NCBI GenBank assembly: GCA_026988015.1
Contig: JALSMA010000026.1
Coordinates: 1-58,959, forward strand
Source of the DNA: Desulfobulbaceae bacterium
GTDB taxonomy: Bacteria > Desulfobacterota > Desulfobulbia > Desulfobulbales > Desulfocapsaceae
DNA: 58,959 bases
Reading direction: 5' to 3'
A program made the position numbers and the translations under genes. This document shows, one piece after another, positions 1 through 58,959 of this stretch. The notes under the pieces are model-generated. The model was not told where the DNA came from, did no database searches, and saw nothing but the letters and a program-made list of their open reading frames with translations. Every line of letters begins with the position of its first letter. The first letter of the stretch is position 1.

Positions 1-25
1 GAAGGGGAGTTGTTCTTGGTTTCAT
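1..25 (-). CDS. 5' end of a second tyrosine integrase (runs off left edge)
   Basis: On the minus strand an ATG at 25 starts a frame reading MKPRTTPL before the window ends. The integrase at 18392-20245 begins MKPRTNPS, and the upstream DNA of the two starts is about 85% alike for over 100 bases. This is therefore very probably the start of a related integrase belonging to a neighbouring element lying to the left. Only eight codons are visible, so its integrity cannot be judged. Confidence 0.6.
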
Positions 26-109
26 GTGCCTTACCGTGTGTCGCACTAATGAAACTAAGAACGAAACTACTTTTTCAACTAACTGATCTTAATTGAAAAA
101 AATCAAATT

Positions 110-126
110 TGGTGACCCCACGGGGA
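110..126. other. att core, distal end of island
   Basis: The 17-nt sequence tggtgaccccacgggga is identical to 20331-20347, where it forms the CCA end and acceptor/T-arm of tRNA-Glu. To its right the sequence departs from the tRNA, as expected for a site regenerated by integration into a tRNA 3' end. Confidence 0.75.
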
Positions 127-241
127 GGGGACATCATGTTTGTATATTAGTGATTTCATTAGTTAATATTTATTAATAATTAAGCTATGTGTATCACCGT
201 GTGTGTCACTTGTCAAGGAAGTTGTGACATCTTGATCTGGA

Positions 242-532
242 TTAAAATATCCATCCCTGGTTATATTTCTGCATAACTTTCCGCAAGCGCACCTTTGCCC
301 GTTGCAGATCATTTTTGTGGCGATGAAAGTCCTTCCGACAATAAGCAAGGTAATCTGTATCAAAATCCTCTACTGAGGACAAATTCTGATTAAATTCAGA
401 TTCATCTTCAGAAAAAACTCCCTTCAAATTATTTTCTTCACCATACGAAAAAATAATATCTTCGTAGAAATCGACATAATTTTGATGAAGCTCAACCTGT
501 GAAATAGCATGAGCAATGTTAGGATCTATCAA
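242..532 (-). CDS. Hypothetical protein, 96 aa
   Basis: This small acidic-then-basic protein is not recognised. The N-terminal half is rich in Asp and Glu; the C-terminal third (from about residue 68) is Arg/Lys-rich and probably helical. The start is a TTG at 532, supported by an AAGGAG 11 bases upstream, just after the stop of the HD-domain gene at 576. The two genes are probably co-transcribed. It is the last gene before the distal att site. No function can be assigned. Confidence 0.5.
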   Translation of the reverse strand: MIDPNIAHAISQVELHQNYVDFYEDIIFSYGEENNLKGVFSEDESEFNQNLSSVEDFDTDYLAYCRKDFHRHKNDLQRAKVRLRKVMQKYNQGWIF

Positions 533-575
533 GGTTCTCGCGTCTCCTTATTTTTATAATATCAACCGCTCGTAC

Positions 576-1163
576 TTATTCGTTCCAATACTTTTTTAAT
601 CCAAAAGGGGTAGCTGGTAGTTTGTCGTCCACAATACTTTTACGATAGGCCCAATCAATGGTTTTGGGATCCATCGCCAGCGGTGTACAGAGACGATCAG
701 GATCGGGAACTGTTCCTACTCTTCCTAGGTCAAGTCTGTCAGTGTCAAAACAGGCCTGTACCGTGAGATTGTCATGGGTTCGTGCCTGGGTGTGCAACTC
801 GCAAGCAATTGTCAGAAGGTCGAATTCTGAGTCATCCAGAGCGCAATATTTACGGAGTTCTCTGGCAAGGTCAGCTCCTCTCTTCCCATGATTACGATCC
901 CAATGTTCATTCGTCCTGCCTGCATCATGAAATATAGAAAAAAGTTGGACTATGCGCCCATTGACATCTTCCTGTTTCGCCAATTTTATACCATTGTCAT
1001 AGACTCTGCTCCAATGAACAATTCCGTGTGTTCCCAACCAGGGCAGATTGTATTGCTCTTTAACCAGAGCAATGAGTTCTAAGGTGATTATATTCAAAAT
1101 TTCTCTCTTGTTTGCGGATCCTGTACCTACCACAGGATCTATAGGCCACCGTAATACACTCAT
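576..1163 (-). CDS. HD-domain phosphohydrolase-like protein
   Basis: The protein (195 aa) has the layout of a metal-dependent HD phosphohydrolase: HGIVHW near residue 46, the FHDAGR motif near 81, a later conserved His (CELHTQ) and CFDTDRLDLGRVG near 138, which resembles the distal metal-ligand Asp. Such enzymes hydrolyse phosphomonoesters or nucleotides; the substrate here is unknown. It lies at the island edge, upstream of a small hypothetical gene. The ATG at 1163 has no clear Shine-Dalgarno sequence. It could be a nucleotide-acting accessory or defence gene, but nothing in the sequence decides this. Confidence 0.7.
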   Translation of the reverse strand: MSVLRWPIDPVVGTGSANKREILNIITLELIALVKEQYNLPWLGTHGIVHWSRVYDNGIKLAKQEDVNGRIVQLFSIFHDAGRTNEHWDRNHGKRGADLARELRKYCALDDSEFDLLTIACELHTQARTHDNLTVQACFDTDRLDLGRVGTVPDPDRLCTPLAMDPKTIDWAYRKSIVDDKLPATPFGLKKYWNE

Positions 1164-1459
1164 GAAAAATTGAGCGTACGAATGCGTCCTGATAAAAAAA
1201 GGTAAAAATGAAGTGGTTACGTGTGCTGGGAGGGAAGGATACTAAAAGACGATCACGAGCATCAATGTAGCGGTGAGCATACTGTTTCTCCTGTGATATT
1301 TTGTAGAACTTATTTTACAGTATTATCATGTAAAAATCAAGTAAATAATGAAACTACAGGTGGTTATGTGGTCGCCGCGCAGGCATTGAGAGGAGAAGGC
1401 CCTGGGCGAGTGCAGTCCGATCCTTGATATTTTTCCAGGTTATGCTAGTTCGAGCGTAG
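1164..1459. other. Intergenic region, no gene called
   Basis: A 296-base gap between the polymerase-like gene and the HD gene. A minus-strand AGGAG lies before an ATG that opens only a 12-codon hydrophobic frame. Another minus-strand frame stays open for about 80 codons but lacks a start. No repeat, RNA or convincing terminator was seen. Confidence 0.3.
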
Positions 1460-3406
1460 TTAAATCCGTATCCCTGCAAACCGAGATCCTTCGGGAATGA
1501 TAATAAAATTTTCATCATCTTCCTTGTCGTCAAATAGTCCCTCAAAATACTTCATATTGTCTTCAGCTTCATCAGGTTGTTCGCTTTTGCCTTGAAGCGC
1601 ATCTACTATGTCTTTTTTGACAGGAGGCAACACAGGGGCTTCTACTACCTTTCCTGACCTATTTTCATGTGCGCTCTCAGTCGTTACCCCTATCACATAA
1701 TCAGTATCCATGACCTCTTGGAAATATTCTACCATAAGGGTCTTCAGTTCAGTTTCATACTCAGCAGGAACGATGAAGGAATCGTGGATACATTTGATTG
1801 GAATTTCACAATTTATAAACTCCATCATTATCCGGTCAGCAATCTCGGAGTCTTTTCGCATTAACCTCATAGCAACACCTGTATTCATAAATTTTGCTAT
1901 GGGTTTATTATGATCTCGCAGACGTGCATAAATCCTCTCAATATATTTTTTTGTTAATCGTTCATCTCCTTTTTCATATCCAAATTCCTTACGAAAATGA
2001 GAGGAGACTGCGCTCCACATCGTCTTGGGGTTTTTGTGATTAATTGATATCAGCAGAACCGTTTTGTACTCCTTTCTTAACTTTGGATCAGTGCGCTTGT
2101 CTATCATGTAAATATTGTCGGGAGGTATAGCACCGGTCATTACATATAACATGGTCGGGTGGATGCTGGTGTAATCACATTCTACAACGTTCTTATTTCC
2201 CATCGTAATTTTAGCCCTCATCCAGCTTGGAAAATTCTGTATAGGATCACCATAAAACCTGCCATGATGATTGAATGCTTTACTGGTATCTGAGAATGCT
2301 CTAAACATCGTACAATGATTTATTCTGAACCAAAACTTCCGACTCCTGGGATAATCATTTAGCACTTGATCAATAGAATAATATGTGTCCTCATCATTGC
2401 CATAGTTTGACCATGGAATATTGGAACTATCCGTCTGATATAGTGTGTTTAAAAGAGTTGTTCTCTTAGTAACGGGTGTTGTCCTCTTTCTGTCCTCTCT
2501 CTCTGTGTTGGTTGTTGTTGTGTTATGGGTACTGTTATGTTGATGATGGATTTGTATATTAAGAACGTTGTAGGTGTTGGTATCTCTGTTAATGAGTTGG
2601 TCAGTGGTTTGTGCGCTATCATTCTTTACCACCACTTTGCTCCCTTTTTTCATTTTACGATCCAGAAAGACTATAGAGCCGTTAAGCATCATATTATTGA
2701 AACTATCAGCATGTTCTGGGTCAATCCCCGTTAGCTCTTTTCTGGTCAAGGTTAAGATGATTATTCTAAGCGGAGCTTGTCTCATGAATGAATTGTATTG
2801 ATTAAGCCTGTGCCTCATTTTGATAGTTTTAGGGGTGTCTTTATAAGGTTTTAATTTGAACTGTTTATCATTGATTTTATGCCTGAGTTGGATGACTTCT
2901 TTTACATCTTCCCTGGTAACTTTGATATTTTTGTTACCGCCGATGCTTTCAATGTTCTCTATAAGGTTTATGAATTTTTGTGAAGGGTATAGGCGGGTTT
3001 GTTTGCCCTTATTACGTTGTTTATTATAAAAACCTATATGGAGATCAATCCACCCGTTGTCGGCCAAAGCATCCATGGTTTTGATGACTATAGTGGCGGT
3101 GGTATTAATTTGAGAATATCTTTTGTTATAGTGATAATCGTTGTTGCTTCTTGATACTCGGATACAATAGCCAGACTGATAGGATAAAATTAAATTCAGG
3201 ACATAATTTTTGACCATATCCCGGTAGTCTGTTCTGATCTTATTCTTCTTGGTTATTTTTGAGGATAATGGCAGGGATTGCCAGACAGTATCTATAATGT
3301 TCTTTATCTGCTGGTCAGTGTAATTATCTACCTGCTGGTATCGAAGAACGTCAAATGGGAATGAGTTGTTGTAGTTGAGTTCTGTGGCTTGGGTTTGGTG
3401 AAACAT
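1460..3406 (-). CDS. Winged-helix plus DNA polymerase A-like palm protein
   Basis: A 648-aa protein not matched to a named family. Residues about 40-150 look like a Rep-type winged helix (TATIVIKTMDALADNGWIDL). The C-terminal half carries family-A polymerase-like motifs: ECDYTSIHPTMLY near 410 (motif A, metal-binding Asp), an O-helix-like RKEYKTVLLISIN near 440, and CIHDSFIV near 540 (motif C His-Asp). No 3'-5' exonuclease motifs are seen. It follows a ribbon-helix-helix gene in the plasmid-like half of the island. I infer a replication or repair polymerase of the element. An in-frame stop lies just upstream, so ATG 3406 is the earliest ATG start; its SD is weak. Confidence 0.6.
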   Translation of the reverse strand: MFHQTQATELNYNNSFPFDVLRYQQVDNYTDQQIKNIIDTVWQSLPLSSKITKKNKIRTDYRDMVKNYVLNLILSYQSGYCIRVSRSNNDYHYNKRYSQINTTATIVIKTMDALADNGWIDLHIGFYNKQRNKGKQTRLYPSQKFINLIENIESIGGNKNIKVTREDVKEVIQLRHKINDKQFKLKPYKDTPKTIKMRHRLNQYNSFMRQAPLRIIILTLTRKELTGIDPEHADSFNNMMLNGSIVFLDRKMKKGSKVVVKNDSAQTTDQLINRDTNTYNVLNIQIHHQHNSTHNTTTTNTEREDRKRTTPVTKRTTLLNTLYQTDSSNIPWSNYGNDEDTYYSIDQVLNDYPRSRKFWFRINHCTMFRAFSDTSKAFNHHGRFYGDPIQNFPSWMRAKITMGNKNVVECDYTSIHPTMLYVMTGAIPPDNIYMIDKRTDPKLRKEYKTVLLISINHKNPKTMWSAVSSHFRKEFGYEKGDERLTKKYIERIYARLRDHNKPIAKFMNTGVAMRLMRKDSEIADRIMMEFINCEIPIKCIHDSFIVPAEYETELKTLMVEYFQEVMDTDYVIGVTTESAHENRSGKVVEAPVLPPVKKDIVDALQGKSEQPDEAEDNMKYFEGLFDDKEDDENFIIIPEGSRFAGIRI

Positions 3407-3558
3407 TTGATAGCATCCGGCGCGCTACCCCCCTGTTTTGGTAGAGCATAAATAATAGTATCAGGGGCATGATGTAGTGTGATGCTTTCAAGTGTTTTGT
3501 CCTGTCCGTGTATAGTGTAAGTACTGGTGCTGATTATCTGTTCGTGGGTAGTCAGCAC
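3328..3558 (-). CDS. Possible small gene, 76 aa
   Basis: A GTG-initiated frame begins 7 bases after the ribbon-helix-helix gene stop and overlaps the start of the polymerase-like gene by 79 bases in another frame. The product is Thr/His-rich with no recognised domain. It would fill the otherwise empty 160 bases and could couple translation to the downstream gene. There is no strong SD, and it may be spurious. Confidence 0.25.
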   Translation of the reverse strand: MLTTHEQIISTSTYTIHGQDKTLESITLHHAPDTIIYALPKQGGSAPDAIKCFTKPKPQNSTTTTHSHLTFFDTSR

Positions 3559-3565
3559 TATTTTT

Positions 3566-3844
3566 TTAATAATCTGGTAAAAGGCCTGTTTGTACTTGTC
3601 TTTGCTGATTTAATTTGTGGAGATGATGATTCTGAAGTTCCTGGCGCTCTGCATCTACAAGTTGTCCCTTTTTATGTTTGATATACATTCTGATTCCGGC
3701 CCGTATCATTTCTGAGCGCGTTGAGCCAATATTATTTTTCCACCAGTCCAGTTCTTGTAATAGCGGGATAGGCATACAAAAATTGATGCTCTTTAAGCCG
3801 TTTTCTCGTTTCCATTCCGTTGTCTTTTTCTTGAATATTTCCAT
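3566..3844 (-). CDS. Ribbon-helix-helix (CopG-like) protein
   Basis: The 92-aa product has a ribbon-helix-helix pattern: a strand segment LKSINFCMPIPLLQEL (about 17-32), then a helix-turn-helix ending in STRSEMIRAGIRMYIKHKKGQ (about 40-60), the usual DNA-binding and dimer core of CopG/Arc proteins. The C-terminal tail is Gln/His-rich. A GGAGAG sits 6 bases before ATG 3844. It directly precedes the polymerase-like gene, so copy-control or autoregulation of that gene is a reasonable inference. Confidence 0.65.
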   Translation of the reverse strand: MEIFKKKTTEWKRENGLKSINFCMPIPLLQELDWWKNNIGSTRSEMIRAGIRMYIKHKKGQLVDAERQELQNHHLHKLNQQRQVQTGLLPDY

Positions 3845-4090
3845 TAAATCTCTCCTCTGTTTTTAGGAATCATACATATCTTACCTATTATTTAGGCATT
3901 GACTATATTGGGTTCTGAGTGCTTTGTTTACTCCATGTCTGGTGTGGTGAAAGAGACAAAATAAAAAGAGGAATGGCTTTGGCAGCAATTCCTCTTCCAT
4001 TGAACAAGTATATGTAGCTTCATAATATAATTTACATCAGGTCATTTTTTAGAATTGTTTGCTTGATTTCTTTGCCAGATGATAGGATGT

Positions 4091-4699
4091 TTAATCGACA
4101 ATATTCAGAAAGTATTCCAAGTCTACTTCTTGGTTAATTGGCCTTTCATGCTTCTCGGCAATATCCTCTTTGTTATTCTTATTATTAGATAATTCTGGAG
4201 TCATTTGAACGTCCTTTTTCTCTATAGGTTTTGGTTCAAGGAGTTTCTTGAACCCTTCAACACCAAAGCACCAATCGATATCAGGTGGTATATCGTTCCC
4301 TTCCTCCAAGTATTCAATATGCTCATGGATTCCATAGATAAAAGATCCGCAAAAACAAAAACCAAACGGTTCGACATAATATGCTTTAACCCGGTAACCT
4401 TGGCACTCTAACTCTTGATAAATACCAATTGGCGGCCCGATTTTAGTATCAAACCGAAATGTAAAAATAGTACCATTCTCGGATAATTTTCTCTCATCGG
4501 CAGAATCGTACATAGGCGGTGAAAAGGTTCCCCAGTTTTTTATGCTCCAACTATACTTGTCCTCAAATGAACACTTATCATCCGGAGGCGGCAAAATCTT
4601 ATGGAAAAAATCCTCGGTATCTGAGATTTGGTATAAAAATTTAATTTTCGATTTTTCCTCGTGTGTTACTATCATGTAATTCATGCAATAATCGGACAT
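4091..4699 (-). CDS. YubB/DUF1281-like ferredoxin-fold protein
   Basis: About 202 aa from ATG 4699, which has a good SD (GGAG); an in-frame ATG at 4732 lacks one. The N-terminus (MSDYCMNYMIV) and the NWGTFSPP segment near residue 56, followed by FTFRFDTKIGPP, resemble the NWGT signature of the plasmid YubB/DUF1281 family, whose role is unknown. The C-terminal 60 residues are charged and probably disordered. Its start overlaps a 49-codon reading frame by 19 bases, suggesting translational coupling. It is a marker of plasmid or conjugative-element origin. Confidence 0.6.
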   Translation of the reverse strand: MSDYCMNYMIVTHEEKSKIKFLYQISDTEDFFHKILPPPDDKCSFEDKYSWSIKNWGTFSPPMYDSADERKLSENGTIFTFRFDTKIGPPIGIYQELECQGYRVKAYYVEPFGFCFCGSFIYGIHEHIEYLEEGNDIPPDIDWCFGVEGFKKLLEPKPIEKKDVQMTPELSNNKNNKEDIAEKHERPINQEVDLEYFLNIVD

Positions 4700-4830
4700 G
4701 TTGTTTCTCCTTTTTTTGAATTTGTTTGCCAATTGGCCGGTGCTGCTATTTCCACCATGTGTTGATATCTAAACTCCAACAACTGATCAAAATATCTTTC
4801 ATCTTTTTCATGCTTAAATCCTTGGTACAT
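4681..4830 (-). CDS. Small ORF, 49 aa, coupled to YubB-like gene
   Basis: The frame starts at ATG 4830 with a near-perfect SD (GGAGGTAGTCA) and ends at TGA 4681, overlapping the next gene's start. It reads MYQGFKHEKDERYFDQLLEF and continues with RYQHMVEIA. The first 29 residues are helical and charged. It also starts just after the ribbon-helix-helix gene ending at 4841. The SD and tight packing support a real gene; its function is unknown. Confidence 0.5.
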   Translation of the reverse strand: MYQGFKHEKDERYFDQLLEFRYQHMVEIAAPANWQTNSKKGETTCPIIA

Positions 4831-4840
4831 TGACTACCTC

Positions 4841-5032
4841 CTATAGTCCAAATTCTGATAATACTTTTCGTCTCTCAATATGGGCCTTGAAATACAAATC
4901 AAGCCCGTCTCTAAAAATTGATGAGTACGATTTCCTCTCTTCGTCTGCTAACTGCATTAACGTCTCTTTCTGAAGCCTGTTTAGCACAATGCAGACGCGC
5001 TCCTTTCCATTTTTTTGTTTTTTCTTTTTCAT
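4841..5032 (-). CDS. Ribbon-helix-helix protein, 63 aa
   Basis: This short basic protein has a Lys-rich start, the strand RVCIVLNRLQKETLMQLAD and the helix pair RKSYSSIFRDGLDLYFKAH typical of CopG/Arc repressors. A GGAG lies 8 bases before ATG 5032. It heads a small minus-strand operon with the 49-aa ORF and the YubB-like gene, and lies 205 bases from a long inverted repeat at 5237-5271 that could be its target. Regulation or partition of the element is inferred. Confidence 0.65.
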   Translation of the reverse strand: MKKKKQKNGKERVCIVLNRLQKETLMQLADEERKSYSSIFRDGLDLYFKAHIERRKVLSEFGL

Positions 5033-5453
5033 ACTTAAATCTCCTTTAGTATGTGGTTAGTTGGGTAATTCTTTTCTGCCTCATGATAGTATTTATGTCA
5101 CTTGAACAACTCTTTTTGTGTATTTTTGCAAAAAAGTGTTTTTTTTTATTTTTTTATGATTTTTACTTTAGAGAATGATTAATTACGGTAATGATCGTTT
5201 ATTGCTTTCAGGCAAGCGTAGCAAAATCACATTGTGTTTGGTCCGTAACGGTACTATCGCTACGGACCAAACAGTAGTGGCGGGATGGAAGAATAATTAA
5301 TGTGATTTAAGAGAGGAAGATTTGAGAAAATATAAGGAGGGGCGCGTATCGGTGAAGGAACCTTGAGTTTGGTTAAGAAAATAGTGCATCTATATGCACG
5401 TTAAGTACAGTGCCTGTTGTCAAGGAAAATCGAAAATATTTAGGGCGCCTTGG
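5033..5453. other. AT-rich intergenic region with inverted repeat
   Basis: About 420 bases without a gene. It holds A/T runs (5100-5170), the inverted repeat at 5237-5271 and a plus-strand AAGGAGG near 5335 that leads to no start codon. It is flanked by two minus-strand genes for small DNA-binding-like proteins. A regulatory or replication/partition site is possible. Confidence 0.35.
5237..5271. repeat. Long inverted repeat (possible operator/origin site)
   Basis: Arms tttggtccgta (5237-5247) and tacggaccaaa (5261-5271) are perfectly complementary over 11 bases and separated by 13. No T-run follows on either strand, so a protein-binding or replication/transfer site is more likely than a terminator. 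Confidence 0.5.
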
Positions 5454-5723
5454 TTAGAATGTAATATCACCAAATCGATTGTTATTGTTGGGATCATTAA
5501 AAAGATTTGTTCTTTTTATAAGTTTCTTCATTTTAAGAGCTGCGAGTTCTGCGTCCCTTTGCATTTCTTCTTCGTACTCATCTGAAATTACTCTTAAAAG
5601 TTTAATTATGAAGTCCTCTGTGCTGAGCTTTGGTCGTTGCCAATATGCTATCATTTGTAGGTTGTTATAGAGCTCTCTTGGGATAGCAATACGTCTATTT
5701 GGCCGTGTCTTTTTTGAATCCAT
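5454..5723 (-). CDS. Small DNA-binding-like protein, 89 aa
   Basis: The N-terminus (KTRPNRRIAIPRELYNNLQMIA) and the following helix (STEDFIIKLLRVISDEYEEE) fit a ribbon-helix-helix fold; the rest is charged and ends in an Asn-rich stretch. An AAGGA lies 7 bases before ATG 5723. It stands alone between two AT-rich gaps in the plasmid-like half of the island, probably as a regulator. The fold call is tentative. Confidence 0.5.
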   Translation of the reverse strand: MDSKKTRPNRRIAIPRELYNNLQMIAYWQRPKLSTEDFIIKLLRVISDEYEEEMQRDAELAALKMKKLIKRTNLFNDPNNNNRFGDITF

Positions 5724-5961
5724 AGTTGCATCCTTATGATAAGTGATTGGTGTGTGTTTTTTTTATTTTATCAGATTATTGTATAATATTGTCAATAAAA
5801 AAGCCATTTTCTTCATATTAATGAAAATCTAATGTTGTTAAATTTCTCATTTGGTTAATTTGTCTTGTTATTATAGAATGATATGCATGTGTGGTTTTTT
5901 TTAATTGGTTAATTTAAACTTACGGTATAAAGTTTTAATAGTGAGATGTTAAATACGTTAA

Positions 5962-6537
5962 TTACAATCCTGCTACCATTTCTCCCAAGCGAACAGGGTT
6001 TTCGCTAATATATCGTGCCGTAGTCTGGATTGATGAATGGCCCATTAAAACAGAGACTGATTTCACGTCATATCCCTTTTCTATAAGCCTCGTAGCGAAA
6101 GTTCTACGCCCTGAATGTGATTTTGCCCCCTTGATACCAGACTTCCTATAAATGCGTTTGAAAACCTGTTGTAGCGAGTTAGGCGTGAATGTTGTCTTTT
6201 GACTTTTGAAGAGGTGTCGATTCAAGTCGCCGACCCTGGGATCAAGATAAGATTCAAGGTTTTTTCTTAATTTCTTGTTTGTGAGATAGATAGTTCTACC
6301 TTTGTTACCCTTGGTCTGGTGCGCGGTCAGGTGAAAGTCATTGAGAATATGGCCATCATCACCCACGACATCGTCAATTTTTAAAGAAGCCATTTCTTTT
6401 ACTCTGAGTCCAAGTCTAAAAGAGAAATCCAGAAGAACGGTATCACGTTTTCCGGTACGCCCTGCACCGGCAACAGCATAAACTCGTTTAATTTCGTCAT
6501 CCGTCAAAACTTTAGCCTGTCCTTCTCGCAATGGCAT
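5962..6537 (-). CDS. Short tyrosine recombinase (catalytic domain only)
   Basis: About 191 aa with all the tyrosine-recombinase catalytic residues: Arg in LGLRVKEM (about 46), Lys in TKGNKGRT (77-80), HSGRR (His142, Arg145), MGHSS (His168) and nucleophile Tyr177 in TARYIS. The usual N-terminal core-binding domain is absent, as in FimB/FimE-size enzymes. ATG 6537 is chosen; a GTG lies one codon earlier. It sits at the junction of the AT-rich and defence halves of the island, so it may have inserted a sub-module or may invert or resolve DNA. No inverted promoter was identified. Confidence 0.75.
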   Translation of the reverse strand: MPLREGQAKVLTDDEIKRVYAVAGAGRTGKRDTVLLDFSFRLGLRVKEMASLKIDDVVGDDGHILNDFHLTAHQTKGNKGRTIYLTNKKLRKNLESYLDPRVGDLNRHLFKSQKTTFTPNSLQQVFKRIYRKSGIKGAKSHSGRRTFATRLIEKGYDVKSVSVLMGHSSIQTTARYISENPVRLGEMVAGL

Positions 6538-6540
6538 CAC

Positions 6541-6875
6541 CTCGTAACATAATATGTATAAATGATTGAATGAAATGAAATGTAAATATTATACCCCGTT
6601 TGTTTTTCATTGTCAACCTTTAGGGCCCGTCAAATCAACAAACGTTTACTTTTGTATATTAGTAAATGTTATAGATATGAGGTGAACACGTCTGTGCTTC
6701 GGGGTGGGGAGAGGTGTGAAAGTTAGAAATTGAATAATAAAGAGGTGTAAATGGTGGATTTAGCTAATAAGAACATAATACTATACATTTGTAATTGTTT
6801 GGAATATAGTATTTTTTAGCTATTTAATCTGTATTATTAAGGCATCATTGTGGTAACTTTGTAGACAAGGAACTC
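6541..6875. promoter_or_regulatory. AT-rich region upstream of defence operon
   Basis: A 335-base gap between the divergent recombinase and the restriction gene. It is very AT-rich and probably holds both promoters, but no unambiguous -35/-10 pair or operator stands out. AAGGAAC precedes the ATG at 6876. Confidence 0.4.
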
Positions 6876-9800
6876 ATGAGTAACCAATTCTTCGAACATC
6901 CTATTCTTAACTCACCATACGATTATCCTGCCAGGCATTGGGAGCTTGATGAGCACGGCCAGCCCACCCAGCAGATTGTTGAGCGCCGACGTAAAGCAGA
7001 GTTCATTACTCCAATTCCTAAACCCAGGAAACGGAAAGGCAAGGGGACCCAGCAAAAACTTTTTGCCGATCATACGCTTACCAGCGAAGGCCAGCAGTAT
7101 GATCCAACTCCCATCATTAATAAACTCCGTGAGGAAGTCGATAAGTGGAGGGCTCTTCCCAATCCAGACGACTGGAAAGTTACCCCGGAAACTGCGCGGT
7201 TATTAAAGCATTGGCGGCATCATAAGTTCAGCGGTATCCGGCCATTCTTCTGTCAGGTTGAGGCTATAGAAGTAGCAATCTGGCTTATTGAGGTAGCTCC
7301 TAAGATCGGAAAAAGAGGGAAATTCTTTCTTGAGCATCTTGAGAGTGCCAACAACGACGCCAACCCGGAATTAATGCGCCTGGCTCTCAAGCTTGCCACC
7401 GGTGCAGGTAAAACTACCGTTATGGCCATGCTTATTGCCTGGCAGACCATCAATGCGGTACGCAGACGTTCAAGTAAAAAATTTACCCGTGGTTTTCTTA
7501 TTGTGGCCCCAGGGCTCACTATTCGTGATCGCCTCCGTGTTTTGCAGCCCAATGATCCGAATAGTTATTACGCCAGCCGGGAACTGGTTCCAGGAGATAT
7601 GCTTGCCGACCTGGAGCGAGCCAAGATTATCGTCACCAATTACCATGCCTTCAAGCTCAGAGAGCGGATTAAACTGGCCAAGGGTAATCGATCACTGTTA
7701 CAGGGGCGGGGAGAGGAGCTTGACACAAGGGAAACCGAAGGTCAGATGCTGCAGCGGGTAATGCCTGACCTGATGGGCATGAAGAATATCATGGTCATCA
7801 ATGATGAGGCCCACCACTGCTACCGGGAAAAGCCTGGCGTAGATGATGTTGCAGACTTAAAAGGGGATGATAAAAAAGAAGCCAAGAAAAACAACGAGGC
7901 TGCCAGGCTCTGGATCACGGGCCTTGAAACCCTTGGACGTAAAATTGGTATCCATCGGGTCATTGACTTATCTGCCACTCCTTTTTTCCTCAGCGGTTCA
8001 GGCTATGCCGAAGGGACACTTTTTCCCTGGGCCATGAGTGATTTTGCCCTGATGGATGCCATTGAATGCGGGATTGTCAAGTTGCCCAGGGTGCCAGTGG
8101 CTGAGAATCTGCCGGGTGATGAGATGCCCATGTTCCGCAACCTGTGGGAGCATATCAAAAAAGATATGCCGAAAAAGGGACGGGGTAAGGCAAAGGATCT
8201 CGATCCGCTCAGTTTACCGGTCAGGCTGCAAACGGCCCTTGAAGCCCTTTATGGTCATTATAAAAAGACCTTTGAGTTGTGGCAGGCAGCAGGTGTTAAG
8301 GTTCCACCCTGTTTTATTCTGGTCTGTAACAACACCTCCACTTCAAAACTTATCTATGACTATATCTCAGGCTTTATTCGTCAGAATGAAAATGGCTCCA
8401 GCACAGCAGTCCCCGGACGTTTAGAACTGTTTCGTAATTATGATGAGCATGGAAATCCACTGTCCATGCCCCATACGCTGCTTATTGACAGTGAACAACT
8501 TGAATCCGGTGATGCCCTGGATAAAAACTTCAGAACCATGGCAGCAACGGAGATAGAGCGGTTTCGTTATGAGATGCGGCAACGTGGCGATCATAAGCAG
8601 GCAGAAAATATAACAGACCAGGATTTACTGCGTGAAGTTATGAATACTGTTGGTAAGCCGGACAGCTTGGGCGGTTCCATCCGCTGCGTGGTTTCCGTTT
8701 CCATGCTGACCGAGGGCTGGGACGCCAACACCGTCACCCATGTCCTCGGTGTGCGCGCCTTTGGTACCCAGCTTCTCTGCGAACAGGTTATTGGCCGTGC
8801 CCTGCGTCGTCAGTCCTATGATTTGAATGAAGAGGGTCTGTTTAACGTGGAGTATGCCGATGTGCTGGGTATTCCCTTTGATTTTACGGCTAAACCTGTT
8901 GTTGCACCGCCCCAGCCGCCCAGGGAAACCATCCAGGTCAAGGCTGTAAAACCGGATAGAGATCATCTGGAAATTCGTTTCCCAAGGGTACAGGGATACC
9001 GGGTTGAACTACAGCAGGAACGTCTTACCGCCCAATTTACCGATGATTCAACCCTGGAGCTGACTCCTGATCTGGTCGGTCCATCCATCACCAATAACCA
9101 GGGCATCATAGGCAAAGGCGTGGAACTCAGCCTGAAACACCTGGAGGATATGCGGCGCTCCACCCTGATTTTCCATGTCACGAAAAGATTGCTCTACACC
9201 AAGTGGCGAGATCCCGGTGAAGAGCCCAAAATGCACCTCTTTGGCCAGCTCAAACGCATTACAAAACAATGGCTTGATAAGTACCTGGTTTGCAAGGGTG
9301 CAACCTATCCAGGCCAGCTCATGTACCAGGAACTGGCTGATATGGCCTGCGAGCGCATCACGGCCGCAATCACCTTATCTCAGATAGGGAAAAACCCGAT
9401 CAAGGCTGTGCTTGATCCGTATAATCCTACCGGCAGTACCAGCCATGTAAATTTTAACACCTCGAAAACCAGCCGCTGGGAGACAAGTTCCGAGAAATGC
9501 CATATTAACTGGGTTATCCTGGACAGTGACTGGGAGGCTGAATTCTGCCGGGTTGCCGAAGCCCATCCCAAAGTTATTGCCTACGTTAAAAATCATAACC
9601 TGGGCCTGGAAGTCCCCTATCGGTATGGTTCCGAGACCCGTACTTACATCCCGGATTTTATCGTCCACATAGATGACGGTCATGATGATCCACTGCAGTT
9701 GATTGTGGAGATCAAAGGGTATCGGCGGGAGGATGCCAAGGATAAAAAAATCACCATGGATACCTACTGGATACCCGGTGTCAATAACCTGAAGAAATAT

Positions 9801-9920
9801 GGCCGCTGGGGTTTTGCCGAGTTTACGGAAGTGTACCAGATCGAGGTTGATTTTGAGGCAAAGGTCGAATCTGAATTTAATAAAATGATTGATGCAGCCA
9901 CAGCAGTAAACGTGGAATAA
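6876..9920 (+). CDS. Type III-like restriction endonuclease subunit (helicase-nuclease)
   Basis: 1014 aa. An SF2 helicase core carries Walker A ATGAGKTT (about 174), Walker B NDEAHH (about 309), SATP (about 365) and motif VI QVIGRALRR (about 636). A C-terminal PD-(D/E)xK nuclease follows, with IPDFIV (about 925) and VEIKGY (about 945). This is the architecture of type III Res proteins, close to the BPTD_3080-type restriction family. It translocates on DNA and cleaves unmodified target DNA together with the methyltransferase 9 bases downstream. It is the first gene of a five-gene operon. All key motifs are intact. Confidence 0.88.
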   Translation: MSNQFFEHPILNSPYDYPARHWELDEHGQPTQQIVERRRKAEFITPIPKPRKRKGKGTQQKLFADHTLTSEGQQYDPTPIINKLREEVDKWRALPNPDDWKVTPETARLLKHWRHHKFSGIRPFFCQVEAIEVAIWLIEVAPKIGKRGKFFLEHLESANNDANPELMRLALKLATGAGKTTVMAMLIAWQTINAVRRRSSKKFTRGFLIVAPGLTIRDRLRVLQPNDPNSYYASRELVPGDMLADLERAKIIVTNYHAFKLRERIKLAKGNRSLLQGRGEELDTRETEGQMLQRVMPDLMGMKNIMVINDEAHHCYREKPGVDDVADLKGDDKKEAKKNNEAARLWITGLETLGRKIGIHRVIDLSATPFFLSGSGYAEGTLFPWAMSDFALMDAIECGIVKLPRVPVAENLPGDEMPMFRNLWEHIKKDMPKKGRGKAKDLDPLSLPVRLQTALEALYGHYKKTFELWQAAGVKVPPCFILVCNNTSTSKLIYDYISGFIRQNENGSSTAVPGRLELFRNYDEHGNPLSMPHTLLIDSEQLESGDALDKNFRTMAATEIERFRYEMRQRGDHKQAENITDQDLLREVMNTVGKPDSLGGSIRCVVSVSMLTEGWDANTVTHVLGVRAFGTQLLCEQVIGRALRRQSYDLNEEGLFNVEYADVLGIPFDFTAKPVVAPPQPPRETIQVKAVKPDRDHLEIRFPRVQGYRVELQQERLTAQFTDDSTLELTPDLVGPSITNNQGIIGKGVELSLKHLEDMRRSTLIFHVTKRLLYTKWRDPGEEPKMHLFGQLKRITKQWLDKYLVCKGATYPGQLMYQELADMACERITAAITLSQIGKNPIKAVLDPYNPTGSTSHVNFNTSKTSRWETSSEKCHINWVILDSDWEAEFCRVAEAHPKVIAYVKNHNLGLEVPYRYGSETRTYIPDFIVHIDDGHDDPLQLIVEIKGYRREDAKDKKITMDTYWIPGVNNLKKYGRWGFAEFTEVYQIEVDFEAKVESEFNKMIDAATAVNVE

Positions 9921-9929
9921 GGAAAGGGT

Positions 9930-12716
9930 ATGGCAAAACGGAAACCAAAGACAAAAAAGGTTGTTGAGACCATCATTCACGATGAGGCCAGCCGGAAGAA
10001 TATTCCCACTGCTGAATATCAGTCGGTGATGCGGGATGATGAAAAAGACCCGATCCAGGTGGCCTATGAGCGGCGCAACCGTGATCTTGACCCGCAGTTG
10101 GTGTGGCGGGGGAAGGATGAACAGGACTGGTCGGATCTGGTGGTGCAGGCCCCGCCTCTTTATATTCAGGAGAAGGTGCATCCCAAGATTCTGATTGATG
10201 ATCTGCGCAATCAGACGGAAAATCGTGAAGGTGAAGGCCAGCCACGGCAGATGGATCTCTTTGGTGATTTTAATGGTCTGCCGGATGATACGGCCAAGAC
10301 TGAATTTTACCAGCATGATGCCAACTGGACAAACCGGATGATTCTCGGTGATTCGTTGCAGGTTATGGCCTCTCTGGCCGAGCGGGAGGGGTTGCGGGGC
10401 AAGGTGCAGTGTATTTATCTTGATCCGCCCTATGGGATTAAATTTAACTCCAATTTTCAATGGTCAACTACCAGCCGGGATGTCAAGGACGGTAATAAAA
10501 AGCACATCACCCGCGAGCCGGAGCAGGTTAAGGCCTTTCGGGATACCTGGCGGGACGGGATTCATTCGTATTTGACCTATCTGCGGGATCGGTTGACGGT
10601 TTGCCGGGATTTATTGACGGAGAGCGGGTCTATTTTTGTCCAGATTGGGGATGAGAATGTGCATCGGGTTCGGTGTTTGATGGATGAGGTTTTTGGGGAG
10701 GAGAATTTTCATTCCTTGATTTCATTTAAGAAAACATTACCGCTTGGATCGTCTGGATTAGCCGGTATCTGTGATTATATTTTTTGGTATTCTAAAAACT
10801 TAGAAACTATGAAATATCGTGAATTACGGATACCTAAAAATTTAGGGGCAGGGACAGGGTATACATGGGTGCGTGATGATCTGTTTGTAGAAAGAAAAAT
10901 GACTACAACGGAACGAAATAATCCGCAAACACTTGACAAATCAAAAAGACCATTTTTTGCCGCAACATTAGCATCGTCTGGTTATACACCCACATGTATG
11001 TATGATTTTCATATGGATGGGAGACTTTTTAAGTGCGGCAAGAAAAGTTGGAGAACCCATAAAGATGGTATGAGTAGATTGATAAAAGCATTTCGTCTTG
11101 TTGCTCCGGGGAAATTGCCGTGTTTTAAAACATTTCATGATGACTATCCTGTTCAACCATTACATAACTTATGGGATGATACTCATGGGGCCTCGGATTT
11201 AGTGTATGTTGTGCAAACATCTAATAAGGTTATCCAGCGTTGCATTCTTATGACTACCGACCCCGGTGATTTAGTTTTGGACCCGACATGTGGATCTGGC
11301 ACAACAGCCTATATTGCTGAACAATGGGGGAGGCGTTGGATAACTATTGATACTTCACGAGTGGCACTTGCTTTAGCGCGATCTCGGATTATTGGTGCCC
11401 GCTATCCTTATTATTTGTTATCTGATAGCAAAGAAGGTCAACAGAAAAAAGCAGAAATCAGTCAAGAAATACCTTCCGAAAAGCCTACTTTTAATAATAT
11501 TAGACAAGGGTTCGTTAATTATCGTATCCCGCATATTACTTTGAAGGACATTGCCAATAACACCGAAATTGACGTAATCTGGGATAAATTCCAGCAAACC
11601 CTGGAACCCCTGCGAAAGCAACTCAACCAAGAATTGCAAAAAAAAAGGCAGGAATGGGAAATCCCCCGAGAAGTCGGAGAAGACTGGTCAAGTACGGCAA
11701 AGCAACTCCATAAAAAATGGTGGCAAAACCGCATAGCCCGGCAAAAAGAAATAGACGCTTCCATTGCTGCCAAGGCCGACTTTGAATACCTCTACGACAA
11801 ACCATACCAGGACAAGAAAAAGGTCAGAGTCGCTGGCCCGTTCACCGTGGAGTCCCTCTCACCCCACCGGGTATTGGCAGTGGATGAAAACGATGAACTG
11901 ATCGATCCCCTGGCAACCAACCAGCAGGACAACGATCAACAGGGCTTTGTCCAGATGATCCTGGATAACCTGAAAACCGCCGGTGTCCAGCAGGCCCATA
12001 AGGAAGATAAAATAAATTTCAGCTCCCTCTCCCCCTGGCCGGGTAAATATATCTGCGCTGAGGGACGCTATCTTGAAGGCGAACAAGAAACAGGCACGGA
12101 AAAACGGGCTGCCATCTTTATCGGCCCGGAATTCGGCACCGTCTCCCGCCCCGACCTGGTGGCTGCTGCCCGTGAAGCAGGGGATGCCGGTTTTGATACC
12201 CTTATTGCCTGTGCCTTTAACTACGATGCCCATTCCTCGGAATTTGATAAATTAGGCCGCATCCCGGTACTGAAAGCCCGCATGAATGCCGACCTGCACA
12301 TGGCCGATGACCTGAAGAACACCGGCAAGGGTAATCTCTTTGTCATTTTCGGCGAGCCGGATATTGACATTCTGGAGGTGGAAGAAGATAAGATTCAAGT
12401 CAAGATCAATGGTGTTGATGTCTTCCACCCCAACACCGGCGAAGTCCGCAGCGATAATGCCGATGGTATTGCCTGCTGGTTTATCGACACTGATTACAAC
12501 GAAGAATCCTTTTTTGTCCGCCATGCCTATTTCCTCGGGGCCAATGATCCCTACAAGGCCTTAAAAACAACCCTCAAGGCAGAAATCGACAAAGATGCCT
12601 GGGATACCCTGCACTCTGACATCTCCCGCCCCTTCAACAAACCGGAATCAGGTCGTATCGCTGTCAAGGTCATCAATCATCTTGGCGATGAGGTGATGAA
12701 GGTGTACCAGATATAG
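9930..12716 (+). CDS. Site-specific DNA methyltransferase (type III Mod-like)
   Basis: 928 aa with motif IV LDPPYG (about 163) before motif I LDPTCGSGTT (about 450), the order of beta-class N6-adenine or N4-cytosine methyltransferases. The region between them is the likely target-recognition domain. About 450 further C-terminal residues include acidic and helical parts, long for a Mod subunit. SD GGAAAGG precedes the ATG. It should modify the host site and specify the target for the preceding nuclease. Bases about 10730-11520 are visibly more AT-rich than both flanks, suggesting exchange of the recognition domain. Confidence 0.88.
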   Translation: MAKRKPKTKKVVETIIHDEASRKNIPTAEYQSVMRDDEKDPIQVAYERRNRDLDPQLVWRGKDEQDWSDLVVQAPPLYIQEKVHPKILIDDLRNQTENREGEGQPRQMDLFGDFNGLPDDTAKTEFYQHDANWTNRMILGDSLQVMASLAEREGLRGKVQCIYLDPPYGIKFNSNFQWSTTSRDVKDGNKKHITREPEQVKAFRDTWRDGIHSYLTYLRDRLTVCRDLLTESGSIFVQIGDENVHRVRCLMDEVFGEENFHSLISFKKTLPLGSSGLAGICDYIFWYSKNLETMKYRELRIPKNLGAGTGYTWVRDDLFVERKMTTTERNNPQTLDKSKRPFFAATLASSGYTPTCMYDFHMDGRLFKCGKKSWRTHKDGMSRLIKAFRLVAPGKLPCFKTFHDDYPVQPLHNLWDDTHGASDLVYVVQTSNKVIQRCILMTTDPGDLVLDPTCGSGTTAYIAEQWGRRWITIDTSRVALALARSRIIGARYPYYLLSDSKEGQQKKAEISQEIPSEKPTFNNIRQGFVNYRIPHITLKDIANNTEIDVIWDKFQQTLEPLRKQLNQELQKKRQEWEIPREVGEDWSSTAKQLHKKWWQNRIARQKEIDASIAAKADFEYLYDKPYQDKKKVRVAGPFTVESLSPHRVLAVDENDELIDPLATNQQDNDQQGFVQMILDNLKTAGVQQAHKEDKINFSSLSPWPGKYICAEGRYLEGEQETGTEKRAAIFIGPEFGTVSRPDLVAAAREAGDAGFDTLIACAFNYDAHSSEFDKLGRIPVLKARMNADLHMADDLKNTGKGNLFVIFGEPDIDILEVEEDKIQVKINGVDVFHPNTGEVRSDNADGIACWFIDTDYNEESFFVRHAYFLGANDPYKALKTTLKAEIDKDAWDTLHSDISRPFNKPESGRIAVKVINHLGDEVMKVYQI

Positions 12717-12774
12717 GGTAGAATGATTATGGTTTCCAATAGGACGAAACGTTTACTCTTTATGGAGGGTTGCC

Positions 12775-13764
12775 ATGGCCAGGGCTGACCAGTTAAAAGC
12801 ATTACTTAAATCGCATAGCGAAGGTGACGATCAGCATTTTTATTCGGTCGCCATGCAGGTTGCAGCCCATGAGGCAAAATTGGGGCATGGCAAGCTGGCT
12901 GAAGAGTTGCGGGCATTGATCGACAAGGCGAAGAAAAAGAGGGGTGTCGGACAACCGATTCCCATTGGCCGTCCTCGTGGTGGTCTTGCGGATCTGTTAA
13001 CGGTTTCTTATCCAAAATCCCGCCTTGGGGACATGATCCTTGAGGAAAATCTTGCCGGTCAGATCAAGCGGGTCATACGTGAACAACGTCATTCTGCTGA
13101 AATTCTGGCCCATGGTCTTTCGCCAAGGCGAAAATTATTGCTGGTAGGCCCCCCTGGTACCGGCAAAACCATGTCAGCGGCTGTGCTTGCTGGTGAACTT
13201 GGTTTTCCGTTATGTCAGGTTCGGCTGGATGGCCTTATTACCAAGTACATGGGGGAGACAGCAGCAAAACTAAGACAAATTTTCGAGGCTACGGATCATA
13301 CCCGTGGTGTGTATTTCTTTGATGAATTTGATGCCATTGGCTCACAACGTGGGATGGCCAATGATGTTGGAGAAATTCGGCGGGTTTTAAACAGCTTTTT
13401 GCTTATGATTGAGCAGGATACCTCTCGTAGCCTGATTATTGCCGCAACGAATCATCCGGATATCCTGGATCATGCGTTGTTTCGTCGATTTGATGATGTG
13501 CTCCACTATACACTGCCTGGCAAAGAACAATCAGTATCCCTTCTTAAAGCTCGCCTGGCCCGTTCAAGTGCAAAAAATGTTTCCTGGGATCGACTGGCTG
13601 ATATTGCTGCTGGACTCAGTTATGCAGAGGTGAGCCGTGCCAGTGAAGACTCCTTGAAAAATAGCCTGATCAATAAAACAAAAAATATTTCTGAGGCTGA
13701 AATTTCTGAGATGCTGGCTGAACGAAAAAATATTACCGACAGATTGCAGCGTCAGCATAGATAA
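12775..13764 (+). CDS. ietA: AAA ATPase, IetA-like
   Basis: 329 aa. A helical N-terminus is followed by an AAA core: GPPGTGKT (about 125-132), Walker B FFDEFDAIG (about 180) and LFRRFDD (about 235) with the arginine finger. SD GGAGGG precedes the ATG; the stop overlaps the next start (TAATG). Pairing of an AAA ATPase with a subtilase matches the IetA-IetS type pair, known from plasmid stability and tested as phage defence. It probably unfolds or gates substrate for the protease or activates it. The family match is from architecture and gene order, so the symbol is tentative. Confidence 0.75.
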   Translation: MARADQLKALLKSHSEGDDQHFYSVAMQVAAHEAKLGHGKLAEELRALIDKAKKKRGVGQPIPIGRPRGGLADLLTVSYPKSRLGDMILEENLAGQIKRVIREQRHSAEILAHGLSPRRKLLLVGPPGTGKTMSAAVLAGELGFPLCQVRLDGLITKYMGETAAKLRQIFEATDHTRGVYFFDEFDAIGSQRGMANDVGEIRRVLNSFLLMIEQDTSRSLIIAATNHPDILDHALFRRFDDVLHYTLPGKEQSVSLLKARLARSSAKNVSWDRLADIAAGLSYAEVSRASEDSLKNSLINKTKNISEAEISEMLAERKNITDRLQRQHR

Positions 13765-16274
13765 TGGTTCAAAACGATAAAAATAAAAAAAGTCATTTTC
13801 TGTTGAGAGGTCTGGCTGAAGCTGAGCCTTTCAGGCCGCCGAAAAGGAAAATTGAACCAGTACCAGTTCCGGAACGAAGTCGTCAGGCCCACGGAACCAG
13901 GTTGCTTGGTCAAATAGAGGGCATAAAATCAGTAATGGCAGTTGCCTGTGAAGCCCAGAAGGCAATAGGACTTGAGGAGGGACTTGGGTTAAGACTTGAA
14001 TTTGAATCTTTTTCCGATATTGATTTGGCCTTTGAAAGCCTTCCCCGCGAACGATCTGGAATTGAGCTGCTTAATATACGGATACAGGGGGGAATTACTT
14101 TTGCGACTGTCTTTGTGCCGGATGGCAAGCTGGTTCATTTTGAGCAGTTAATAGGGGACTATTTAGCCGAAAAGCGAGACAAAAATGGTGATTTACGTGA
14201 CAATAGAAAACTTCTTAACACGATAAAAGAGATAAGAATAGCAAGTCTCCGTGAACTCTGGACTGATGATCCCGAAGTGTTCCCGGAACAAGATGATGAA
14301 ATGTTTTGGTGGGAGGTCTGGTTGCCGGTACGAAAAGATCGCCTTGGCACAGTGGATACCTTCCGCTGGCTGGCTGAAGCTCAAGAGATCAGGGTGTCTG
14401 AATCGATCCTGGAGTTCCCCGAACGAACCGTGTTGCTTGTTTATGCTTCCAAGGAGAAAATGCAGCAATCCATGATGACGATCAACTCGATTGCTGAACT
14501 CCGGCGTGCTAAAGAAACTGCAGACTTTTTTGATTCATTACCTCCGGCAGATCAGCCTGCCTGGGTTGAAGAATTATTGAGCCGAAGCCAGTTCCCGAAA
14601 GAGAATGACACCGTGCCCCATATCTGTTTGCTTGATACAGGTGTGAATAACGGGCATCCTCTGATTCAGCCAGTTTTGGCAGATACCGATCTACATACTG
14701 TGGAACCCGCCTGGGGGCTGGATGATAATGATGGTCATGGGACATCCATGGCAGGTCTTGCCTTATTTGGTGATGTAACAACTGTTCTGGAGTCCTCTGC
14801 TCCGCTTACCATTGACCATCGTCTTGAATCTGTAAAGTTGTTACAGAAGGATGGGAGCAATCATGGCGATGCTCAGCATCATGGGTATTTAACAACGGAG
14901 GCAGTGCTACGACCAGAAATTACTGATCCAAATCGTTCTCGATTATTTGGTATGGCCATAACGGCAAAGGATAATCGTGATCGTGGCCGACCTTCTGCCT
15001 GGTCAGCTGCTGTTGATCGATTAGCTGTAGATGCGGAAGGAGAAAATGGTACCCCTCGGTTGATAGTGCTTTCAGCAGGTAATATTAACGACCCGAATGC
15101 ATGGAGTGGGTATCCTGCTTCCAATACGACGGATGGTATTCATGATCCTGGACAGGCATGGAATAGCCTGACTGTGGGTGGGTGTACAAACCTGACTGAT
15201 ATTACCGAATCAGATGCTGAAAATTATGAACCTGTTGCTGCCGAAGGTGGTTTAAGTCCATTCAGCACGACATCTTCAACCTGGCAAAGCCACTGGCCCT
15301 TGAAACCGGATGTAGTTTTTGAAAGTGGAAATGTTGCCAAAGATGGCATCGGGGCTGTCTGGATGCCCAGTTTGAGCCTTCTGAGCTGTCACCATAATCA
15401 TCATGAACGATTATTTTCCACAATGAATGCAACCAGTGCTGCAACAGCTCTTGGCTGTCGTATGGCAGCACAGTTGATGGTTAAGTATCCTGAGCTATGG
15501 CCAGAGTCCATTCGTGCTCTGATTGTTCATTCTGCAGAGTGGACAGATACTATGCGGCAAATGTTTCTTCCTGCTTCCGGCCAGGCGAATAAAGGTGACT
15601 ATTTAAACCTGGTACGCCACTGTGGCTTTGGTGTGCCAGATATAGAACGCGCCTTGTGGAGTATGTCTAACTCTCTGACCATGGTTGTTGAGGCAGATCT
15701 CTATCCATTTAAGAAGGAAAGAGGAAAACAGCCTGCCTTGCGGGATATGAATTTACATCGTCTCCCGTGGCCTCTGCAGGAACTCGAAAATCTTGGAGAT
15801 ACAGAGGTGGAAATGAGGGTTACCCTGTCCTATTTCATTGAACCTAATCCCTCAAATCGAGGCTTTCGATCTCGCTACCGGTATGAATCCCATGGCCTGC
15901 GTTTTGATGTAAAAAGAGCCTATGAATCTGAAGCAGACTTTAGAACCCGCATTAACTCTCTGGCTATCAGTGCAGAAGAAGGAAGCAGTAGTACTGGTGA
16001 TGATCAAAATTGGCTGATCGGCACGAAAAATCGGCACAAAGGTTCACTGCACTCTGATATCTGGAGAGGATCAGCTGCAGATTTGGCCAGTCGTGGTGTT
16101 CTGGCGGTGTTTCCTAATCTTGGTTGGTGGAAGACAAGGGCTGCCCTTGAGCGATACAATAAAAAGGCACGCTATGCCTTGATTATATCTATTCGAGCAC
16201 CGGAGGTCGATGTTGACTTATATACTGCTGTGGAAAGTCAAATTAGAACCTCTGTTCAAATTGAGGCTGAGTGA
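13764..16274 (+). CDS. ietS: S8 subtilisin-like protease, IetS-like
   Basis: 836 aa with no signal peptide, so cytoplasmic. The catalytic triad is visible: Asp in CLLDTGV (about 290), His in DDGHGTSMAG-like DNDGHGTSMAG (about 324) and Ser in NATSAAT (about 558; the usual GTS is ATS). About 280 residues precede the protease core and 280 follow, possibly for sensing or ATPase contact. Start and stop overlap both neighbours (TAATG and TGATG), indicating translational coupling with the ATPase and the helicase. By analogy to IetAS it may be a toxic or abortive-defence protease; the substrate is unknown. Confidence 0.8.
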   Translation: MVQNDKNKKSHFLLRGLAEAEPFRPPKRKIEPVPVPERSRQAHGTRLLGQIEGIKSVMAVACEAQKAIGLEEGLGLRLEFESFSDIDLAFESLPRERSGIELLNIRIQGGITFATVFVPDGKLVHFEQLIGDYLAEKRDKNGDLRDNRKLLNTIKEIRIASLRELWTDDPEVFPEQDDEMFWWEVWLPVRKDRLGTVDTFRWLAEAQEIRVSESILEFPERTVLLVYASKEKMQQSMMTINSIAELRRAKETADFFDSLPPADQPAWVEELLSRSQFPKENDTVPHICLLDTGVNNGHPLIQPVLADTDLHTVEPAWGLDDNDGHGTSMAGLALFGDVTTVLESSAPLTIDHRLESVKLLQKDGSNHGDAQHHGYLTTEAVLRPEITDPNRSRLFGMAITAKDNRDRGRPSAWSAAVDRLAVDAEGENGTPRLIVLSAGNINDPNAWSGYPASNTTDGIHDPGQAWNSLTVGGCTNLTDITESDAENYEPVAAEGGLSPFSTTSSTWQSHWPLKPDVVFESGNVAKDGIGAVWMPSLSLLSCHHNHHERLFSTMNATSAATALGCRMAAQLMVKYPELWPESIRALIVHSAEWTDTMRQMFLPASGQANKGDYLNLVRHCGFGVPDIERALWSMSNSLTMVVEADLYPFKKERGKQPALRDMNLHRLPWPLQELENLGDTEVEMRVTLSYFIEPNPSNRGFRSRYRYESHGLRFDVKRAYESEADFRTRINSLAISAEEGSSSTGDDQNWLIGTKNRHKGSLHSDIWRGSAADLASRGVLAVFPNLGWWKTRAALERYNKKARYALIISIRAPEVDVDLYTAVESQIRTSVQIEAE

Positions 16275-18346
16275 TGGAATTTCGAATAGCAGACACATTT
16301 ACCGATAGCCTGACAAAACTGACAGGACAAGAGCAGAAAGCGGTGAAAACCACTGCCTTTGACCTGCAGATTAATCCGGCCAATCCAGGCCTGAAATTTC
16401 ATCGGTTGGATCGGTGCAAAGATACTAATTTCTGGTCGGTCAGGGTTAATGATGATATTCGTCTAATTGTCCACAAAACCTATTCCAGCCTGATGCTCTG
16501 CTATGTTGGGCATCATGATAAGGCATATTCATGGGCAGAGCGACGAAAGCTTACAATCCATCCTAAAACCGGTGCAGCACAGCTTGTTGAGGTCCGGGAG
16601 CTGATCAAAGAAATTATTGTTCCCAAGTATGTGGAAGAAGAACAAACTGCAGCTGTTTCACCTCCACTTTTCATCGGTGTCTCTGATGAAGAATTACTCG
16701 GTTATGGCGTACCGGAGGAATGGCTGGAAGACGTCCGTCTTGCGACCGAGGATACCATACTTAGTCTGGTAGAGCATTTACCCGCTGAAGCCGCTGAAGC
16801 CCTGTTGGAACTGGCCGTTGGCGAGACACCAACGCTTCCTGAAACAGCTGTTGATAATGTTGACCCCTTTGATCATCCTGATGCACAGCGTCGTTTCCGG
16901 GTAATGGGCAATGTTGAAGAGTTGGAACGTGCTCTGGACTATCCCTGGGAGAAGTGGACTGTATTTCTGCATCCAGATCAGCGACAGATTGTTGAGAAAG
17001 AATTTAACGGGCCAGCAAGAGTTTCAGGCTCTGCCGGGACCGGTAAAACAATTGTTGCCCTGCACAGAGCTGTTCACCTGGCAAGGAAAACACCAGAAGC
17101 CAGAGTTCTCCTGACCACATTTTCCAGAGCCCTGGCCAATGCCCTGCAAACAAAATTCCGGCGATTAATCAGCAGTGAACCAAGGTTGGCGGAACGTCTG
17201 GAGGTGCAGGATATAGATTCTATTGGTCAGAGAATTTATGGCCTGCATTGCGGGAAGGTTGATCTGGTACCGCAGGAAACGATCCGGATGCTTGTTGAGC
17301 AGGCAGGAAATGCTGTTGAAGGACATAAGTTCAGCAACCATTTTCTGCTCAGTGAGTGGCAGGATGTGGTTGATGCCTGGCAGCTTGGTAGTTGGGAAGA
17401 GTACCGGGATGTAAGGCGCCTGGGAAGAAAAACCAGACTACCGGAAAAACAACGTGTCATTCTTTGGGATATTTTTTCACAGGTCCGTGATGAATTAAAA
17501 AAACGTGGACTCGTAACATCAGCAGATATGTTCAGCCAGGTAGCGGAAAAATTGTGTTCAGTAAAAAATCTTCCGTTTGCTTTTGTTGTTATTGATGAGG
17601 CACAGGATGTCAGCGTCAGTCAACTCCGTTTTTTAGCATCCCTTGGTGGAGATCGTCCCAACAACTTATTTTTTGCAGGGGATCTTGGCCAACGTATTTT
17701 TCAGCAGCCGTTTTCCTGGAAGGCTTTGGGGGTCGATATTCGTGGCAGATCCCGTACTCTCCGGGTTAATTATCGAACATCTCACCAGATCAGGATGCAG
17801 GCAGATCGGCTGCTTGGCCCTGAACTCTCAGATGTTGATGGGAATACTGAAACAAGAGGCGGAACAGTATCTGTGTTTAATGGCCCTGTGCCTGTTATGA
17901 AAATTCTGCCGAGTGAAAAGGATGAAATCCAGGCTGTTGGTGACTGGTTAGCGCAACTGCAGAGTGAGGGTATTCTTTCTGGAGAAATCGGTATTTTTGT
18001 CCGGTCAGAGGCTGAGCTCCCAAGGGCCTGTGCTGCCGCAGATTCAGCAGAGTTGCCTTTTAAGCTCCTGGATGAAAAGCTTGAAATGGTGAACAACTAT
18101 GCCTCTATCAGCACCATGCACCTGGCCAAAGGTCTCGAATTCAGGGTCGTTGTTGTCATGGCCTGTGATGATGAAGTCCTTCCCCTGCAGGAGCGCATAG
18201 AAACCGTTGCTGATGATACGGATCTTGAAGAAGTTTATAATACCGAACGCCATCTGCTCTATGTCGCCTGTACCCGTGCCAGGGATCAGCTACTGGTAAC
18301 GGGTGTTGATCCTGCATCAGAATTTGTTGATGACTTGATGGGGTAA
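16274..18346 (+). CDS. RelE-like/UvrD-type helicase fusion
   Basis: 690 aa from ATG 16274, which overlaps the protease stop; a GTG lies one codon earlier. Residues 1-95 resemble RelE/ParE-type toxins (TFTDSLTKLTGQEQKAV, FHRLDRCKDTNFWSVRVNDDIRLIVH). An SF1 helicase follows, with GSAGTGKT (about 253), VIDEAQD (about 440), VNYRTS (about 498), HLAKGLEF (about 617) and YVACTRA (about 663). It is the last gene of the defence operon. The RelE-like part could act as an RNase or as a nucleic-acid adaptor on the helicase. The 95-residue fold is read from pattern only. Confidence 0.8.
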   Translation: MEFRIADTFTDSLTKLTGQEQKAVKTTAFDLQINPANPGLKFHRLDRCKDTNFWSVRVNDDIRLIVHKTYSSLMLCYVGHHDKAYSWAERRKLTIHPKTGAAQLVEVRELIKEIIVPKYVEEEQTAAVSPPLFIGVSDEELLGYGVPEEWLEDVRLATEDTILSLVEHLPAEAAEALLELAVGETPTLPETAVDNVDPFDHPDAQRRFRVMGNVEELERALDYPWEKWTVFLHPDQRQIVEKEFNGPARVSGSAGTGKTIVALHRAVHLARKTPEARVLLTTFSRALANALQTKFRRLISSEPRLAERLEVQDIDSIGQRIYGLHCGKVDLVPQETIRMLVEQAGNAVEGHKFSNHFLLSEWQDVVDAWQLGSWEEYRDVRRLGRKTRLPEKQRVILWDIFSQVRDELKKRGLVTSADMFSQVAEKLCSVKNLPFAFVVIDEAQDVSVSQLRFLASLGGDRPNNLFFAGDLGQRIFQQPFSWKALGVDIRGRSRTLRVNYRTSHQIRMQADRLLGPELSDVDGNTETRGGTVSVFNGPVPVMKILPSEKDEIQAVGDWLAQLQSEGILSGEIGIFVRSEAELPRACAAADSAELPFKLLDEKLEMVNNYASISTMHLAKGLEFRVVVVMACDDEVLPLQERIETVADDTDLEEVYNTERHLLYVACTRARDQLLVTGVDPASEFVDDLMG

Positions 18347-18391
18347 GTGCAAGTAGAAATATCGCCACTGGATCTTTTTTCACAAAGCGAG

Positions 18392-20245
18392 TTATTTTTC
18401 ATAACCCCTGGCCGCCTCACTCCATTCCATTTTTTTTATCTTTGAAAAATCTATGGTAGAGAATTTTAGTTTCTGCAACACCTTAAAAGCTTCACGTAAA
18501 TCACTGGCGTTAGGGTGAATATAGTTCTCGACAGATTGGTTTTCTTGCTTGTGTCCGATGATGAAGTTTTTGACCCTTGGATTAGTATTCTTATCCAAAT
18601 AGTTCACCATCATATGCCTGAATGACTTGAATGATTTTGTGGCTTCAGCATCTTCAATTTTGACATGCTTTTTTACGCCACATTGAGTCATGTATCCCCT
18701 CGCGTACCGCGTAGTACCATTCTTATTAATAACTGGTTTCCCGTTTTTTTTCACAATATCATGTTTGTTGAAGCGGTTACCCCATTTTTGATAGAAATCG
18801 CCCCTGTTGTTTTTCGTCTCTGATAAATCAGGAAAAATTCTGGAACCGTCTTTTAGCGATTCTATATATGTCAAGAACCCCAGTTTTCTTAACAGGGGGT
18901 GAACTGGTATAGATCGGATTGAGTTCAGGTTTTTAGCTCTTTTGGCTATGGCAGGGTTCGTTCTTATATAAATATACCAAATACCTTCGTCTGGATGTTT
19001 TCTGATATCTTCTTTGAATAGATAGGCAAGTTCATTCCCCCTGGCACCTGTGAATAAACCTAATAGCGGCATCCAGTAGTCAGATGGTTTCTTGAGTCTA
19101 CCCTGGGTATAATGTTTGGAATTGAACAGCAAGGCCAGGTCGTTCTCTGTGAAAGAAGGGTCAGCAGCTTTCTTGTCCTTTCCTGCCGACATGGATGGGA
19201 TAAAGTTACCCAGGCCTTTGCTGACATAGAACCGTTCCTCTGCCCATGTGAGGAACATTTTGATTGAAACAAATTCTCTATTGAGTGTGTCGTTGGATTT
19301 GCTTTTTCTTGCCTCTGTGGTGCCTATTTTGATTATCTCGTCTAGATGGTCAGCTAATATTTCGAAGTTTTTACGGCCACGAGGTTTTGGGTATATGTTG
19401 GCCAGCCTTTGTGGGATTCTTTTTACTTTTGCAACATATTCATTTTCAATTATTGCTTGGTTGAGTGATTTTAGCAATCTGTTACCACCCAATATTACAC
19501 TGAATGATTTTAGGGTCCTTTCCTTGTCATCCTTAGTCTTTGGCGGTACTTTCTTGTTTTTGTTTTCCTTCTGGTCATCAATGTACCATTGAAGGTACGT
19601 TTTAACTGCTTTTGCTATTGTGATTTTTTTCAAGCCGTCATCAGCCAGTGTATCTTTAATTTCGTTAAGGCTGGATTGCAGTTCGTGGATCTCAGGTGTC
19701 GTAGACGAGGTGAGGGCGTTCGCATTGGGAATCGTTTTATTTGATGCAGCAGTTAAATTGGCCTCATGATTGTCGGCAAATTCAAGAATTAGAGTGGCTC
19801 TCTTGAATGGCCCGTACCCGGAAAGTTGATTCTTTTCTTCCAGGGTTAAAAGCTCAATAAATGTTGAAAGCACATCAGGGTCATCCCCAAGTTTAGACAA
19901 ATAATGGCTCATCTGAGGGACCAAAGAGTTGTCATGTGATCCACCGTAATATTCACGCATCAAATCAACAGCAGTGGGTAAATAAAGGATGAGATCAAAT
20001 TTATCTTTGGGTAAGCCAATCATTGAATCATTTTTTTGATTTTGGTCGTACGCGTCCACATGCTCAAGCCACAACCGCCTGGCTTTTTTTAATGCATCTG
20101 AATAGTTGGAAGTCCGAAGGGATTTTCTCACTTCATTCTTCTGGATACCATACAATGCTTTTACTTCAAGGGGAATACGGTACCGGAAATAATAGATACC
20201 ATGTCGGGAAAGATAGAGATAAGAAGGGTTTGTTCTTGGTTTCAT
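18392..20245 (-). CDS. Tyrosine integrase of the tRNA-Glu island
   Basis: 617 aa from ATG 20245 (MKPRTNPS); an upstream in-frame ATG at 20284 lies inside the att repeat and is less likely. Catalytic parts: TGARGNEL (Arg, about 399), KSFRHMMVNYL (about 540, with Lys where box II usually has His), IGHKQ, and Tyr in ENYIHP (about 575). The long N-terminus holds a strand-rich start (YLYLSRHGIYYFRYRIP) and a core-binding domain. The gene begins 86 bases from the att core in tRNA-Glu and converges on the defence operon, whose stop is 45 bases from its own. It should catalyse integration at the tRNA 3' end. Confidence 0.88.
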   Translation of the reverse strand: MKPRTNPSYLYLSRHGIYYFRYRIPLEVKALYGIQKNEVRKSLRTSNYSDALKKARRLWLEHVDAYDQNQKNDSMIGLPKDKFDLILYLPTAVDLMREYYGGSHDNSLVPQMSHYLSKLGDDPDVLSTFIELLTLEEKNQLSGYGPFKRATLILEFADNHEANLTAASNKTIPNANALTSSTTPEIHELQSSLNEIKDTLADDGLKKITIAKAVKTYLQWYIDDQKENKNKKVPPKTKDDKERTLKSFSVILGGNRLLKSLNQAIIENEYVAKVKRIPQRLANIYPKPRGRKNFEILADHLDEIIKIGTTEARKSKSNDTLNREFVSIKMFLTWAEERFYVSKGLGNFIPSMSAGKDKKAADPSFTENDLALLFNSKHYTQGRLKKPSDYWMPLLGLFTGARGNELAYLFKEDIRKHPDEGIWYIYIRTNPAIAKRAKNLNSIRSIPVHPLLRKLGFLTYIESLKDGSRIFPDLSETKNNRGDFYQKWGNRFNKHDIVKKNGKPVINKNGTTRYARGYMTQCGVKKHVKIEDAEATKSFKSFRHMMVNYLDKNTNPRVKNFIIGHKQENQSVENYIHPNASDLREAFKVLQKLKFSTIDFSKIKKMEWSEAARGYEK

Positions 20246-20347
20246 GTGCCTCACCGTGTGTGACACTAATGAAACCAAGAACAAAACTGCTTTTTCAATT
20301 AACTGATTTTAATTGAAAAAATATCAAAAATGGTGACCCCACGGGGA
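20221..20347. repeat. Right copy of att/int-leader repeat
   Basis: About 85% identical to 1-126, including the integrase start, the int leader and the 17-nt att core (20331-20347). This is the tRNA-proximal end of the island. Confidence 0.8.
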
Positions 20348-20405
20348 ATCGAACCCCGGTTTCCGGCGTGAGAGGCCAGCGTCCTAACCGCTAGACGATG
20401 GGGCC
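20331..20405 (-). tRNA. tRNA-Glu (CUC)
   Basis: The sequence folds as a cloverleaf with a 7-bp acceptor (GGCCCCA/UGGGGUC, one G-U pair), discriminator A and encoded CCA at 20331-20333. The anticodon is CUC in a CUCUCAC-type loop. Its 3' end is the integration site of the island; because the att core supplies the same bases, the tRNA stays intact. Confidence 0.93.
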
Positions 20406-20500
20406 ATTATTGAGGGGTCTTTTTACAAGACAGAAGTTGCCTTGTCAAGGATTTGTTCTACGGCTTGTAAAATGTTTTGAGTCGGATGGGCCTTATGGTA

Positions 20501-21073
20501 TTATCTTATGGTCAGTTTTTGTCCAAAGGATTTGCAGCTGCGCAAAACTTCAGGGAGATTTTGGAGAGAATCTCGCGCTTCGAGGTTTCTCAGTAATAAT
20601 GAGGGGCCATATTGGAGATCCAGAGTGTCGCACAGACACTGAATGGTGAGTTCCGGTCCGGTGAAGAGGTTGTTGCCTTTGGTGGCAGCACAGGACAGAA
20701 GATGACCAGTGCGAGACTCTGCGGTTCGATGATCGATGGCCAGGAGGTATTTTCGTGCCCATATGGCTTGGTAGCGGTCTATGTAAATTTTTATCTGGGC
20801 CGTGAGCGCGTAGAAGTAAATCGGACTCACCCAGAAAAGCCGATCGGCCGAGTCAGTTTTTTCATAGAGAATTTCCATGTCATCTGAAATGATACAGGAG
20901 CCACTGGCAGTACAGGAGCCACATGCGTCACAGGGACTTATATCGAGCTCGCATAGATGAACAAATTCTACAGTATCGTCACTGTTTTCAGAAATTCCAG
21001 CAGCTACAGCCTTAGCCATTGTCTCTGAGTTGCCGTCTTCGCGGGGACTGCTGAGAATAAAAAGATTGTGCAT
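20501..21073 (-). CDS. Flavodoxin-fold FMN oxidoreductase
   Basis: 190 aa of the NADPH-dependent FMN reductase / iron-sulfur flavoprotein type. FILSSPREDGNSETMA (about 5-20) is the phosphate-binding loop for FMN. CDACGSCTASGSC (about 53-65) is a Cys-rich segment that in relatives binds a cluster or is redox-active. VSPIYFYALTAQIKIYIDR (about 82-100) is the typical SPIY motif. An AAGG precedes ATG 21073. It likely serves as a cytosolic electron-transfer or quinone-reducing protein; the partner is unknown. It lies just outside the island, next to tRNA-Glu. Confidence 0.8.
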   Translation of the reverse strand: MHNLFILSSPREDGNSETMAKAVAAGISENSDDTVEFVHLCELDISPCDACGSCTASGSCIISDDMEILYEKTDSADRLFWVSPIYFYALTAQIKIYIDRYQAIWARKYLLAIDHRTAESRTGHLLSCAATKGNNLFTGPELTIQCLCDTLDLQYGPSLLLRNLEARDSLQNLPEVLRSCKSFGQKLTIR

Positions 21074-21093
21074 TGAATTGACCTTCTGGGTTT

Positions 21094-21276
21094 TTAATTA
21101 TTACGGGAGCGTGCTGTCTCATGAGCTTTCAGTAAAAGCATACAGTAATATCTTTTGGCTGGAAAGTTAGAAAGACCATAAACATTAATACTGGTACCAC
21201 CGGTTTCATGTGAGGAAGACGATGATGAAGTTTGGACAAGAACAGCGCGTTCGCGTTGGTTTACTGAAAGGCTCAT
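21094..21276 (-). CDS. Possible small hypothetical protein, 60 aa
   Basis: A short frame with a Ser run and a GGTSINVYGLSNFP segment ends 20 bases before the flavoprotein start. No SD is visible before ATG 21276 and no family is recognised. The spacing would suit a two-gene unit, but it may not be coding. Confidence 0.3.
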   Translation of the reverse strand: MSLSVNQRERAVLVQTSSSSSSHETGGTSINVYGLSNFPAKRYYCMLLLKAHETARSRNN

Positions 21277-21613
21277 AGTGTTCGACAGGTCAGGTTTGTA
21301 AGATATTTCCTTTTTTCATTTTATCACTTGCACAGGCGAATGGCAAACATGGATATGGAAACCTGCAGGTGCTATTAGCAAATAATTGAGTTTGGTGGAA
21401 TTTCGATATTTGATTGCATTATTGGGGATTCTGTTGTAAGATTTAGTGTTGGAAAGGGGTTTTGGTGGGCAGCGCTTTGGCTGCCATTTTTTATTTTAGG
21501 TGTGTTGAAATCCTTTTTTTTAATTGATAATAAATTGTTGTGGCCTGCGATAGAGCTGTTGTCGCGTGCTATATATAAAGATATTGTGTAGTTATCCTAA
21601 GGAGTGTCCTCCA
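21277..21613. other. Intergenic region upstream of sigma factor gene
   Basis: About 337 bases between divergent genes; it must carry the rpoD promoter. A terminator-like hairpin at 21467-21495 on the plus strand lies here without any upstream plus-strand gene, so a short RNA or leader is possible. Nothing else was recognised. Confidence 0.35.
21467..21495 (+). terminator. Orphan intrinsic terminator-like hairpin
   Basis: GGCAGC and GCTGCC arms around a short loop are followed by a T-rich ATTTTTTATTTT. No protein gene precedes it on this strand within 1 kb, so it may end a small RNA or attenuate the rpoD leader. Confidence 0.45.
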
Positions 21614-22948
21614 TTGCAGGCTGAACTTAAAGCAAATCTTCTCAGAGCTGGAAAAGATGAAGGATGTATCAGTTTTACAGAGCTGAACAAACTTCTTCCA
21701 GATGAAATTAAAGACCCCGCTTCCATAGAAAAAGTATTTAATTTTCTTGGTGATCACTCTATTGAGATTGTTACCCAGGAAGGGAAAAATGGTGAAAAAC
21801 GCACCCTTTCCGGAGAAGTGTGGAAACAACCGGATGATGTCGGAGTGGATGCTGTCATTGATGATTCTGCAACTTCGTCAGCTGATGATGATGCTCATGA
21901 CGGTGAAGAGACCACCACCACTTATCTTCGGGAAATGGGACGTTTTGATCTCCTCACTCCAGAAGAAGAGGCAAAGTATTCTAAAACGATCAGGCAGGGG
22001 TTTGATTCAATTATCGAGGCCATACGAATAGACAAATCCGGTGTGAAGGATCTTGAGCTGCTTCGGACTCGCATAGCATTATGGGAAAAAAGAGATCCCA
22101 CCCTCAAACCCAAAAAACAACAGCTCAACTTTATGCGTTACAGCGTAATCAGTGCTGCAAAAAAGCATTCAGACTGTCGAGAACTCCTGGAGTTGCAGAC
22201 ACGCCTTGAGGCATACTCTCGCTCCATTGAAGTTGCCAAAGACTGTATGATCCGTGCAAACCTTCGCCTTGTGGTCTCCATTGCAAAACGTTATATGCAT
22301 CAGGGACTCACTCTTGCTGATCTTATTCAAGAGGGGAATCTGGGCCTGATGCGTGCTGTTTTCCGTTTTGATTATACCAAGGGCAATAAATTTTCCACAT
22401 ATGCCTCCTGGTGGATACGTCAGGCAATTACCAGAGCCATTCTTGATAAGACCAGGACCATCCGTCTTCCTGTTCACTTTCTCGAGCTCAGGAGCCAGTT
22501 TTTCAAGGCTTTTTATGCGCTTTACAAAGAGCTAGGCCGGGAACCGACGCCTCTGGAGATTTCCAAGAATACCGATTTGCCCATGGATAAGATTCTTGCT
22601 ATCCTCGAGGCTTCCAGAGAACCGATATCCCTTGAGACCCCTGTCGGAGACGATGATTCAACTTTGGGTGATTTTCTTGAAAATCAGGAATCTCAATCTC
22701 CTTATGAGGCAGTACAGAACCGGGAACTCTCCGGAAGAGTAGAGGAGATTCTGTCTACTCTTAGTGAGCGTGAAGAAAAAATCATCAGGCTGCGCTTTGG
22801 TATTGGTGAAAAGGCAGAGTACACCCTTGAGGAGATAGGCAAACGATTTAATGTATCCCGTGAACGAATCAGACAGATAGAAAAGAAGGCCCTGAATCGT
22901 CTTCGCCATTCCAGTCGTCGTGATAAATTGAAATTCTTTCTTGATTGA
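21614..22948 (+). CDS. rpoD: Primary RNA polymerase sigma factor (RpoD-type)
   Basis: 444 aa from TTG 21614, chosen because AAGGAG lies 9 bases upstream; a GTG at 21566 has no SD. A short region-1.1-like N-terminus is followed by region 1.2 (TTTYLREMGRFDLLTPEEE), region 2 (DLIQEGNLGLMRAVFRFD, FSTYASWWIRQAITRAI), region 3 and region 4 (ISREERI-like RERIRQIEKKALNRLRH). It directs core polymerase to housekeeping promoters. The non-conserved insert of larger RpoD proteins is short, making it smaller than most proteobacterial forms. Its TGA is also the first bases of a MITE-like repeat. Confidence 0.9.
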   Translation: MQAELKANLLRAGKDEGCISFTELNKLLPDEIKDPASIEKVFNFLGDHSIEIVTQEGKNGEKRTLSGEVWKQPDDVGVDAVIDDSATSSADDDAHDGEETTTTYLREMGRFDLLTPEEEAKYSKTIRQGFDSIIEAIRIDKSGVKDLELLRTRIALWEKRDPTLKPKKQQLNFMRYSVISAAKKHSDCRELLELQTRLEAYSRSIEVAKDCMIRANLRLVVSIAKRYMHQGLTLADLIQEGNLGLMRAVFRFDYTKGNKFSTYASWWIRQAITRAILDKTRTIRLPVHFLELRSQFFKAFYALYKELGREPTPLEISKNTDLPMDKILAILEASREPISLETPVGDDDSTLGDFLENQESQSPYEAVQNRELSGRVEEILSTLSEREEKIIRLRFGIGEKAEYTLEEIGKRFNVSRERIRQIEKKALNRLRHSSRRDKLKFFLD

Positions 22949-23108
22949 TGGGCTCGTAAAAACGTATCGTCTCCTGCGTTAACGGAAAATTCTTAATCTC
23001 ACAACGTACCTAATTGCATAGAGAAACTATGAAAATTCTATGCTTTGGATATGGAACTTTTCGAAGTCAAGAATTACCTTCAAGTCCATCCTGTTTGACC
23101 TTTTAGGG
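22946..23108 (+). repeat. MITE-like repeat, copy A (degenerate)
   Basis: It starts tgatgggctcgtaaaaa, overlapping the rpoD stop codon, and aligns along its length with copy C (49838-50018): matching ends, an internal ggatatg block and a caagtccat block. The right end is degraded. It belongs to the family whose ends read TGATGG..TCGTAAAAA. Confidence 0.5.
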
Positions 23109-23140
23109 ACTTTAACTTGATTAAAACACCGTATTCAAAA

Positions 23141-23176
23141 AAAGGACCGGGATATTTTTCCCGGTCCTTTTTTTTT
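23141..23176 (+). terminator. Intrinsic terminator downstream of rpoD
   Basis: An 11-base GC-rich stem (aaggaccggga / tcccggtcctt) with a short T-rich loop is followed by nine or more T. It lies about 190 bases after the rpoD stop, beyond repeat copy A. Confidence 0.85.
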
Positions 23177-23186
23177 GTTGAATTTA

Positions 23187-23342
23187 TGACAATCTCGTAA
23201 AAAGGTAATTTGATAGATAGCTAAGTAAAAATTTCAGCTGCGACGCGCATATTTTTTGTTTGATTTCGGCCTACTAGGATATGTCGTAATTGAACAAAAA
23301 ATGCAGCAGCGAAGCAGGTGAAGAGTTTTTACGACACCATCA
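23187..23342 (-). repeat. MITE-like repeat, copy B
   Basis: 156 bases, about 80% identical over its whole length to the reverse complement of copy D (27900-28056). Ends are imperfect inverted repeats of TGATGGtGTCGTAAAAA. It has no coding capacity. Confidence 0.8.
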
Positions 23343-23497
23343 ATTTATAATTTTTTTCTAAAACGTTGTTGCCCCTGTTCTCTTTTTCTGTTCTAAAGCA
23401 TGTAATGATTCTATGGAAGTAAATATCTAAGTGATTTTCAAAGAGAACTTTCTCTTTGTTTATTAGAACCGACAGTATTCCCTATAGTGAATGAATT

Positions 23498-24595
23498 ATG
23501 AAAAATTTTGTGGAAAGTGCAGGCTTTGGTGATATTCTTGAAAAAGTTGAGGCTGGAGAACGGCTGTCATGCAGTGATGGTGTCAGGCTCTATGATTCTA
23601 ATAATATATTGGCTCTTGGATATCTGGCCAATTTGGTTCGTAACAGAATAAACGGGGATAATACCTACTTTATCTATAATCAACACATCAATTACTCAAA
23701 CATCTGTACTAATCTTTGTAAATTCTGTGCATTTGGAAAAGATAAAGAACATGAGCAGGCCTATGAAATGGATCTTGAAACTGTGAAACAGAAGGTTCAA
23801 GATCGCCTTGATGAACCTATCACGGAAATTCATATGGTTGGTGGAATTCATCCGGATCTCCCATTCTCCTATTATACTGATTTGCTGAAAGGGATAAAAG
23901 AAATTCGACCGGATGTTCATATTCAGGCATTCACCTGTGTCGAAATTGCGCACCTTGCCGGTCTTGCAGATCGATCCGTTGGAGATACCCTGGAAATTCT
24001 AAAAGATGCCGGCCTGGGTTCAATTCCTGGTGGAGGTGCAGAGGTATTTGCGCCACGTATCCGTGAGTTGACCTGTGAAAAAAAACTTCCTGGAAAGGAG
24101 TGGATAGAGGTTGCAAAAGTGGCCCATAAGCATGGTCTCCATACCAATGCTACCATGCTTTACGGTCATATCGAAACTATGGCAGAACGTGTTGAGCACC
24201 TTGATGCACTACGTCGTGCCCAGGATGAAACTCATGGATTTCTGGCCTTTATCCCCCTTGCGTTCCATCCTAAAAACACCGAGATGTCGGATATCTCGCG
24301 TACCACAGGTATTGATGATCTGAAAAACATTGCCGTTGCCAGGCTTATGTTGGATAATTTCCCGCACATCAAAGCTTATTGGGTAATGATAGGTCCCAAG
24401 ATGGCTCAAATAGCCCTGTCTTTTGGTGCTGACGATATGGATGGTACTGTAAAAGAAGAGGTTATTACTCATATGGCAGGTGCTGAAACCGAACAAGCCA
24501 TTGGTTCCACAACCCTTGTCAAACTTATTAGAGAATCCGGACGTGTAGCCATCGAAAGAGATACACTGTATGAGACTATTCAGGTTCATAATTGA
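23498..24595 (+). CDS. mqnE: Aminofutalosine synthase (radical SAM)
   Basis: 365 aa. It carries the radical-SAM cluster motif CTNLCKFC (Cys70, 74, 77), IHMVGGIHPDLPF and GSIPGGGAEVF, then NATMLYGHIE and FIPLAFHPKNTEMS, all as in MqnE. It joins the dehydratase product of MqnA to SAM to make 6-amino-6-deoxyfutalosine, the first radical step of futalosine-type menaquinone synthesis. The next gene is its paralogue mqnC, 109 bases on. The order and the CVEI segment distinguish it from MqnC. Confidence 0.9.
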   Translation: MKNFVESAGFGDILEKVEAGERLSCSDGVRLYDSNNILALGYLANLVRNRINGDNTYFIYNQHINYSNICTNLCKFCAFGKDKEHEQAYEMDLETVKQKVQDRLDEPITEIHMVGGIHPDLPFSYYTDLLKGIKEIRPDVHIQAFTCVEIAHLAGLADRSVGDTLEILKDAGLGSIPGGGAEVFAPRIRELTCEKKLPGKEWIEVAKVAHKHGLHTNATMLYGHIETMAERVEHLDALRRAQDETHGFLAFIPLAFHPKNTEMSDISRTTGIDDLKNIAVARLMLDNFPHIKAYWVMIGPKMAQIALSFGADDMDGTVKEEVITHMAGAETEQAIGSTTLVKLIRESGRVAIERDTLYETIQVHN

Positions 24596-24704
24596 AGGAC
24601 TCCTGAAAACTCATCATCTGCTTCGTTGCTTCATTGTTGGTTAAGCCATCGGTTATTTTAGTTTATTACGATTTTGCTATATTCAAGAGAATAGGTAGTT
24701 TATT
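24596..24704. repeat. Gap with degenerate MITE fragment
   Basis: Bases 24618-24645 (catctgcttcgttgcttcattg) match the inner part of repeat copies B and D, but the ends are lost. No other element is seen between mqnE and mqnC. Confidence 0.35.
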
Positions 24705-25781
24705 ATGCAGGACTTTACTTACGCCAGTATCAGTGAACGTATTTTGGCAGGTGACAGATTAAGTGATGGTGAGTTTCTTTTTCTTCATGGCCATGGTGAT
24801 CTGTATCAGTTGGGTTTCCTAGCCAACGCAATACGCGAGCAACGTCACCCCGAAAAAAATGTAACTTATGTCATTGATCGCAATATCAACTATACCGACA
24901 TTTGTATTTCAGCCTGTAAGTTCTGTGCCTTCTTCAAGGCCCCCGAGGATAAAGACGGATATCTGCTCAGTAAAAACGAACTTGCCCTGAAGATAAAAGA
25001 AACACAGGCTCTTGGAGGAACCCAGATTTTGCTGCAGGGTGGTTTGCACCCTGATCTCCCCCTTGAATACTATGAAGATATGCTCCGCTTTATGAAGGAG
25101 ACTGGTATTCATGTACATGGCTTTTCTCCTCCGGAGATCCATCATTTTGCAGAGATATCTAAACTTTCCATTGCAGAGGTTATTTCTCGCCTGATCAAGG
25201 CCGGGCTTGGCTCTATTCCAGGTGGTGGTGCTGAAATCCTCTCTGACAGGGTTCGATATTCAACAGCCCCGAGAAAGTGTAATGCTGATCAGTGGATAGC
25301 GGTGATGGAGGAGGCACATCACCAGGGGCTTCGTACCACTGCCACCATGATGTTCGGTCATGTCGAAACCGTTGCAGAGCGCCTTGAGCATCTACGCAGG
25401 CTAAGAGAACTTCAAGATCGTACAACAGGATTCACGGCTTTTATACCCTGGCCATTTCAGCCCGATCATACCGCTCTGGTTGAGCAGACTGAAATAGAAA
25501 AAACAACCGGATATAGCTATCTGAGAATGCTTGCTCTGTCACGGATCTATCTTGATAACTTTGAAAATATTCAGGCATCATGGGTTACCCAAGGGCCAAA
25601 GATTGCTCAACTGTCACTCTACTTTGGAGCTAATGATTTCGGCTCAACCATGATAGAGGAAAATGTGGTGGCCGCAGCGGGTATCAGCTTCCGCCTCTCT
25701 GAAACTGAGATAAGGCGGTTGGTGACTGATGCCGGGTTCACCCCTAAGCAGCGGTTGATGGATTATACCCTCGTTGTCTGA
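24705..25781 (+). CDS. mqnC: Cyclic dehypoxanthinyl futalosine synthase (radical SAM)
   Basis: 358 aa. CISACKFC (Cys67, 71, 74) is the radical-SAM motif; QILLQGGLHPDLPLEYYE and GFSPPEIHHFA are typical of MqnC, as are TTATMMFGHVET and FIPWPFQPDHT. It cyclises dehypoxanthine futalosine to the spiro/naphthoquinone precursor. The product is cytosolic and its substrate arises from MqnE plus deaminase plus a hydrolase not seen here. The gene is followed 9 bases later by the deaminase gene. Confidence 0.9.
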   Translation: MQDFTYASISERILAGDRLSDGEFLFLHGHGDLYQLGFLANAIREQRHPEKNVTYVIDRNINYTDICISACKFCAFFKAPEDKDGYLLSKNELALKIKETQALGGTQILLQGGLHPDLPLEYYEDMLRFMKETGIHVHGFSPPEIHHFAEISKLSIAEVISRLIKAGLGSIPGGGAEILSDRVRYSTAPRKCNADQWIAVMEEAHHQGLRTTATMMFGHVETVAERLEHLRRLRELQDRTTGFTAFIPWPFQPDHTALVEQTEIEKTTGYSYLRMLALSRIYLDNFENIQASWVTQGPKIAQLSLYFGANDFGSTMIEENVVAAAGISFRLSETEIRRLVTDAGFTPKQRLMDYTLVV

Positions 25782-25790
25782 GCACTTATC

Positions 25791-27038
25791 GTGTCTCTGA
25801 AAACAAGCTCATCGCTTCGTATTATTCGTGCACCCTGGATTGTTCCAGTGGATGCAGATGTTTTTCGTGATGGTGCTATTGTTGCTGATGGTTCTGGCAT
25901 TATAGATATTGGTCCTGCAAACCTTATAATTAGTCGCCATCCAGGGGTTGACATCATCGAACTTCCTGGCATTCTTCTTCCGGCCCTTGTGAATGCCCAT
26001 ATTCACCTTGATCTCTCGGTACTGGGTTCTGTTGTGCTGCCGTTTAAAGAAGCCACCATGTGTGATTGGATTTCAGCACTTCTCACTAAAAGGGCAGAGG
26101 CTGACTATTCCGAAGTCCAGGTAAATGCTGCGGCCCAGCAGACAGTAAACGATCAATATGAGTCAGGTGTTGGCCTGATGCTTAATATTGCTAATGTTCC
26201 TCTGGATCTGTTCGCAGTAGCTCCTGTTGAAGTTATCTCCCTTCTGGAGATACTTGGGCCGTCCAAGGCAGTAGAAACCTCTCTTATCCAGACAATTGAC
26301 GAGGGATCAAAGGATCTCAAGTTGACAGGCCACGCACCATACTCCACCACACCCGGCCTTTTGAAAGTCATAAAAGAGAGAAGTCGCTGCCAGAACGCAA
26401 TCTTTTCTCTGCATCTTGCCGAAAATTGTGACGAATCACTTTTACTTACAAAAGGGCAGGGCTGTTTTGCTACATTTTTAAGGGAAAGAAATGCCTTCGA
26501 TGGTACTTTTCCCATAAGTGGAATTGACAGTAGTGGTGTGGTGGGGTACTTACAGCAAACAGGACTTCTTGATGATAAGACCTTGTGTGTGCATTGTGTG
26601 CACATGACTGATAAAGAGATCGAAATATTGTCACATTCCCGGGCTCATGTCTGTTTATGTCCCGGAAGTAATCGTTTTCTCTCTGTCGGTGTGGCACCTG
26701 TTGAAAAATTTATCAGGCACAATATTCTGCCCGCAATAGGAACGGACTCCATTGCATCCAATCCCGAGCTTAATCTGTGGCATGAGATGGCTCTGTTGCG
26801 AAAGGAACATCCCCGTATCAGTGCTGCGCTCATCTTGAAGATGGCAACTCTTGGCGGCGCCAGAGCCCTGCATAGAGATCATGAATTCGGATCCCTTTCA
26901 AAGGGTAAGATTGCCTTGTTCCTTCATGTACAGAGTGAGCATTATGAAGGGATTTCCAGGGCTGATGACTTGTTGAATAAACTCACTACCTCAGGCCAGC
27001 CTGCCATCGTTGAGTGGCTAAGCTTTTTGGATAATTGA
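25791..27038 (+). CDS. Aminofutalosine deaminase (amidohydrolase)
   Basis: 415 aa amidohydrolase-superfamily protein: NAHIHLDL (His70, His72) for the first metal site, SLHLAENCDES (about 205), a later VHCVHM and the metal Asp in IGTDSIASNPELNLWHE (about 320). In the futalosine pathway this family converts aminodeoxyfutalosine to futalosine. The location between mqnC and mqnA supports that assignment over other deaminase functions. The start is GTG 25791, 9 bases after mqnC; no strong SD, so coupling is likely. Confidence 0.8.
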   Translation: MSLKTSSSLRIIRAPWIVPVDADVFRDGAIVADGSGIIDIGPANLIISRHPGVDIIELPGILLPALVNAHIHLDLSVLGSVVLPFKEATMCDWISALLTKRAEADYSEVQVNAAAQQTVNDQYESGVGLMLNIANVPLDLFAVAPVEVISLLEILGPSKAVETSLIQTIDEGSKDLKLTGHAPYSTTPGLLKVIKERSRCQNAIFSLHLAENCDESLLLTKGQGCFATFLRERNAFDGTFPISGIDSSGVVGYLQQTGLLDDKTLCVHCVHMTDKEIEILSHSRAHVCLCPGSNRFLSVGVAPVEKFIRHNILPAIGTDSIASNPELNLWHEMALLRKEHPRISAALILKMATLGGARALHRDHEFGSLSKGKIALFLHVQSEHYEGISRADDLLNKLTTSGQPAIVEWLSFLDN

Positions 27039-27068
27039 AAGGTTTTGACTTAGGAGATAAATATTGAA

Positions 27069-27899
27069 ATGAGTGGTGCCCGTATTGGAATGGTCAATTT
27101 TATAAATACTGCTCCGATTTATGAGATTTGGAAAAGTCGCGAACATCCTGCTGACTGGAATGTTGTAGAGGCTCCGCCTTCCACATTAAACAAGATGCTT
27201 GCTGAGGGCGAACTTGATCTTGGTTTTGTATCCTCCTATGAATATTGTGTAAGGCCTGAGCAATATCGTATCCTTTCTGATCTGTCCATCAGTGCCAATG
27301 GTTCAGTCGGATCTGTGATTTTATTTTCCCGGGTACAACCTGGTTTGCTCGGGGGCCACACCGTACTGCTCAGTGGTCAGTCTGAAACATCTATCGGTCT
27401 TGTAAAAATCATTCTTGAAGAGTTCTTTCATGTGAGGCCAGCCTATGAAATAGGAGATGTGAATGGCGAAAAAGCCAGGAACGCTGGTGGCATTTTAGCC
27501 ATAGGTGATCAGGCATTACGTCTGGTAGCCGGTGACGAGTTTCCCTATAAGCTTGATCTTGCTGAGGTTTGGTGCCAGCATATGGACCTTCCATTTGTTT
27601 TTGCAGTATGCGCGGCAAGAGAGGAATTCTGTCGCAGTTCTCCAGAGATAGTTGCTGCTATCCACCGCGAATTTCTTCATTGCAGGACTGCAGGGAGAGA
27701 GCAACTGGAATCAATATGTGAATCTGTGGCACCACGGATTCCCATGCACCCTGATGAGTGTTATGTTTATCTCCGTGCAATAGAACATGATTTGGGTAAA
27801 CGAAAACAGGCAGCCCTGGAAAGATTTTTTAATTATCTCATACAACGAAAGGAAGCCTCGCCCCTTTCAGTTCCATTGAATATATTTGAGAGTGAGTAA
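27069..27899 (+). CDS. mqnA: Chorismate dehydratase
   Basis: 276 aa. The N-terminus (RIGMVNFINTAPIYEIWKS), then APPSTLNKMLAEGELDLGFVSSYEY and IGDQALRL match the MqnA periplasmic-binding-like fold. It dehydrates chorismate to 3-[(1-carboxyvinyl)oxy]benzoate, the entry step of the futalosine route. An AGGAG precedes the ATG. A MITE-like repeat begins one base after the stop. mqnB and mqnD are not in the window. Confidence 0.88.
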   Translation: MSGARIGMVNFINTAPIYEIWKSREHPADWNVVEAPPSTLNKMLAEGELDLGFVSSYEYCVRPEQYRILSDLSISANGSVGSVILFSRVQPGLLGGHTVLLSGQSETSIGLVKIILEEFFHVRPAYEIGDVNGEKARNAGGILAIGDQALRLVAGDEFPYKLDLAEVWCQHMDLPFVFAVCAAREEFCRSSPEIVAAIHREFLHCRTAGREQLESICESVAPRIPMHPDECYVYLRAIEHDLGKRKQAALERFFNYLIQRKEASPLSVPLNIFESE

Positions 27900-28056
27900 T
27901 GATGGCGTCGTAAAAAATCTTCACCTGCTTCGTTGCTGCATTTTTTGTTCAATTACGACGTACCTTAGTACACTGAAAGCAAACAAAAGATACGCCCCTC
28001 GCATCTGAAGTTTTTTACTTAACCATCTATCAATTGACCTTTTTACGAGTCCATCA
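27900..28056 (+). repeat. MITE-like repeat, copy D (fills mqnA-ubiX gap)
   Basis: 157 bases with imperfect terminal inverted repeats TGATGGCGTCGTAAAAA and its complement at the right end. It aligns with the reverse complement of copy B at about 80%. It occupies all of the intergenic space from the base after the mqnA stop to 12 bases before the next ATG. Confidence 0.85.
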
Positions 28057-28067
28057 GTGGTGTTTAC

Positions 28068-28628
28068 ATGAAAACAATTCTTGTTGCTGTGACAGGTGCG
28101 TCAGCGATGATTTATCTTCAGTCCTTTCTTGAAATGCTTGAAGGTGAAGATCTGCTTGTTCATGGTATCTGTTCTGAATCAGGAGAAAAAGTCCTTGAAC
28201 TCGAACATGGTTGTGGTGCGACTGCACTTCCTGGAGTGGAAAAATGGTTCAGCTGCAGAGATTTTGCTGCGGCACCGGCATCAGGATCAGCTGCCTATGA
28301 GGCTATGGTGGTCATTCCCTGTTCCATGGGAACCCTTGCCGCAATAGCTTCTGGAATAACAAACAATCTTATCCATCGCGCCGCTGATGTGATGCTGAAG
28401 GAAAATAAAAAGCTCATCCTTGTGACACGGGAAACTCCCCTTAATCGAACCCACCTTAAGAATATGCTGGCAGCACATGACGCAGGTGCAGTGATTTGCC
28501 CTCCTCATCCTGGTTATTATTTGAAACCGGAAACAATGAAAGAAGCAGCCATGACATTTTCTTGGCGGCTTGGGGACCAACTAGGCCTTGTCATGAGGGA
28601 TCGGAAACGCTGGGGAGGTGATGACTGA
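28068..28628 (+). CDS. ubiX: UbiX-like flavin prenyltransferase
   Basis: 186 aa. VAVTGASAMIYLQSFLEML (about 6-24) is the FMN-binding start, VVIPCSMGTLAAIASGITNNLIHRAADVMLKE (about 82-113) and LVTRETPLNRTHLKNM (about 119-134) are UbiX signatures. It makes prenylated FMN for UbiD-type decarboxylases, here presumably the one acting on the menaquinone precursor. There is little SD because the repeat abuts the start; the stop overlaps the next gene (TGATG). Confidence 0.88.
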   Translation: MKTILVAVTGASAMIYLQSFLEMLEGEDLLVHGICSESGEKVLELEHGCGATALPGVEKWFSCRDFAAAPASGSAAYEAMVVIPCSMGTLAAIASGITNNLIHRAADVMLKENKKLILVTRETPLNRTHLKNMLAAHDAGAVICPPHPGYYLKPETMKEAAMTFSWRLGDQLGLVMRDRKRWGGDD

Positions 28629-29488
28629 TGCTGCAGAAAATTACTGTCCTGCTTGAGATGATCAAGTTTAAACTCACTGTCTTTGCCATGCCTTTTGCCT
28701 TCATGGGAGCCTTTCTGGCTGACCGTGGCGTCCCTGATGGACGTACATTTCTGCTGGTGGTTCTTGCTATGGTTGGGGCCCGTACCTGTGCGATGGGCTT
28801 TAATCGTATTGTTGATGCCAAGTTTGATGCTGCAAATCCTCGTACTGCAGATCGCGCTATTCCTGCAGGAACTGTCAGTGTTTTTGAGGCATGGAGCCTG
28901 GTAATCATATCCGGCATTTTGTTTTTCTTTGTGGCCTGGTCCCTTAATCCATTGACGCTCACACTTGCACCGTTTGCCCTGGGACTTACCCTGTTTTATT
29001 CTCTTACCAAAAGGTTTACTTCGTTTTGCCACCTTGTTCTTGGTGTGGCTCTTGCATTTTCCCCACTTGGCGGCTGGGTTGCTGTCCAGGGAAGTTTAAA
29101 TGGTTACCCATGGGCACTCTCTGCAGGAGTTCTCTTCTGGGTCGCGGGTTTTGATACAGTTTATGCATGTCTTGATGCTGACTTTGACCGTAAGGCCGGG
29201 CTTTACTCCATGCCATCCCTGTTGGGACAACGCAATGCTTTCAGGCTAGCAGCATTTTTTCATGTTATCGCTTTTGTCCTCTTTGCAGTTACCGGGACCC
29301 AGGCCAGATTAAACCTTGTATATTTTGCTGGTGTTCTGGTAACGGCCTGCATCCTGTTTTATCAGCACATAATCGTTAACCTCAACGATTTATCTAGGAT
29401 TAAAGGGACTTTTTTCTCAATGAATGGCATTATCAGCATGGTACTGTTTGCTGCAACCTGGCTTTCTTTAGTGGTTGAAAAGATATGA
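28628..29488 (+). CDS. UbiA-type prenyltransferase for menaquinone (MqnP-like)
   Basis: 286 aa membrane protein with about eight hydrophobic segments. NRIVDAKFDAANPRT (about 59-73) and DADFDRKAG (about 181-189) are the two Asp-rich motifs that bind the polyprenyl diphosphate through magnesium. Within this cluster it most likely attaches the isoprenoid tail to the 1,4-dihydroxy-6-naphthoate precursor. It overlaps both neighbours by a few bases, so it is translationally coupled to ubiX and the DUF3108 gene. Confidence 0.85.
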   Translation: MLQKITVLLEMIKFKLTVFAMPFAFMGAFLADRGVPDGRTFLLVVLAMVGARTCAMGFNRIVDAKFDAANPRTADRAIPAGTVSVFEAWSLVIISGILFFFVAWSLNPLTLTLAPFALGLTLFYSLTKRFTSFCHLVLGVALAFSPLGGWVAVQGSLNGYPWALSAGVLFWVAGFDTVYACLDADFDRKAGLYSMPSLLGQRNAFRLAAFFHVIAFVLFAVTGTQARLNLVYFAGVLVTACILFYQHIIVNLNDLSRIKGTFFSMNGIISMVLFAATWLSLVVEKI

Positions 29489-30348
29489 ATAAAAAAGGAT
29501 TCTATGGACTGCTGTGCATAGTAGCCGTAATTCTACCTGGAAGCGTGACCTTCGCGGTCAGTGGTGAAATAGAAATATCCCAAAGGGTGTTACAGGCCAT
29601 GTATCAGGGTGGTGAAAAGCTGAAGTACCGTGTTTCCTGGACGGGTGGTATTAAAATTGGCGAACTGAAGATGGAAATTGTTAAACTTCCTGGTGACAAT
29701 GAGGAGTATGAGTTGCGTGCAAGGGTCAAGGATTCCGGAATTTTTCATTTTTTCTATCCGGTTGATGACAGCTTTGTGACAAAGGTCCAGGGTGCGAAAC
29801 GTTTACCTGTTAGTTATAAGGTTGTCCAGAAAGAAGGCCGTGGCTATGAGGCTACCAGGCATACTCGTTACGATCAGCTGAATGGCGAGATCTGGTACCA
29901 GAAAAATGATGGTTCCCCAAAGACCTATAGCGTGGAAGAGGAGGTGTATAACGAGTTTTCATCTTTTTTTTACACTCGTCTCCTGCCACTGGTACCTGGC
30001 ACATCTTCAATTGTTCCCACCTTTGCCGATGGGAAAAGGCATGAAGTTTTAGTGGAGAGTGGGGACGAAACCCGAATAAAAAAAACCGTGATTGGGGATG
30101 TTAATGTGCTTTCAGTAAGTCCCAGGATGCCTTTTAAAGGGCTGTACGACAAGGCTGGCGATACAGTGATCTGGATGAGTAATGATGAGTGTCGCGTACC
30201 AGTGCGGATAAACTCAAAAATTGCCATCGGTTCATTGACAGCAGAGCTTGTGTCCTACACCAATCCTTCCTGCAGCGACCAGAGTGAATACCATCGCAAC
30301 ATTCCCAAATCATCCACAACACCCGAAGCACTTGAGTTGGGCGACTGA
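29485..30348 (+). CDS. DUF3108 exported protein
   Basis: 287 aa with a signal peptide (Lys-rich start, hydrophobic core, cleavage near residue 25). The mature part begins with GGEKLKYRVSWTGGIKIGELKMEI, typical of DUF3108 beta-barrel-like periplasmic proteins of unknown role. It overlaps the prenyltransferase gene by 4 bases (ATGA). Its conserved place after menaquinone genes might point to an envelope or quinone-related role, but this is inference. A second repeat family starts 6 bases after the stop. Confidence 0.75.
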   Translation: MNKKGFYGLLCIVAVILPGSVTFAVSGEIEISQRVLQAMYQGGEKLKYRVSWTGGIKIGELKMEIVKLPGDNEEYELRARVKDSGIFHFFYPVDDSFVTKVQGAKRLPVSYKVVQKEGRGYEATRHTRYDQLNGEIWYQKNDGSPKTYSVEEEVYNEFSSFFYTRLLPLVPGTSSIVPTFADGKRHEVLVESGDETRIKKTVIGDVNVLSVSPRMPFKGLYDKAGDTVIWMSNDECRVPVRINSKIAIGSLTAELVSYTNPSCSDQSEYHRNIPKSSTTPEALELGD

Positions 30349-30353
30349 TTTAC

Positions 30354-30574
30354 ACCTGAATCCATGATTTATTCGTAATTGTTTGTGCCGGTAACATAAT
30401 TGAATGTAAACATAAAAAATACGACCATAGAAGTTTTGAAAGGGCCGTTGCCTCCTTTTTATGTATTTGCTGCCAAAACTCCAGTTCTCTTTGAACCAAT
30501 TGATATAGCAAATTATAATCAACATATTTTAAAACAATAAGCCGCATCAGAATAGAACTCTCACGGATTCAGGT
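30354..30574. repeat. Second repeat family, copy 1 (221 bp with TIRs)
   Basis: The ends are inverted: acctgaatccatga at 30354-30367 and tcacggattcaggt at 30561-30574. The minus strand inside encodes YINWFKENW and RRQRPFQNFYGR, related to a fragment in copy 2 (35133-35337). It looks like a non-autonomous element or the remnant of a small gene family. Confidence 0.6.
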
Positions 30575-30692
30575 TTCAGGCAGCATTTCTTTCTTCTGTT
30601 GATTATATTGTAAAAGTGTTTATATTCTGCCACGAAATTCGCGTAACGTAACTTAGAAATTTAAAAATTAACTGATACATTAGGAGAATAGC

Positions 30693-31340
30693 ATGAAACT
30701 TATTCTTTTGGGCGCCCCCGGTGCCGGTAAAGGTACTGTTGCAAAACTACTCACTGCCATCGACGGTTCAGTACAGATTTCCACTGGAGATATTCTTCGT
30801 GGTGCTGTTAATGCAGGAACCGAACTTGGTAAGGAGGCTGAAGGGTATATGAAGCGTGGTGATCTGGTTCCAGATTCACTCATCATGGGAATCATGGAAA
30901 AGCGTCTTCAGGAACCTGATTGTGAAAAGGGTTTTCTCCTTGATGGCTTCCCACGTACTATTCCTCAGGCTGAAGAGCTTACTGCCCTTCTTGAGAAACT
31001 TGATATTAAACTTGATATGGCAGTTGACATTGATGTACCCAAAGATATCATTCTTGACAGACTCTGTACTCGTCGGACCTGTGAAAATCCCGATTGTCAG
31101 GCTATTTACAATGTTAAATCAAATCCTCCCAAAGTTGAGGGTATCTGTGATAAATGTGGTGCCAGGGCAATCCAGCGTGAAGATGAGACCGAAGAGGCGA
31201 TCAGTCACAGACTTGCCACTTACAACGAGAAAACTGCCCCTTTAATCGGTTTTTACAAAGAAGCTGGACTTCTTATGAGTGTTCCTGCGACCTCAAGTGA
31301 TGCCGTGATTGATGCAGTGAAAGAGAAACTGAACCTGTAA
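30693..31340 (+). CDS. adk: Adenylate kinase
   Basis: 215 aa. P-loop GAPGAGKGT (about 7-15), STGDILR, DGFPRT (about 84-89) and DRLCTRR. The LID contains four cysteines (RRTCENPDC and GICDKCG), so it is the zinc-binding type. It interconverts ATP plus AMP with 2 ADP in the cytosol. AGGAG lies 6 bases before the ATG. It is monocistronic, with repeat DNA upstream and a terminator downstream. Confidence 0.95.
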   Translation: MKLILLGAPGAGKGTVAKLLTAIDGSVQISTGDILRGAVNAGTELGKEAEGYMKRGDLVPDSLIMGIMEKRLQEPDCEKGFLLDGFPRTIPQAEELTALLEKLDIKLDMAVDIDVPKDIILDRLCTRRTCENPDCQAIYNVKSNPPKVEGICDKCGARAIQREDETEEAISHRLATYNEKTAPLIGFYKEAGLLMSVPATSSDAVIDAVKEKLNL

Positions 31341-31372
31341 TATTTTTCTATTTTACTGGTTTGTTGTATCTC

Positions 31373-31411
31373 AAGGGGGAGGAACCGAAAGGTTTTCTCT
31401 CCCTTTTATTT
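31373..31411 (+). terminator. Terminator after adk
   Basis: Arms aagggggag and ctctccctt with an inner aacc/ggtt stem and GAAA loop are followed by TTATTT. It lies 33 bases after the adk stop. Confidence 0.7.
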
Positions 31412-31430
31412 ATCCACGGGAGCTTATAAA

Positions 31431-32327
31431 ATGAGTGAATCTGTATTGGAAACAAACTATGATAATCTAACGCTGGTGCATCGTGGTAAAGTTCGCGATA
31501 TGTACGCAATTCCAGGCCATGATGATAAATTGCTGATGGTGGCCACTGATCGAATTTCAGCCTTTGACGTGGTTATTGATGCAATACCCGGTAAAGGAAA
31601 GGTACTGACAGCATTATCGCTGTTTTGGTTTGATCTGCTCGGTGATGTGGTTGATAATCATCTGATTACAGCTGACGTTAATGAGTATCCTGAACTGTGT
31701 AAACCATACGCTGCTGAGCTGAAAGGACGATCAATGCTGGTTCATAAGACTGAACCGTTAACAGTTGAGTGCATTGTCAGGGGCTATATCTCTGGATCTT
31801 TCTGGAAGGCCTACCAGAAGAATACCACTGTCTGTGGCTTTACCTTTCCTGATAACCTTAAGGAATCTGATAAACTTCCTGAAGTACTCTTTACCCCGTC
31901 AACTAAGGCGGAGTTAGGTGATCACGATGAAAATATTTCAGTAAGTGAAATGGAAGAGATCCTTGGTAAAGAGCAGACCCGGAAAATATCAGATATCAGT
32001 ATTGAACTCTACAGTAGAGCTGCAGATTACGCGCGTTCACGTGGGATAATTATTGCTGATACTAAGTTTGAACTTGGATTTCTTGGGGATGAGAAAAAAC
32101 TGATTCTTATTGATGAGGTTCTCACTCCGGACTCGTCACGATTCTGGCCTCTGGACCAGTATGAGCCCGGCAAGGGACAACCAAGTTTCGATAAACAGTT
32201 TCTCCGGGATTATCTTTCAACCCTTGACTGGGACAAAAATCCTCCTGCGCCAAAAGTTCCACAGGATATAATTGATAAAACAAAAGCTCGCTACGAAGAG
32301 GCACTTGAAAAAATTATTGGCGGGTGA
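31431..32327 (+). CDS. purC: SAICAR synthetase
   Basis: 298 aa, the longer variant of the family. LVHRGKVRDMY (about 12-22), VATDRISAFDVVI, VRGYISGSFW and DTKFELGF (about 207-214) are conserved PurC segments for ATP and CAIR binding. It ligates aspartate to CAIR in purine synthesis. GGGAG precedes the ATG. It ends 6 bases from the stop of the convergent histidine kinase gene. Confidence 0.95.
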   Translation: MSESVLETNYDNLTLVHRGKVRDMYAIPGHDDKLLMVATDRISAFDVVIDAIPGKGKVLTALSLFWFDLLGDVVDNHLITADVNEYPELCKPYAAELKGRSMLVHKTEPLTVECIVRGYISGSFWKAYQKNTTVCGFTFPDNLKESDKLPEVLFTPSTKAELGDHDENISVSEMEEILGKEQTRKISDISIELYSRAADYARSRGIIIADTKFELGFLGDEKKLILIDEVLTPDSSRFWPLDQYEPGKGQPSFDKQFLRDYLSTLDWDKNPPAPKVPQDIIDKTKARYEEALEKIIGG

Positions 32328-32333
32328 TCTTGA

Positions 32334-34601
32334 TTATCTGCTATAGCGATGCCTTTTGGGGACCAGCTCGCAGATGATGGAGACAAGTTTAGTAAAGGGA
32401 ATGGGTTTAGTGAGATAATCGTTCATACCCGCTTTTTTACATTTCTTTTCAAATTCTGTGGTGGCTTGGGCGGTGAGGGCAACAATGGGGATGGGTGCAG
32501 AATCTGTGTCCTTCTCCATTTTTCTTATTGCCTCGGTGGTTTCAAGGCCGTTGAGTACTGGCATACGGATATCCATCAGTATGATGTCTGCCTTTGCTTT
32601 CTTCATTGTGTTAAGAAGTTCCCTGCCGTTTTCGCAAATAGTTACCGTACATCCCTGCTCTTCGAGATAGGCTGAAATGATGCGCTGATTTATAAATTCA
32701 TCTTCTGCCAGGAAAACATGAATACCAGTGAGTTTTTTGGGACACACTGGTTGTTCCGGGAGGGGAATTGGTTTTGGGGATGGTGAATCAACCGGAAGGT
32801 TACAGAGGATAGTGAAACAGAATTTGGAACCATTTGCATCACTTCTTGCCAACCAGAGTTTACCATTCATATGCTGAATAAATTCAGCACTTATGGCCAG
32901 TCCTAACCCGGTACCCTCAACGACGGTATCGTTGTCCACTTCACCCCTCTCAAAGGCACGGAAAATTGATTGTCGGGCATTATCTGGGATTCCGCGCCCC
33001 TCGTCGGTTAAAGAAAACAGTAGTTTCACTTTGTTGGCAGATGGTGTTGATTGCAGCCTGACTTCAAGGGAAATTCGTCCTTTTTTACTGAATTTAATAC
33101 TGTTTGAAATCAGATTGATCAATATTTGGCGAATACGCCCGCTGTCACCGGTGAGATTGTCAGGGATATCTGGTTCCTGTTCTGAGTGAATTGTTATGTC
33201 TTTATTCTCAGTCTGAATCCGCATCAGTTCTACTACTTCTGTGATAAGGGCAGAAAGGGAAAAAGGAGAATGATGTAACTGGAATTTTCCGGATTCGATT
33301 TGAGAAAGATCAAGGATAGAACTGACGACCGTCTGAAGTCGCCGCCCTGATAGAGTGGTCATCGAAAGAAGCTGTTGCTGGGTTGGATTCAGCGAATCTT
33401 TGCCAAGCATTTCCAGCATACCTAGCATTCCGTGAAGGGGGGTTCGTATCTCATGGCTCATGTTGGCTAGAAAAATAGATTTTGCCTGGTTGGCCTTTTC
33501 TGCCTCTATTCGTAACAATATGGCTTTACCTTCTTCCCGACGTCTTCTTTGGACCTCTTTTTCTAGAGATAAGTTTGAATCCTGGAGTTGGCTGTTCAAA
33601 CTATTCATAGCGTTAGCAAGGTCTTCAAGTTCGGCAACTCTAAGCGAAGGGATTTTAATATCCTTTCCTTGCAAGATGGTGGAAGATCTGTTGGCAAGTG
33701 CCTGGAGCGGCTCTATGATCTTATTGTATGTTTCCCATCCAACTAGAACTGAAACAAGCATAAGTAGCACAATTAAAAAAACAAACAGAACAAAGGATTT
33801 GGTGCTTGGTGCCAGGGATTTGTCAGCATTAACTTTGGCTATGATGGTGAGTTGCTGACCGTAGAATTCTATGATGGTAGAGGCTGCGAAATAACGTTGT
33901 TCGTGAATTGTTATCTCGCCATCCCAGATCTGATTGGGGGCAAATGATGCCTGGGGGGATTCGTTGCCAGTTGATTTTGCAAGCACCAATCCTCGATTGT
34001 CCAACACCAGGACATTCAGTGCAGGTGGAAGAATGATCTGGTCAACAATATTCTGGAGGTTTCTGTAGGGGGTAATCCCAGAGATAACACCAATAATATA
34101 GGCGTTATCGAGAAAATACACCGGCTGGCTGATGGCAATAGCTGGAGCTCCACCTTTTAATGTGACCTGGGTTACATAGGGTGTTCCTGAATAATATGGA
34201 GAATCAAAGAGGGAAGCATTGTTTATGAAGCATTCATGTGTATCCTGTTTCGGATCAGATGAGACAGCACTTTTTATGGAGCCGTTGATGTCGTAAAAGG
34301 CAAGAGCTAAAAATTCAGGGTTGTTGTTTTTTATAGTTTTCAGGAGATTATAGCGCTGGTAATCCTTTTGGGCCATCCTTTCAATTTGCTGGCTGGCCGT
34401 TTCAAGCTCATGGAGAATCGTTTCAAAATAAATTTCTATGTGGGTACTGAGATTTTTACTGAGTGTTCGGAGTTGCTGATTAACCAGGTTGCTCTGAGAG
34501 TTGTTATATTGATATAAAAAGAAAGTCCCCAGCAGTAGCGCCTGGATCAGGGCAACTCCAACAAAGATAGACAGGATACGGGTACGAATAGTTGTACGCA
34601 T
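32334..34601 (-). CDS. Hybrid sensor histidine kinase / response regulator
   Basis: 755 aa inner-membrane sensor. A first TM (about 13-30) and a second (about 275-297) enclose a Cache-like periplasmic domain (LALAFYDINGSIKSA, AIAISQPVYFLDNAYIIGVI). HAMP and a coiled coil follow, then HisKA with His383 in MSHEIRTPLHGM, HATPase with ILINLISNSIKFS and GRGIPDN / GTGLGLAIS, and a receiver domain with phospho-acceptor Asp about 677 in ILMDIRMP. The signal and final partner are unknown; no DNA-binding regulator lies next to it. It resembles BarA/TorS-class kinases but lacks an Hpt domain. Confidence 0.92.
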   Translation of the reverse strand: MRTTIRTRILSIFVGVALIQALLLGTFFLYQYNNSQSNLVNQQLRTLSKNLSTHIEIYFETILHELETASQQIERMAQKDYQRYNLLKTIKNNNPEFLALAFYDINGSIKSAVSSDPKQDTHECFINNASLFDSPYYSGTPYVTQVTLKGGAPAIAISQPVYFLDNAYIIGVISGITPYRNLQNIVDQIILPPALNVLVLDNRGLVLAKSTGNESPQASFAPNQIWDGEITIHEQRYFAASTIIEFYGQQLTIIAKVNADKSLAPSTKSFVLFVFLIVLLMLVSVLVGWETYNKIIEPLQALANRSSTILQGKDIKIPSLRVAELEDLANAMNSLNSQLQDSNLSLEKEVQRRRREEGKAILLRIEAEKANQAKSIFLANMSHEIRTPLHGMLGMLEMLGKDSLNPTQQQLLSMTTLSGRRLQTVVSSILDLSQIESGKFQLHHSPFSLSALITEVVELMRIQTENKDITIHSEQEPDIPDNLTGDSGRIRQILINLISNSIKFSKKGRISLEVRLQSTPSANKVKLLFSLTDEGRGIPDNARQSIFRAFERGEVDNDTVVEGTGLGLAISAEFIQHMNGKLWLARSDANGSKFCFTILCNLPVDSPSPKPIPLPEQPVCPKKLTGIHVFLAEDEFINQRIISAYLEEQGCTVTICENGRELLNTMKKAKADIILMDIRMPVLNGLETTEAIRKMEKDTDSAPIPIVALTAQATTEFEKKCKKAGMNDYLTKPIPFTKLVSIICELVPKRHRYSR

Positions 34602-34948
34602 TTACAACAATCAGTAAAAAGTTAATGAGACAAGTGGGCTATCTTTGTAGAGAGTGTATTGTTATTATAGTTAAAGTTAATAAAACGTCTAATAAAAACA
34701 AGTAAAAGAACTGTCTTTATGGGGTAAGGGGGGGAAAGTAACCAGACAGCTACCTTTACTCCGTCACCTAGGGGTAAAGATAGCTTGGAATGTGTCAAAA
34801 AACAATTACATTATCAAAGATTTAGGTATCTTTGATCACAAAAAAAGTAGTGGATATGATAAGTAAGTCAAAAATGTGTTAAATTCCACTCCAAAAACAC
34901 AGGCGAAAACCCAACACTAAAAAAACCACAACATACCGATTTTACTGA
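34602..34948. other. Intergenic region with two hairpins
   Basis: A 347-base gap between tRNA-Leu and the kinase gene, both minus. It contains an imperfect hairpin at 34748-34785 (agcta/tagct and ctttac/gtaaag arms) and a 9-bp hairpin at 34813-34836. The kinase promoter should lie here but is not identified. Confidence 0.4.
34813..34836 (-). terminator. Hairpin downstream of tRNA-Leu(UAA)
   Basis: Perfect 9-base arms atcaaagat and atctttgat with a 6-base loop; on the minus strand a T-rich stretch follows after about 10 bases. It probably ends the tRNA transcript, though the T-run is not adjacent. Confidence 0.45.
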
Positions 34949-35034
34949 TGGTGCCCGAAGCGAGAATCGAACTCGCACAGCCAGAGGCCGAGGGATTTTA
35001 AGTCCCTTGCGTCTACCAGTTCCGCCATTCGGGC
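34949..35034 (-). tRNA. tRNA-Leu (UAA)
   Basis: An 86-nt class II tRNA with acceptor GCCCGAA/UUCGGGC, a variable arm, anticodon UAA in CUUAAAA, and encoded CCA at 34949-34951. Confidence 0.93.
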
Positions 35035-35374
35035 AGTGACTAGCTTTTACCACAGAGCTGATTTGTTTGTCAATTGTCAAAAACCTTGTTTCATATAATG
35101 GCTCGTGTGTATAGTTCCAAAATTGAATTATGCATGAATCAATGACGGCTTCGTGGACATTTACTTTTGTAAAATGTTGAAATTCTCAGCTATGCTTGAA
35201 AAGATCCTCTGTATCCATTTAGGACGTTCTTTGCCGGCCGCTGCCTATGCTCTTTAAACCAATCGATATAGAGATTATACTCAAGTCTTTTTAAGAAAAA
35301 CAGGCAGTACCATCGGCAAACGCACACAGATTCGGATAACAGACAACAGAGTTAAAAACTATCAATGACAGATA
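35035..35374. other. Intergenic region with repeat-family remnant
   Basis: 340 bases between tRNA-Leu and the K+ channel gene. Most of it (35133-35337) is a second copy of the repeat at 30354-30574. No clear channel promoter was identified. Confidence 0.4.
35133..35337. repeat. Second repeat family, copy 2
   Basis: The left end (catgaatcaatga) and right end (cacagattcggat) resemble the terminal repeats of copy 1 but are degenerate. The minus strand encodes LEYNLYIDWFKEHRQRPAKN then VLNGYRG before a stop, matching the copy 1 fragment. Confidence 0.5.
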
Positions 35375-36379
35375 ATGCGCGAGACAAGTCATAAAATTAT
35401 AAAGGCGATTGTTGTATTTTTTGGAATACTGCTGACAGGAGTTGTCGGGTATATGTATTTTGAAAACATCTCAATGATGGATGCTTTTTACATGACTGTT
35501 ATCACCATCTCGACTGTTGGTTATGGTGATATGGTTCCGGTGCACACCAGTGGAAAGGTATTCACTGTATTTATGGTTTTTTGCGGTGTCGGTTATGTCA
35601 TGTATATGTTTTCAAAAATCATGGAAACCGTCGTTGAGGGCGGACTCCGCGAGATTATGGGGAAGAGGATGATGGCGAAAGAACTGGCACGGTTGAATGA
35701 GCATTTTATTGTATGCGGCTATGGCCGAATTGGAAAGGTGATCTGTTCGACACTTGATGAAAATGAACAGCGTTTCGTAGTGATTGAAAGCGACCCTGGT
35801 GAATTTCAAAATATTGTGAATTCCGGATATACCGTAATTCAAGGAGATGCTTCTGAAGATGAGATTCTGAAAAAGGCGGGAATTAACAGTGCAAAAGGGT
35901 TGATAGCAGTAGTTTCAACAGATGCTGACAATGTTTTTATAACCCTGACAGCCAGAGGGCTGAGTCCGCAAATAAACATCCTGGCAAGGTCAAGCGGTGC
36001 TCAGGGATCAAAACGGAAGTTGAAACGCGCAGGAGCCGACTGCGTTATTTCACCATACACCATTGGCGGCATGCGCATGGCTCACTCGGTGATTCGCCCC
36101 AACGTGATTGATTTCCTCGAGGCGACCATGGCGGTTGATGAGTACAATCTGCAGATAGAGGAACTTGCTGTGAGAGAGACCGCGCATTTCACAGGGAAAA
36201 CATTAATGGATTCCAACATCCGTAAGAGTTTTGATATTATTGTAATTGGTATAAAGCGTGGAACTGAAAATATGCTTTTTAACCCTCAGCCGGATACTGT
36301 GATTCTGGCAAAAGATATCCTCATTGTCCTCGGTAAGAGACAACAGATATCAGAACTGAAGAAAAGTATCTGTTGCTGA
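35375..36379 (+). CDS. Potassium channel with TrkA/RCK domain
   Basis: 334 aa. Two TM helices (about 8-28 and 66-86) flank a pore loop with the selectivity filter TVGYGD (about 49-54). A Rossmann RCK/TrkA-N domain follows (FIVCGYGRIGKVIC, about 111), then a TrkA-C domain at the end. This is the MthK/Kch-type channel layout: a tetrameric K+ channel gated by a cytosolic ligand. It is monocistronic between repeat remnants. The SD is weak. Confidence 0.9.
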   Translation: MRETSHKIIKAIVVFFGILLTGVVGYMYFENISMMDAFYMTVITISTVGYGDMVPVHTSGKVFTVFMVFCGVGYVMYMFSKIMETVVEGGLREIMGKRMMAKELARLNEHFIVCGYGRIGKVICSTLDENEQRFVVIESDPGEFQNIVNSGYTVIQGDASEDEILKKAGINSAKGLIAVVSTDADNVFITLTARGLSPQINILARSSGAQGSKRKLKRAGADCVISPYTIGGMRMAHSVIRPNVIDFLEATMAVDEYNLQIEELAVRETAHFTGKTLMDSNIRKSFDIIVIGIKRGTENMLFNPQPDTVILAKDILIVLGKRQQISELKKSICC

Positions 36380-36453
36380 ACCAGATAAGCCCGACTTTCT
36401 TCAGGATCTTGACGGCTCCGTGGCTCCTATTACTGTTTAACAGAACAACAAAC

Positions 36454-36478
36454 ACCTGAATTCGTGACGGATTCAGGT
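36454..36478. repeat. Solo palindrome of second repeat family
   Basis: A 25-base near-perfect palindrome (acctgaattcgtg followed by acggattcaggt) that equals the two terminal repeats of copy 1 joined together. It lies between the convergent K+ channel and PdxJ genes and could be a deletion footprint; it may also act as a weak bidirectional hairpin. Confidence 0.55.
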
Positions 36479-36483
36479 AGCAG

Positions 36484-37686
36484 TCAGAAAGTCATGGAGG
36501 CATCGCGGACGATCTGTCCCATTTCCCTCACAGCCTGATCAAGTCCTACGAAAACAGCCCTGGCGATGATGGCATGACCAATGGAGAGCTCCTCAATGGT
36601 GTCCAGGGCTGCTATTTTTGCCGTATTTTGATAATCCAGGCCATGCCCTGCATTTACCCGCAACCCCATCTGGTAAGCTTCTTCGGCTGCAGAGGTTATT
36701 AATTGGTATTCTTTTTCCTGGATAATTTCATTTTCAGCATCACAGTAGCGGCCGGTGTGTAATTCAACGTAGGTTGCTCCGATGGCTTGGGCTGCTTTTA
36801 CCTGTTTAGCTTCCGGATCAATGAAAAGGGAGACAGGGATACCGGCTTTATTCATCTGGTTGATGGTTTTAGCGAGTTTTTTCTTCTGGCCGGTTACATT
36901 GAGACCGCCTTCAGTGGTGAGTTCCTGTCTCTTCTCGGGGACAAGCGTTACCATGTCAGGTTTCAGTGCTAGGGCGATTTCTACGATCTTTTTGTTGGCG
37001 CCCATTTCCAGGTTCATTCTGGTTTTAATGGTTTCGCGGAGCAGATGAATATCACGATCATTGATATGCCGCCGGTCTTCGCGAAGATGAACAACGATAC
37101 CTGAAGCTCCTGCGAGTTCACAGATGGCTGCTGCGGCAACTGGATCAGGTTCATTTACGCCTCGGGCGTTACGAACTGTTGCCACGTGATCAACGTTGAT
37201 TGCTAGCTGGGTCATTTGATTACTCCTGGAATTGTGTAGCTGTTTGATGAGTTGATTTTCGAGAGCCCACATTTCATTCGCTTCTTTTTCGGAACGTTCA
37301 TGATCATATCCAAGAAGATGAAGAAGGCCATGGGTAATGAGCCATGTGAGTCTGTCATGAAGGGATGTTTTGAGGTTATCTGCCTCCCGACTGGCAGTTT
37401 CAACTGAAATAATAATGTCGCCGAGTTCTTTAATGCCGATACTCTCCACCACACTTAAGGGATCGCCCCCATCGTCAAAGGAGAAGGACAGTACATTGGT
37501 CGGTCCTGTTTTATCTCTATAATTACTGTTAAGCCAGCTTATTTCTTTATCATCGACGAGTAAAACAGAAACACTGTGATTAGCCACCTTATTCTGCTGC
37601 AGAAGCCACAGCGTACGTCTATGCAGAAGTTTAACATTAATACGAAAGGGTGCAGGATCACAGTTGACGGCGATATGGACGCTCAT
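36484..37686 (-). CDS. ybeY-pdxJ: YbeY-PdxJ fusion protein
   Basis: 400 aa in a single frame. Residues 1-157 are YbeY, the zinc endoribonuclease of rRNA maturation, with HGLLHLLGYDH (about 119-129). Residues 158-400 are PdxJ, pyridoxine 5'-phosphate synthase (TQLAINVDHVATVRNARG at the start, HLREDRRHI, GHAIIARAVF at the end). An SD-like AGGAG lies 8 bases before the internal ATG at 37215, so PdxJ may also be made alone. It follows phoH by 11 bases, the common PhoH-YbeY neighbourhood. Confidence 0.92.
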   Translation of the reverse strand: MSVHIAVNCDPAPFRINVKLLHRRTLWLLQQNKVANHSVSVLLVDDKEISWLNSNYRDKTGPTNVLSFSFDDGGDPLSVVESIGIKELGDIIISVETASREADNLKTSLHDRLTWLITHGLLHLLGYDHERSEKEANEMWALENQLIKQLHNSRSNQMTQLAINVDHVATVRNARGVNEPDPVAAAAICELAGASGIVVHLREDRRHINDRDIHLLRETIKTRMNLEMGANKKIVEIALALKPDMVTLVPEKRQELTTEGGLNVTGQKKKLAKTINQMNKAGIPVSLFIDPEAKQVKAAQAIGATYVELHTGRYCDAENEIIQEKEYQLITSAAEEAYQMGLRVNAGHGLDYQNTAKIAALDTIEELSIGHAIIARAVFVGLDQAVREMGQIVRDASMTF

Positions 37687-37697
37687 GGCTTGATAGT

Positions 37698-38666
37698 TTA
37701 TTTACCGGTGGATGATTTTTCGTAGGCGCCAATGATTTTCTGAACCAGCGGATGTCTTACTACATCATGCTTTGAAAAGTTGCAAAAGCGGATTCCATTG
37801 ATATTGTGAAGTATATTTTTTGCATGCAGGAGTCCGGATTGTTCGGATCGTGGCAGGTCGACTTGGGTCACGTCACCGGTGATGACTGCAGATGACTCAA
37901 ATCCAATGCGGGTGAGAAACATCTTCATCTGTTCCCTGGTCGTGTTCTGGGCCTCATCGAGGATGATAAAGGCGTCATTTAAAGTGCGACCGCGCATAAA
38001 GGCAAGGGGGGCTATTTCGATGATTCCCTGTTCTATGTAATCAGCGCTCTTGTCAGGGCCAAGCATATCACTGAGAGCATCGTACAGGGGGCGCAGGTAT
38101 GGATTAACCTTCTGTGCCAGATCGCCTGGCAGAAATCCGAGTTTTTCACCGGCTTCAACAGCTGGTCTGGTAAGAATTATTGATCGAACCTGACCGGTGC
38201 TGAGTGCTGAAACTGCCATGGCAACAGCAAGATAGGTTTTACCTGTTCCGGCAGGACCAATCCCGAAGACGATGTCGCTGTTACGGATTGCATCAATATA
38301 GCTTTTCTGGTTTTGGGTTTTTGGCGAAACAACACGGTTCTGTGCCGTGATATAGACCTTGTCGAGAAAGATTTTGGAAAGTGTGGCCTTTGGGGTTGCT
38401 TCGAGAACCTGAAGTCCAAAAGCAAAATCGGAAGTATATACTTTGAAACCCCTAGTGAGCAGATCGTAAAATTGTTTCAGAAGATCCGCGGCAAGGTCAA
38501 CTTCATGCGCAAGACCACTGATGTGAAGACCATTACCCCGGACATGAATAGTGACACCGATATTCTGCTCAATCAGGTGGAGATTCCTGTTTAATTCGCC
38601 GTAGAGAACCCCCGCCTGACTGTTGTCAGGAAATGAGAGTTCCTGACTTTGTTGCTTTGTGGCCAT
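37698..38666 (-). CDS. phoH: PhoH-family ATPase/helicase
   Basis: 322 aa from ATG 38666 (MATKQQSQ), chosen for AAGGAT upstream and to avoid overlap with the preceding gene; a frame start at 38756 exists. GIGPAGTGKTYLAVAMAVSA is Walker A, AFIILDEAQNTT is Walker B, and a KH-like N-terminal segment (VTIHVRGNGLHISG) precedes them. PhoH-like proteins are cytosolic ATPases tied to RNA metabolism and usually sit next to ybeY, as here. Confidence 0.92.
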   Translation of the reverse strand: MATKQQSQELSFPDNSQAGVLYGELNRNLHLIEQNIGVTIHVRGNGLHISGLAHEVDLAADLLKQFYDLLTRGFKVYTSDFAFGLQVLEATPKATLSKIFLDKVYITAQNRVVSPKTQNQKSYIDAIRNSDIVFGIGPAGTGKTYLAVAMAVSALSTGQVRSIILTRPAVEAGEKLGFLPGDLAQKVNPYLRPLYDALSDMLGPDKSADYIEQGIIEIAPLAFMRGRTLNDAFIILDEAQNTTREQMKMFLTRIGFESSAVITGDVTQVDLPRSEQSGLLHAKNILHNINGIRFCNFSKHDVVRHPLVQKIIGAYEKSSTGK

Positions 38667-38673
38667 CTGCTGC

Positions 38674-39543
38674 TTATCCTTTTTGAGCGAGTTCCTCGTC
38701 GATAAGTTTTTGGATGGCTTCGAAAGTTCTGTTTTTAAGCTTAATACCATTGACAAAAATAGTTGGTGTTCCAGTTACACCGGCGTTCTCAGCGTCGGAG
38801 AGGTCTTTTTCAACTTTTTCAGCTATTTCATCAGATTCCAGGTCTATTTTGAATTTTTCTAAATCGAGATCAAGTTTAGTGGCTATTCCCAGGATGGCCT
38901 CAGGACCAAGATCGGGCGCTATGGCAAAGAGTTCATCATGAAATTCCCAGAACTTCCCCTGTTTACCAGCAGCAAGAGCTGCTCGGGCTGCGGGTTCAGC
39001 ATATTGATGAAAGCCGAGAGGCATGTTTTTCAGGATGATTTTGACGGTATCTGGGTTATTCTCGAGCACCTGCTCAAGTAGTGGCACCGTAGTGCTACAA
39101 TGGGGTCACTCAAAGTCCGTAAAAACAACCAGGTTGATTGGGGCATTAACATTACCGAGGAATGGGGAACCGGCGGTGTCTACTTTGACGATAAAATCTA
39201 CAGCAATGTCAGTGAAGCTGTTGTCTTTTTCATTGATTAGATATAGTCGTTCTCCTCGGGGGGCAATGTCAATGGCGGAGACCCCGGCACTGAGCCCGAT
39301 CGTTCCGAGAAGCTCTCCGGATGATTGATATACCAGGACTTGAGATTTGTTGGTAAGGATAAAAACCTTCTTGCCATCAAGTGAGTAGACAATGTCAAGG
39401 GGTTTGGCCGGGAGTTCCCATTTGCTTTCAACCTGGAGCTGAACTTTCGCAGCATCTGTGGCATCGGCAGCAGCTATAGCCGTAGAACCTGATAAGGAAA
39501 GCAAGAGTAAAGCACTGGCTGCAATACACTGTTTGTATGTCAT
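38674..39543 (-). CDS. Exported DsbA-like thioredoxin-fold selenoprotein (UGA = Sec)
   Basis: 289 aa if the TGA at 39106-39108 is read as selenocysteine. Upstream the frame is VVFTDFE, downstream PHCSTTVPLLEQV, so the TGA replaces the first Cys of a DsbA-type DFE-C-PHC motif, giving UPHC. A SECIS-like hairpin begins 27 bases after the UGA (39061-39078). Residues 1-25 are a signal peptide. About 35-115 resembles a YVTN/beta-propeller fragment (LDGKKVFILTNKSQVLVY). The C-terminal half is a DsbA/DsbG-like domain with VTGTPTIFVNG (cis-Pro). It likely acts as a periplasmic thiol oxidoreductase. GAGG precedes ATG 39543. Confidence 0.85.
39061..39078 (-). promoter_or_regulatory. SECIS-like hairpin
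   Basis: On the mRNA strand, CTTGAGC-AGGU-GCTCGAG forms a 7-bp stem with one G-U pair. The GG-containing loop starts 34 bases after the UGA. This fits the bacterial SECIS pattern of a stem-loop 16-37 bases downstream with a G near the loop start. SelB binding is inferred. Confidence 0.6.
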
Positions 39544-39868
39544 CGGTACCTCAAATATTTCAGAGTATGGATATCCTTGTCAGTGTCCAGGACTTTTAAG
39601 AATAGTACTGAGACATTCTGACAAAGGTGAAATGAAAAAGACAGCTTTAACCGTCATTTCCGATAAAACAGATAATAGTCCCTGTGGAGGGGTTTGGCAA
39701 GCACCGGTGTAAAATTTACAGTTCGGCCTAAGGACATATCTGTAAATTTAAATTGGGTTTTTTAGCATAAGATACGTATCGGACTTGACTGTGGAGAGGA
39801 TGTGAATTAATTACTAACAGGTTCTCTTATTCATTATTGATGATTATGATGCTGTTTGTGTTGTCAAC
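39544..39868. other. Intergenic region, little recognised
   Basis: 325 bases between the selenoprotein gene (minus) and tRNA-Leu (plus). A plus-strand AAAGGTG precedes a 26-codon frame starting MKKTALTVISDK (39632-39712) with a CGG pair; it may be chance. No riboswitch or repeat was recognised. Confidence 0.3.
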
Positions 39869-39952
39869 GCGAGGGTGGCGGAATTGGTAGACGCACTGGT
39901 CTTAGGAACCAGCGCCTTGTGCATGGGGGTTCGAGTCCCCCCTCTCGCACCA
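39869..39952 (+). tRNA. tRNA-Leu (UAG)
   Basis: An 84-nt class II tRNA with acceptor GCGAGGG/CTCTCGC, anticodon UAG in CUUAGGA, a variable arm and encoded CCA. It lies 99 bases before tig. Confidence 0.93.
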
Positions 39953-40051
39953 TTGTCATAAACCAGAAATCCTGGATGTAATACTTGTAATGGAACTATA
40001 AATAGGTGTCTGACGTAAAATATACATGGTCGGGCTAAAATTTTATAAAGG

Positions 40052-41398
40052 ATGGACAGAATGGATGTAGTTGTAGAAGACGTCAGTGCACTTACTAAAA
40101 AGCTTACCATCACCCTTTCAAAAGATGGGGTACAGAAAAAACTGGAAAAGGCCTATGGTAAACTCCAGCGTGAAACCAAAATGAAAGGTTTTCGCCGTGG
40201 CAAGGTTCCCAGAACAGTAATTATAAAACATTATCAGGGACAGGTTGAGGCTGAAGTTGGTGAGAAGCTGGTGCAGGACAGTTATTTTGATGCCATTGAA
40301 AAAGAAAAAGTAGATCCTGTTGTACATCCTGATATTTCTGAGCCCGTCTTTAATGAAGATGGCAGCTTTACCTATGTTGCACATATTGATGTGCGTCCCG
40401 AGTTTGAACTTGGTGAATATAAGGGCATTGAGGTTGAAAAAGTATCCAGTGAAGTGAGCGATGCAGCAGTTGAGGTCGAGATTGCTGAGCTTCGGCGCGA
40501 CATGGCTCCTCTCAAGTCTGTTCAGGATAGAAGTGTTGAAAAGGGTGATGTGATCATCGTTGACTTTGAAGGCTTCCATAACGGGAAAGCCATGAAGGAA
40601 GTCAAAAATGAAAACTACTCGGTGGATATTGGCGCGGGCAAATTAAGTCCTGAATTTGAAGAAAAACTTGTTGGGATGAAACATGGTGAGGAAGCAAGCC
40701 ATGAGGTAGAGTTTCCTGCCGAGTATGTGAACCCTGTTCTTGCTGGCAAGAAAGTTGAATTTCGGGTGAAGGTAAAAGATGTTAAAGAACGAGTCCTTCC
40801 AGAGTTGAACGATGAGTTTGCCAAAGATGTTGATGAAAAATATAATAGTTTCGGTGATCTTGAAAATGAAATCCGCGAACGTCTTCAAAAGGCCAAAGAT
40901 GAACAGGCAGAAGGTGATACAACTGATCGCATCATGCTGAAACTTCTTGAAAACCATGTTTTTGATGTTCCTGAGCGTCTGATTCGGTTTGAAATTGAGG
41001 AGATGATCAAAAATACTGAGAAGAGTCTTGAGCAGCAGGGGATGAATCTTGAGTCGGCTGGTATTAATCGTGATGAGCTGGCGGAACAGAGTAAAGAGAC
41101 GGCTGAAAAGAGGGTTCGGGGTGATTTCATTCTTAAGAAAATTGCTGATACCGAAGACATAAAGGTCAAGGATGAAGATCTCGATCGTGCCTTCCAGCGT
41201 ATTGGTGATCAGTACAATATGCCCATTGCTCAGGTTAAAGAGTTTTTTCAGAGTCGTGATGACCTGCTTCCCTTTATGAATGAAATTTTAAATGAGAAGA
41301 TACTGACCTTTCTTCGTGAAAATGCCACTTTCGTTGAGGCGGCAGCTGCTGACAAAGAGGATACTACCAAAGAGCCCAAGGAAGAGAGTGCTGACTGA
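40052..41398 (+). CDS. tig: Trigger factor
   Basis: 448 aa. The N-terminal ribosome-binding domain holds FRRGKVPRTVI (about 48-58). A central FKBP-type domain (DVIIVDFEGFHNGKAM, about 165) and a helical C-terminal domain follow; the tail is Glu/Asp-rich. It is the ribosome-associated chaperone for nascent chains. It heads the tig-clpP-clpX-lon block, with a terminator-like hairpin between tig and clpP. Confidence 0.95.
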   Translation: MDRMDVVVEDVSALTKKLTITLSKDGVQKKLEKAYGKLQRETKMKGFRRGKVPRTVIIKHYQGQVEAEVGEKLVQDSYFDAIEKEKVDPVVHPDISEPVFNEDGSFTYVAHIDVRPEFELGEYKGIEVEKVSSEVSDAAVEVEIAELRRDMAPLKSVQDRSVEKGDVIIVDFEGFHNGKAMKEVKNENYSVDIGAGKLSPEFEEKLVGMKHGEEASHEVEFPAEYVNPVLAGKKVEFRVKVKDVKERVLPELNDEFAKDVDEKYNSFGDLENEIRERLQKAKDEQAEGDTTDRIMLKLLENHVFDVPERLIRFEIEEMIKNTEKSLEQQGMNLESAGINRDELAEQSKETAEKRVRGDFILKKIADTEDIKVKDEDLDRAFQRIGDQYNMPIAQVKEFFQSRDDLLPFMNEILNEKILTFLRENATFVEAAAADKEDTTKEPKEESAD

Positions 41399-41442
41399 TA
41401 AGGTGCGGCACAACGATGTGCCCTGTATATCTTTGTAAACAC

Positions 41443-41485
41443 ACGACTGCATTAGCCTGGTTCAGGTTCTTGCAGTCGTCTTTAT
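41443..41485 (+). terminator. Hairpin between tig and clpP
   Basis: Arms acgactgc (41443-41450) and gcagtcgt (41472-41479) enclose a 21-base loop and are followed by CTTTATTT. It may partly terminate tig transcripts. Confidence 0.5.
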
Positions 41486-41500
41486 TTGAAGGAGAGTAAT

Positions 41501-42103
41501 ATGAATCTAGTACCAATGGTCGTGGAGCAGAGCCCGAGAGGTGAACGCTCTTTTGATATTTACTCGAGACTGCTGCGAGAAAGGATCATTTTTCTTGGAA
41601 CCTCGGTTGGAGATGATGTGACAAATTCCATAGTCGCTCAGCTTCTCTTTCTTGAGGCGGAAGATCCTGATAAAGATATCACTTTTTATATCAATTCTCC
41701 AGGAGGTTCTGTTACCGCAGGACTGGCAATCTACGATACCATGCAATATGTGAAGTGTGATATAGCAACGCTCTGTATGGGACAGGCGGCATCAATGGGA
41801 GCATTGCTGCTTGCTGCAGGAACCCCTGGGAAACGCTATGCCCTTCCAAATTCACGGATAATGATTCACCAGCCCATGGGTGGGTATCAAGGGCAGGCAA
41901 GTGAGATAGACATCCATGCAAAAGAAATTCTCCGGATGCGTGATGATCTTAATAAAATACTGGCTAAACATACCGGACATACTGTTAAAAAGCTTAAAAA
42001 TGACACAGACCGTGATAATTTTATGAGCCCCGTCGAAGCTAAAAAGTATGGGATAATAGACAAAGTTCTTGATAAACGAATGGATCCTTCCGAGGAAGAG
42101 TAA
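41501..42103 (+). CDS. clpP: ClpP protease subunit
   Basis: 200 aa from ATG 41501 with AAGGAGAG upstream; the longer TTG frame start at 41486 lies in the SD itself. Catalytic Ser in [11 protein letters not shown] (about 98), His in [10 protein letters not shown] (about 123) and the downstream Asp region are intact. It forms the tetradecameric proteolytic chamber with ClpX, encoded next. Confidence 0.96.
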
Positions 42104-42104
42104 T

Positions 42105-43379
42105 ATGGATGATATCGAAACGAAAGACCCTAGTTGCAACTGTTCTTTCTGTGGTAAGGAACAGGGCGAGGTTGCAAAACTCATTGCCGGTCCAGACGTT
42201 TTTATCTGTGATGAATGTATTGACCTCTGCAATGAGATTGTCAAAGATGAAGAGGCGGCTGAAGTATCAGATAGTGATGATTCTCAGAGAGCAGCCTTGA
42301 AACCCATGGAGATTAATGCCCATCTTGATGACTATGTTATTGGTCAGAATTATGCCAAGAAGGTGTTGTCTGTTGCGGTTCACAATCATTATAAGCGTAT
42401 AGAGGCTTCAACTTCGGATGACGTGGTTGAGTTGCAGAAATCCAATATAATTCTTATTGGACCGACAGGTAGTGGTAAAACCCTTGTTGCTCAGACGCTT
42501 GCCAGAATTCTTAATGTACCTTTTTGCATTGCAGATGCTACCACACTTACTGAGGCAGGCTATGTCGGTGATGACGTTGAAAATATACTGGTCAATCTTC
42601 TCCAGGCTGCAGATTACGATATAGAACGTGCTGAACGTGGTATTATTTATATTGATGAGATTGATAAAATTGCCAGGAAATCCGATAGCGCTTCACTCAC
42701 TCGTGACGTTTCAGGTGAAGGTGTGCAGCAGGCCCTGTTGAAAATAATTGAAGGTACCATTGCTTCCATTCCTCCTAAAGGAGGGCGTAAACATCCTCAG
42801 CAGGAACTGGTAAAGATTGATACTACCAATGTTCTCTTTGTCTGTGGCGGTGCATTCGTCGGCCTCGAATCCGTTGTAAAACGCAGGAAAGGGAGGAAGT
42901 CAATAGGGTTTGGTGCCAAGGTCGAAAGTGATGGGGATTTGAAGATCGGTGATATTCTGGAGGCGGTACAACCTGAAGATCTGTTGAAGTTTGGGCTTAT
43001 TCCTGAACTTGTGGGCAGACTTCCCGTTATTGCTACTATGAAAGAGCTCGAAGAAGACGATCTGATCCGTATTCTTAAAGAGCCTAAAAACGCGCTTACC
43101 AAACAGTATCAGCGACTGTTTGAGTTTGAGGATGTAAGGCTTCGATTTACCGAAGGTGCATTGTCGGCAATAGCTCAGAAGGCTTTGAAAAGGAAATCAG
43201 GTGCCCGTGGACTACGGTCGGTGATGGAAGAGGCTATGCTTGATGTAATGTATGAGCTGCCCTCAAAGGACAATGTTCAGGAGTGTGTGATAAGTGAACA
43301 GGTGATTAATGACGGTGACTATCCTGTTATACTTTACTCTAATCCTGCTGAAAAAAAACAACTTGAAAGTACAGGTTGA
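42105..43379 (+). CDS. clpX: ClpX ATPase
   Basis: 424 aa from ATG 42105, one base after the clpP stop; a longer frame from 42069 overlaps clpP. The N-terminal zinc finger (CSFCGK and CDECIDLC), Walker A GPTGSGKT (about 125), Walker [10 protein letters not shown] and the IGFGA-type loop for ClpP binding are present. It unfolds substrates and delivers them to ClpP. Confidence 0.96.
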
Positions 43380-43448
43380 TTTAATAATTGCAGTGTAAGG
43401 CCAGAATCTGCTGGCTAATTTGTTATACTATTGAGAGAAAAATCCCTT

Positions 43449-45845
43449 ATGGAAACAAGCTTATATCCGCTTATGTCATTGCGGGACATTGTTATTTTTC
43501 CGCATATGGTAGCTCCCCTGGTTGTTGGTCGCAGCAAGTCCATACAAGCCTTGGAAGATGCCATGGAGAAACGTACCGAGATCCTTCTTGTTACTCAGCA
43601 GGATTCCAAAGTTGATGACCCCGTTGAGGATGAGATCTATAAGATTGGAACTCTGGCAGTGGTAATGCAACTGCTCCGTCTTCCGGACGGCACTATCAAG
43701 GCTCTGGTTGAAGGGAAGAAAAGGGCAGAGATCGTCTCGTTTATCCCCCATGATAAGTTTATGCAGGTGGAAGTTGCAGTTCGTGAAGATGTTGAAGGGG
43801 ATGAACGTGAAACAGAGGTCTTTGTGCGCAGGCTTCGCAAAAAATTTGAAGAATTTGCCGAATTAAACCGTAAGATCCCCCGGGAAGTTCTTAAATCAGT
43901 TAAGAAGATTGAAACGAGCGGTAAGCTGGTCGACGTGATTAGCTCGCATCTGCCCTTGCAGTCAGGAGAGAAACAGCACATTCTTGAAATTGACTCAGTC
44001 ACAGCCCGAATAGAAAAAGTGCTTGAGTGCATCCATCGTGAGATTGAATTGGCTGAGCTTGAAAAAGATATTAATGCCAGGGTGAAAAAACGAATGGGCA
44101 GGACTCAGCGGAATTATTTTCTTGGTGAGAAAGTCAAGGTTATCCAGAATGAGATTGGCCAGAATGAAGAAGGGGTCGATGAGATTGGAGAGCTTGAGCA
44201 GTCACTTGAAAAGAAAAACCTTCCCAAAATAGTAAGGGAAAAGGCTGTAAAAGAGTTAAAGAAGCTTCGTAGTATGCCGGCAATGTCTGCTGAGACAACA
44301 GTGGTAAGAAATTACATTGATTGTATTCTTACTCTGCCCTGGAATAAAAAATCAAGGGCACGGCTGGACATTGAAAAGGCTGAAAGAATCCTAGATGAAG
44401 ATCATTATGGTCTTGAAAAACCTAAAGAACGCATACTTGAATATCTGGCTGTTCAGGCTCAGGTAAAGAAGTTGCAGGGCCCGATTATTTGTCTGGTGGG
44501 GCCTCCTGGAGTTGGTAAAACAAGTATTTGCAGATCCATTGCAAGGGCCATGGGAAGGAAGTTTACCCGCCTGTCTTTAGGAGGGGTGCGTGATGAGGCA
44601 GAGATCCGTGGACACCGGAGAACCTATGTCGGGGCAATGCCCGGTAAGATTATCCAGGCAATGCAGAAGGCAGGAGTTGCCAACCCAGTGTTCTGTCTTG
44701 ATGAAGTGGATAAAATGAGTACCGACTTCCGTGGAGATCCCTCTTCTGCCCTTCTTGAAGTACTTGATCCTGAACAGAATAATGCCTTTAATGATCACTA
44801 CCTTGATCTTGATTACGATCTGTCAGAGATTTTCTTTATTACCACTGCCAATAACCTTGAGGGGATCCCATTGCCTTTGCAGGACAGAATGGAAATCATC
44901 AGGCTTAATGGGTACACTGAAGAGGATAAGCAGAAGATCGCAGAGGGTTACCTTATTCCCAAACAGTTGAAATTAAATGGTTTTAAGGAGGATGATATTG
45001 CTCTTACCAGCGGCGGGACTTTGGAGATTATCCGCCGGTACACTAGAGAAGCTGGTGTTCGTAACTTTGAGAGAACCATTGCATCCGTTTTTCGTAAGAT
45101 AGCTCGGGATCGTCTTAAAAAGAAATCAAAGACTGCAAAATATAAAGTTACCGCAAAGGGAGTGAATAAGTATCTTGGAACTCCTAAATTCCGTTTTGGG
45201 CTTGCAGAGGAACGCAATGAGGTTGGTCTTGTAACTGGACTTGCCTGGACCTCTGTTGGAGGTGAACTGTTGCAGATAGAGGCAACGTTGATGCCTGGAA
45301 CCGGAAAGATGACTGTTACCGGAAAATTGGGTGATGTAATGCAGGAGTCAGCACAGGCAGCCCTTAGTTATGTCAGGTCGCGTGCCATGCGATTAGGGCT
45401 TGAACCTGATTTTTATCAGAAACTTGATATTCATGTTCATGTCCCTGAAGGAGCGGTTTCCAAAGATGGTCCTTCAGCAGGGGTTACCATGGCGACAGCA
45501 TTGGTGTCAGCTATCTTAAAACTACCTGTGAACCATGAAGTCGCGATGACGGGTGAAATAACCTTGCGTGGCCGAGTGCTTCCCATCGGTGGACTTACCG
45601 AGAAACTTCTTGCTGCCAAGCGTGGTAATATTAAAACGGTTCTGATTCCAAAAGAAAATGAAAGAAATCTTGCCGACGTTCCTGCAAACATTCGCAAGAG
45701 TCTGGAAATACATTGTCTTGATAATGTAGACCAAGTGTTGGAAAAATCGCTTGTATTGAAGGAAGGGGAGGTGTTGTTCAAAGATGTTCCTCTTTCTTCT
45801 GTCTACGGCGATTTTACAGTGTCTTCACATAATAGTCCTCATTGA
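43449..45845 (+). CDS. lon: Lon protease
   Basis: 798 aa from ATG 43449 ([18 protein letters not shown]); an alternative TTG is 18 bases earlier. It has a LAN substrate-binding domain, Walker A GPPGVGKT, Walker [12 protein letters not shown] and a protease domain with Ser in [13 protein letters not shown] and Lys in [15 protein letters not shown]. It degrades misfolded and regulatory proteins in the cytosol. It ends the proteostasis block, 57 bases before tRNA-Val. Confidence 0.96.
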
Positions 45846-45902
45846 TCTTTTTTGCTTGACGCTTTATGGGGATCTTGGTAAAAAGGTGTCCACGATTGAG
45901 GG

Positions 45903-45978
45903 GGGCGGTTAGCTCAGCTGGGAGAGCATCGGCCTTACAAGCCGAGGGTCACAGGTTCGATCCCTGTACCGCCCACCA
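45903..45978 (+). tRNA. tRNA-Val (UAC)
   Basis: A 76-nt cloverleaf with perfect acceptor GGGCGGU/ACCGCCC, anticodon UAC in CUUACAA and encoded CCA. Confidence 0.95.
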
Positions 45979-46003
45979 TTCAATTTTTTATTTTATCTAA
46001 CTT

Positions 46004-46080
46004 GGAGCGGTAGTTCAGCTGGTTAGAATACCGGCCTGTCACGCCGGGGGTCGCGGGTTCGAGTCCCGTCCGCTCCGCCA
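46004..46080 (+). tRNA. tRNA-Asp (GUC)
   Basis: A 77-nt cloverleaf with acceptor GGAGCGG/CCGCUCC, anticodon GUC in CUGUCAC and encoded CCA; probably one transcript with tRNA-Val 25 bases upstream. Confidence 0.95.
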
Positions 46081-46090
46081 GATATATTAA

Positions 46091-46131
46091 GAGAGGTTTC
46101 AGGCAATCAGGCTGAGACCTCTTTTTTTTTG
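46091..46131 (+). terminator. Terminator of the tRNA-Val/Asp unit
   Basis: Arms agaggtttcaggc and ctgagacctct with a short loop are followed by a run of eight or more T. It also faces the stop of the convergent peptidase gene at 46149. Confidence 0.85.
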
Positions 46132-46148
46132 TTTTTTTCGACAGGAAA

Positions 46149-46994
46149 TTATTGGTTCGGGGCAAATGTGTTACACCCTTCAAGGGTCCCTTTGCTAAGG
46201 CCATTAACGAACCAGCGGGCACGCTTGGCAGAGGAACTGTGGTTGAAGGCGTCCTGGGCTGTGTAGCCCTCGTCAGTCTGTTCCAGCAGAAGGCGACTGA
46301 CGGCATCAAGAGCATCATTAATGGTATCTGTTTCGACAACACTGTTGTCCATGCCGGTGTGTTTGGCCCAGATGCCTGCATAACAATCTGCCTGCAGTTC
46401 AAGTTTTACCGAAACCCTGGATGATTCACCGGGTGACATTTGTTGTTGGGCCAGGTGTGCTTTGCTGGTTATGCCGATAAGATTTTGTACATGATGTCCG
46501 ACCATATGGGCAATAACGTAAGCCTGGGAAAAATTGCCGGGTGCATCGAGCTGATTTCTCAAATCCTGATAAAAGGATAAGTCGATAAAAACCTGCCGTA
46601 AAGACGGGCAATAAAATGAACCTGTGAACGTTTTGGAGACACCACATACTGAGTCTATCTGCTTACTAAACTTAATGACTTCTGGCTTCAGGTACCGCCC
46701 ACCTTTTTCCGTGAAGATTTTATTCCAGACGTCCTCAGTGTCCGAGAGAACACTGTCTATAAAAATTGAGAGTTCCGTCTCCTCAAGGCTGAATTTCCTT
46801 GAAGGAGTTTTCTGGTCCAAATTTGATTCTTGCTCCGGAGAATTACCGGAAAACCACTCGGCTGTGATTCCAAAATAAATGAAGACGGCTATAAGCAGTA
46901 AAATCGCAATGCTCAGGAGCTTTACTCTTCGTGACTCTGAAAACGTTTGTATCTTTGTTACATAAACATTGAGAAGTTCAGGGTTCCAGCGCAT
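46149..46994 (-). CDS. Zinc metallopeptidase homologue lacking catalytic Glu
   Basis: 281 aa with an N-terminal TM (about 23-45). The family core (YpfJ/neutral zinc metallopeptidase type) is clear: VFIDLSFYQDL, AYVIAHMVGHHVQNLIG (about 163-179), LELQADCYAGIWA (about 203) and DAFNHSSSAKRARWF. The zinc-binding HExxH reads HMVGH, with Met (ATG codon) for the catalytic Glu, so it is probably not an active peptidase. The rest of the fold is conserved and not decaying. It faces a flagellar cluster but need not belong to it. Confidence 0.8.
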   Translation of the reverse strand: MRWNPELLNVYVTKIQTFSESRRVKLLSIAILLLIAVFIYFGITAEWFSGNSPEQESNLDQKTPSRKFSLEETELSIFIDSVLSDTEDVWNKIFTEKGGRYLKPEVIKFSKQIDSVCGVSKTFTGSFYCPSLRQVFIDLSFYQDLRNQLDAPGNFSQAYVIAHMVGHHVQNLIGITSKAHLAQQQMSPGESSRVSVKLELQADCYAGIWAKHTGMDNSVVETDTINDALDAVSRLLLEQTDEGYTAQDAFNHSSSAKRARWFVNGLSKGTLEGCNTFAPNQ

Positions 46995-47005
46995 AGTATT
47001 TCACG

Positions 47006-47287
47006 TTACCCTAGTTTGTTTTTGAATTTCTCGTTTACCTGGTAGACAAACGAGAGAACTTCGGCAACGGTCTGGTATAGCTCGGTTGGGATTTCATCAC
47101 CAAGGTCTATTTTGGATAGTATTTCTACTAGATTGGCGTCCTCCTGGATATGTACCCCAGCTTCTTTGGCTGTCTCTATGATTTTTCTGGCGACCTCACC
47201 TTTCCCCTTGGCAACCACCTTTGGCGAGGTTGATGTTTGAGAGTCATAAAGAATGGCAACGGCCTTTTCAAGTTCATTCTTTTTCAT
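47006..47287 (-). CDS. FlhB C-terminal-like protein (FlhX)
   Basis: 93 aa resembling the cytoplasmic C-terminus of FlhB/EscU without the membrane domain: AVAILYDSQTSTSPKVVAKGKGEVARKIIETAKEAGVHI and DLGDEIPTELYQTVAEVLSFVY. The NPTH autocleavage motif is replaced by the TSTSP region. Such stand-alone copies support flagellar export. It lies 6 bases after the FliK-like gene, whose product would interact with FlhB. Confidence 0.82.
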   Translation of the reverse strand: MKKNELEKAVAILYDSQTSTSPKVVAKGKGEVARKIIETAKEAGVHIQEDANLVEILSKIDLGDEIPTELYQTVAEVLSFVYQVNEKFKNKLG

Positions 47288-47292
47288 GTAAT

Positions 47293-48339
47293 TCAGATAG
47301 TTGTGTCGAGTATGGACTCTCCATGGGGAACCAGTTGCTGGATAAGGTCATTTGTGGGGTTCTTTGCAGTCTCTGTGACTGTTACTCCCAAGACGTCAGC
47401 GGTAGTAATTATTTCATTTAAATCCTGCTTATGGTCAGCTATGAATTCTTTTTTCTCTATGGAGTCACACCCAAAACGAATATAGAGACCCTCTTCTGTA
47501 TGAAGAAAAATAATTTCCATGTCACCAAGCGGTTCCAGGCTCAGATGGAGAGAAAAACGTAATGGTTTGTTGAGTTCCGGCGAAGTACTTTCACTATTGT
47601 CTCTTTCCACCAGAAGGTAACCATTTTCAAGGAAGGGGAGTGGTAGTGGAAATATAAGCAGGTTTTCGGAGGTCAGCCGCAGCTGTGCCAGCTGATATAG
47701 CTCAAGGGTTCCAAGAAGTCTGTTTGCGCTGTCCGCAAGCTCAATGCCCTGTTTCATCGTACTTGCTATTTCCAGCAAGGCAGCCTTCAGTGAGAGTACA
47801 GCTTGATTTTGTTTGCCGTCTGCAAGCAATGCTTCCAGAGAAAGACCCTGGCGGTTAATGAGTTGTTTTAAAATGTTTCCGAAATCCAGACTGCCAGTCG
47901 GAGTTTGTTGTAGGTTATAAAAGTCACGCAGGCCCTCCTGTGATGAAGGGCTGAGCTGTTTTAGTAATGATGAATCTTCGGGTTTGAGGAGCGCCTGGAA
48001 TAGACCGGTAATATCAAGGTTTTTGCCAAGAAGAGTAAGTGTCTTTCCAAAAAACATCTCCGGTGATTTGGAAATTATTTTCAGCTCAAGAAGGGGAGCT
48101 GTGGATAAAACTTCAAGGTTTAGCTTGGTTCCCGTACTCAGTGTGACTTCATCGCTTTGGGCAAGTATTTTGTTATTCAGGATGTCAAGATAATAACGAT
48201 TGTCACCGACAGGCTCGAGTACAGTGGCAGTAAATGTCTGGCCGGGCCGACTCTGTTGCTGAAATTGTTGCCGGCCTTCGGCGTCTCCGGTTGCAGAACT
48301 GACAGGCTTGACGGCTGTTAGTGCATTAATGGTATTCAT
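47293..48339 (-). CDS. FliK-like flagellar hook-length protein
   Basis: 348 aa, Gln-rich start (GRQQFQQQSRPGQTFTATVLEPVGDNRYYL), then Leu/Ser/Gln-rich sequence and a C-terminal segment with PLGDMEIIFLHTEEGLYIRFG similar to FliK C-terminal domains. The assignment rests on this weak pattern and on the following FlhB-like gene. It would govern hook length and the export-specificity switch. There is no signal peptide. Confidence 0.6.
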   Translation of the reverse strand: MNTINALTAVKPVSSATGDAEGRQQFQQQSRPGQTFTATVLEPVGDNRYYLDILNNKILAQSDEVTLSTGTKLNLEVLSTAPLLELKIISKSPEMFFGKTLTLLGKNLDITGLFQALLKPEDSSLLKQLSPSSQEGLRDFYNLQQTPTGSLDFGNILKQLINRQGLSLEALLADGKQNQAVLSLKAALLEIASTMKQGIELADSANRLLGTLELYQLAQLRLTSENLLIFPLPLPFLENGYLLVERDNSESTSPELNKPLRFSLHLSLEPLGDMEIIFLHTEEGLYIRFGCDSIEKKEFIADHKQDLNEIITTADVLGVTVTETAKNPTNDLIQQLVPHGESILDTTI

Positions 48340-48402
48340 AGTACTTTTTCGGTAAAGGTGAACACGATCTTAATGCACAACGTAATATTGGGTGGAGAAT
48401 AG

Positions 48403-49077
48403 TTATCCGGCAGTCTGCACTTTTTGGCGTAGCTGGTTACGTTGTTCCTGTAAACAAAAGGAGATTATGGTGTCTTTGTCTTTGGCTGAGATATAATCAA
48501 AATGAAAAGAAACCTGAAACTGGCCTTTGCGAATGCGCTTACTTCGTACAACGTGTCCTGTGCAGCCAATTTTTTCATGGTCACTGTTTAATGTCAGGGT
48601 GAGAGCGATTTTATGTCGGGTCAAAGGTTCTTCCGGAAAAATCGCCAAGGCTCCGCTACCAGAGAGGTCTAGAGTTCTACCTTTAATTGTCCATGGTTGT
48701 ATCGTAGAGTCTGGAGATTCTGGGGAAAATCTGGCAATGATTTCAGTTTTAGCATTAACCCTGAAAAATTCTCTCAGACTTTCAGGATTAACTTTATTTT
48801 TGGCTGTCAGTTCAAGGGTGCGGTCGCCATTTATTTCTATGATTTTTGCTGTCAGAGTCAGTGCTGTATCTCCAGCCTTGATCGAGACAGGACAATGCTT
48901 GTTGAGATCAATATTTCCCGGAAGTTTCCTAGGCGGAAAAACCAGGAAAAAATTTGGCGAGTGAGATTCTTTGTAGACACAATTCATCCGAATGGTCTGG
49001 CCATCAACGGTGGAAATGTCGATTTTAGCGGCCTCACTGTCGACCAGTTTCTTAATTGTTTCTGATATTGAAGCAGT
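48403..49077 (-). CDS. PilZ-domain protein 1
   Basis: About 225 aa; a TTG at 49080 with AAGGAA upstream is the likely start. YcgR-like layout: an N-terminal flagellar-brake-type beta domain, then PilZ with REFFRVNAK (about 105) and DLSGSGALAIF (about 138), the two parts that bind cyclic di-GMP. It should couple c-di-GMP to motility or another output. A paralogue lies 13 bases upstream in the same operon. Confidence 0.8.
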   Translation of the reverse strand, partial: TASISETIKKLVDSEAAKIDISTVDGQTIRMNCVYKESHSPNFFLVFPPRKLPGNIDLNKHCPVSIKAGDTALTLTAKIIEINGDRTLELTAKNKVNPESLREFFRVNAKTEIIARFSPESPDSTIQPWTIKGRTLDLSGSGALAIFPEEPLTRHKIALTLTLNSDHEKIGCTGHVVRSKRIRKGQFQVSFHFDYISAKDKDTIISFCLQEQRNQLRQKVQTAG

Positions 49078-49092
49078 CAATGAAAATTCCTT

Positions 49093-49782
49093 TTAACGTC
49101 CTTTTACTTTTACTTTCAAACGAAGAAGGCGCCTTTGGGCAATCAGGCAGCATCCAATGATTGCATCTTGGTCTTCATCTTCTATTTCATCAAAATGATA
49201 AGCCGCATCCCAAAGTTTCTCGGTAAGCTGGGAAATACGAACAGGAGAGGCCAGTGTTTTAACAATGGTGGTTTCAGTTGTTGGTAGAGCTATTTCGAGC
49301 CGAACCTGAGTATCTTCAGGAGGAGATTCGGTAAAACTGGCACGAAGCCCGGAGCCACTCAAGTCAACGGTGGTGCCGGATATGGTCCACTTATCTTTTT
49401 CACTGCCGAACTCTTCAGGCACCACTGATCGCAGGAGAATGGGAACAGTGCAGTCAACCCTGAAATATTCACGCATTTGATCGTGACTGATGATTTTTAA
49501 GGCCTGTATTTCAAGTTCCTGTTCATCAATTATCTGTTTAATCGTACCTTCTATGGATACACTTTGCCCCCCAACATCCAAGTTGATAAGACAGGTAGTA
49601 TCCTGATCAATCTTTTCACATGGGAGGCTACCTTTTTTAAATAGAAGCTTAAAATGATCCTCTTGTTGCTTTTTTAAAACGCAAAGGATTAGAACCCTGT
49701 CATCCGAATCTGTAACCGGCAAAAAAAGACGAACTGGTTTTGTATCAGATATATCAGTGAGAAAAGAGTTGGTGTCTGTCAC
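49093..49782 (-). CDS. PilZ-domain protein 2
   Basis: 229 aa starting with GTG 49782, with AAAGGA upstream. Same layout as the next gene: N-terminal beta domain, then MREYFRVDC (about 107) and VDLSGSGLRASF (about 138) for c-di-GMP. The tandem paralogues differ in most residues, so the duplication is not recent. Acts in the cytosol near the flagellar motor by inference. Confidence 0.8.
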   Translation of the reverse strand: MTDTNSFLTDISDTKPVRLFLPVTDSDDRVLILCVLKKQQEDHFKLLFKKGSLPCEKIDQDTTCLINLDVGGQSVSIEGTIKQIIDEQELEIQALKIISHDQMREYFRVDCTVPILLRSVVPEEFGSEKDKWTISGTTVDLSGSGLRASFTESPPEDTQVRLEIALPTTETTIVKTLASPVRISQLTEKLWDAAYHFDEIEDEDQDAIIGCCLIAQRRLLRLKVKVKGR

Positions 49783-50252
49783 GGGATATCCTTTTTTGGT
49801 AAAGAGAACACTGTGAAATAATAATCAAATCTACTTGTCATGGCCTCGTAAAATCTGTCGACTCCTTCATTACGCGCCCTTGGGGTGCAAATCTCTTATC
49901 TTTGTCACGTACAGCGGTACGTCGGGAAGGTAAAAAAACGGTGCCAGGATATGAAGTTTTTCGGATTCTAAGTTCACCTGTAAGTCCATTATGTTTGAAG
50001 TCTTTTTACGAGTTTATTATCTGTAGTTTACTAGAATATCATTTATACATATATCAATCAAGAAGGTATCTGAATAAAAGGAGAACCAAATCTTGTGATC
50101 ACACCTGAGAAAGTTGTGCAGAATGTGGTTGTGATGATGGGAATACATAAGAATATACCAATAGTGGCATCGTCATGTATATTTTTAACTTTTATTCGAG
50201 GGTGTCAACAACAGACCAATACGCAGGGTTCGTTGTGGAAGGAGGGTAATTA
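49783..50252. other. Intergenic region with MITE copy C
   Basis: About 470 bases upstream of the PilZ operon and downstream of the FliT-like gene. It contains MITE copy C (49838-50018), and the PilZ promoter must lie near 49790-49840, but is not resolved. Confidence 0.4.
49838..50018 (+). repeat. MITE-like repeat, copy C
   Basis: Starts catggcctcgtaaaa and ends tttttacgagtttatt, the family's inverted ends. The interior matches copy A better than B or D, so two subtypes exist. Confidence 0.6.
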
Positions 50253-50318
50253 GTGCGATTCGGCTTATACACTGCTGGTGTTACGATAGCCAGCAAGGCC
50301 GTTTTGGCCTTTTTTTAA
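50253..50318 (+). CDS. Possible 21-aa peptide ORF with terminator
   Basis: A strong SD (AAGGAGGG) precedes GTG 50253; the frame (MRFGLYTAGVTIASKAVLAF plus one more Phe) ends in the T-run of a hairpin (aaggcc/ggcctt). The last 54 bases are antisense to the fliT-like 3' end. It may be chance. Confidence 0.25.
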   Translation: MRFGLYTAGVTIASKAVLAFF

Positions 50319-50651
50319 TTTTTGGATATCCTCATTGAGGAGTGTTTTTATCGTTTTGGCCTTTGAAGTGACTTTGTCATATGCATGTATGGCTTTGTCA
50401 AGTGTTCGTTGATATTCGCCTACAAAGGATTCGTTAAGTATTTCAGATCCCGTATCGCTCATGATTTCAATTATAAAAGCATCATTAGCCATCTGCTTTT
50501 TTCGTTGTCCCTGTAACTGCTTGCATTTCTCAAGTATTTCTTCGGGAGACAAATCTGAAATCCTGTCGCTGAGATCTGTCGCATTTCGTATAAGCTTTTG
50601 ATAGTATAATATGCTTTCGTGAAAGAGATCTTCCGGGGTTTTCATAGTCAT
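50265..50651 (-). CDS. FliT/FlgN-like export chaperone
   Basis: 128 aa, nearly all helical, acidic in the middle and basic at the end. No strong family motif, but it overlaps the fliS stop by 4 bases (ATGA) and follows fliD-fliS, the usual place of fliT. It would bind FliD or a rod/hook protein in the cytosol. Confidence 0.65.
   Translation of the reverse strand: MTMKTPEDLFHESILYYQKLIRNATDLSDRISDLSPEEILEKCKQLQGQRKKQMANDAFIIEIMSDTGSEILNESFVGEYQRTLDKAIHAYDKVTSKAKTIKTLLNEDIQKLKKGQNGLAGYRNTSSV
50290..50318 (+). terminator. Plus-strand terminator-like hairpin in fliT 3' end
   Basis: GCAAGGCC and GGCCTTTTTTT: a 6-bp GC-rich stem, GTTTT-type loop and seven T. It has no known plus-strand gene upstream except the possible 21-aa ORF. 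Confidence 0.4.
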
Positions 50652-51064
50652 ACGGCTGCCATTTTTGGAGTTGTCTCTCCGGAGTTCTGTTTCTGCCCAT
50701 TTTGGATTTCAATTGCTTCTGCCCACGTTGCACGAAGTTCACACAGCATACTGCATGTGTTCTCTATTGGCTGGGAGTCGTTGTGTATGTTGGCTTGGGT
50801 CAATTCCTTTAACATATAGGCATAGAGTGCATCTAGGTTTTTAGAAATCTCCCCGCCAATCTCATGGTTGAGGGAACTTGAGAATTCTGAAATGATTGCC
50901 ATGGTTTTTCCGATATATTTACCCTTATTTGCCATATCATCATTTTCAATGGCAAGCTTGGCCTGCTTACTGAATCGAATGGCCCCATCATACAACATAA
51001 TGAGTATCTGTTCAGGAGTGGCAGTTGAAATCTGATTATCCAGGTATTGATTATAGCCGTTCAT
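50648..51064 (-). CDS. fliS: FliS flagellin chaperone
   Basis: 138 aa. The start QYLDNQISTATPEQILIMLYDGAIRF (about 6-31) and KGKYIGKTMAIISEFSSSLN are FliS signatures. It binds the flagellin C-terminus and prevents polymerisation before export. It lies 3 bases after fliD and overlaps the fliT-like gene. Confidence 0.92.
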   Translation of the reverse strand: MNGYNQYLDNQISTATPEQILIMLYDGAIRFSKQAKLAIENDDMANKGKYIGKTMAIISEFSSSLNHEIGGEISKNLDALYAYMLKELTQANIHNDSQPIENTCSMLCELRATWAEAIEIQNGQKQNSGETTPKMAAV

Positions 51065-51067
51065 GTG

Positions 51068-52453
51068 TTAATCCCTATTCAGGCTGCTGATGGACGCAAG
51101 TTGTTGAGTGAGAAAATCACTTTCCGCATTCATTACACTTACCAATAGCTCCATGGCATTGAATTTAGACCTTAGCGTTTCTTCGCGTTTTGCCAGGCGG
51201 AGTTCTGATTGTTCGATGCGATCATCAATGCGACTGATATTTGAAGTAATGCTTTCGGTTCGTCCTGCAAGCAGACCGTTGGTTGAGTCTGTGAGGCTTT
51301 CAAGGTAGTTGTTGAATGAGGTTGCCAACCCCCCGGTACCACCTTCTTCACCAGCCAGTAGAGAAACGACACTATCAATATCCTGGGCGATGGCTGCGTC
51401 CAGGGTGTCAGTGTTGAGCGTAATTGTTCCATCTTTTTGTGTCTCAAGACCTAGCTGTGAAAGAGCGCTGAAGCTTCCGTTATTATCTGTGTAGGACGTT
51501 AACATATCCTGGAGGTGACGTTTGATTGAATTCAAGCCAGAGTCACCACCAAGCACTCCACCGTCACCGTCACCAAAGGTTGACTGGGCAGTAACAAAAG
51601 AAACAACGTCGTTATAACCATCAATGAAAGATCGTAGATTTCTGGCAATTGCACTGTCATCTTTGCTGATGCTGATACTCGTTGTGGTGCCAATTTCAGC
51701 ATTCAGCAGGTCAAGTGTTACTCCGGGTATGGCCTCTGTAATAGTATTGGAGTCAGAGTAGATGTCGAGTCCATCAACTACGATATGGGCCTGAGTGGCA
51801 GGCTGGGATACTTGGAAATTACTGAAGGATTCTGTACCACCAGTCAAAGCGCTGCTGTCAACTGTAAAGGCGCTCCCAACGGTCTGGCCGGTAAACGTCA
51901 AACGATAGGGGGAGGAAGTTCCGTCATTAATTATGGAAGCAGAGATACCTATGTCAGCAGCATTTATTGCAGTCATAAGCCCTTCAAGGCTGTTGTTTTC
52001 GCTTGTTACGTCAATACTGTGGTCCACACCGTCAACTGAAATGATCAATGTTCCCGTACCCAGAATGGGATCTGTTTTGGAGGAGAAACCTATATCATTT
52101 CCAGCACCATCAACTGCATTGCTGTAGCTTTTTTGTACCTGTGCCAGGGATTGCACCTCAACCTGGTAACTGGTATCCACCAAGGCGTCATTTGATGCAG
52201 TGGCACTTAAGAAATCCTGTGAACTGGTGGAGAGCTTTCTGCTGAAATATTGTTCACGATCTCCAAGGTTTTGGATATTATCAAGAAAGCCATTGAGCTT
52301 TCCGTCAAATTCCTGGAAGGCTGACAAGCGGTTGTTCAACCAGACCTTGTCTGCTTCCATTCTAGTCAATGGTAAACGTTCGGCCTCCATTATTGCGCCA
52401 ACAAGGGCATTTGTATCCAGTCCAGTCGCAAGACCACCAAAAGAAATAGCCAT
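51068..52453 (-). CDS. fliD: Flagellar filament cap protein
   Basis: 461 aa. N-terminal GGLATGLDTNALVGAIMEAERLPL and C-terminal SRIDDRIEQSELRLAKREETLRSKFNAMELLVSVMNAESDFL, both heptad-like, are the D0/D1 parts of FliD, with a Ser/Thr/Gly-rich variable middle. It caps the growing filament. GGAG lies 6 bases before the ATG. It is in order flaG-fliD-fliS-fliT. Confidence 0.93.
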   Translation of the reverse strand: MAISFGGLATGLDTNALVGAIMEAERLPLTRMEADKVWLNNRLSAFQEFDGKLNGFLDNIQNLGDREQYFSRKLSTSSQDFLSATASNDALVDTSYQVEVQSLAQVQKSYSNAVDGAGNDIGFSSKTDPILGTGTLIISVDGVDHSIDVTSENNSLEGLMTAINAADIGISASIINDGTSSPYRLTFTGQTVGSAFTVDSSALTGGTESFSNFQVSQPATQAHIVVDGLDIYSDSNTITEAIPGVTLDLLNAEIGTTTSISISKDDSAIARNLRSFIDGYNDVVSFVTAQSTFGDGDGGVLGGDSGLNSIKRHLQDMLTSYTDNNGSFSALSQLGLETQKDGTITLNTDTLDAAIAQDIDSVVSLLAGEEGGTGGLATSFNNYLESLTDSTNGLLAGRTESITSNISRIDDRIEQSELRLAKREETLRSKFNAMELLVSVMNAESDFLTQQLASISSLNRD

Positions 52454-52488
52454 AATTATCTCCAGGTCAATAGCAGTTGAGCGTACAA

Positions 52489-52839
52489 TCAGCTCACTGT
52501 ATCAACAATATTACCTCTGAGTTCATTGAGGGTTTTTGTCAGTTCCATAAGTTCTTCAGGAGGGATCTGACGGATCACTTCATCGGTTTCAGTATCGACT
52601 ACCTTTACCACCAGTTGATCTAAATCATTATTTTCAAAACGGACGGAATAGACACCATTTTCTGTGAGTGCTTTAATCTGGCCAAGTAGTTCTTCTGGTT
52701 GGGCAGATTTTGCTGAGGATTGTTCTGATGCGAGTTCCTCAGGTGCCTCTTTCACCTGCTTTTTTACTCTGTCTGTTTGTTCAGCTGCCTGCATCGGCTT
52801 GGGGCTCGTAACAGTGCTGTTTAATGCATCAATATTCAT
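52489..52839 (-). CDS. flaG: FlaG-family protein
   Basis: 116 aa. An unstructured Gln/Glu/Ala-rich N-terminus (about 1-50) and a FlaG domain (LQ-type VRFENNDLDQLVVKVVDTET, RQIPPEELMELTKTLNEL). It influences filament length in other bacteria. GGGAGG precedes the ATG. It follows the flagellin gene after a hairpin and starts the fliD operon. Confidence 0.88.
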   Translation of the reverse strand: MNIDALNSTVTSPKPMQAAEQTDRVKKQVKEAPEELASEQSSAKSAQPEELLGQIKALTENGVYSVRFENNDLDQLVVKVVDTETDEVIRQIPPEELMELTKTLNELRGNIVDTVS

Positions 52840-52868
52840 GGTCTACCTCCCTGTAGATTGGTGAACAG

Positions 52869-52904
52869 GCAGGAGCCGACCCCTGTGGAGGTCGACTCCT
52901 GTGG
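52869..52904 (-). terminator. Hairpin between flagellin 1 and flaG
   Basis: Arms caggagtcgacct and aggtcggctcctg (minus strand) give a 12-13-bp stem with one mismatch, 12 bases after the flagellin stop. No T-run follows, so it may protect the flagellin mRNA or only partly stop transcription. Confidence 0.6.
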
Positions 52905-52915
52905 TTAAGGTTTGA

Positions 52916-54424
52916 CTATCCAAGCAGTGACAATGCAAGCTGAGGAGCTTGATTTGCCTGGGCAAGGATGGAAACTCCAGCCTGCTGAAGGATATTCTGT
53001 TTGGTCATCTCTGAAGTTTCCTGGGCGATATCAGCGTCAAGAATACGTGAACGGGCTGCAGAAATGTTTTCAGAAATATTCTGCAGATTGGCAATGGTGG
53101 ATTCAAAACGATTCTGAATAGCACCAAGGTCGCCACGTTCGGCATCAATGGTTCCAAGGGCTTTGTCGATTACATCAATAGCCTTCTGGGCACCATCAAC
53201 AGTTGAGATATCAATGGCATTTACAGTCTCAGCATCAGCAGAGACGATGTCACCGGCTAATGTTCCGGAGACAACGCTACCACCAGCAACAGCAGCGGTG
53301 GATGATACAGAAAAAGAACTTCTGGAGGTAAATTCAACGACGCCGGCTACTGAGGTGGAGTCGGTACTAGCTAGTAATCCTTCGGTGTCGAGAGACGCTG
53401 CTGCACCACTGAGTCCTGTTACAGTCATCGTGGTACCGGCCCCTGTGGAATTGACTGCATCAAGGATCTGGATATCTTTTCCATCAGACTGCGACAGTGT
53501 CATACCGGTGGTGGTAACTTCTGCAGTAATGCCGGTTTTACCAGAAACATCATTGATGGCCTTTACCATACTAGTAAGATCGGTTGCATCTGTGATATTC
53601 GCACTAATGGTCTGCATATTGGCATCTGTGGTACCGATATCAAAACTGATAGTACCAGCATCACTAATGATAACATCTGCAGATGTTTTGGCAAATGCTT
53701 CCACACCAGAGTCAGCCGTGGCATCATTTACAGCCTGGGCAACAGTCTCAGCAGTATCATCTGCTACCACAGCAATATCGGTGGAACCTTTGTAACCAGC
53801 CACGGAAAGGGTCTGGGTGGTAATACCGTTACCACCGGCATTGTCTGTAGCCGCTGCAGTAGCAGCACCAGCACCTGTGGCGGCGGCAGCAGTGTTTCCT
53901 TCTATGGCATAGCGACCAAGATCGAGGGTGTTCATTGAGCCGATGGAGACAGAGATAGTCTCGTTGGCATTGGCACCAACCTGAAACTTCGAGTTGGTAA
54001 AAGAACCATCAAGAATGTTCAGACCGTTGAATGTGGTTGTACCTGCAATACGATCCATCTCCTGCTGAAGCTGGTTCACTTCTGCCTGGAGCGCATCACG
54101 ATCGGCAACAGAGTTTGACGCGTTTGCTGATTGAACAGAGAGTTCGCGCATACGCTGTAAAATATTAGTACTTTCCTGCATGGCACCTTCAGCAGTTTGT
54201 GCTAAAGAGATACCATCATTTGCGTTACGGGCTGCCTGATTCAGACCGCGGATCTGCGAGGTCATACGATCGGAAATTGCCAGTCCGGCAGCATCGTCTT
54301 TGGCTGAGTTAATACGCAGACCAGATGACAGACGTGTCATTGATTGAGACAGTGCTGACTGAGATTTGCCCAAGTTACGTTGAGCGTTGAGAGACATTAC
54401 GTTTGTGTTAATAGATAAGGCCAT
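52916..54424 (-). CDS. fliC: Flagellin 1
   Basis: 502 aa. The conserved N-terminal D0/D1 ([19 protein letters not shown] to about 150) and C-terminal D1/D0 (from about 415, ending [11 protein letters not shown]) flank a Thr/Ala/Ser-rich variable region. It is exported and polymerises as the filament. GGAGG is 6 bases before the ATG, inside a GGA motif likely bound by CsrA. A sigma-28-like promoter lies at 54550-54577. A paralogue lies 363 bases upstream. Confidence 0.95.
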
Positions 54425-54461
54425 GATATTCCTCCATGAATATTCGTTTTGGCTAATGTTC

Positions 54462-54475
54462 GGGCATCCTTGCCC
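54462..54475 (-). promoter_or_regulatory. CsrA-type hairpin in flagellin 1 leader
   Basis: The leader RNA contains GGGCAAGGATGCCC: a 5-bp stem (GGGCA/UGCCC) with loop AGGA. A GGA in a small hairpin loop is the classic high-affinity CsrA site; a second GGA overlaps the SD 30 bases downstream. csrA and fliW lie 2.6 kb away. Confidence 0.6.
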
Positions 54476-54549
54476 TGTAAGTACTGTTTACTGCTTGTTT
54501 TTTGTGATTTTTTGTTACACCTCCTTTTGTTTTTTTGTTTACAAGTTCA

Positions 54550-54577
54550 TTATCGGGTGTATGAAAAAAAAACTAAA
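54550..54577 (-). promoter_or_regulatory. Sigma-28-like promoter of flagellin 1
   Basis: Minus strand: TTTAGTTT, 12 bases, then CCCGATAA; consensus TAAAGTTT-N11-GCCGATAA. It lies about 125 bases before the start codon. The same spacing appears before flagellin 2. Confidence 0.6.
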
Positions 54578-54714
54578 GGGAAAAAATCTTTTCGCCCTTT
54601 GTTATTTGTCGGCACCTCTTAAGAGATACTTTAGAAAAAAATATCATTTTTTAAAAAAAATTTCAGGCGATCAGTAGTTTGTTGGAATTATATAGGATAT
54701 TAAAAAAGTAAAGA

Positions 54715-54745
54715 TCCCGTTATCTGTGAAAACAGATAACGGGAT
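54715..54745 (-). terminator. Terminator after flagellin 2
   Basis: A perfect 13-bp stem (atcccgttatctg / cagataacgggat) with a 4-6-base loop; on the minus strand it is followed by CTTTACTTTTTT. Confidence 0.85.
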
Positions 54746-54787
54746 GCTGACGTCGCTCCAAAGGAGGGTATTTATCTTTTGTTTACT

Positions 54788-56272
54788 TTATCCTTGCAAT
54801 AATTGTAGTGCCAGTTGTGGTGTCTGGTTTGCCTGGGTCAATATTGACACACCTGCCTGCTGCAAAATATTCGCCTGAGTCATCGCAGATGTTTCCTGGG
54901 CAATATCTGCATCTCGGATTCGCGACCGTGCTGCAGTCAGATTCTCGGCAACATTCATCAAGTTTGAGATGGTTGATTCAAAGCGATTCTGCAGGGCACC
55001 AAGATCGCCACGCTGGGCATCTATTTTTCCAAGAGCAGCATCGACAATCTTGATGGCATCGTTTGATCCTTCAACATTACTGATGTCTATCTCTGTGACA
55101 GCTTCAAAGCTGGACAGGATATTGTCGGTGGTTGCAGCATTATCAATAACACTGCCCAGAGCATTAGTGACACTTGAGGAGGTGGTGAAGGAATCCTGTG
55201 AGGAGAGTTCGATTTCTCCTGAAATAACAGTCCCTTCGCCGATGGCGAGAGGTTCTGTGTTTCCGTCAGGTGTTACGATGTTTACTCCACCACCACCAGA
55301 ATTGGTGAAATCACCAAGTATGATATCTTTACCATCAGGCTGAGTGAGAGTAAGTATTCCACTGGATACTGTGGCAGTAACACCTGTTACACCACTTTGG
55401 TCATTGATAGCTGTGGCAAGAGGTCCAAGATCTGTTGTGGTTACGCTGGCGCTGATGGTGGCGGTTGTACCACCACTCCCCACAACAAATGATACTATGC
55501 CATCATTGGTGAGGCCGGAGATTTCAGTTGTGGTTCTTGCTGTGGCGGATACACCAGTACCATCGGCAGCATTAGTGATGGATGCTGCAATAGTTTCTGC
55601 CGTTGCATTGGCCGGAATATCAATGTCCTCACTCCCTGACGATCCTGTTATTGTAAGTGTTTGGGCTGCTATGGTATTTGTTGTGGGCGTTCCTGCTGTT
55701 GCAGGAAGTGCCGAACCGGTTCCCTGGTTAGCAACACTGTTGGGGGTGTCAACAAAGTATCTGCCGAGATCGTCGGCGGCCATGCTGGCAATTGAAACAC
55801 CTATTGTCTCGTTGGCGTTTGCTCCTACCTGGAACTGCTGAGAGACGAAGGTGCCATCAAGAATATTGAGTCCATTGAAGGTGGTTGATTGAGCTATTCT
55901 GTTCATTTCAGCCTTAAGCTGGTTCACTTCAGCCTGTAAGGCACCCCTGTCTGCTGCAGAGTTGGTTGCATTTGCAGACTGAACAGACAACTCACGAATA
56001 CGTTGTAATATGTTAGTGCTTTCCTGCATGGCCCCCTCTGCGGTCTGAGAAAGGGAAATTCCGTCATTGGCATTTCGTGCTGCCTGGTTCATACCTCTGA
56101 TTTGTGAGGTCATCCGGTCTGAAATGGCGAGTCCGGCGGCATCGTCCTTAGCCGAATTAATTCGTAATCCGGAAGAAAGGCGCTCCATGGATCGTGCCAG
56201 GTCATTTTGACTTTTAGCAAGATTACGCTGGGCATTTAATGAAGGTACGTTTGTATTGATTGTAAGTGCCAT
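54788..56272 (-). CDS. fliC2: Flagellin 2
   Basis: 494 aa, very similar to flagellin 1 in the first 160 and last 85 residues (starts [19 protein letters not shown], ends [12 protein letters not shown]) and divergent in the Thr/Gly/Ala-rich middle. It is probably a second filament subunit. AAGGAGGA precedes the ATG and forms a GGA motif likely bound by CsrA. A sigma-28-like promoter lies at 56370-56397. Its own terminator separates it from flagellin 1. Confidence 0.95.
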
Positions 56273-56369
56273 TTATTATCCTCCTTGAAAGGGTGTCTTC
56301 GGCGTCAATGTCAATCAGTTTACAAACGTAATGTGGTGTTCTCTCGAATGTTCCTCGCAGGTAAAATAC

Positions 56370-56397
56370 TTGTCGTCAGGGATCTCTTTTTTCTTTA
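56370..56397 (-). promoter_or_regulatory. Sigma-28-like promoter of flagellin 2
   Basis: Minus strand: TAAAGAAA, 12 bases, then GACGACAA. The -35 is good; the -10 matches GCCGATAA at 6 of 8. Distance to the start codon is about 100 bases, like the flagellin 1 promoter. Confidence 0.5.
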
Positions 56398-56429
56398 GCT
56401 GCAGGTGAAGAAAAAGGATTATTCAAAGA

Positions 56430-56499
56430 AGATGGCGTTGTAAAATTTTTGTGCCTTATTACGTTATTGTATCTTTTCAGCTTCTTACGAGCTTGTCAA
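56430..56499 (+). repeat. Short MITE remnant, copy E
   Basis: Ends gatggcgttgtaaaa and cttacgagcttgtca match the family termini, but only about 70 bases remain, as after an internal deletion. It lies between fliW and flagellin 2. Confidence 0.45.
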
Positions 56500-56565
56500 A
56501 GAGGAATATGTTGATTTGTGCTGAATTTTAAGAAAGGAGGAAGCTTGACAATATTTTTCAAAAAA

Positions 56566-56592
56566 AAAGCCGGACAATAATTGCCCGGCTTC
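56566..56592 (-). terminator. Terminator after fliW
   Basis: A GCCGG-rich stem (gaagccgggcaat / attgtccggctt) is followed on the minus strand by nine T; 20 bases after the fliW stop. Confidence 0.88.
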
Positions 56593-56612
56593 TACAAATT
56601 ACAACTTGCCAA

Positions 56613-57032
56613 TTACGCAGGCAGGGGTGTCTTGGGTTTATATTCAGTGTTTTCGAGAATAACTTGGATTGCCCGATTGGTTTTTGGTGAGAAGAATATC
56701 GGTGCGACAAGGTTTAATGTTATTTGCTGATCCTTGGGGACGGTTACCACAGAGAGAACATAGCAATCATCGTTGTCTGAAATTTTGAGGGCATTTTTAA
56801 TAGATTCGTCAGGCTCAGCTTGATAATCTAGGAAAAAGTTGCTGGGATCTGTTATAACAAATGCAATGGCCGGATCATCTGCACTTTGGATCCAGAAGAG
56901 AGGACCTTCCTTTTTGTTCGGCATGACGATAAAATCGTGGAGGGTGGGGAAGCCAATCATTCCAGCGGGAAAATGAAGCAAATTATCAGGATCGTACTCA
57001 ACTTCACCGAAACGTGTGTTTATGGTTCTCAT
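56613..57032 (-). CDS. fliW: FliW, CsrA antagonist
   Basis: 139 aa. The start INTRFGEVEYDPDNLLHFPAGMIGFPTLHDF and FWIQSADDPAIAFVITDP are FliW signatures. It binds both flagellin and CsrA; free flagellin draws it off and lets CsrA repress flagellin translation. It overlaps csrA by 4 bases (ATGA), so the two are made together. Confidence 0.95.
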   Translation of the reverse strand: MRTINTRFGEVEYDPDNLLHFPAGMIGFPTLHDFIVMPNKKEGPLFWIQSADDPAIAFVITDPSNFFLDYQAEPDESIKNALKISDNDDCYVLSVVTVPKDQQITLNLVAPIFFSPKTNRAIQVILENTEYKPKTPLPA

Positions 57033-57271
57033 TTGTCTTTCTTCTCTTTTGAAAGGTTAGCGCTCAGAGAATTAAGGGCATCCATATCCCATTGTATAGC
57101 AGTTTTATTCTCTTCAGTAATACGGTCGTAAACTTCCTGTCTGTAGATTTTGCGCTCTTTAGGGGCATCTATTCCAATACGGATACCTCCACCTTTGATT
57201 TCCACAATTTTAATCTTAATATCGTCACCGATGATAATACCTTCACCGGCTTTTCTGGTAAGAACGAGCAT
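57029..57271 (-). CDS. csrA: CsrA RNA-binding regulator
   Basis: 80 aa from ATG 57271 (MLVLTRKAGEGIIIGDDIKI), with GGAG 7 bases upstream; a frame start four codons earlier is not needed. The RNA-binding strands (MLVLTRK and GIDAPKERKIYRQEVY) are intact, and the tail is longer than in E. coli, typical of fliW-linked CsrA. It binds GGA motifs over SD sites, here probably those of both flagellin leaders. Confidence 0.95.
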   Translation of the reverse strand: MLVLTRKAGEGIIIGDDIKIKIVEIKGGGIRIGIDAPKERKIYRQEVYDRITEENKTAIQWDMDALNSLSANLSKEKKDK

Positions 57272-57368
57272 TTTGCTCTCCAATTAGTGTACATCTTATC
57301 ATCTGACTCCATTACCTGATTAATGCTATGATGAATGCAGCAGATTGTCAAATAGTGAGTTGATATTT

Positions 57369-58409
57369 CTAGAAATAATCAAGGATTGAGATTTTGGAAA
57401 CCTTGGCTGTTATACTCAGTGCAGCCTGGTAGGCAGTTTCCTGTTGAGCTATCTCATTATACACTTCAATTGCATCGGCATCCTGATAGCGGGATATTAT
57501 CTGCTGAAGATCAATTCTGACATCTTCCTGATGCATAATAGCTGAATCTACCCTTGCAGCACGGTTACCAAGCTGACTGCGGCGACGCCTGCCTTGATCA
57601 GCAGCAATTTCAAGATTTTCCATGTTCTGCTGAAGTCCACCACCTGCTCCAAGGGGATCATCAATATTACCAGCTCGTAACGCCTCTTCGGTTCGGGTCA
57701 GTACACTTAATATGTCAATCCTACCGGGATCAGAAGCATAGACAGCAGGAGGGGATGGGCCACCAGCCTGCATAACTGAATTATCAATACCCATGAAAAG
57801 ATCATTACCCGTAAGATTGGATTCCAGTTTCTCGCCGGGAGTTATCTCAAGTTCTGTTGGATTGGGTGTCCCCATGTAGAGATATGGCCACGTTGTTGAA
57901 TCAGCGGGATCGTATGGTGGGTTGGGATTCAGAAGGTCTACCGGTGGATTGGGGTTGTAATTAGGGTTCTCAATAAATGGTTTGGTATTTTCTGCGTATC
58001 CGGAAAAGATATATTTTCCATCAACTATTGCATTGGCAGAGTCAAGCATCTCCTGTTTCAGGTTTGCTATCTCGTCAGCCAGCACCTCAAGATCTGCATC
58101 GGACATTGCACCGTTAATTCCGTTGATGGTAATCTCTTTGGCGCGCTGTAAGGTGTTTTCAATGTGGTTTAAATGGCCATCGGTGGCAGCCATTTTATCA
58201 CTGGTAACACCCATTGTTTCAATGTACCTGTCTGTATGCATAAGCTGAGTACGGGAAGTGAGCACCGGTCTTATGGCAGACGGGTCATCAGACGCTTTGT
58301 TGAGCTTAGTACCAGTTGCACCCATAATACGAAGATCTTCGAGACGGGTGGTAACACGGTTAAGATTGGACTGCAACATTCGATATGTCGTTCCTTCTGT
58401 AGCCTTCAT
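57369..58409 (-). CDS. flgL: Hook-filament junction protein FlgL
   Basis: 346 aa. The N-terminus (TTYRMLQSNLNRVTTRLEDLRIMGATGTKLNKASDDPSAIRPV) and C-terminus (RRSQLGNRAARVDSAIM, ETAYQAALSITAKVSKISILDYF) are flagellin-like D0/D1 parts. YIFSGYAENTKPF is a FlgL mark. A Pro/Asn-rich insert lies near 150-180. GGGAG precedes the ATG. Order flgK-flgL-csrA-fliW. Confidence 0.93.
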   Translation of the reverse strand: MKATEGTTYRMLQSNLNRVTTRLEDLRIMGATGTKLNKASDDPSAIRPVLTSRTQLMHTDRYIETMGVTSDKMAATDGHLNHIENTLQRAKEITINGINGAMSDADLEVLADEIANLKQEMLDSANAIVDGKYIFSGYAENTKPFIENPNYNPNPPVDLLNPNPPYDPADSTTWPYLYMGTPNPTELEITPGEKLESNLTGNDLFMGIDNSVMQAGGPSPPAVYASDPGRIDILSVLTRTEEALRAGNIDDPLGAGGGLQQNMENLEIAADQGRRRRSQLGNRAARVDSAIMHQEDVRIDLQQIISRYQDADAIEVYNEIAQQETAYQAALSITAKVSKISILDYF

Positions 58410-58431
58410 TATCTATCTCCCTGTGAGGCAG

Positions 58432-58959
58432 TTAGCGCTTCAACTGGATAAGGGTTCCCATCATTTCATCTATGGTGGAGAGGAATTTTGCTGAAGATTC
58501 AAAACCTCGCTGGTACTGGATAAGATTTATCATCTCTTCATCAAGCGACACGCCTGATTGGCCATCTCTGAGGTTCTGAAGCTGAATCATTGCATCTTCT
58601 GCCCCGCCGAGCGCCAGTTGATTTTGATTGGACTCAAGGCCGATGGAGGCGGTCATCTTGCCGTAGTAGGCACCAAAGTTGTCTATGCCGTCAATGAGGT
58701 AGTCTTCACCGATGTTTGATATGATCAGAGCATTTCTGTTATCACCCGGGGCTACCGTGTCTGGCGGCACAGGTGCTTGAGCTGCAGCAATATGGTTGGA
58801 ATCAGATACGATAACGGACATATTGCGAGCTGCATCCTTCCAAGGGTCTGAAGCAGGAGGAGGAGGCAGTGGATTTGGGGGGGAGAAGAAGTCCCGTCCG
58901 GTAACTGAGTCAAGACCAGCACCAGCAGCATGGGCAGTATTTACGGATTCTGTTACTTC
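58432..58959 (-). CDS. flgK: Hook-filament junction protein FlgK, 3' part
   Basis: The frame is open to the window edge, giving 175 C-terminal residues. VTGRDFFSPPNPLPPPP precedes DPWKDAARNMSVIVSD; the end LRDGQSGVSLDEEMINLIQY, QRGFESSAKFLSTIDEMMGTL is the FlgK C-terminal signature. The Pro-rich stretch near the cut is unusual. An internal ATG at 58821 is not a likely start. Confidence 0.92.
   Translation of the reverse strand, partial: EVTESVNTAHAAGAGLDSVTGRDFFSPPNPLPPPPASDPWKDAARNMSVIVSDSNHIAAAQAPVPPDTVAPGDNRNALIISNIGEDYLIDGIDNFGAYYGKMTASIGLESNQNQLALGGAEDAMIQLQNLRDGQSGVSLDEEMINLIQYQRGFESSAKFLSTIDEMMGTLIQLKR

Follow-up and report, generated by a model that had tools for sequence, protein, structure and literature searches.

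A putative DsbA-like selenoprotein gene with two hairpins downstream of its UGA codon, and the alternation of selenocysteine and cysteine among its relatives

The locus, its protein and the possible redox role

The stretch of DNA analysed here, referred to below as the window, covers 58,959 nucleotides of a Desulfocapsa-like genome. Its minus strand holds, at 38674..39543, a coding sequence for a DsbA-like protein of 289 residues, which ends at a TAA stop (38674-38676) and contains a sole in-frame TGA at 39106..39108. Under the standard code the same stretch gives two half-ORFs, one of 145 amino acids (39106-39543) and one of 137 amino acids with a GTG start (38674-39087). An earlier note on this DNA had taken these two broken-looking frames for a single frame broken by the TGA alone, and our re-reading leads to the same result. 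The TGA stands at x in the active-site sequence F-T-D-F-E-x-P-H-C; read as selenocysteine (Sec, U), it would be residue 146 and the first position of a U-P-H-C motif, a placement in the note that both the translation and the homologue column bear out. The second, resolving active-site cysteine is residue 149 (39097..39099). We consider it very probable, as far as the selenoprotein core of the interpretation goes, that the locus is one gene encoding a DsbA-family thiol oxidoreductase in which Sec replaces the nucleophilic Cys.

The gene is followed, after a gap of 7 bases, by a phoH-like gene on the same strand (37698..38666). This is a conserved neighbour, found beside 41 of the 66 TGA-bearing and 39 of the 44 Cys-bearing full-length loci described below, with some of the loci ending before phoH. 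Next in the gene row comes ybeY-pdxJ as one continuous frame (36484..37686, minus strand), a frame that is likewise continuous in all 12 relatives picked for a check, and in many loci tig lies upstream in the opposite direction. Since these are housekeeping genes, they say little about a redox partner. Elsewhere in the window, at 25779 on the plus strand, another TGA separates 360 and 418 open codons of the same frame; with no UxxC-like motif and only a weak downstream fold (-5.2 kcal/mol), these are probably two adjacent genes.

Relatives of the protein are widespread. The family search gave a match at E <= 1e-20 in 89 of 93 genomes, three of which (G071, G073, G083) match in the DsbA domain only; a wider contig scan gave 54 loci, the close ones coming from Desulfocapsa, Desulfocapsaceae, Desulfobulbaceae, Desulfobacterales and Deltaproteobacteria. 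A search of phages returned seven records, none covering 80% of the query and all below 60% identity. From 171 tblastn places, 155 were left after the removal of 16 duplicates. Of these, 110 count as full length, with the alignment starting at query position <= 40 and ending at >= 200; the other 45 are 43 short copies (query start > 100) and two partial ones. The full-length loci, drawn from the 93-genome family search and the one contig scan, are a subset of the family matches. At the column of the putative Sec they have TGA in 66 cases, TGC in 30, TGT in 14 and no other codon. The alignment of homologues that the earlier note had proposed as a check thus places U or Cys at exactly this position. 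The 43 short copies have 17 TGA, 25 Cys and one AGC (Ser, L105) there. The copies L138 and L160 in genome G035 carry TGA, and the copy in G036 (L153) carries Cys. On contig 97 of G052 (L164, L185), a TGA copy has as its next neighbour one with a C-E-T-C active site, and about 20 kb further on lies a match containing one TGA, two TAG and one TAA.

The protein begins with a likely signal peptide of about residues 1-25 (39469..39543), recognised by eye from the translation, and residues 1-28 have a pLDDT below 50 in the predicted structure; the protein would probably be exported to the periplasm. The catalytic part is a DsbA/thioredoxin_4 domain of residues 124-283 (38695..39174), which passes the family cut-offs of both PF13462 (83.4 vs 23.2 bits) and PF01323 (66.7 vs 25.6 bits). 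Across a protein alignment of 36 loci (A2), all 36 members match both families at E <= 0.1, and the pair U146/C149 (U counted as C) is invariant together with Pro260 (38764..38766), the proline before the last strand in G-T-P-T, which we take to be the cis-proline of the thioredoxin fold. The best NCBIfam match over the catalytic domain, NF041057, scores 70.8 bits, far below its 190-bit cut-off, and the DsbG family (PRK11657) scores 16.1 bits against a cut-off of 124; the protein belongs to neither. In the predicted structure (36 alignment rows for the full protein, 30 for the N-terminal part), the folds closest to the catalytic domain among the matches listed are 3gyk, BdbD, alpha-DsbA2 and ScsC. 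The ScsC/Com1-like DsbA proteins (3gyk, 4xvw, 7rgv) and BdbD (3eu3) share the catalytic fold with Z scores of 21.0-23.5 over 164-171 residues; these are presumably all Cys enzymes.

All 50 structure matches listed begin at model residue 94 or later and leave the N-terminal part uncovered. Because the search with the whole model was filled with DsbA rows, a separate prediction and search were made for this part. Residues 29-120 (39184..39459; strands within residues 48-114) were modelled by AlphaFold as a single chain with a pLDDT of 90.3, and the predicted fold is a two-bladed beta-propeller fragment. Profile matches are to WD40 and YVTN propellers, natural and designed, and Foldseek matches to two-bladed units have E-values of 3.7e-4 to 1.9e-3, with 6r5x_B at E 3.7e-4 and TMt 0.71. 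The units matched include the designed 6r5x (four two-bladed fragments), Cake2 and v13Bagel2 and the natural Ph1500, a hexamer around a 12-bladed propeller; ordinary WD40/YVTN propellers match about as well. Compared with units of the 6r5x/Ph1500 type, the fragment here is fused to a DsbA domain that would contain selenium, and its own fold is a single-chain prediction. Since a two-bladed unit cannot close a propeller by itself, an oligomer is expected, and the fragment is perhaps an oligomerisation module: the propeller fragments of several subunits would form a ring displaying the catalytic domains. The description of this part as propeller-like in the earlier note therefore stands as a predicted fold. 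Within the host's own family the protein is not rare, as the matches in 89 of the 93 genomes show.

In the periplasm the enzyme would most likely make or shuffle disulfides and be re-oxidised by a partner of the VKOR type. Among the host's genes is a VKOR-DsbA fusion (L022 853-2022) whose active site has Cys, and PF02683 (DsbD_TM), the only DsbD family searched, found no match in this 99.82% complete genome, the control being positive in 10 of 14 genomes. These two observations tilt the balance slightly toward an oxidase, with a reductase or isomerase about as plausible; the VKOR fusion already carries a DsbA domain of its own, which limits its weight for the oxidase. We would give somewhat less than an even chance to a selenoprotein that acts like ScsC or DsbC/DsbG, as an oligomer that isomerises or reduces disulfides. 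Sec is usually regarded as favouring reduction; ScsC from Proteus mirabilis and from Caulobacter is among the closest solved folds, with Z of about 21, and the N-terminal module, with its 6r5x and Ph1500 matches, is possibly oligomerising. Against this, the missing DsbD_TM match leaves the usual electron source of an isomerase unaccounted for in the host, and the P-H-C after Sec is that of E. coli DsbA.

Two hairpins behind the UGA

The apical hairpin of the putative SECIS element (hairpin 2) lies at 39061..39078 on the minus strand and is assigned from fold, conservation and covariance model together. It is an unbulged helix of 7 bp capped by an AGGU loop (39068-39071), with its stem starting 27 nt and its loop 34 nt after the UGA; the stem length, the loop and its distance are those given in the earlier note. 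According to PMC13188914, the bSECIS core model allows a loop of 3-9 nt on a stem of 4-16 bp, places a G within the first two positions of the loop, sets the distance from the UGA at 16-37 nt and asks for a minimum free energy <= -7.5; a distance and model for bacterial SECIS elements appear also in PMC10778597. The window's own copy falls within the core model (AGGU loop, 7 bp, 34 nt, -8.6 kcal/mol). So do 63 of the 66 TGA genes, where synonymous shuffles would give 1.9, and two of the 63 do so through the spacer hairpin rather than hairpin 2; the strict form fails in three of the 66, and only three of the 44 Cys genes fit the model. All 66 TGA genes form at least six of the seven pairs of hairpin 2, as do four of the 44 Cys genes; the loop is AGGU in 60 of the TGA genes, AGUU in 5 and GGUU in 1.

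The fold is not a by-product of the encoded protein, since shuffling among synonymous codons gives a mean fold z of -3.46 for the TGA genes (60 of 66 at <= -2), as opposed to -0.57 for the Cys genes (5 of 44). Three of the seven pairs show double-sided changes, three are invariant and one departs through unpaired cells only. Over both helices, including the spacer hairpin treated below, the double-change cells number 36 vs 11.4 in shuffled alignments, and the covariation score is 0.159 vs 0.100, both above all 500 shuffles. Two of the five covariation measures are weak: further pair types number 10 vs 9.8, a value reached by 317 of 500 shuffles, and double-sided changes occur in 5 pairs vs 3.1 (26 of 500 shuffles).

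Codon usage gives a similar picture. Between sequences that encode the same residue, synonymous codon agreement in hairpin 2 is 0.81 in the TGA genes and 0.40 in the Cys genes; over codons 20-40 it is 0.41 and 0.46. The loop codons CAG and GTG are identical in all same-residue pairs of TGA genes, whereas the same Val codon agrees in 28% of such pairs in Cys genes. The Leu-Glu-Gln-Val-Leu-Glu stretch would therefore seem to be largely dictated by the RNA. A covariance model of the element scores this gene at 65.4 bits in the window, with one other match of 10.5 bits (E 1.2), and over six genomes every one of its seven strong hits (>= 63.7 bits) belongs to this gene family. Assigning the element to an Rfam family was rejected, as just four matches were obtained, with E of 2.7 to 9.5 and all far below their gathering scores.

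Other genomes of the family also carry a second kind of gene, a single-domain DsbA selenoprotein (UPHC or UAHC; L166-L180) with its SECIS loop nearer to the UGA. Minimum-energy folds of 13 of these 15 paralogues have a hairpin loop that starts 19 nt after the UGA and no separate spacer hairpin, and five of the 15 fit the strict bSECIS model. A search of the window's own genome found no such paralogue.

In the gene in the window, the 27 nt between the UGA and the SECIS stem are partly taken up by a second structure, the spacer hairpin (hairpin 1, 39081..39098, minus strand). It comes in two registers, of which register B has its 5' arm shifted by four bases relative to register A. One or the other is complete in 53 of the 66 TGA genes (46 A, 7 B), where synonymous shuffles would give 7.4, and in two of the 44 Cys genes; the mean fold z of the spacer is -2.39 in the TGA and -0.82 in the Cys genes. 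Within the 46 register-A genes, columns 12/27 are C-G in 28, U-A in 17 and U-G in one, both bases being third codon positions. Register B is complete in L074, L076, L079, L082, L083, L158 and L162, two of which have a double-sided change (L162 at columns 16/27 and L079 at 19/24); the 16/27 exchange is thus seen in just one of the seven genes.

It could be argued that amino-acid or codon bias produces this hairpin incidentally and that hairpin 2 alone is functional. Hairpin 1 is indeed the less regular of the two: 13 of the 66 TGA genes are without a complete register, including the window's own copy, which has four of the five register-A pairs plus an inner stem. Moreover, three of the five pairs in register A are invariant and a fourth varies in just one gene, nearly all of the change falling on the fifth, and codon agreement over the hairpin is only modestly higher in TGA than in Cys genes (0.60 vs 0.48). 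The excess of complete registers over the shuffles, their near-confinement to TGA genes and the lower spacer z all speak against a by-product, as does the exchange of C-G for U-A in 17 of the 46 register-A genes at two third codon positions, and we regard this explanation as unlikely. With hairpin 1 folded, 7 + 2 = 9 unpaired nt are left before hairpin 2, which is near the 11 nt of the E. coli element. A functional hairpin 1 would fold the spacer away and bring the stem of hairpin 2 near the UGA, and in doing so would restore the distance that SelB needs.

Recoding of the UGA

The nearest relative, L023 from another genome, is 90% identical and has the same TGA. Downstream of the TGA the two genes differ by 40.8 synonymous and 16.2 non-synonymous changes (dN/dS 0.08), and upstream dN/dS is 0.034; judged by these ratios, the coding sequence after the TGA is under purifying selection.

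The earlier note had also proposed a search for selA, selB, selC and selD, and all four were found in the host genome (G000; a 3.15 Mb draft of 91 contigs, listed as 99.82% complete). The tRNA-Sec gene (selC) scores 76.1 bits against a 47-bit cut-off and is called as tRNA-Sec by ARAGORN too; the profile matches are 510.5 bits for SelA, 375 bits for SelB (cut-off 242.25) and 374.1 bits for SelD, whose gene has one in-frame TGA of its own. The UGA would thus be recoded by the host's SelA, SelB, SelC and SelD through a SECIS within the coding sequence, SelB reading the AGGU-capped hairpin 34 nt downstream.

At the thresholds used, selA was found in 70 and selC in 77 of the 93 family genomes. The selA gene was not found in four genomes of one or two contigs (G022, G026, G035, G036). 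We do not read this as loss, because in G027 and G037 the DNA beside selA is masked (N), in G037 adjoining 16S rRNA; such masking near selA may be the cause of the missing calls. In one genome selA is close to a 16S rRNA gene, and in many drafts it is near contig ends (L193, L192). In ten of the 93 genomes (G003, G034, G044, G045, G053, G057, G074, G084, G085, G086) a second, weaker tRNA-Sec match also exceeds the cut-off.

Competition between termination and Sec insertion is general, and one could imagine that the UGA is recoded only in part, or that Cys or another residue is placed there by near-cognate reading, with the short product as the main one. We find this very improbable, since the synonymous sites of the SECIS are conserved in the TGA genes and not in the Cys genes, and TGA and Cys interchange across the relatives. 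That the TGA is a real stop, with the gene broken by mutation or sequencing error or its halves being separate genes as the two ORFs of a standard translation would have it, can practically be dismissed: 66 of 110 full-length homologues from many genomes have TGA in the identical column and the rest have Cys, dN/dS is low downstream, the genome has the full Sec machinery, and the downstream ORF taken alone starts at the 19th base after the TGA and is without the active-site positions 146 and 149. The note had called a chance stop unlikely, and chance is excluded by the TGA-or-Cys column in all 110 genes, the dN/dS after the TGA and the counts from the SECIS model. Overall, the original observation is confirmed as real, and its interpretation as a selenoprotein is supported by these comparisons of sequence.

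Sec and Cys across the family and comparison with known systems

The Sec/Cys label was traced on a maximum-likelihood tree of 106 of the 110 full-length members, with the active site and the next 15 residues masked; L149, L162, L181 and L182 (all TGA), which run off their contigs, were left out. The label changes at least 18 times (17-19 over 5-95% of bootstrap trees), and well-supported branches force 13 changes in the careful tree and 9 in a quick tree. When rooted on the L074/L078/L082/L083 group, the tree has 19 maximal all-Cys and 30 maximal all-Sec groups. It should be kept in mind that some of the members are paralogues, that several end branches are long and that gene transfer may add to the changes. 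Given how little the SECIS differs between distant TGA genes, repeated loss of Sec would be a simpler account than repeated gain.

Two Cys genes still have both hairpins intact: L028 in G022 (z -4.09; 64.9 bits with the covariance model) and L030 in G006 (z -4.83; 63.7 bits). In both genomes selC, selB and a selD containing TGA are still present; G006 also has selA, which was not found in G022, possibly because of masking. The idea that these genes have Cys because their genomes lost the Sec trait is therefore unsupported, and the two genes are read as probable recent Sec-to-Cys reversions that retain a fossil SECIS. A search for further fossils, which scored 150 first-look candidates per genome, gave hits of 20-24 bits in G059, in its Cys paralogues, and two other weak hits, but with E of 0.06-0.36 these are at chance level and were set aside.

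Taken together, these results suggest a broader proposal: a distinct class of two-hairpin SECIS, with two registers by lineage that fold away an overlong spacer, together with frequent Sec-to-Cys reversion, up to 19 independent events in or near one family, caught in the act through fossil SECIS elements. We see the case for this combined proposal as evenly poised. PMC1794560 describes 15 changes from Sec to Cys, spread over four families and in some cases with remnant structures, and the 2026 review PMC13188914 treats such reversions as rare and mainly limited to FdhA and SelD. Frequent reversion, if true, would contradict this published view of rarity and of restriction to FdhA and SelD. A dense family with Sec or Cys at one catalytic position, along with fossil intermediates, would make it testable when selenium pays its cost. 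Similarly, the rules for finding selenoprotein genes and for placing Sec sites would widen if a hairpin in the spacer can stand in for a short distance between UGA and SECIS.

A limited search of titles and abstracts in the open-access literature turned up no report of a bacterial SECIS with two hairpins, of fossil SECIS elements in this DsbA-like family or of a fusion between a two-bladed propeller and DsbA. A known bacterial SECIS for comparison is that of E. coli formate dehydrogenase, which has a loop sequence of the GGU type; the element described here resembles it in being an in-frame hairpin after the UGA with a GGU-type loop. In the E. coli element, as given in PMC8659212, the upper stem is 11 nt from the UGA and has a bulged U17. 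The element here departs from this fdh type in having a plain 7-bp helix, 27 nt off and with another hairpin in between.

At the protein level, DsbA-like selenoproteins of the UxxC type have appeared in published lists since 2005-2006 (PMC1088965, PMC1794560, PMC2398784 and PMC13188914), including one in the deltaproteobacterium Anaeromyxobacter (PMC1794560). The Rcas_1661 thioredoxin-like (seleno)lipoprotein family, NF041057, which is called DsbG-like in PMC13188914, is a relative by its catalytic domain and does not include the present protein. The published DsbA-like UxxC set (PF01323; "DsbA-like protein form 1" in PMC13188914) shares with it the DsbA domain, Sec in the first active-site position and a SECIS within the gene; the gene described here has in addition the predicted N-terminal two-bladed propeller and the spacer hairpin, although the published set may include such an architecture. 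The protein class is a known one; what sets this case apart is its architecture, together with the hairpin in the spacer and how densely Sec and Cys alternate.
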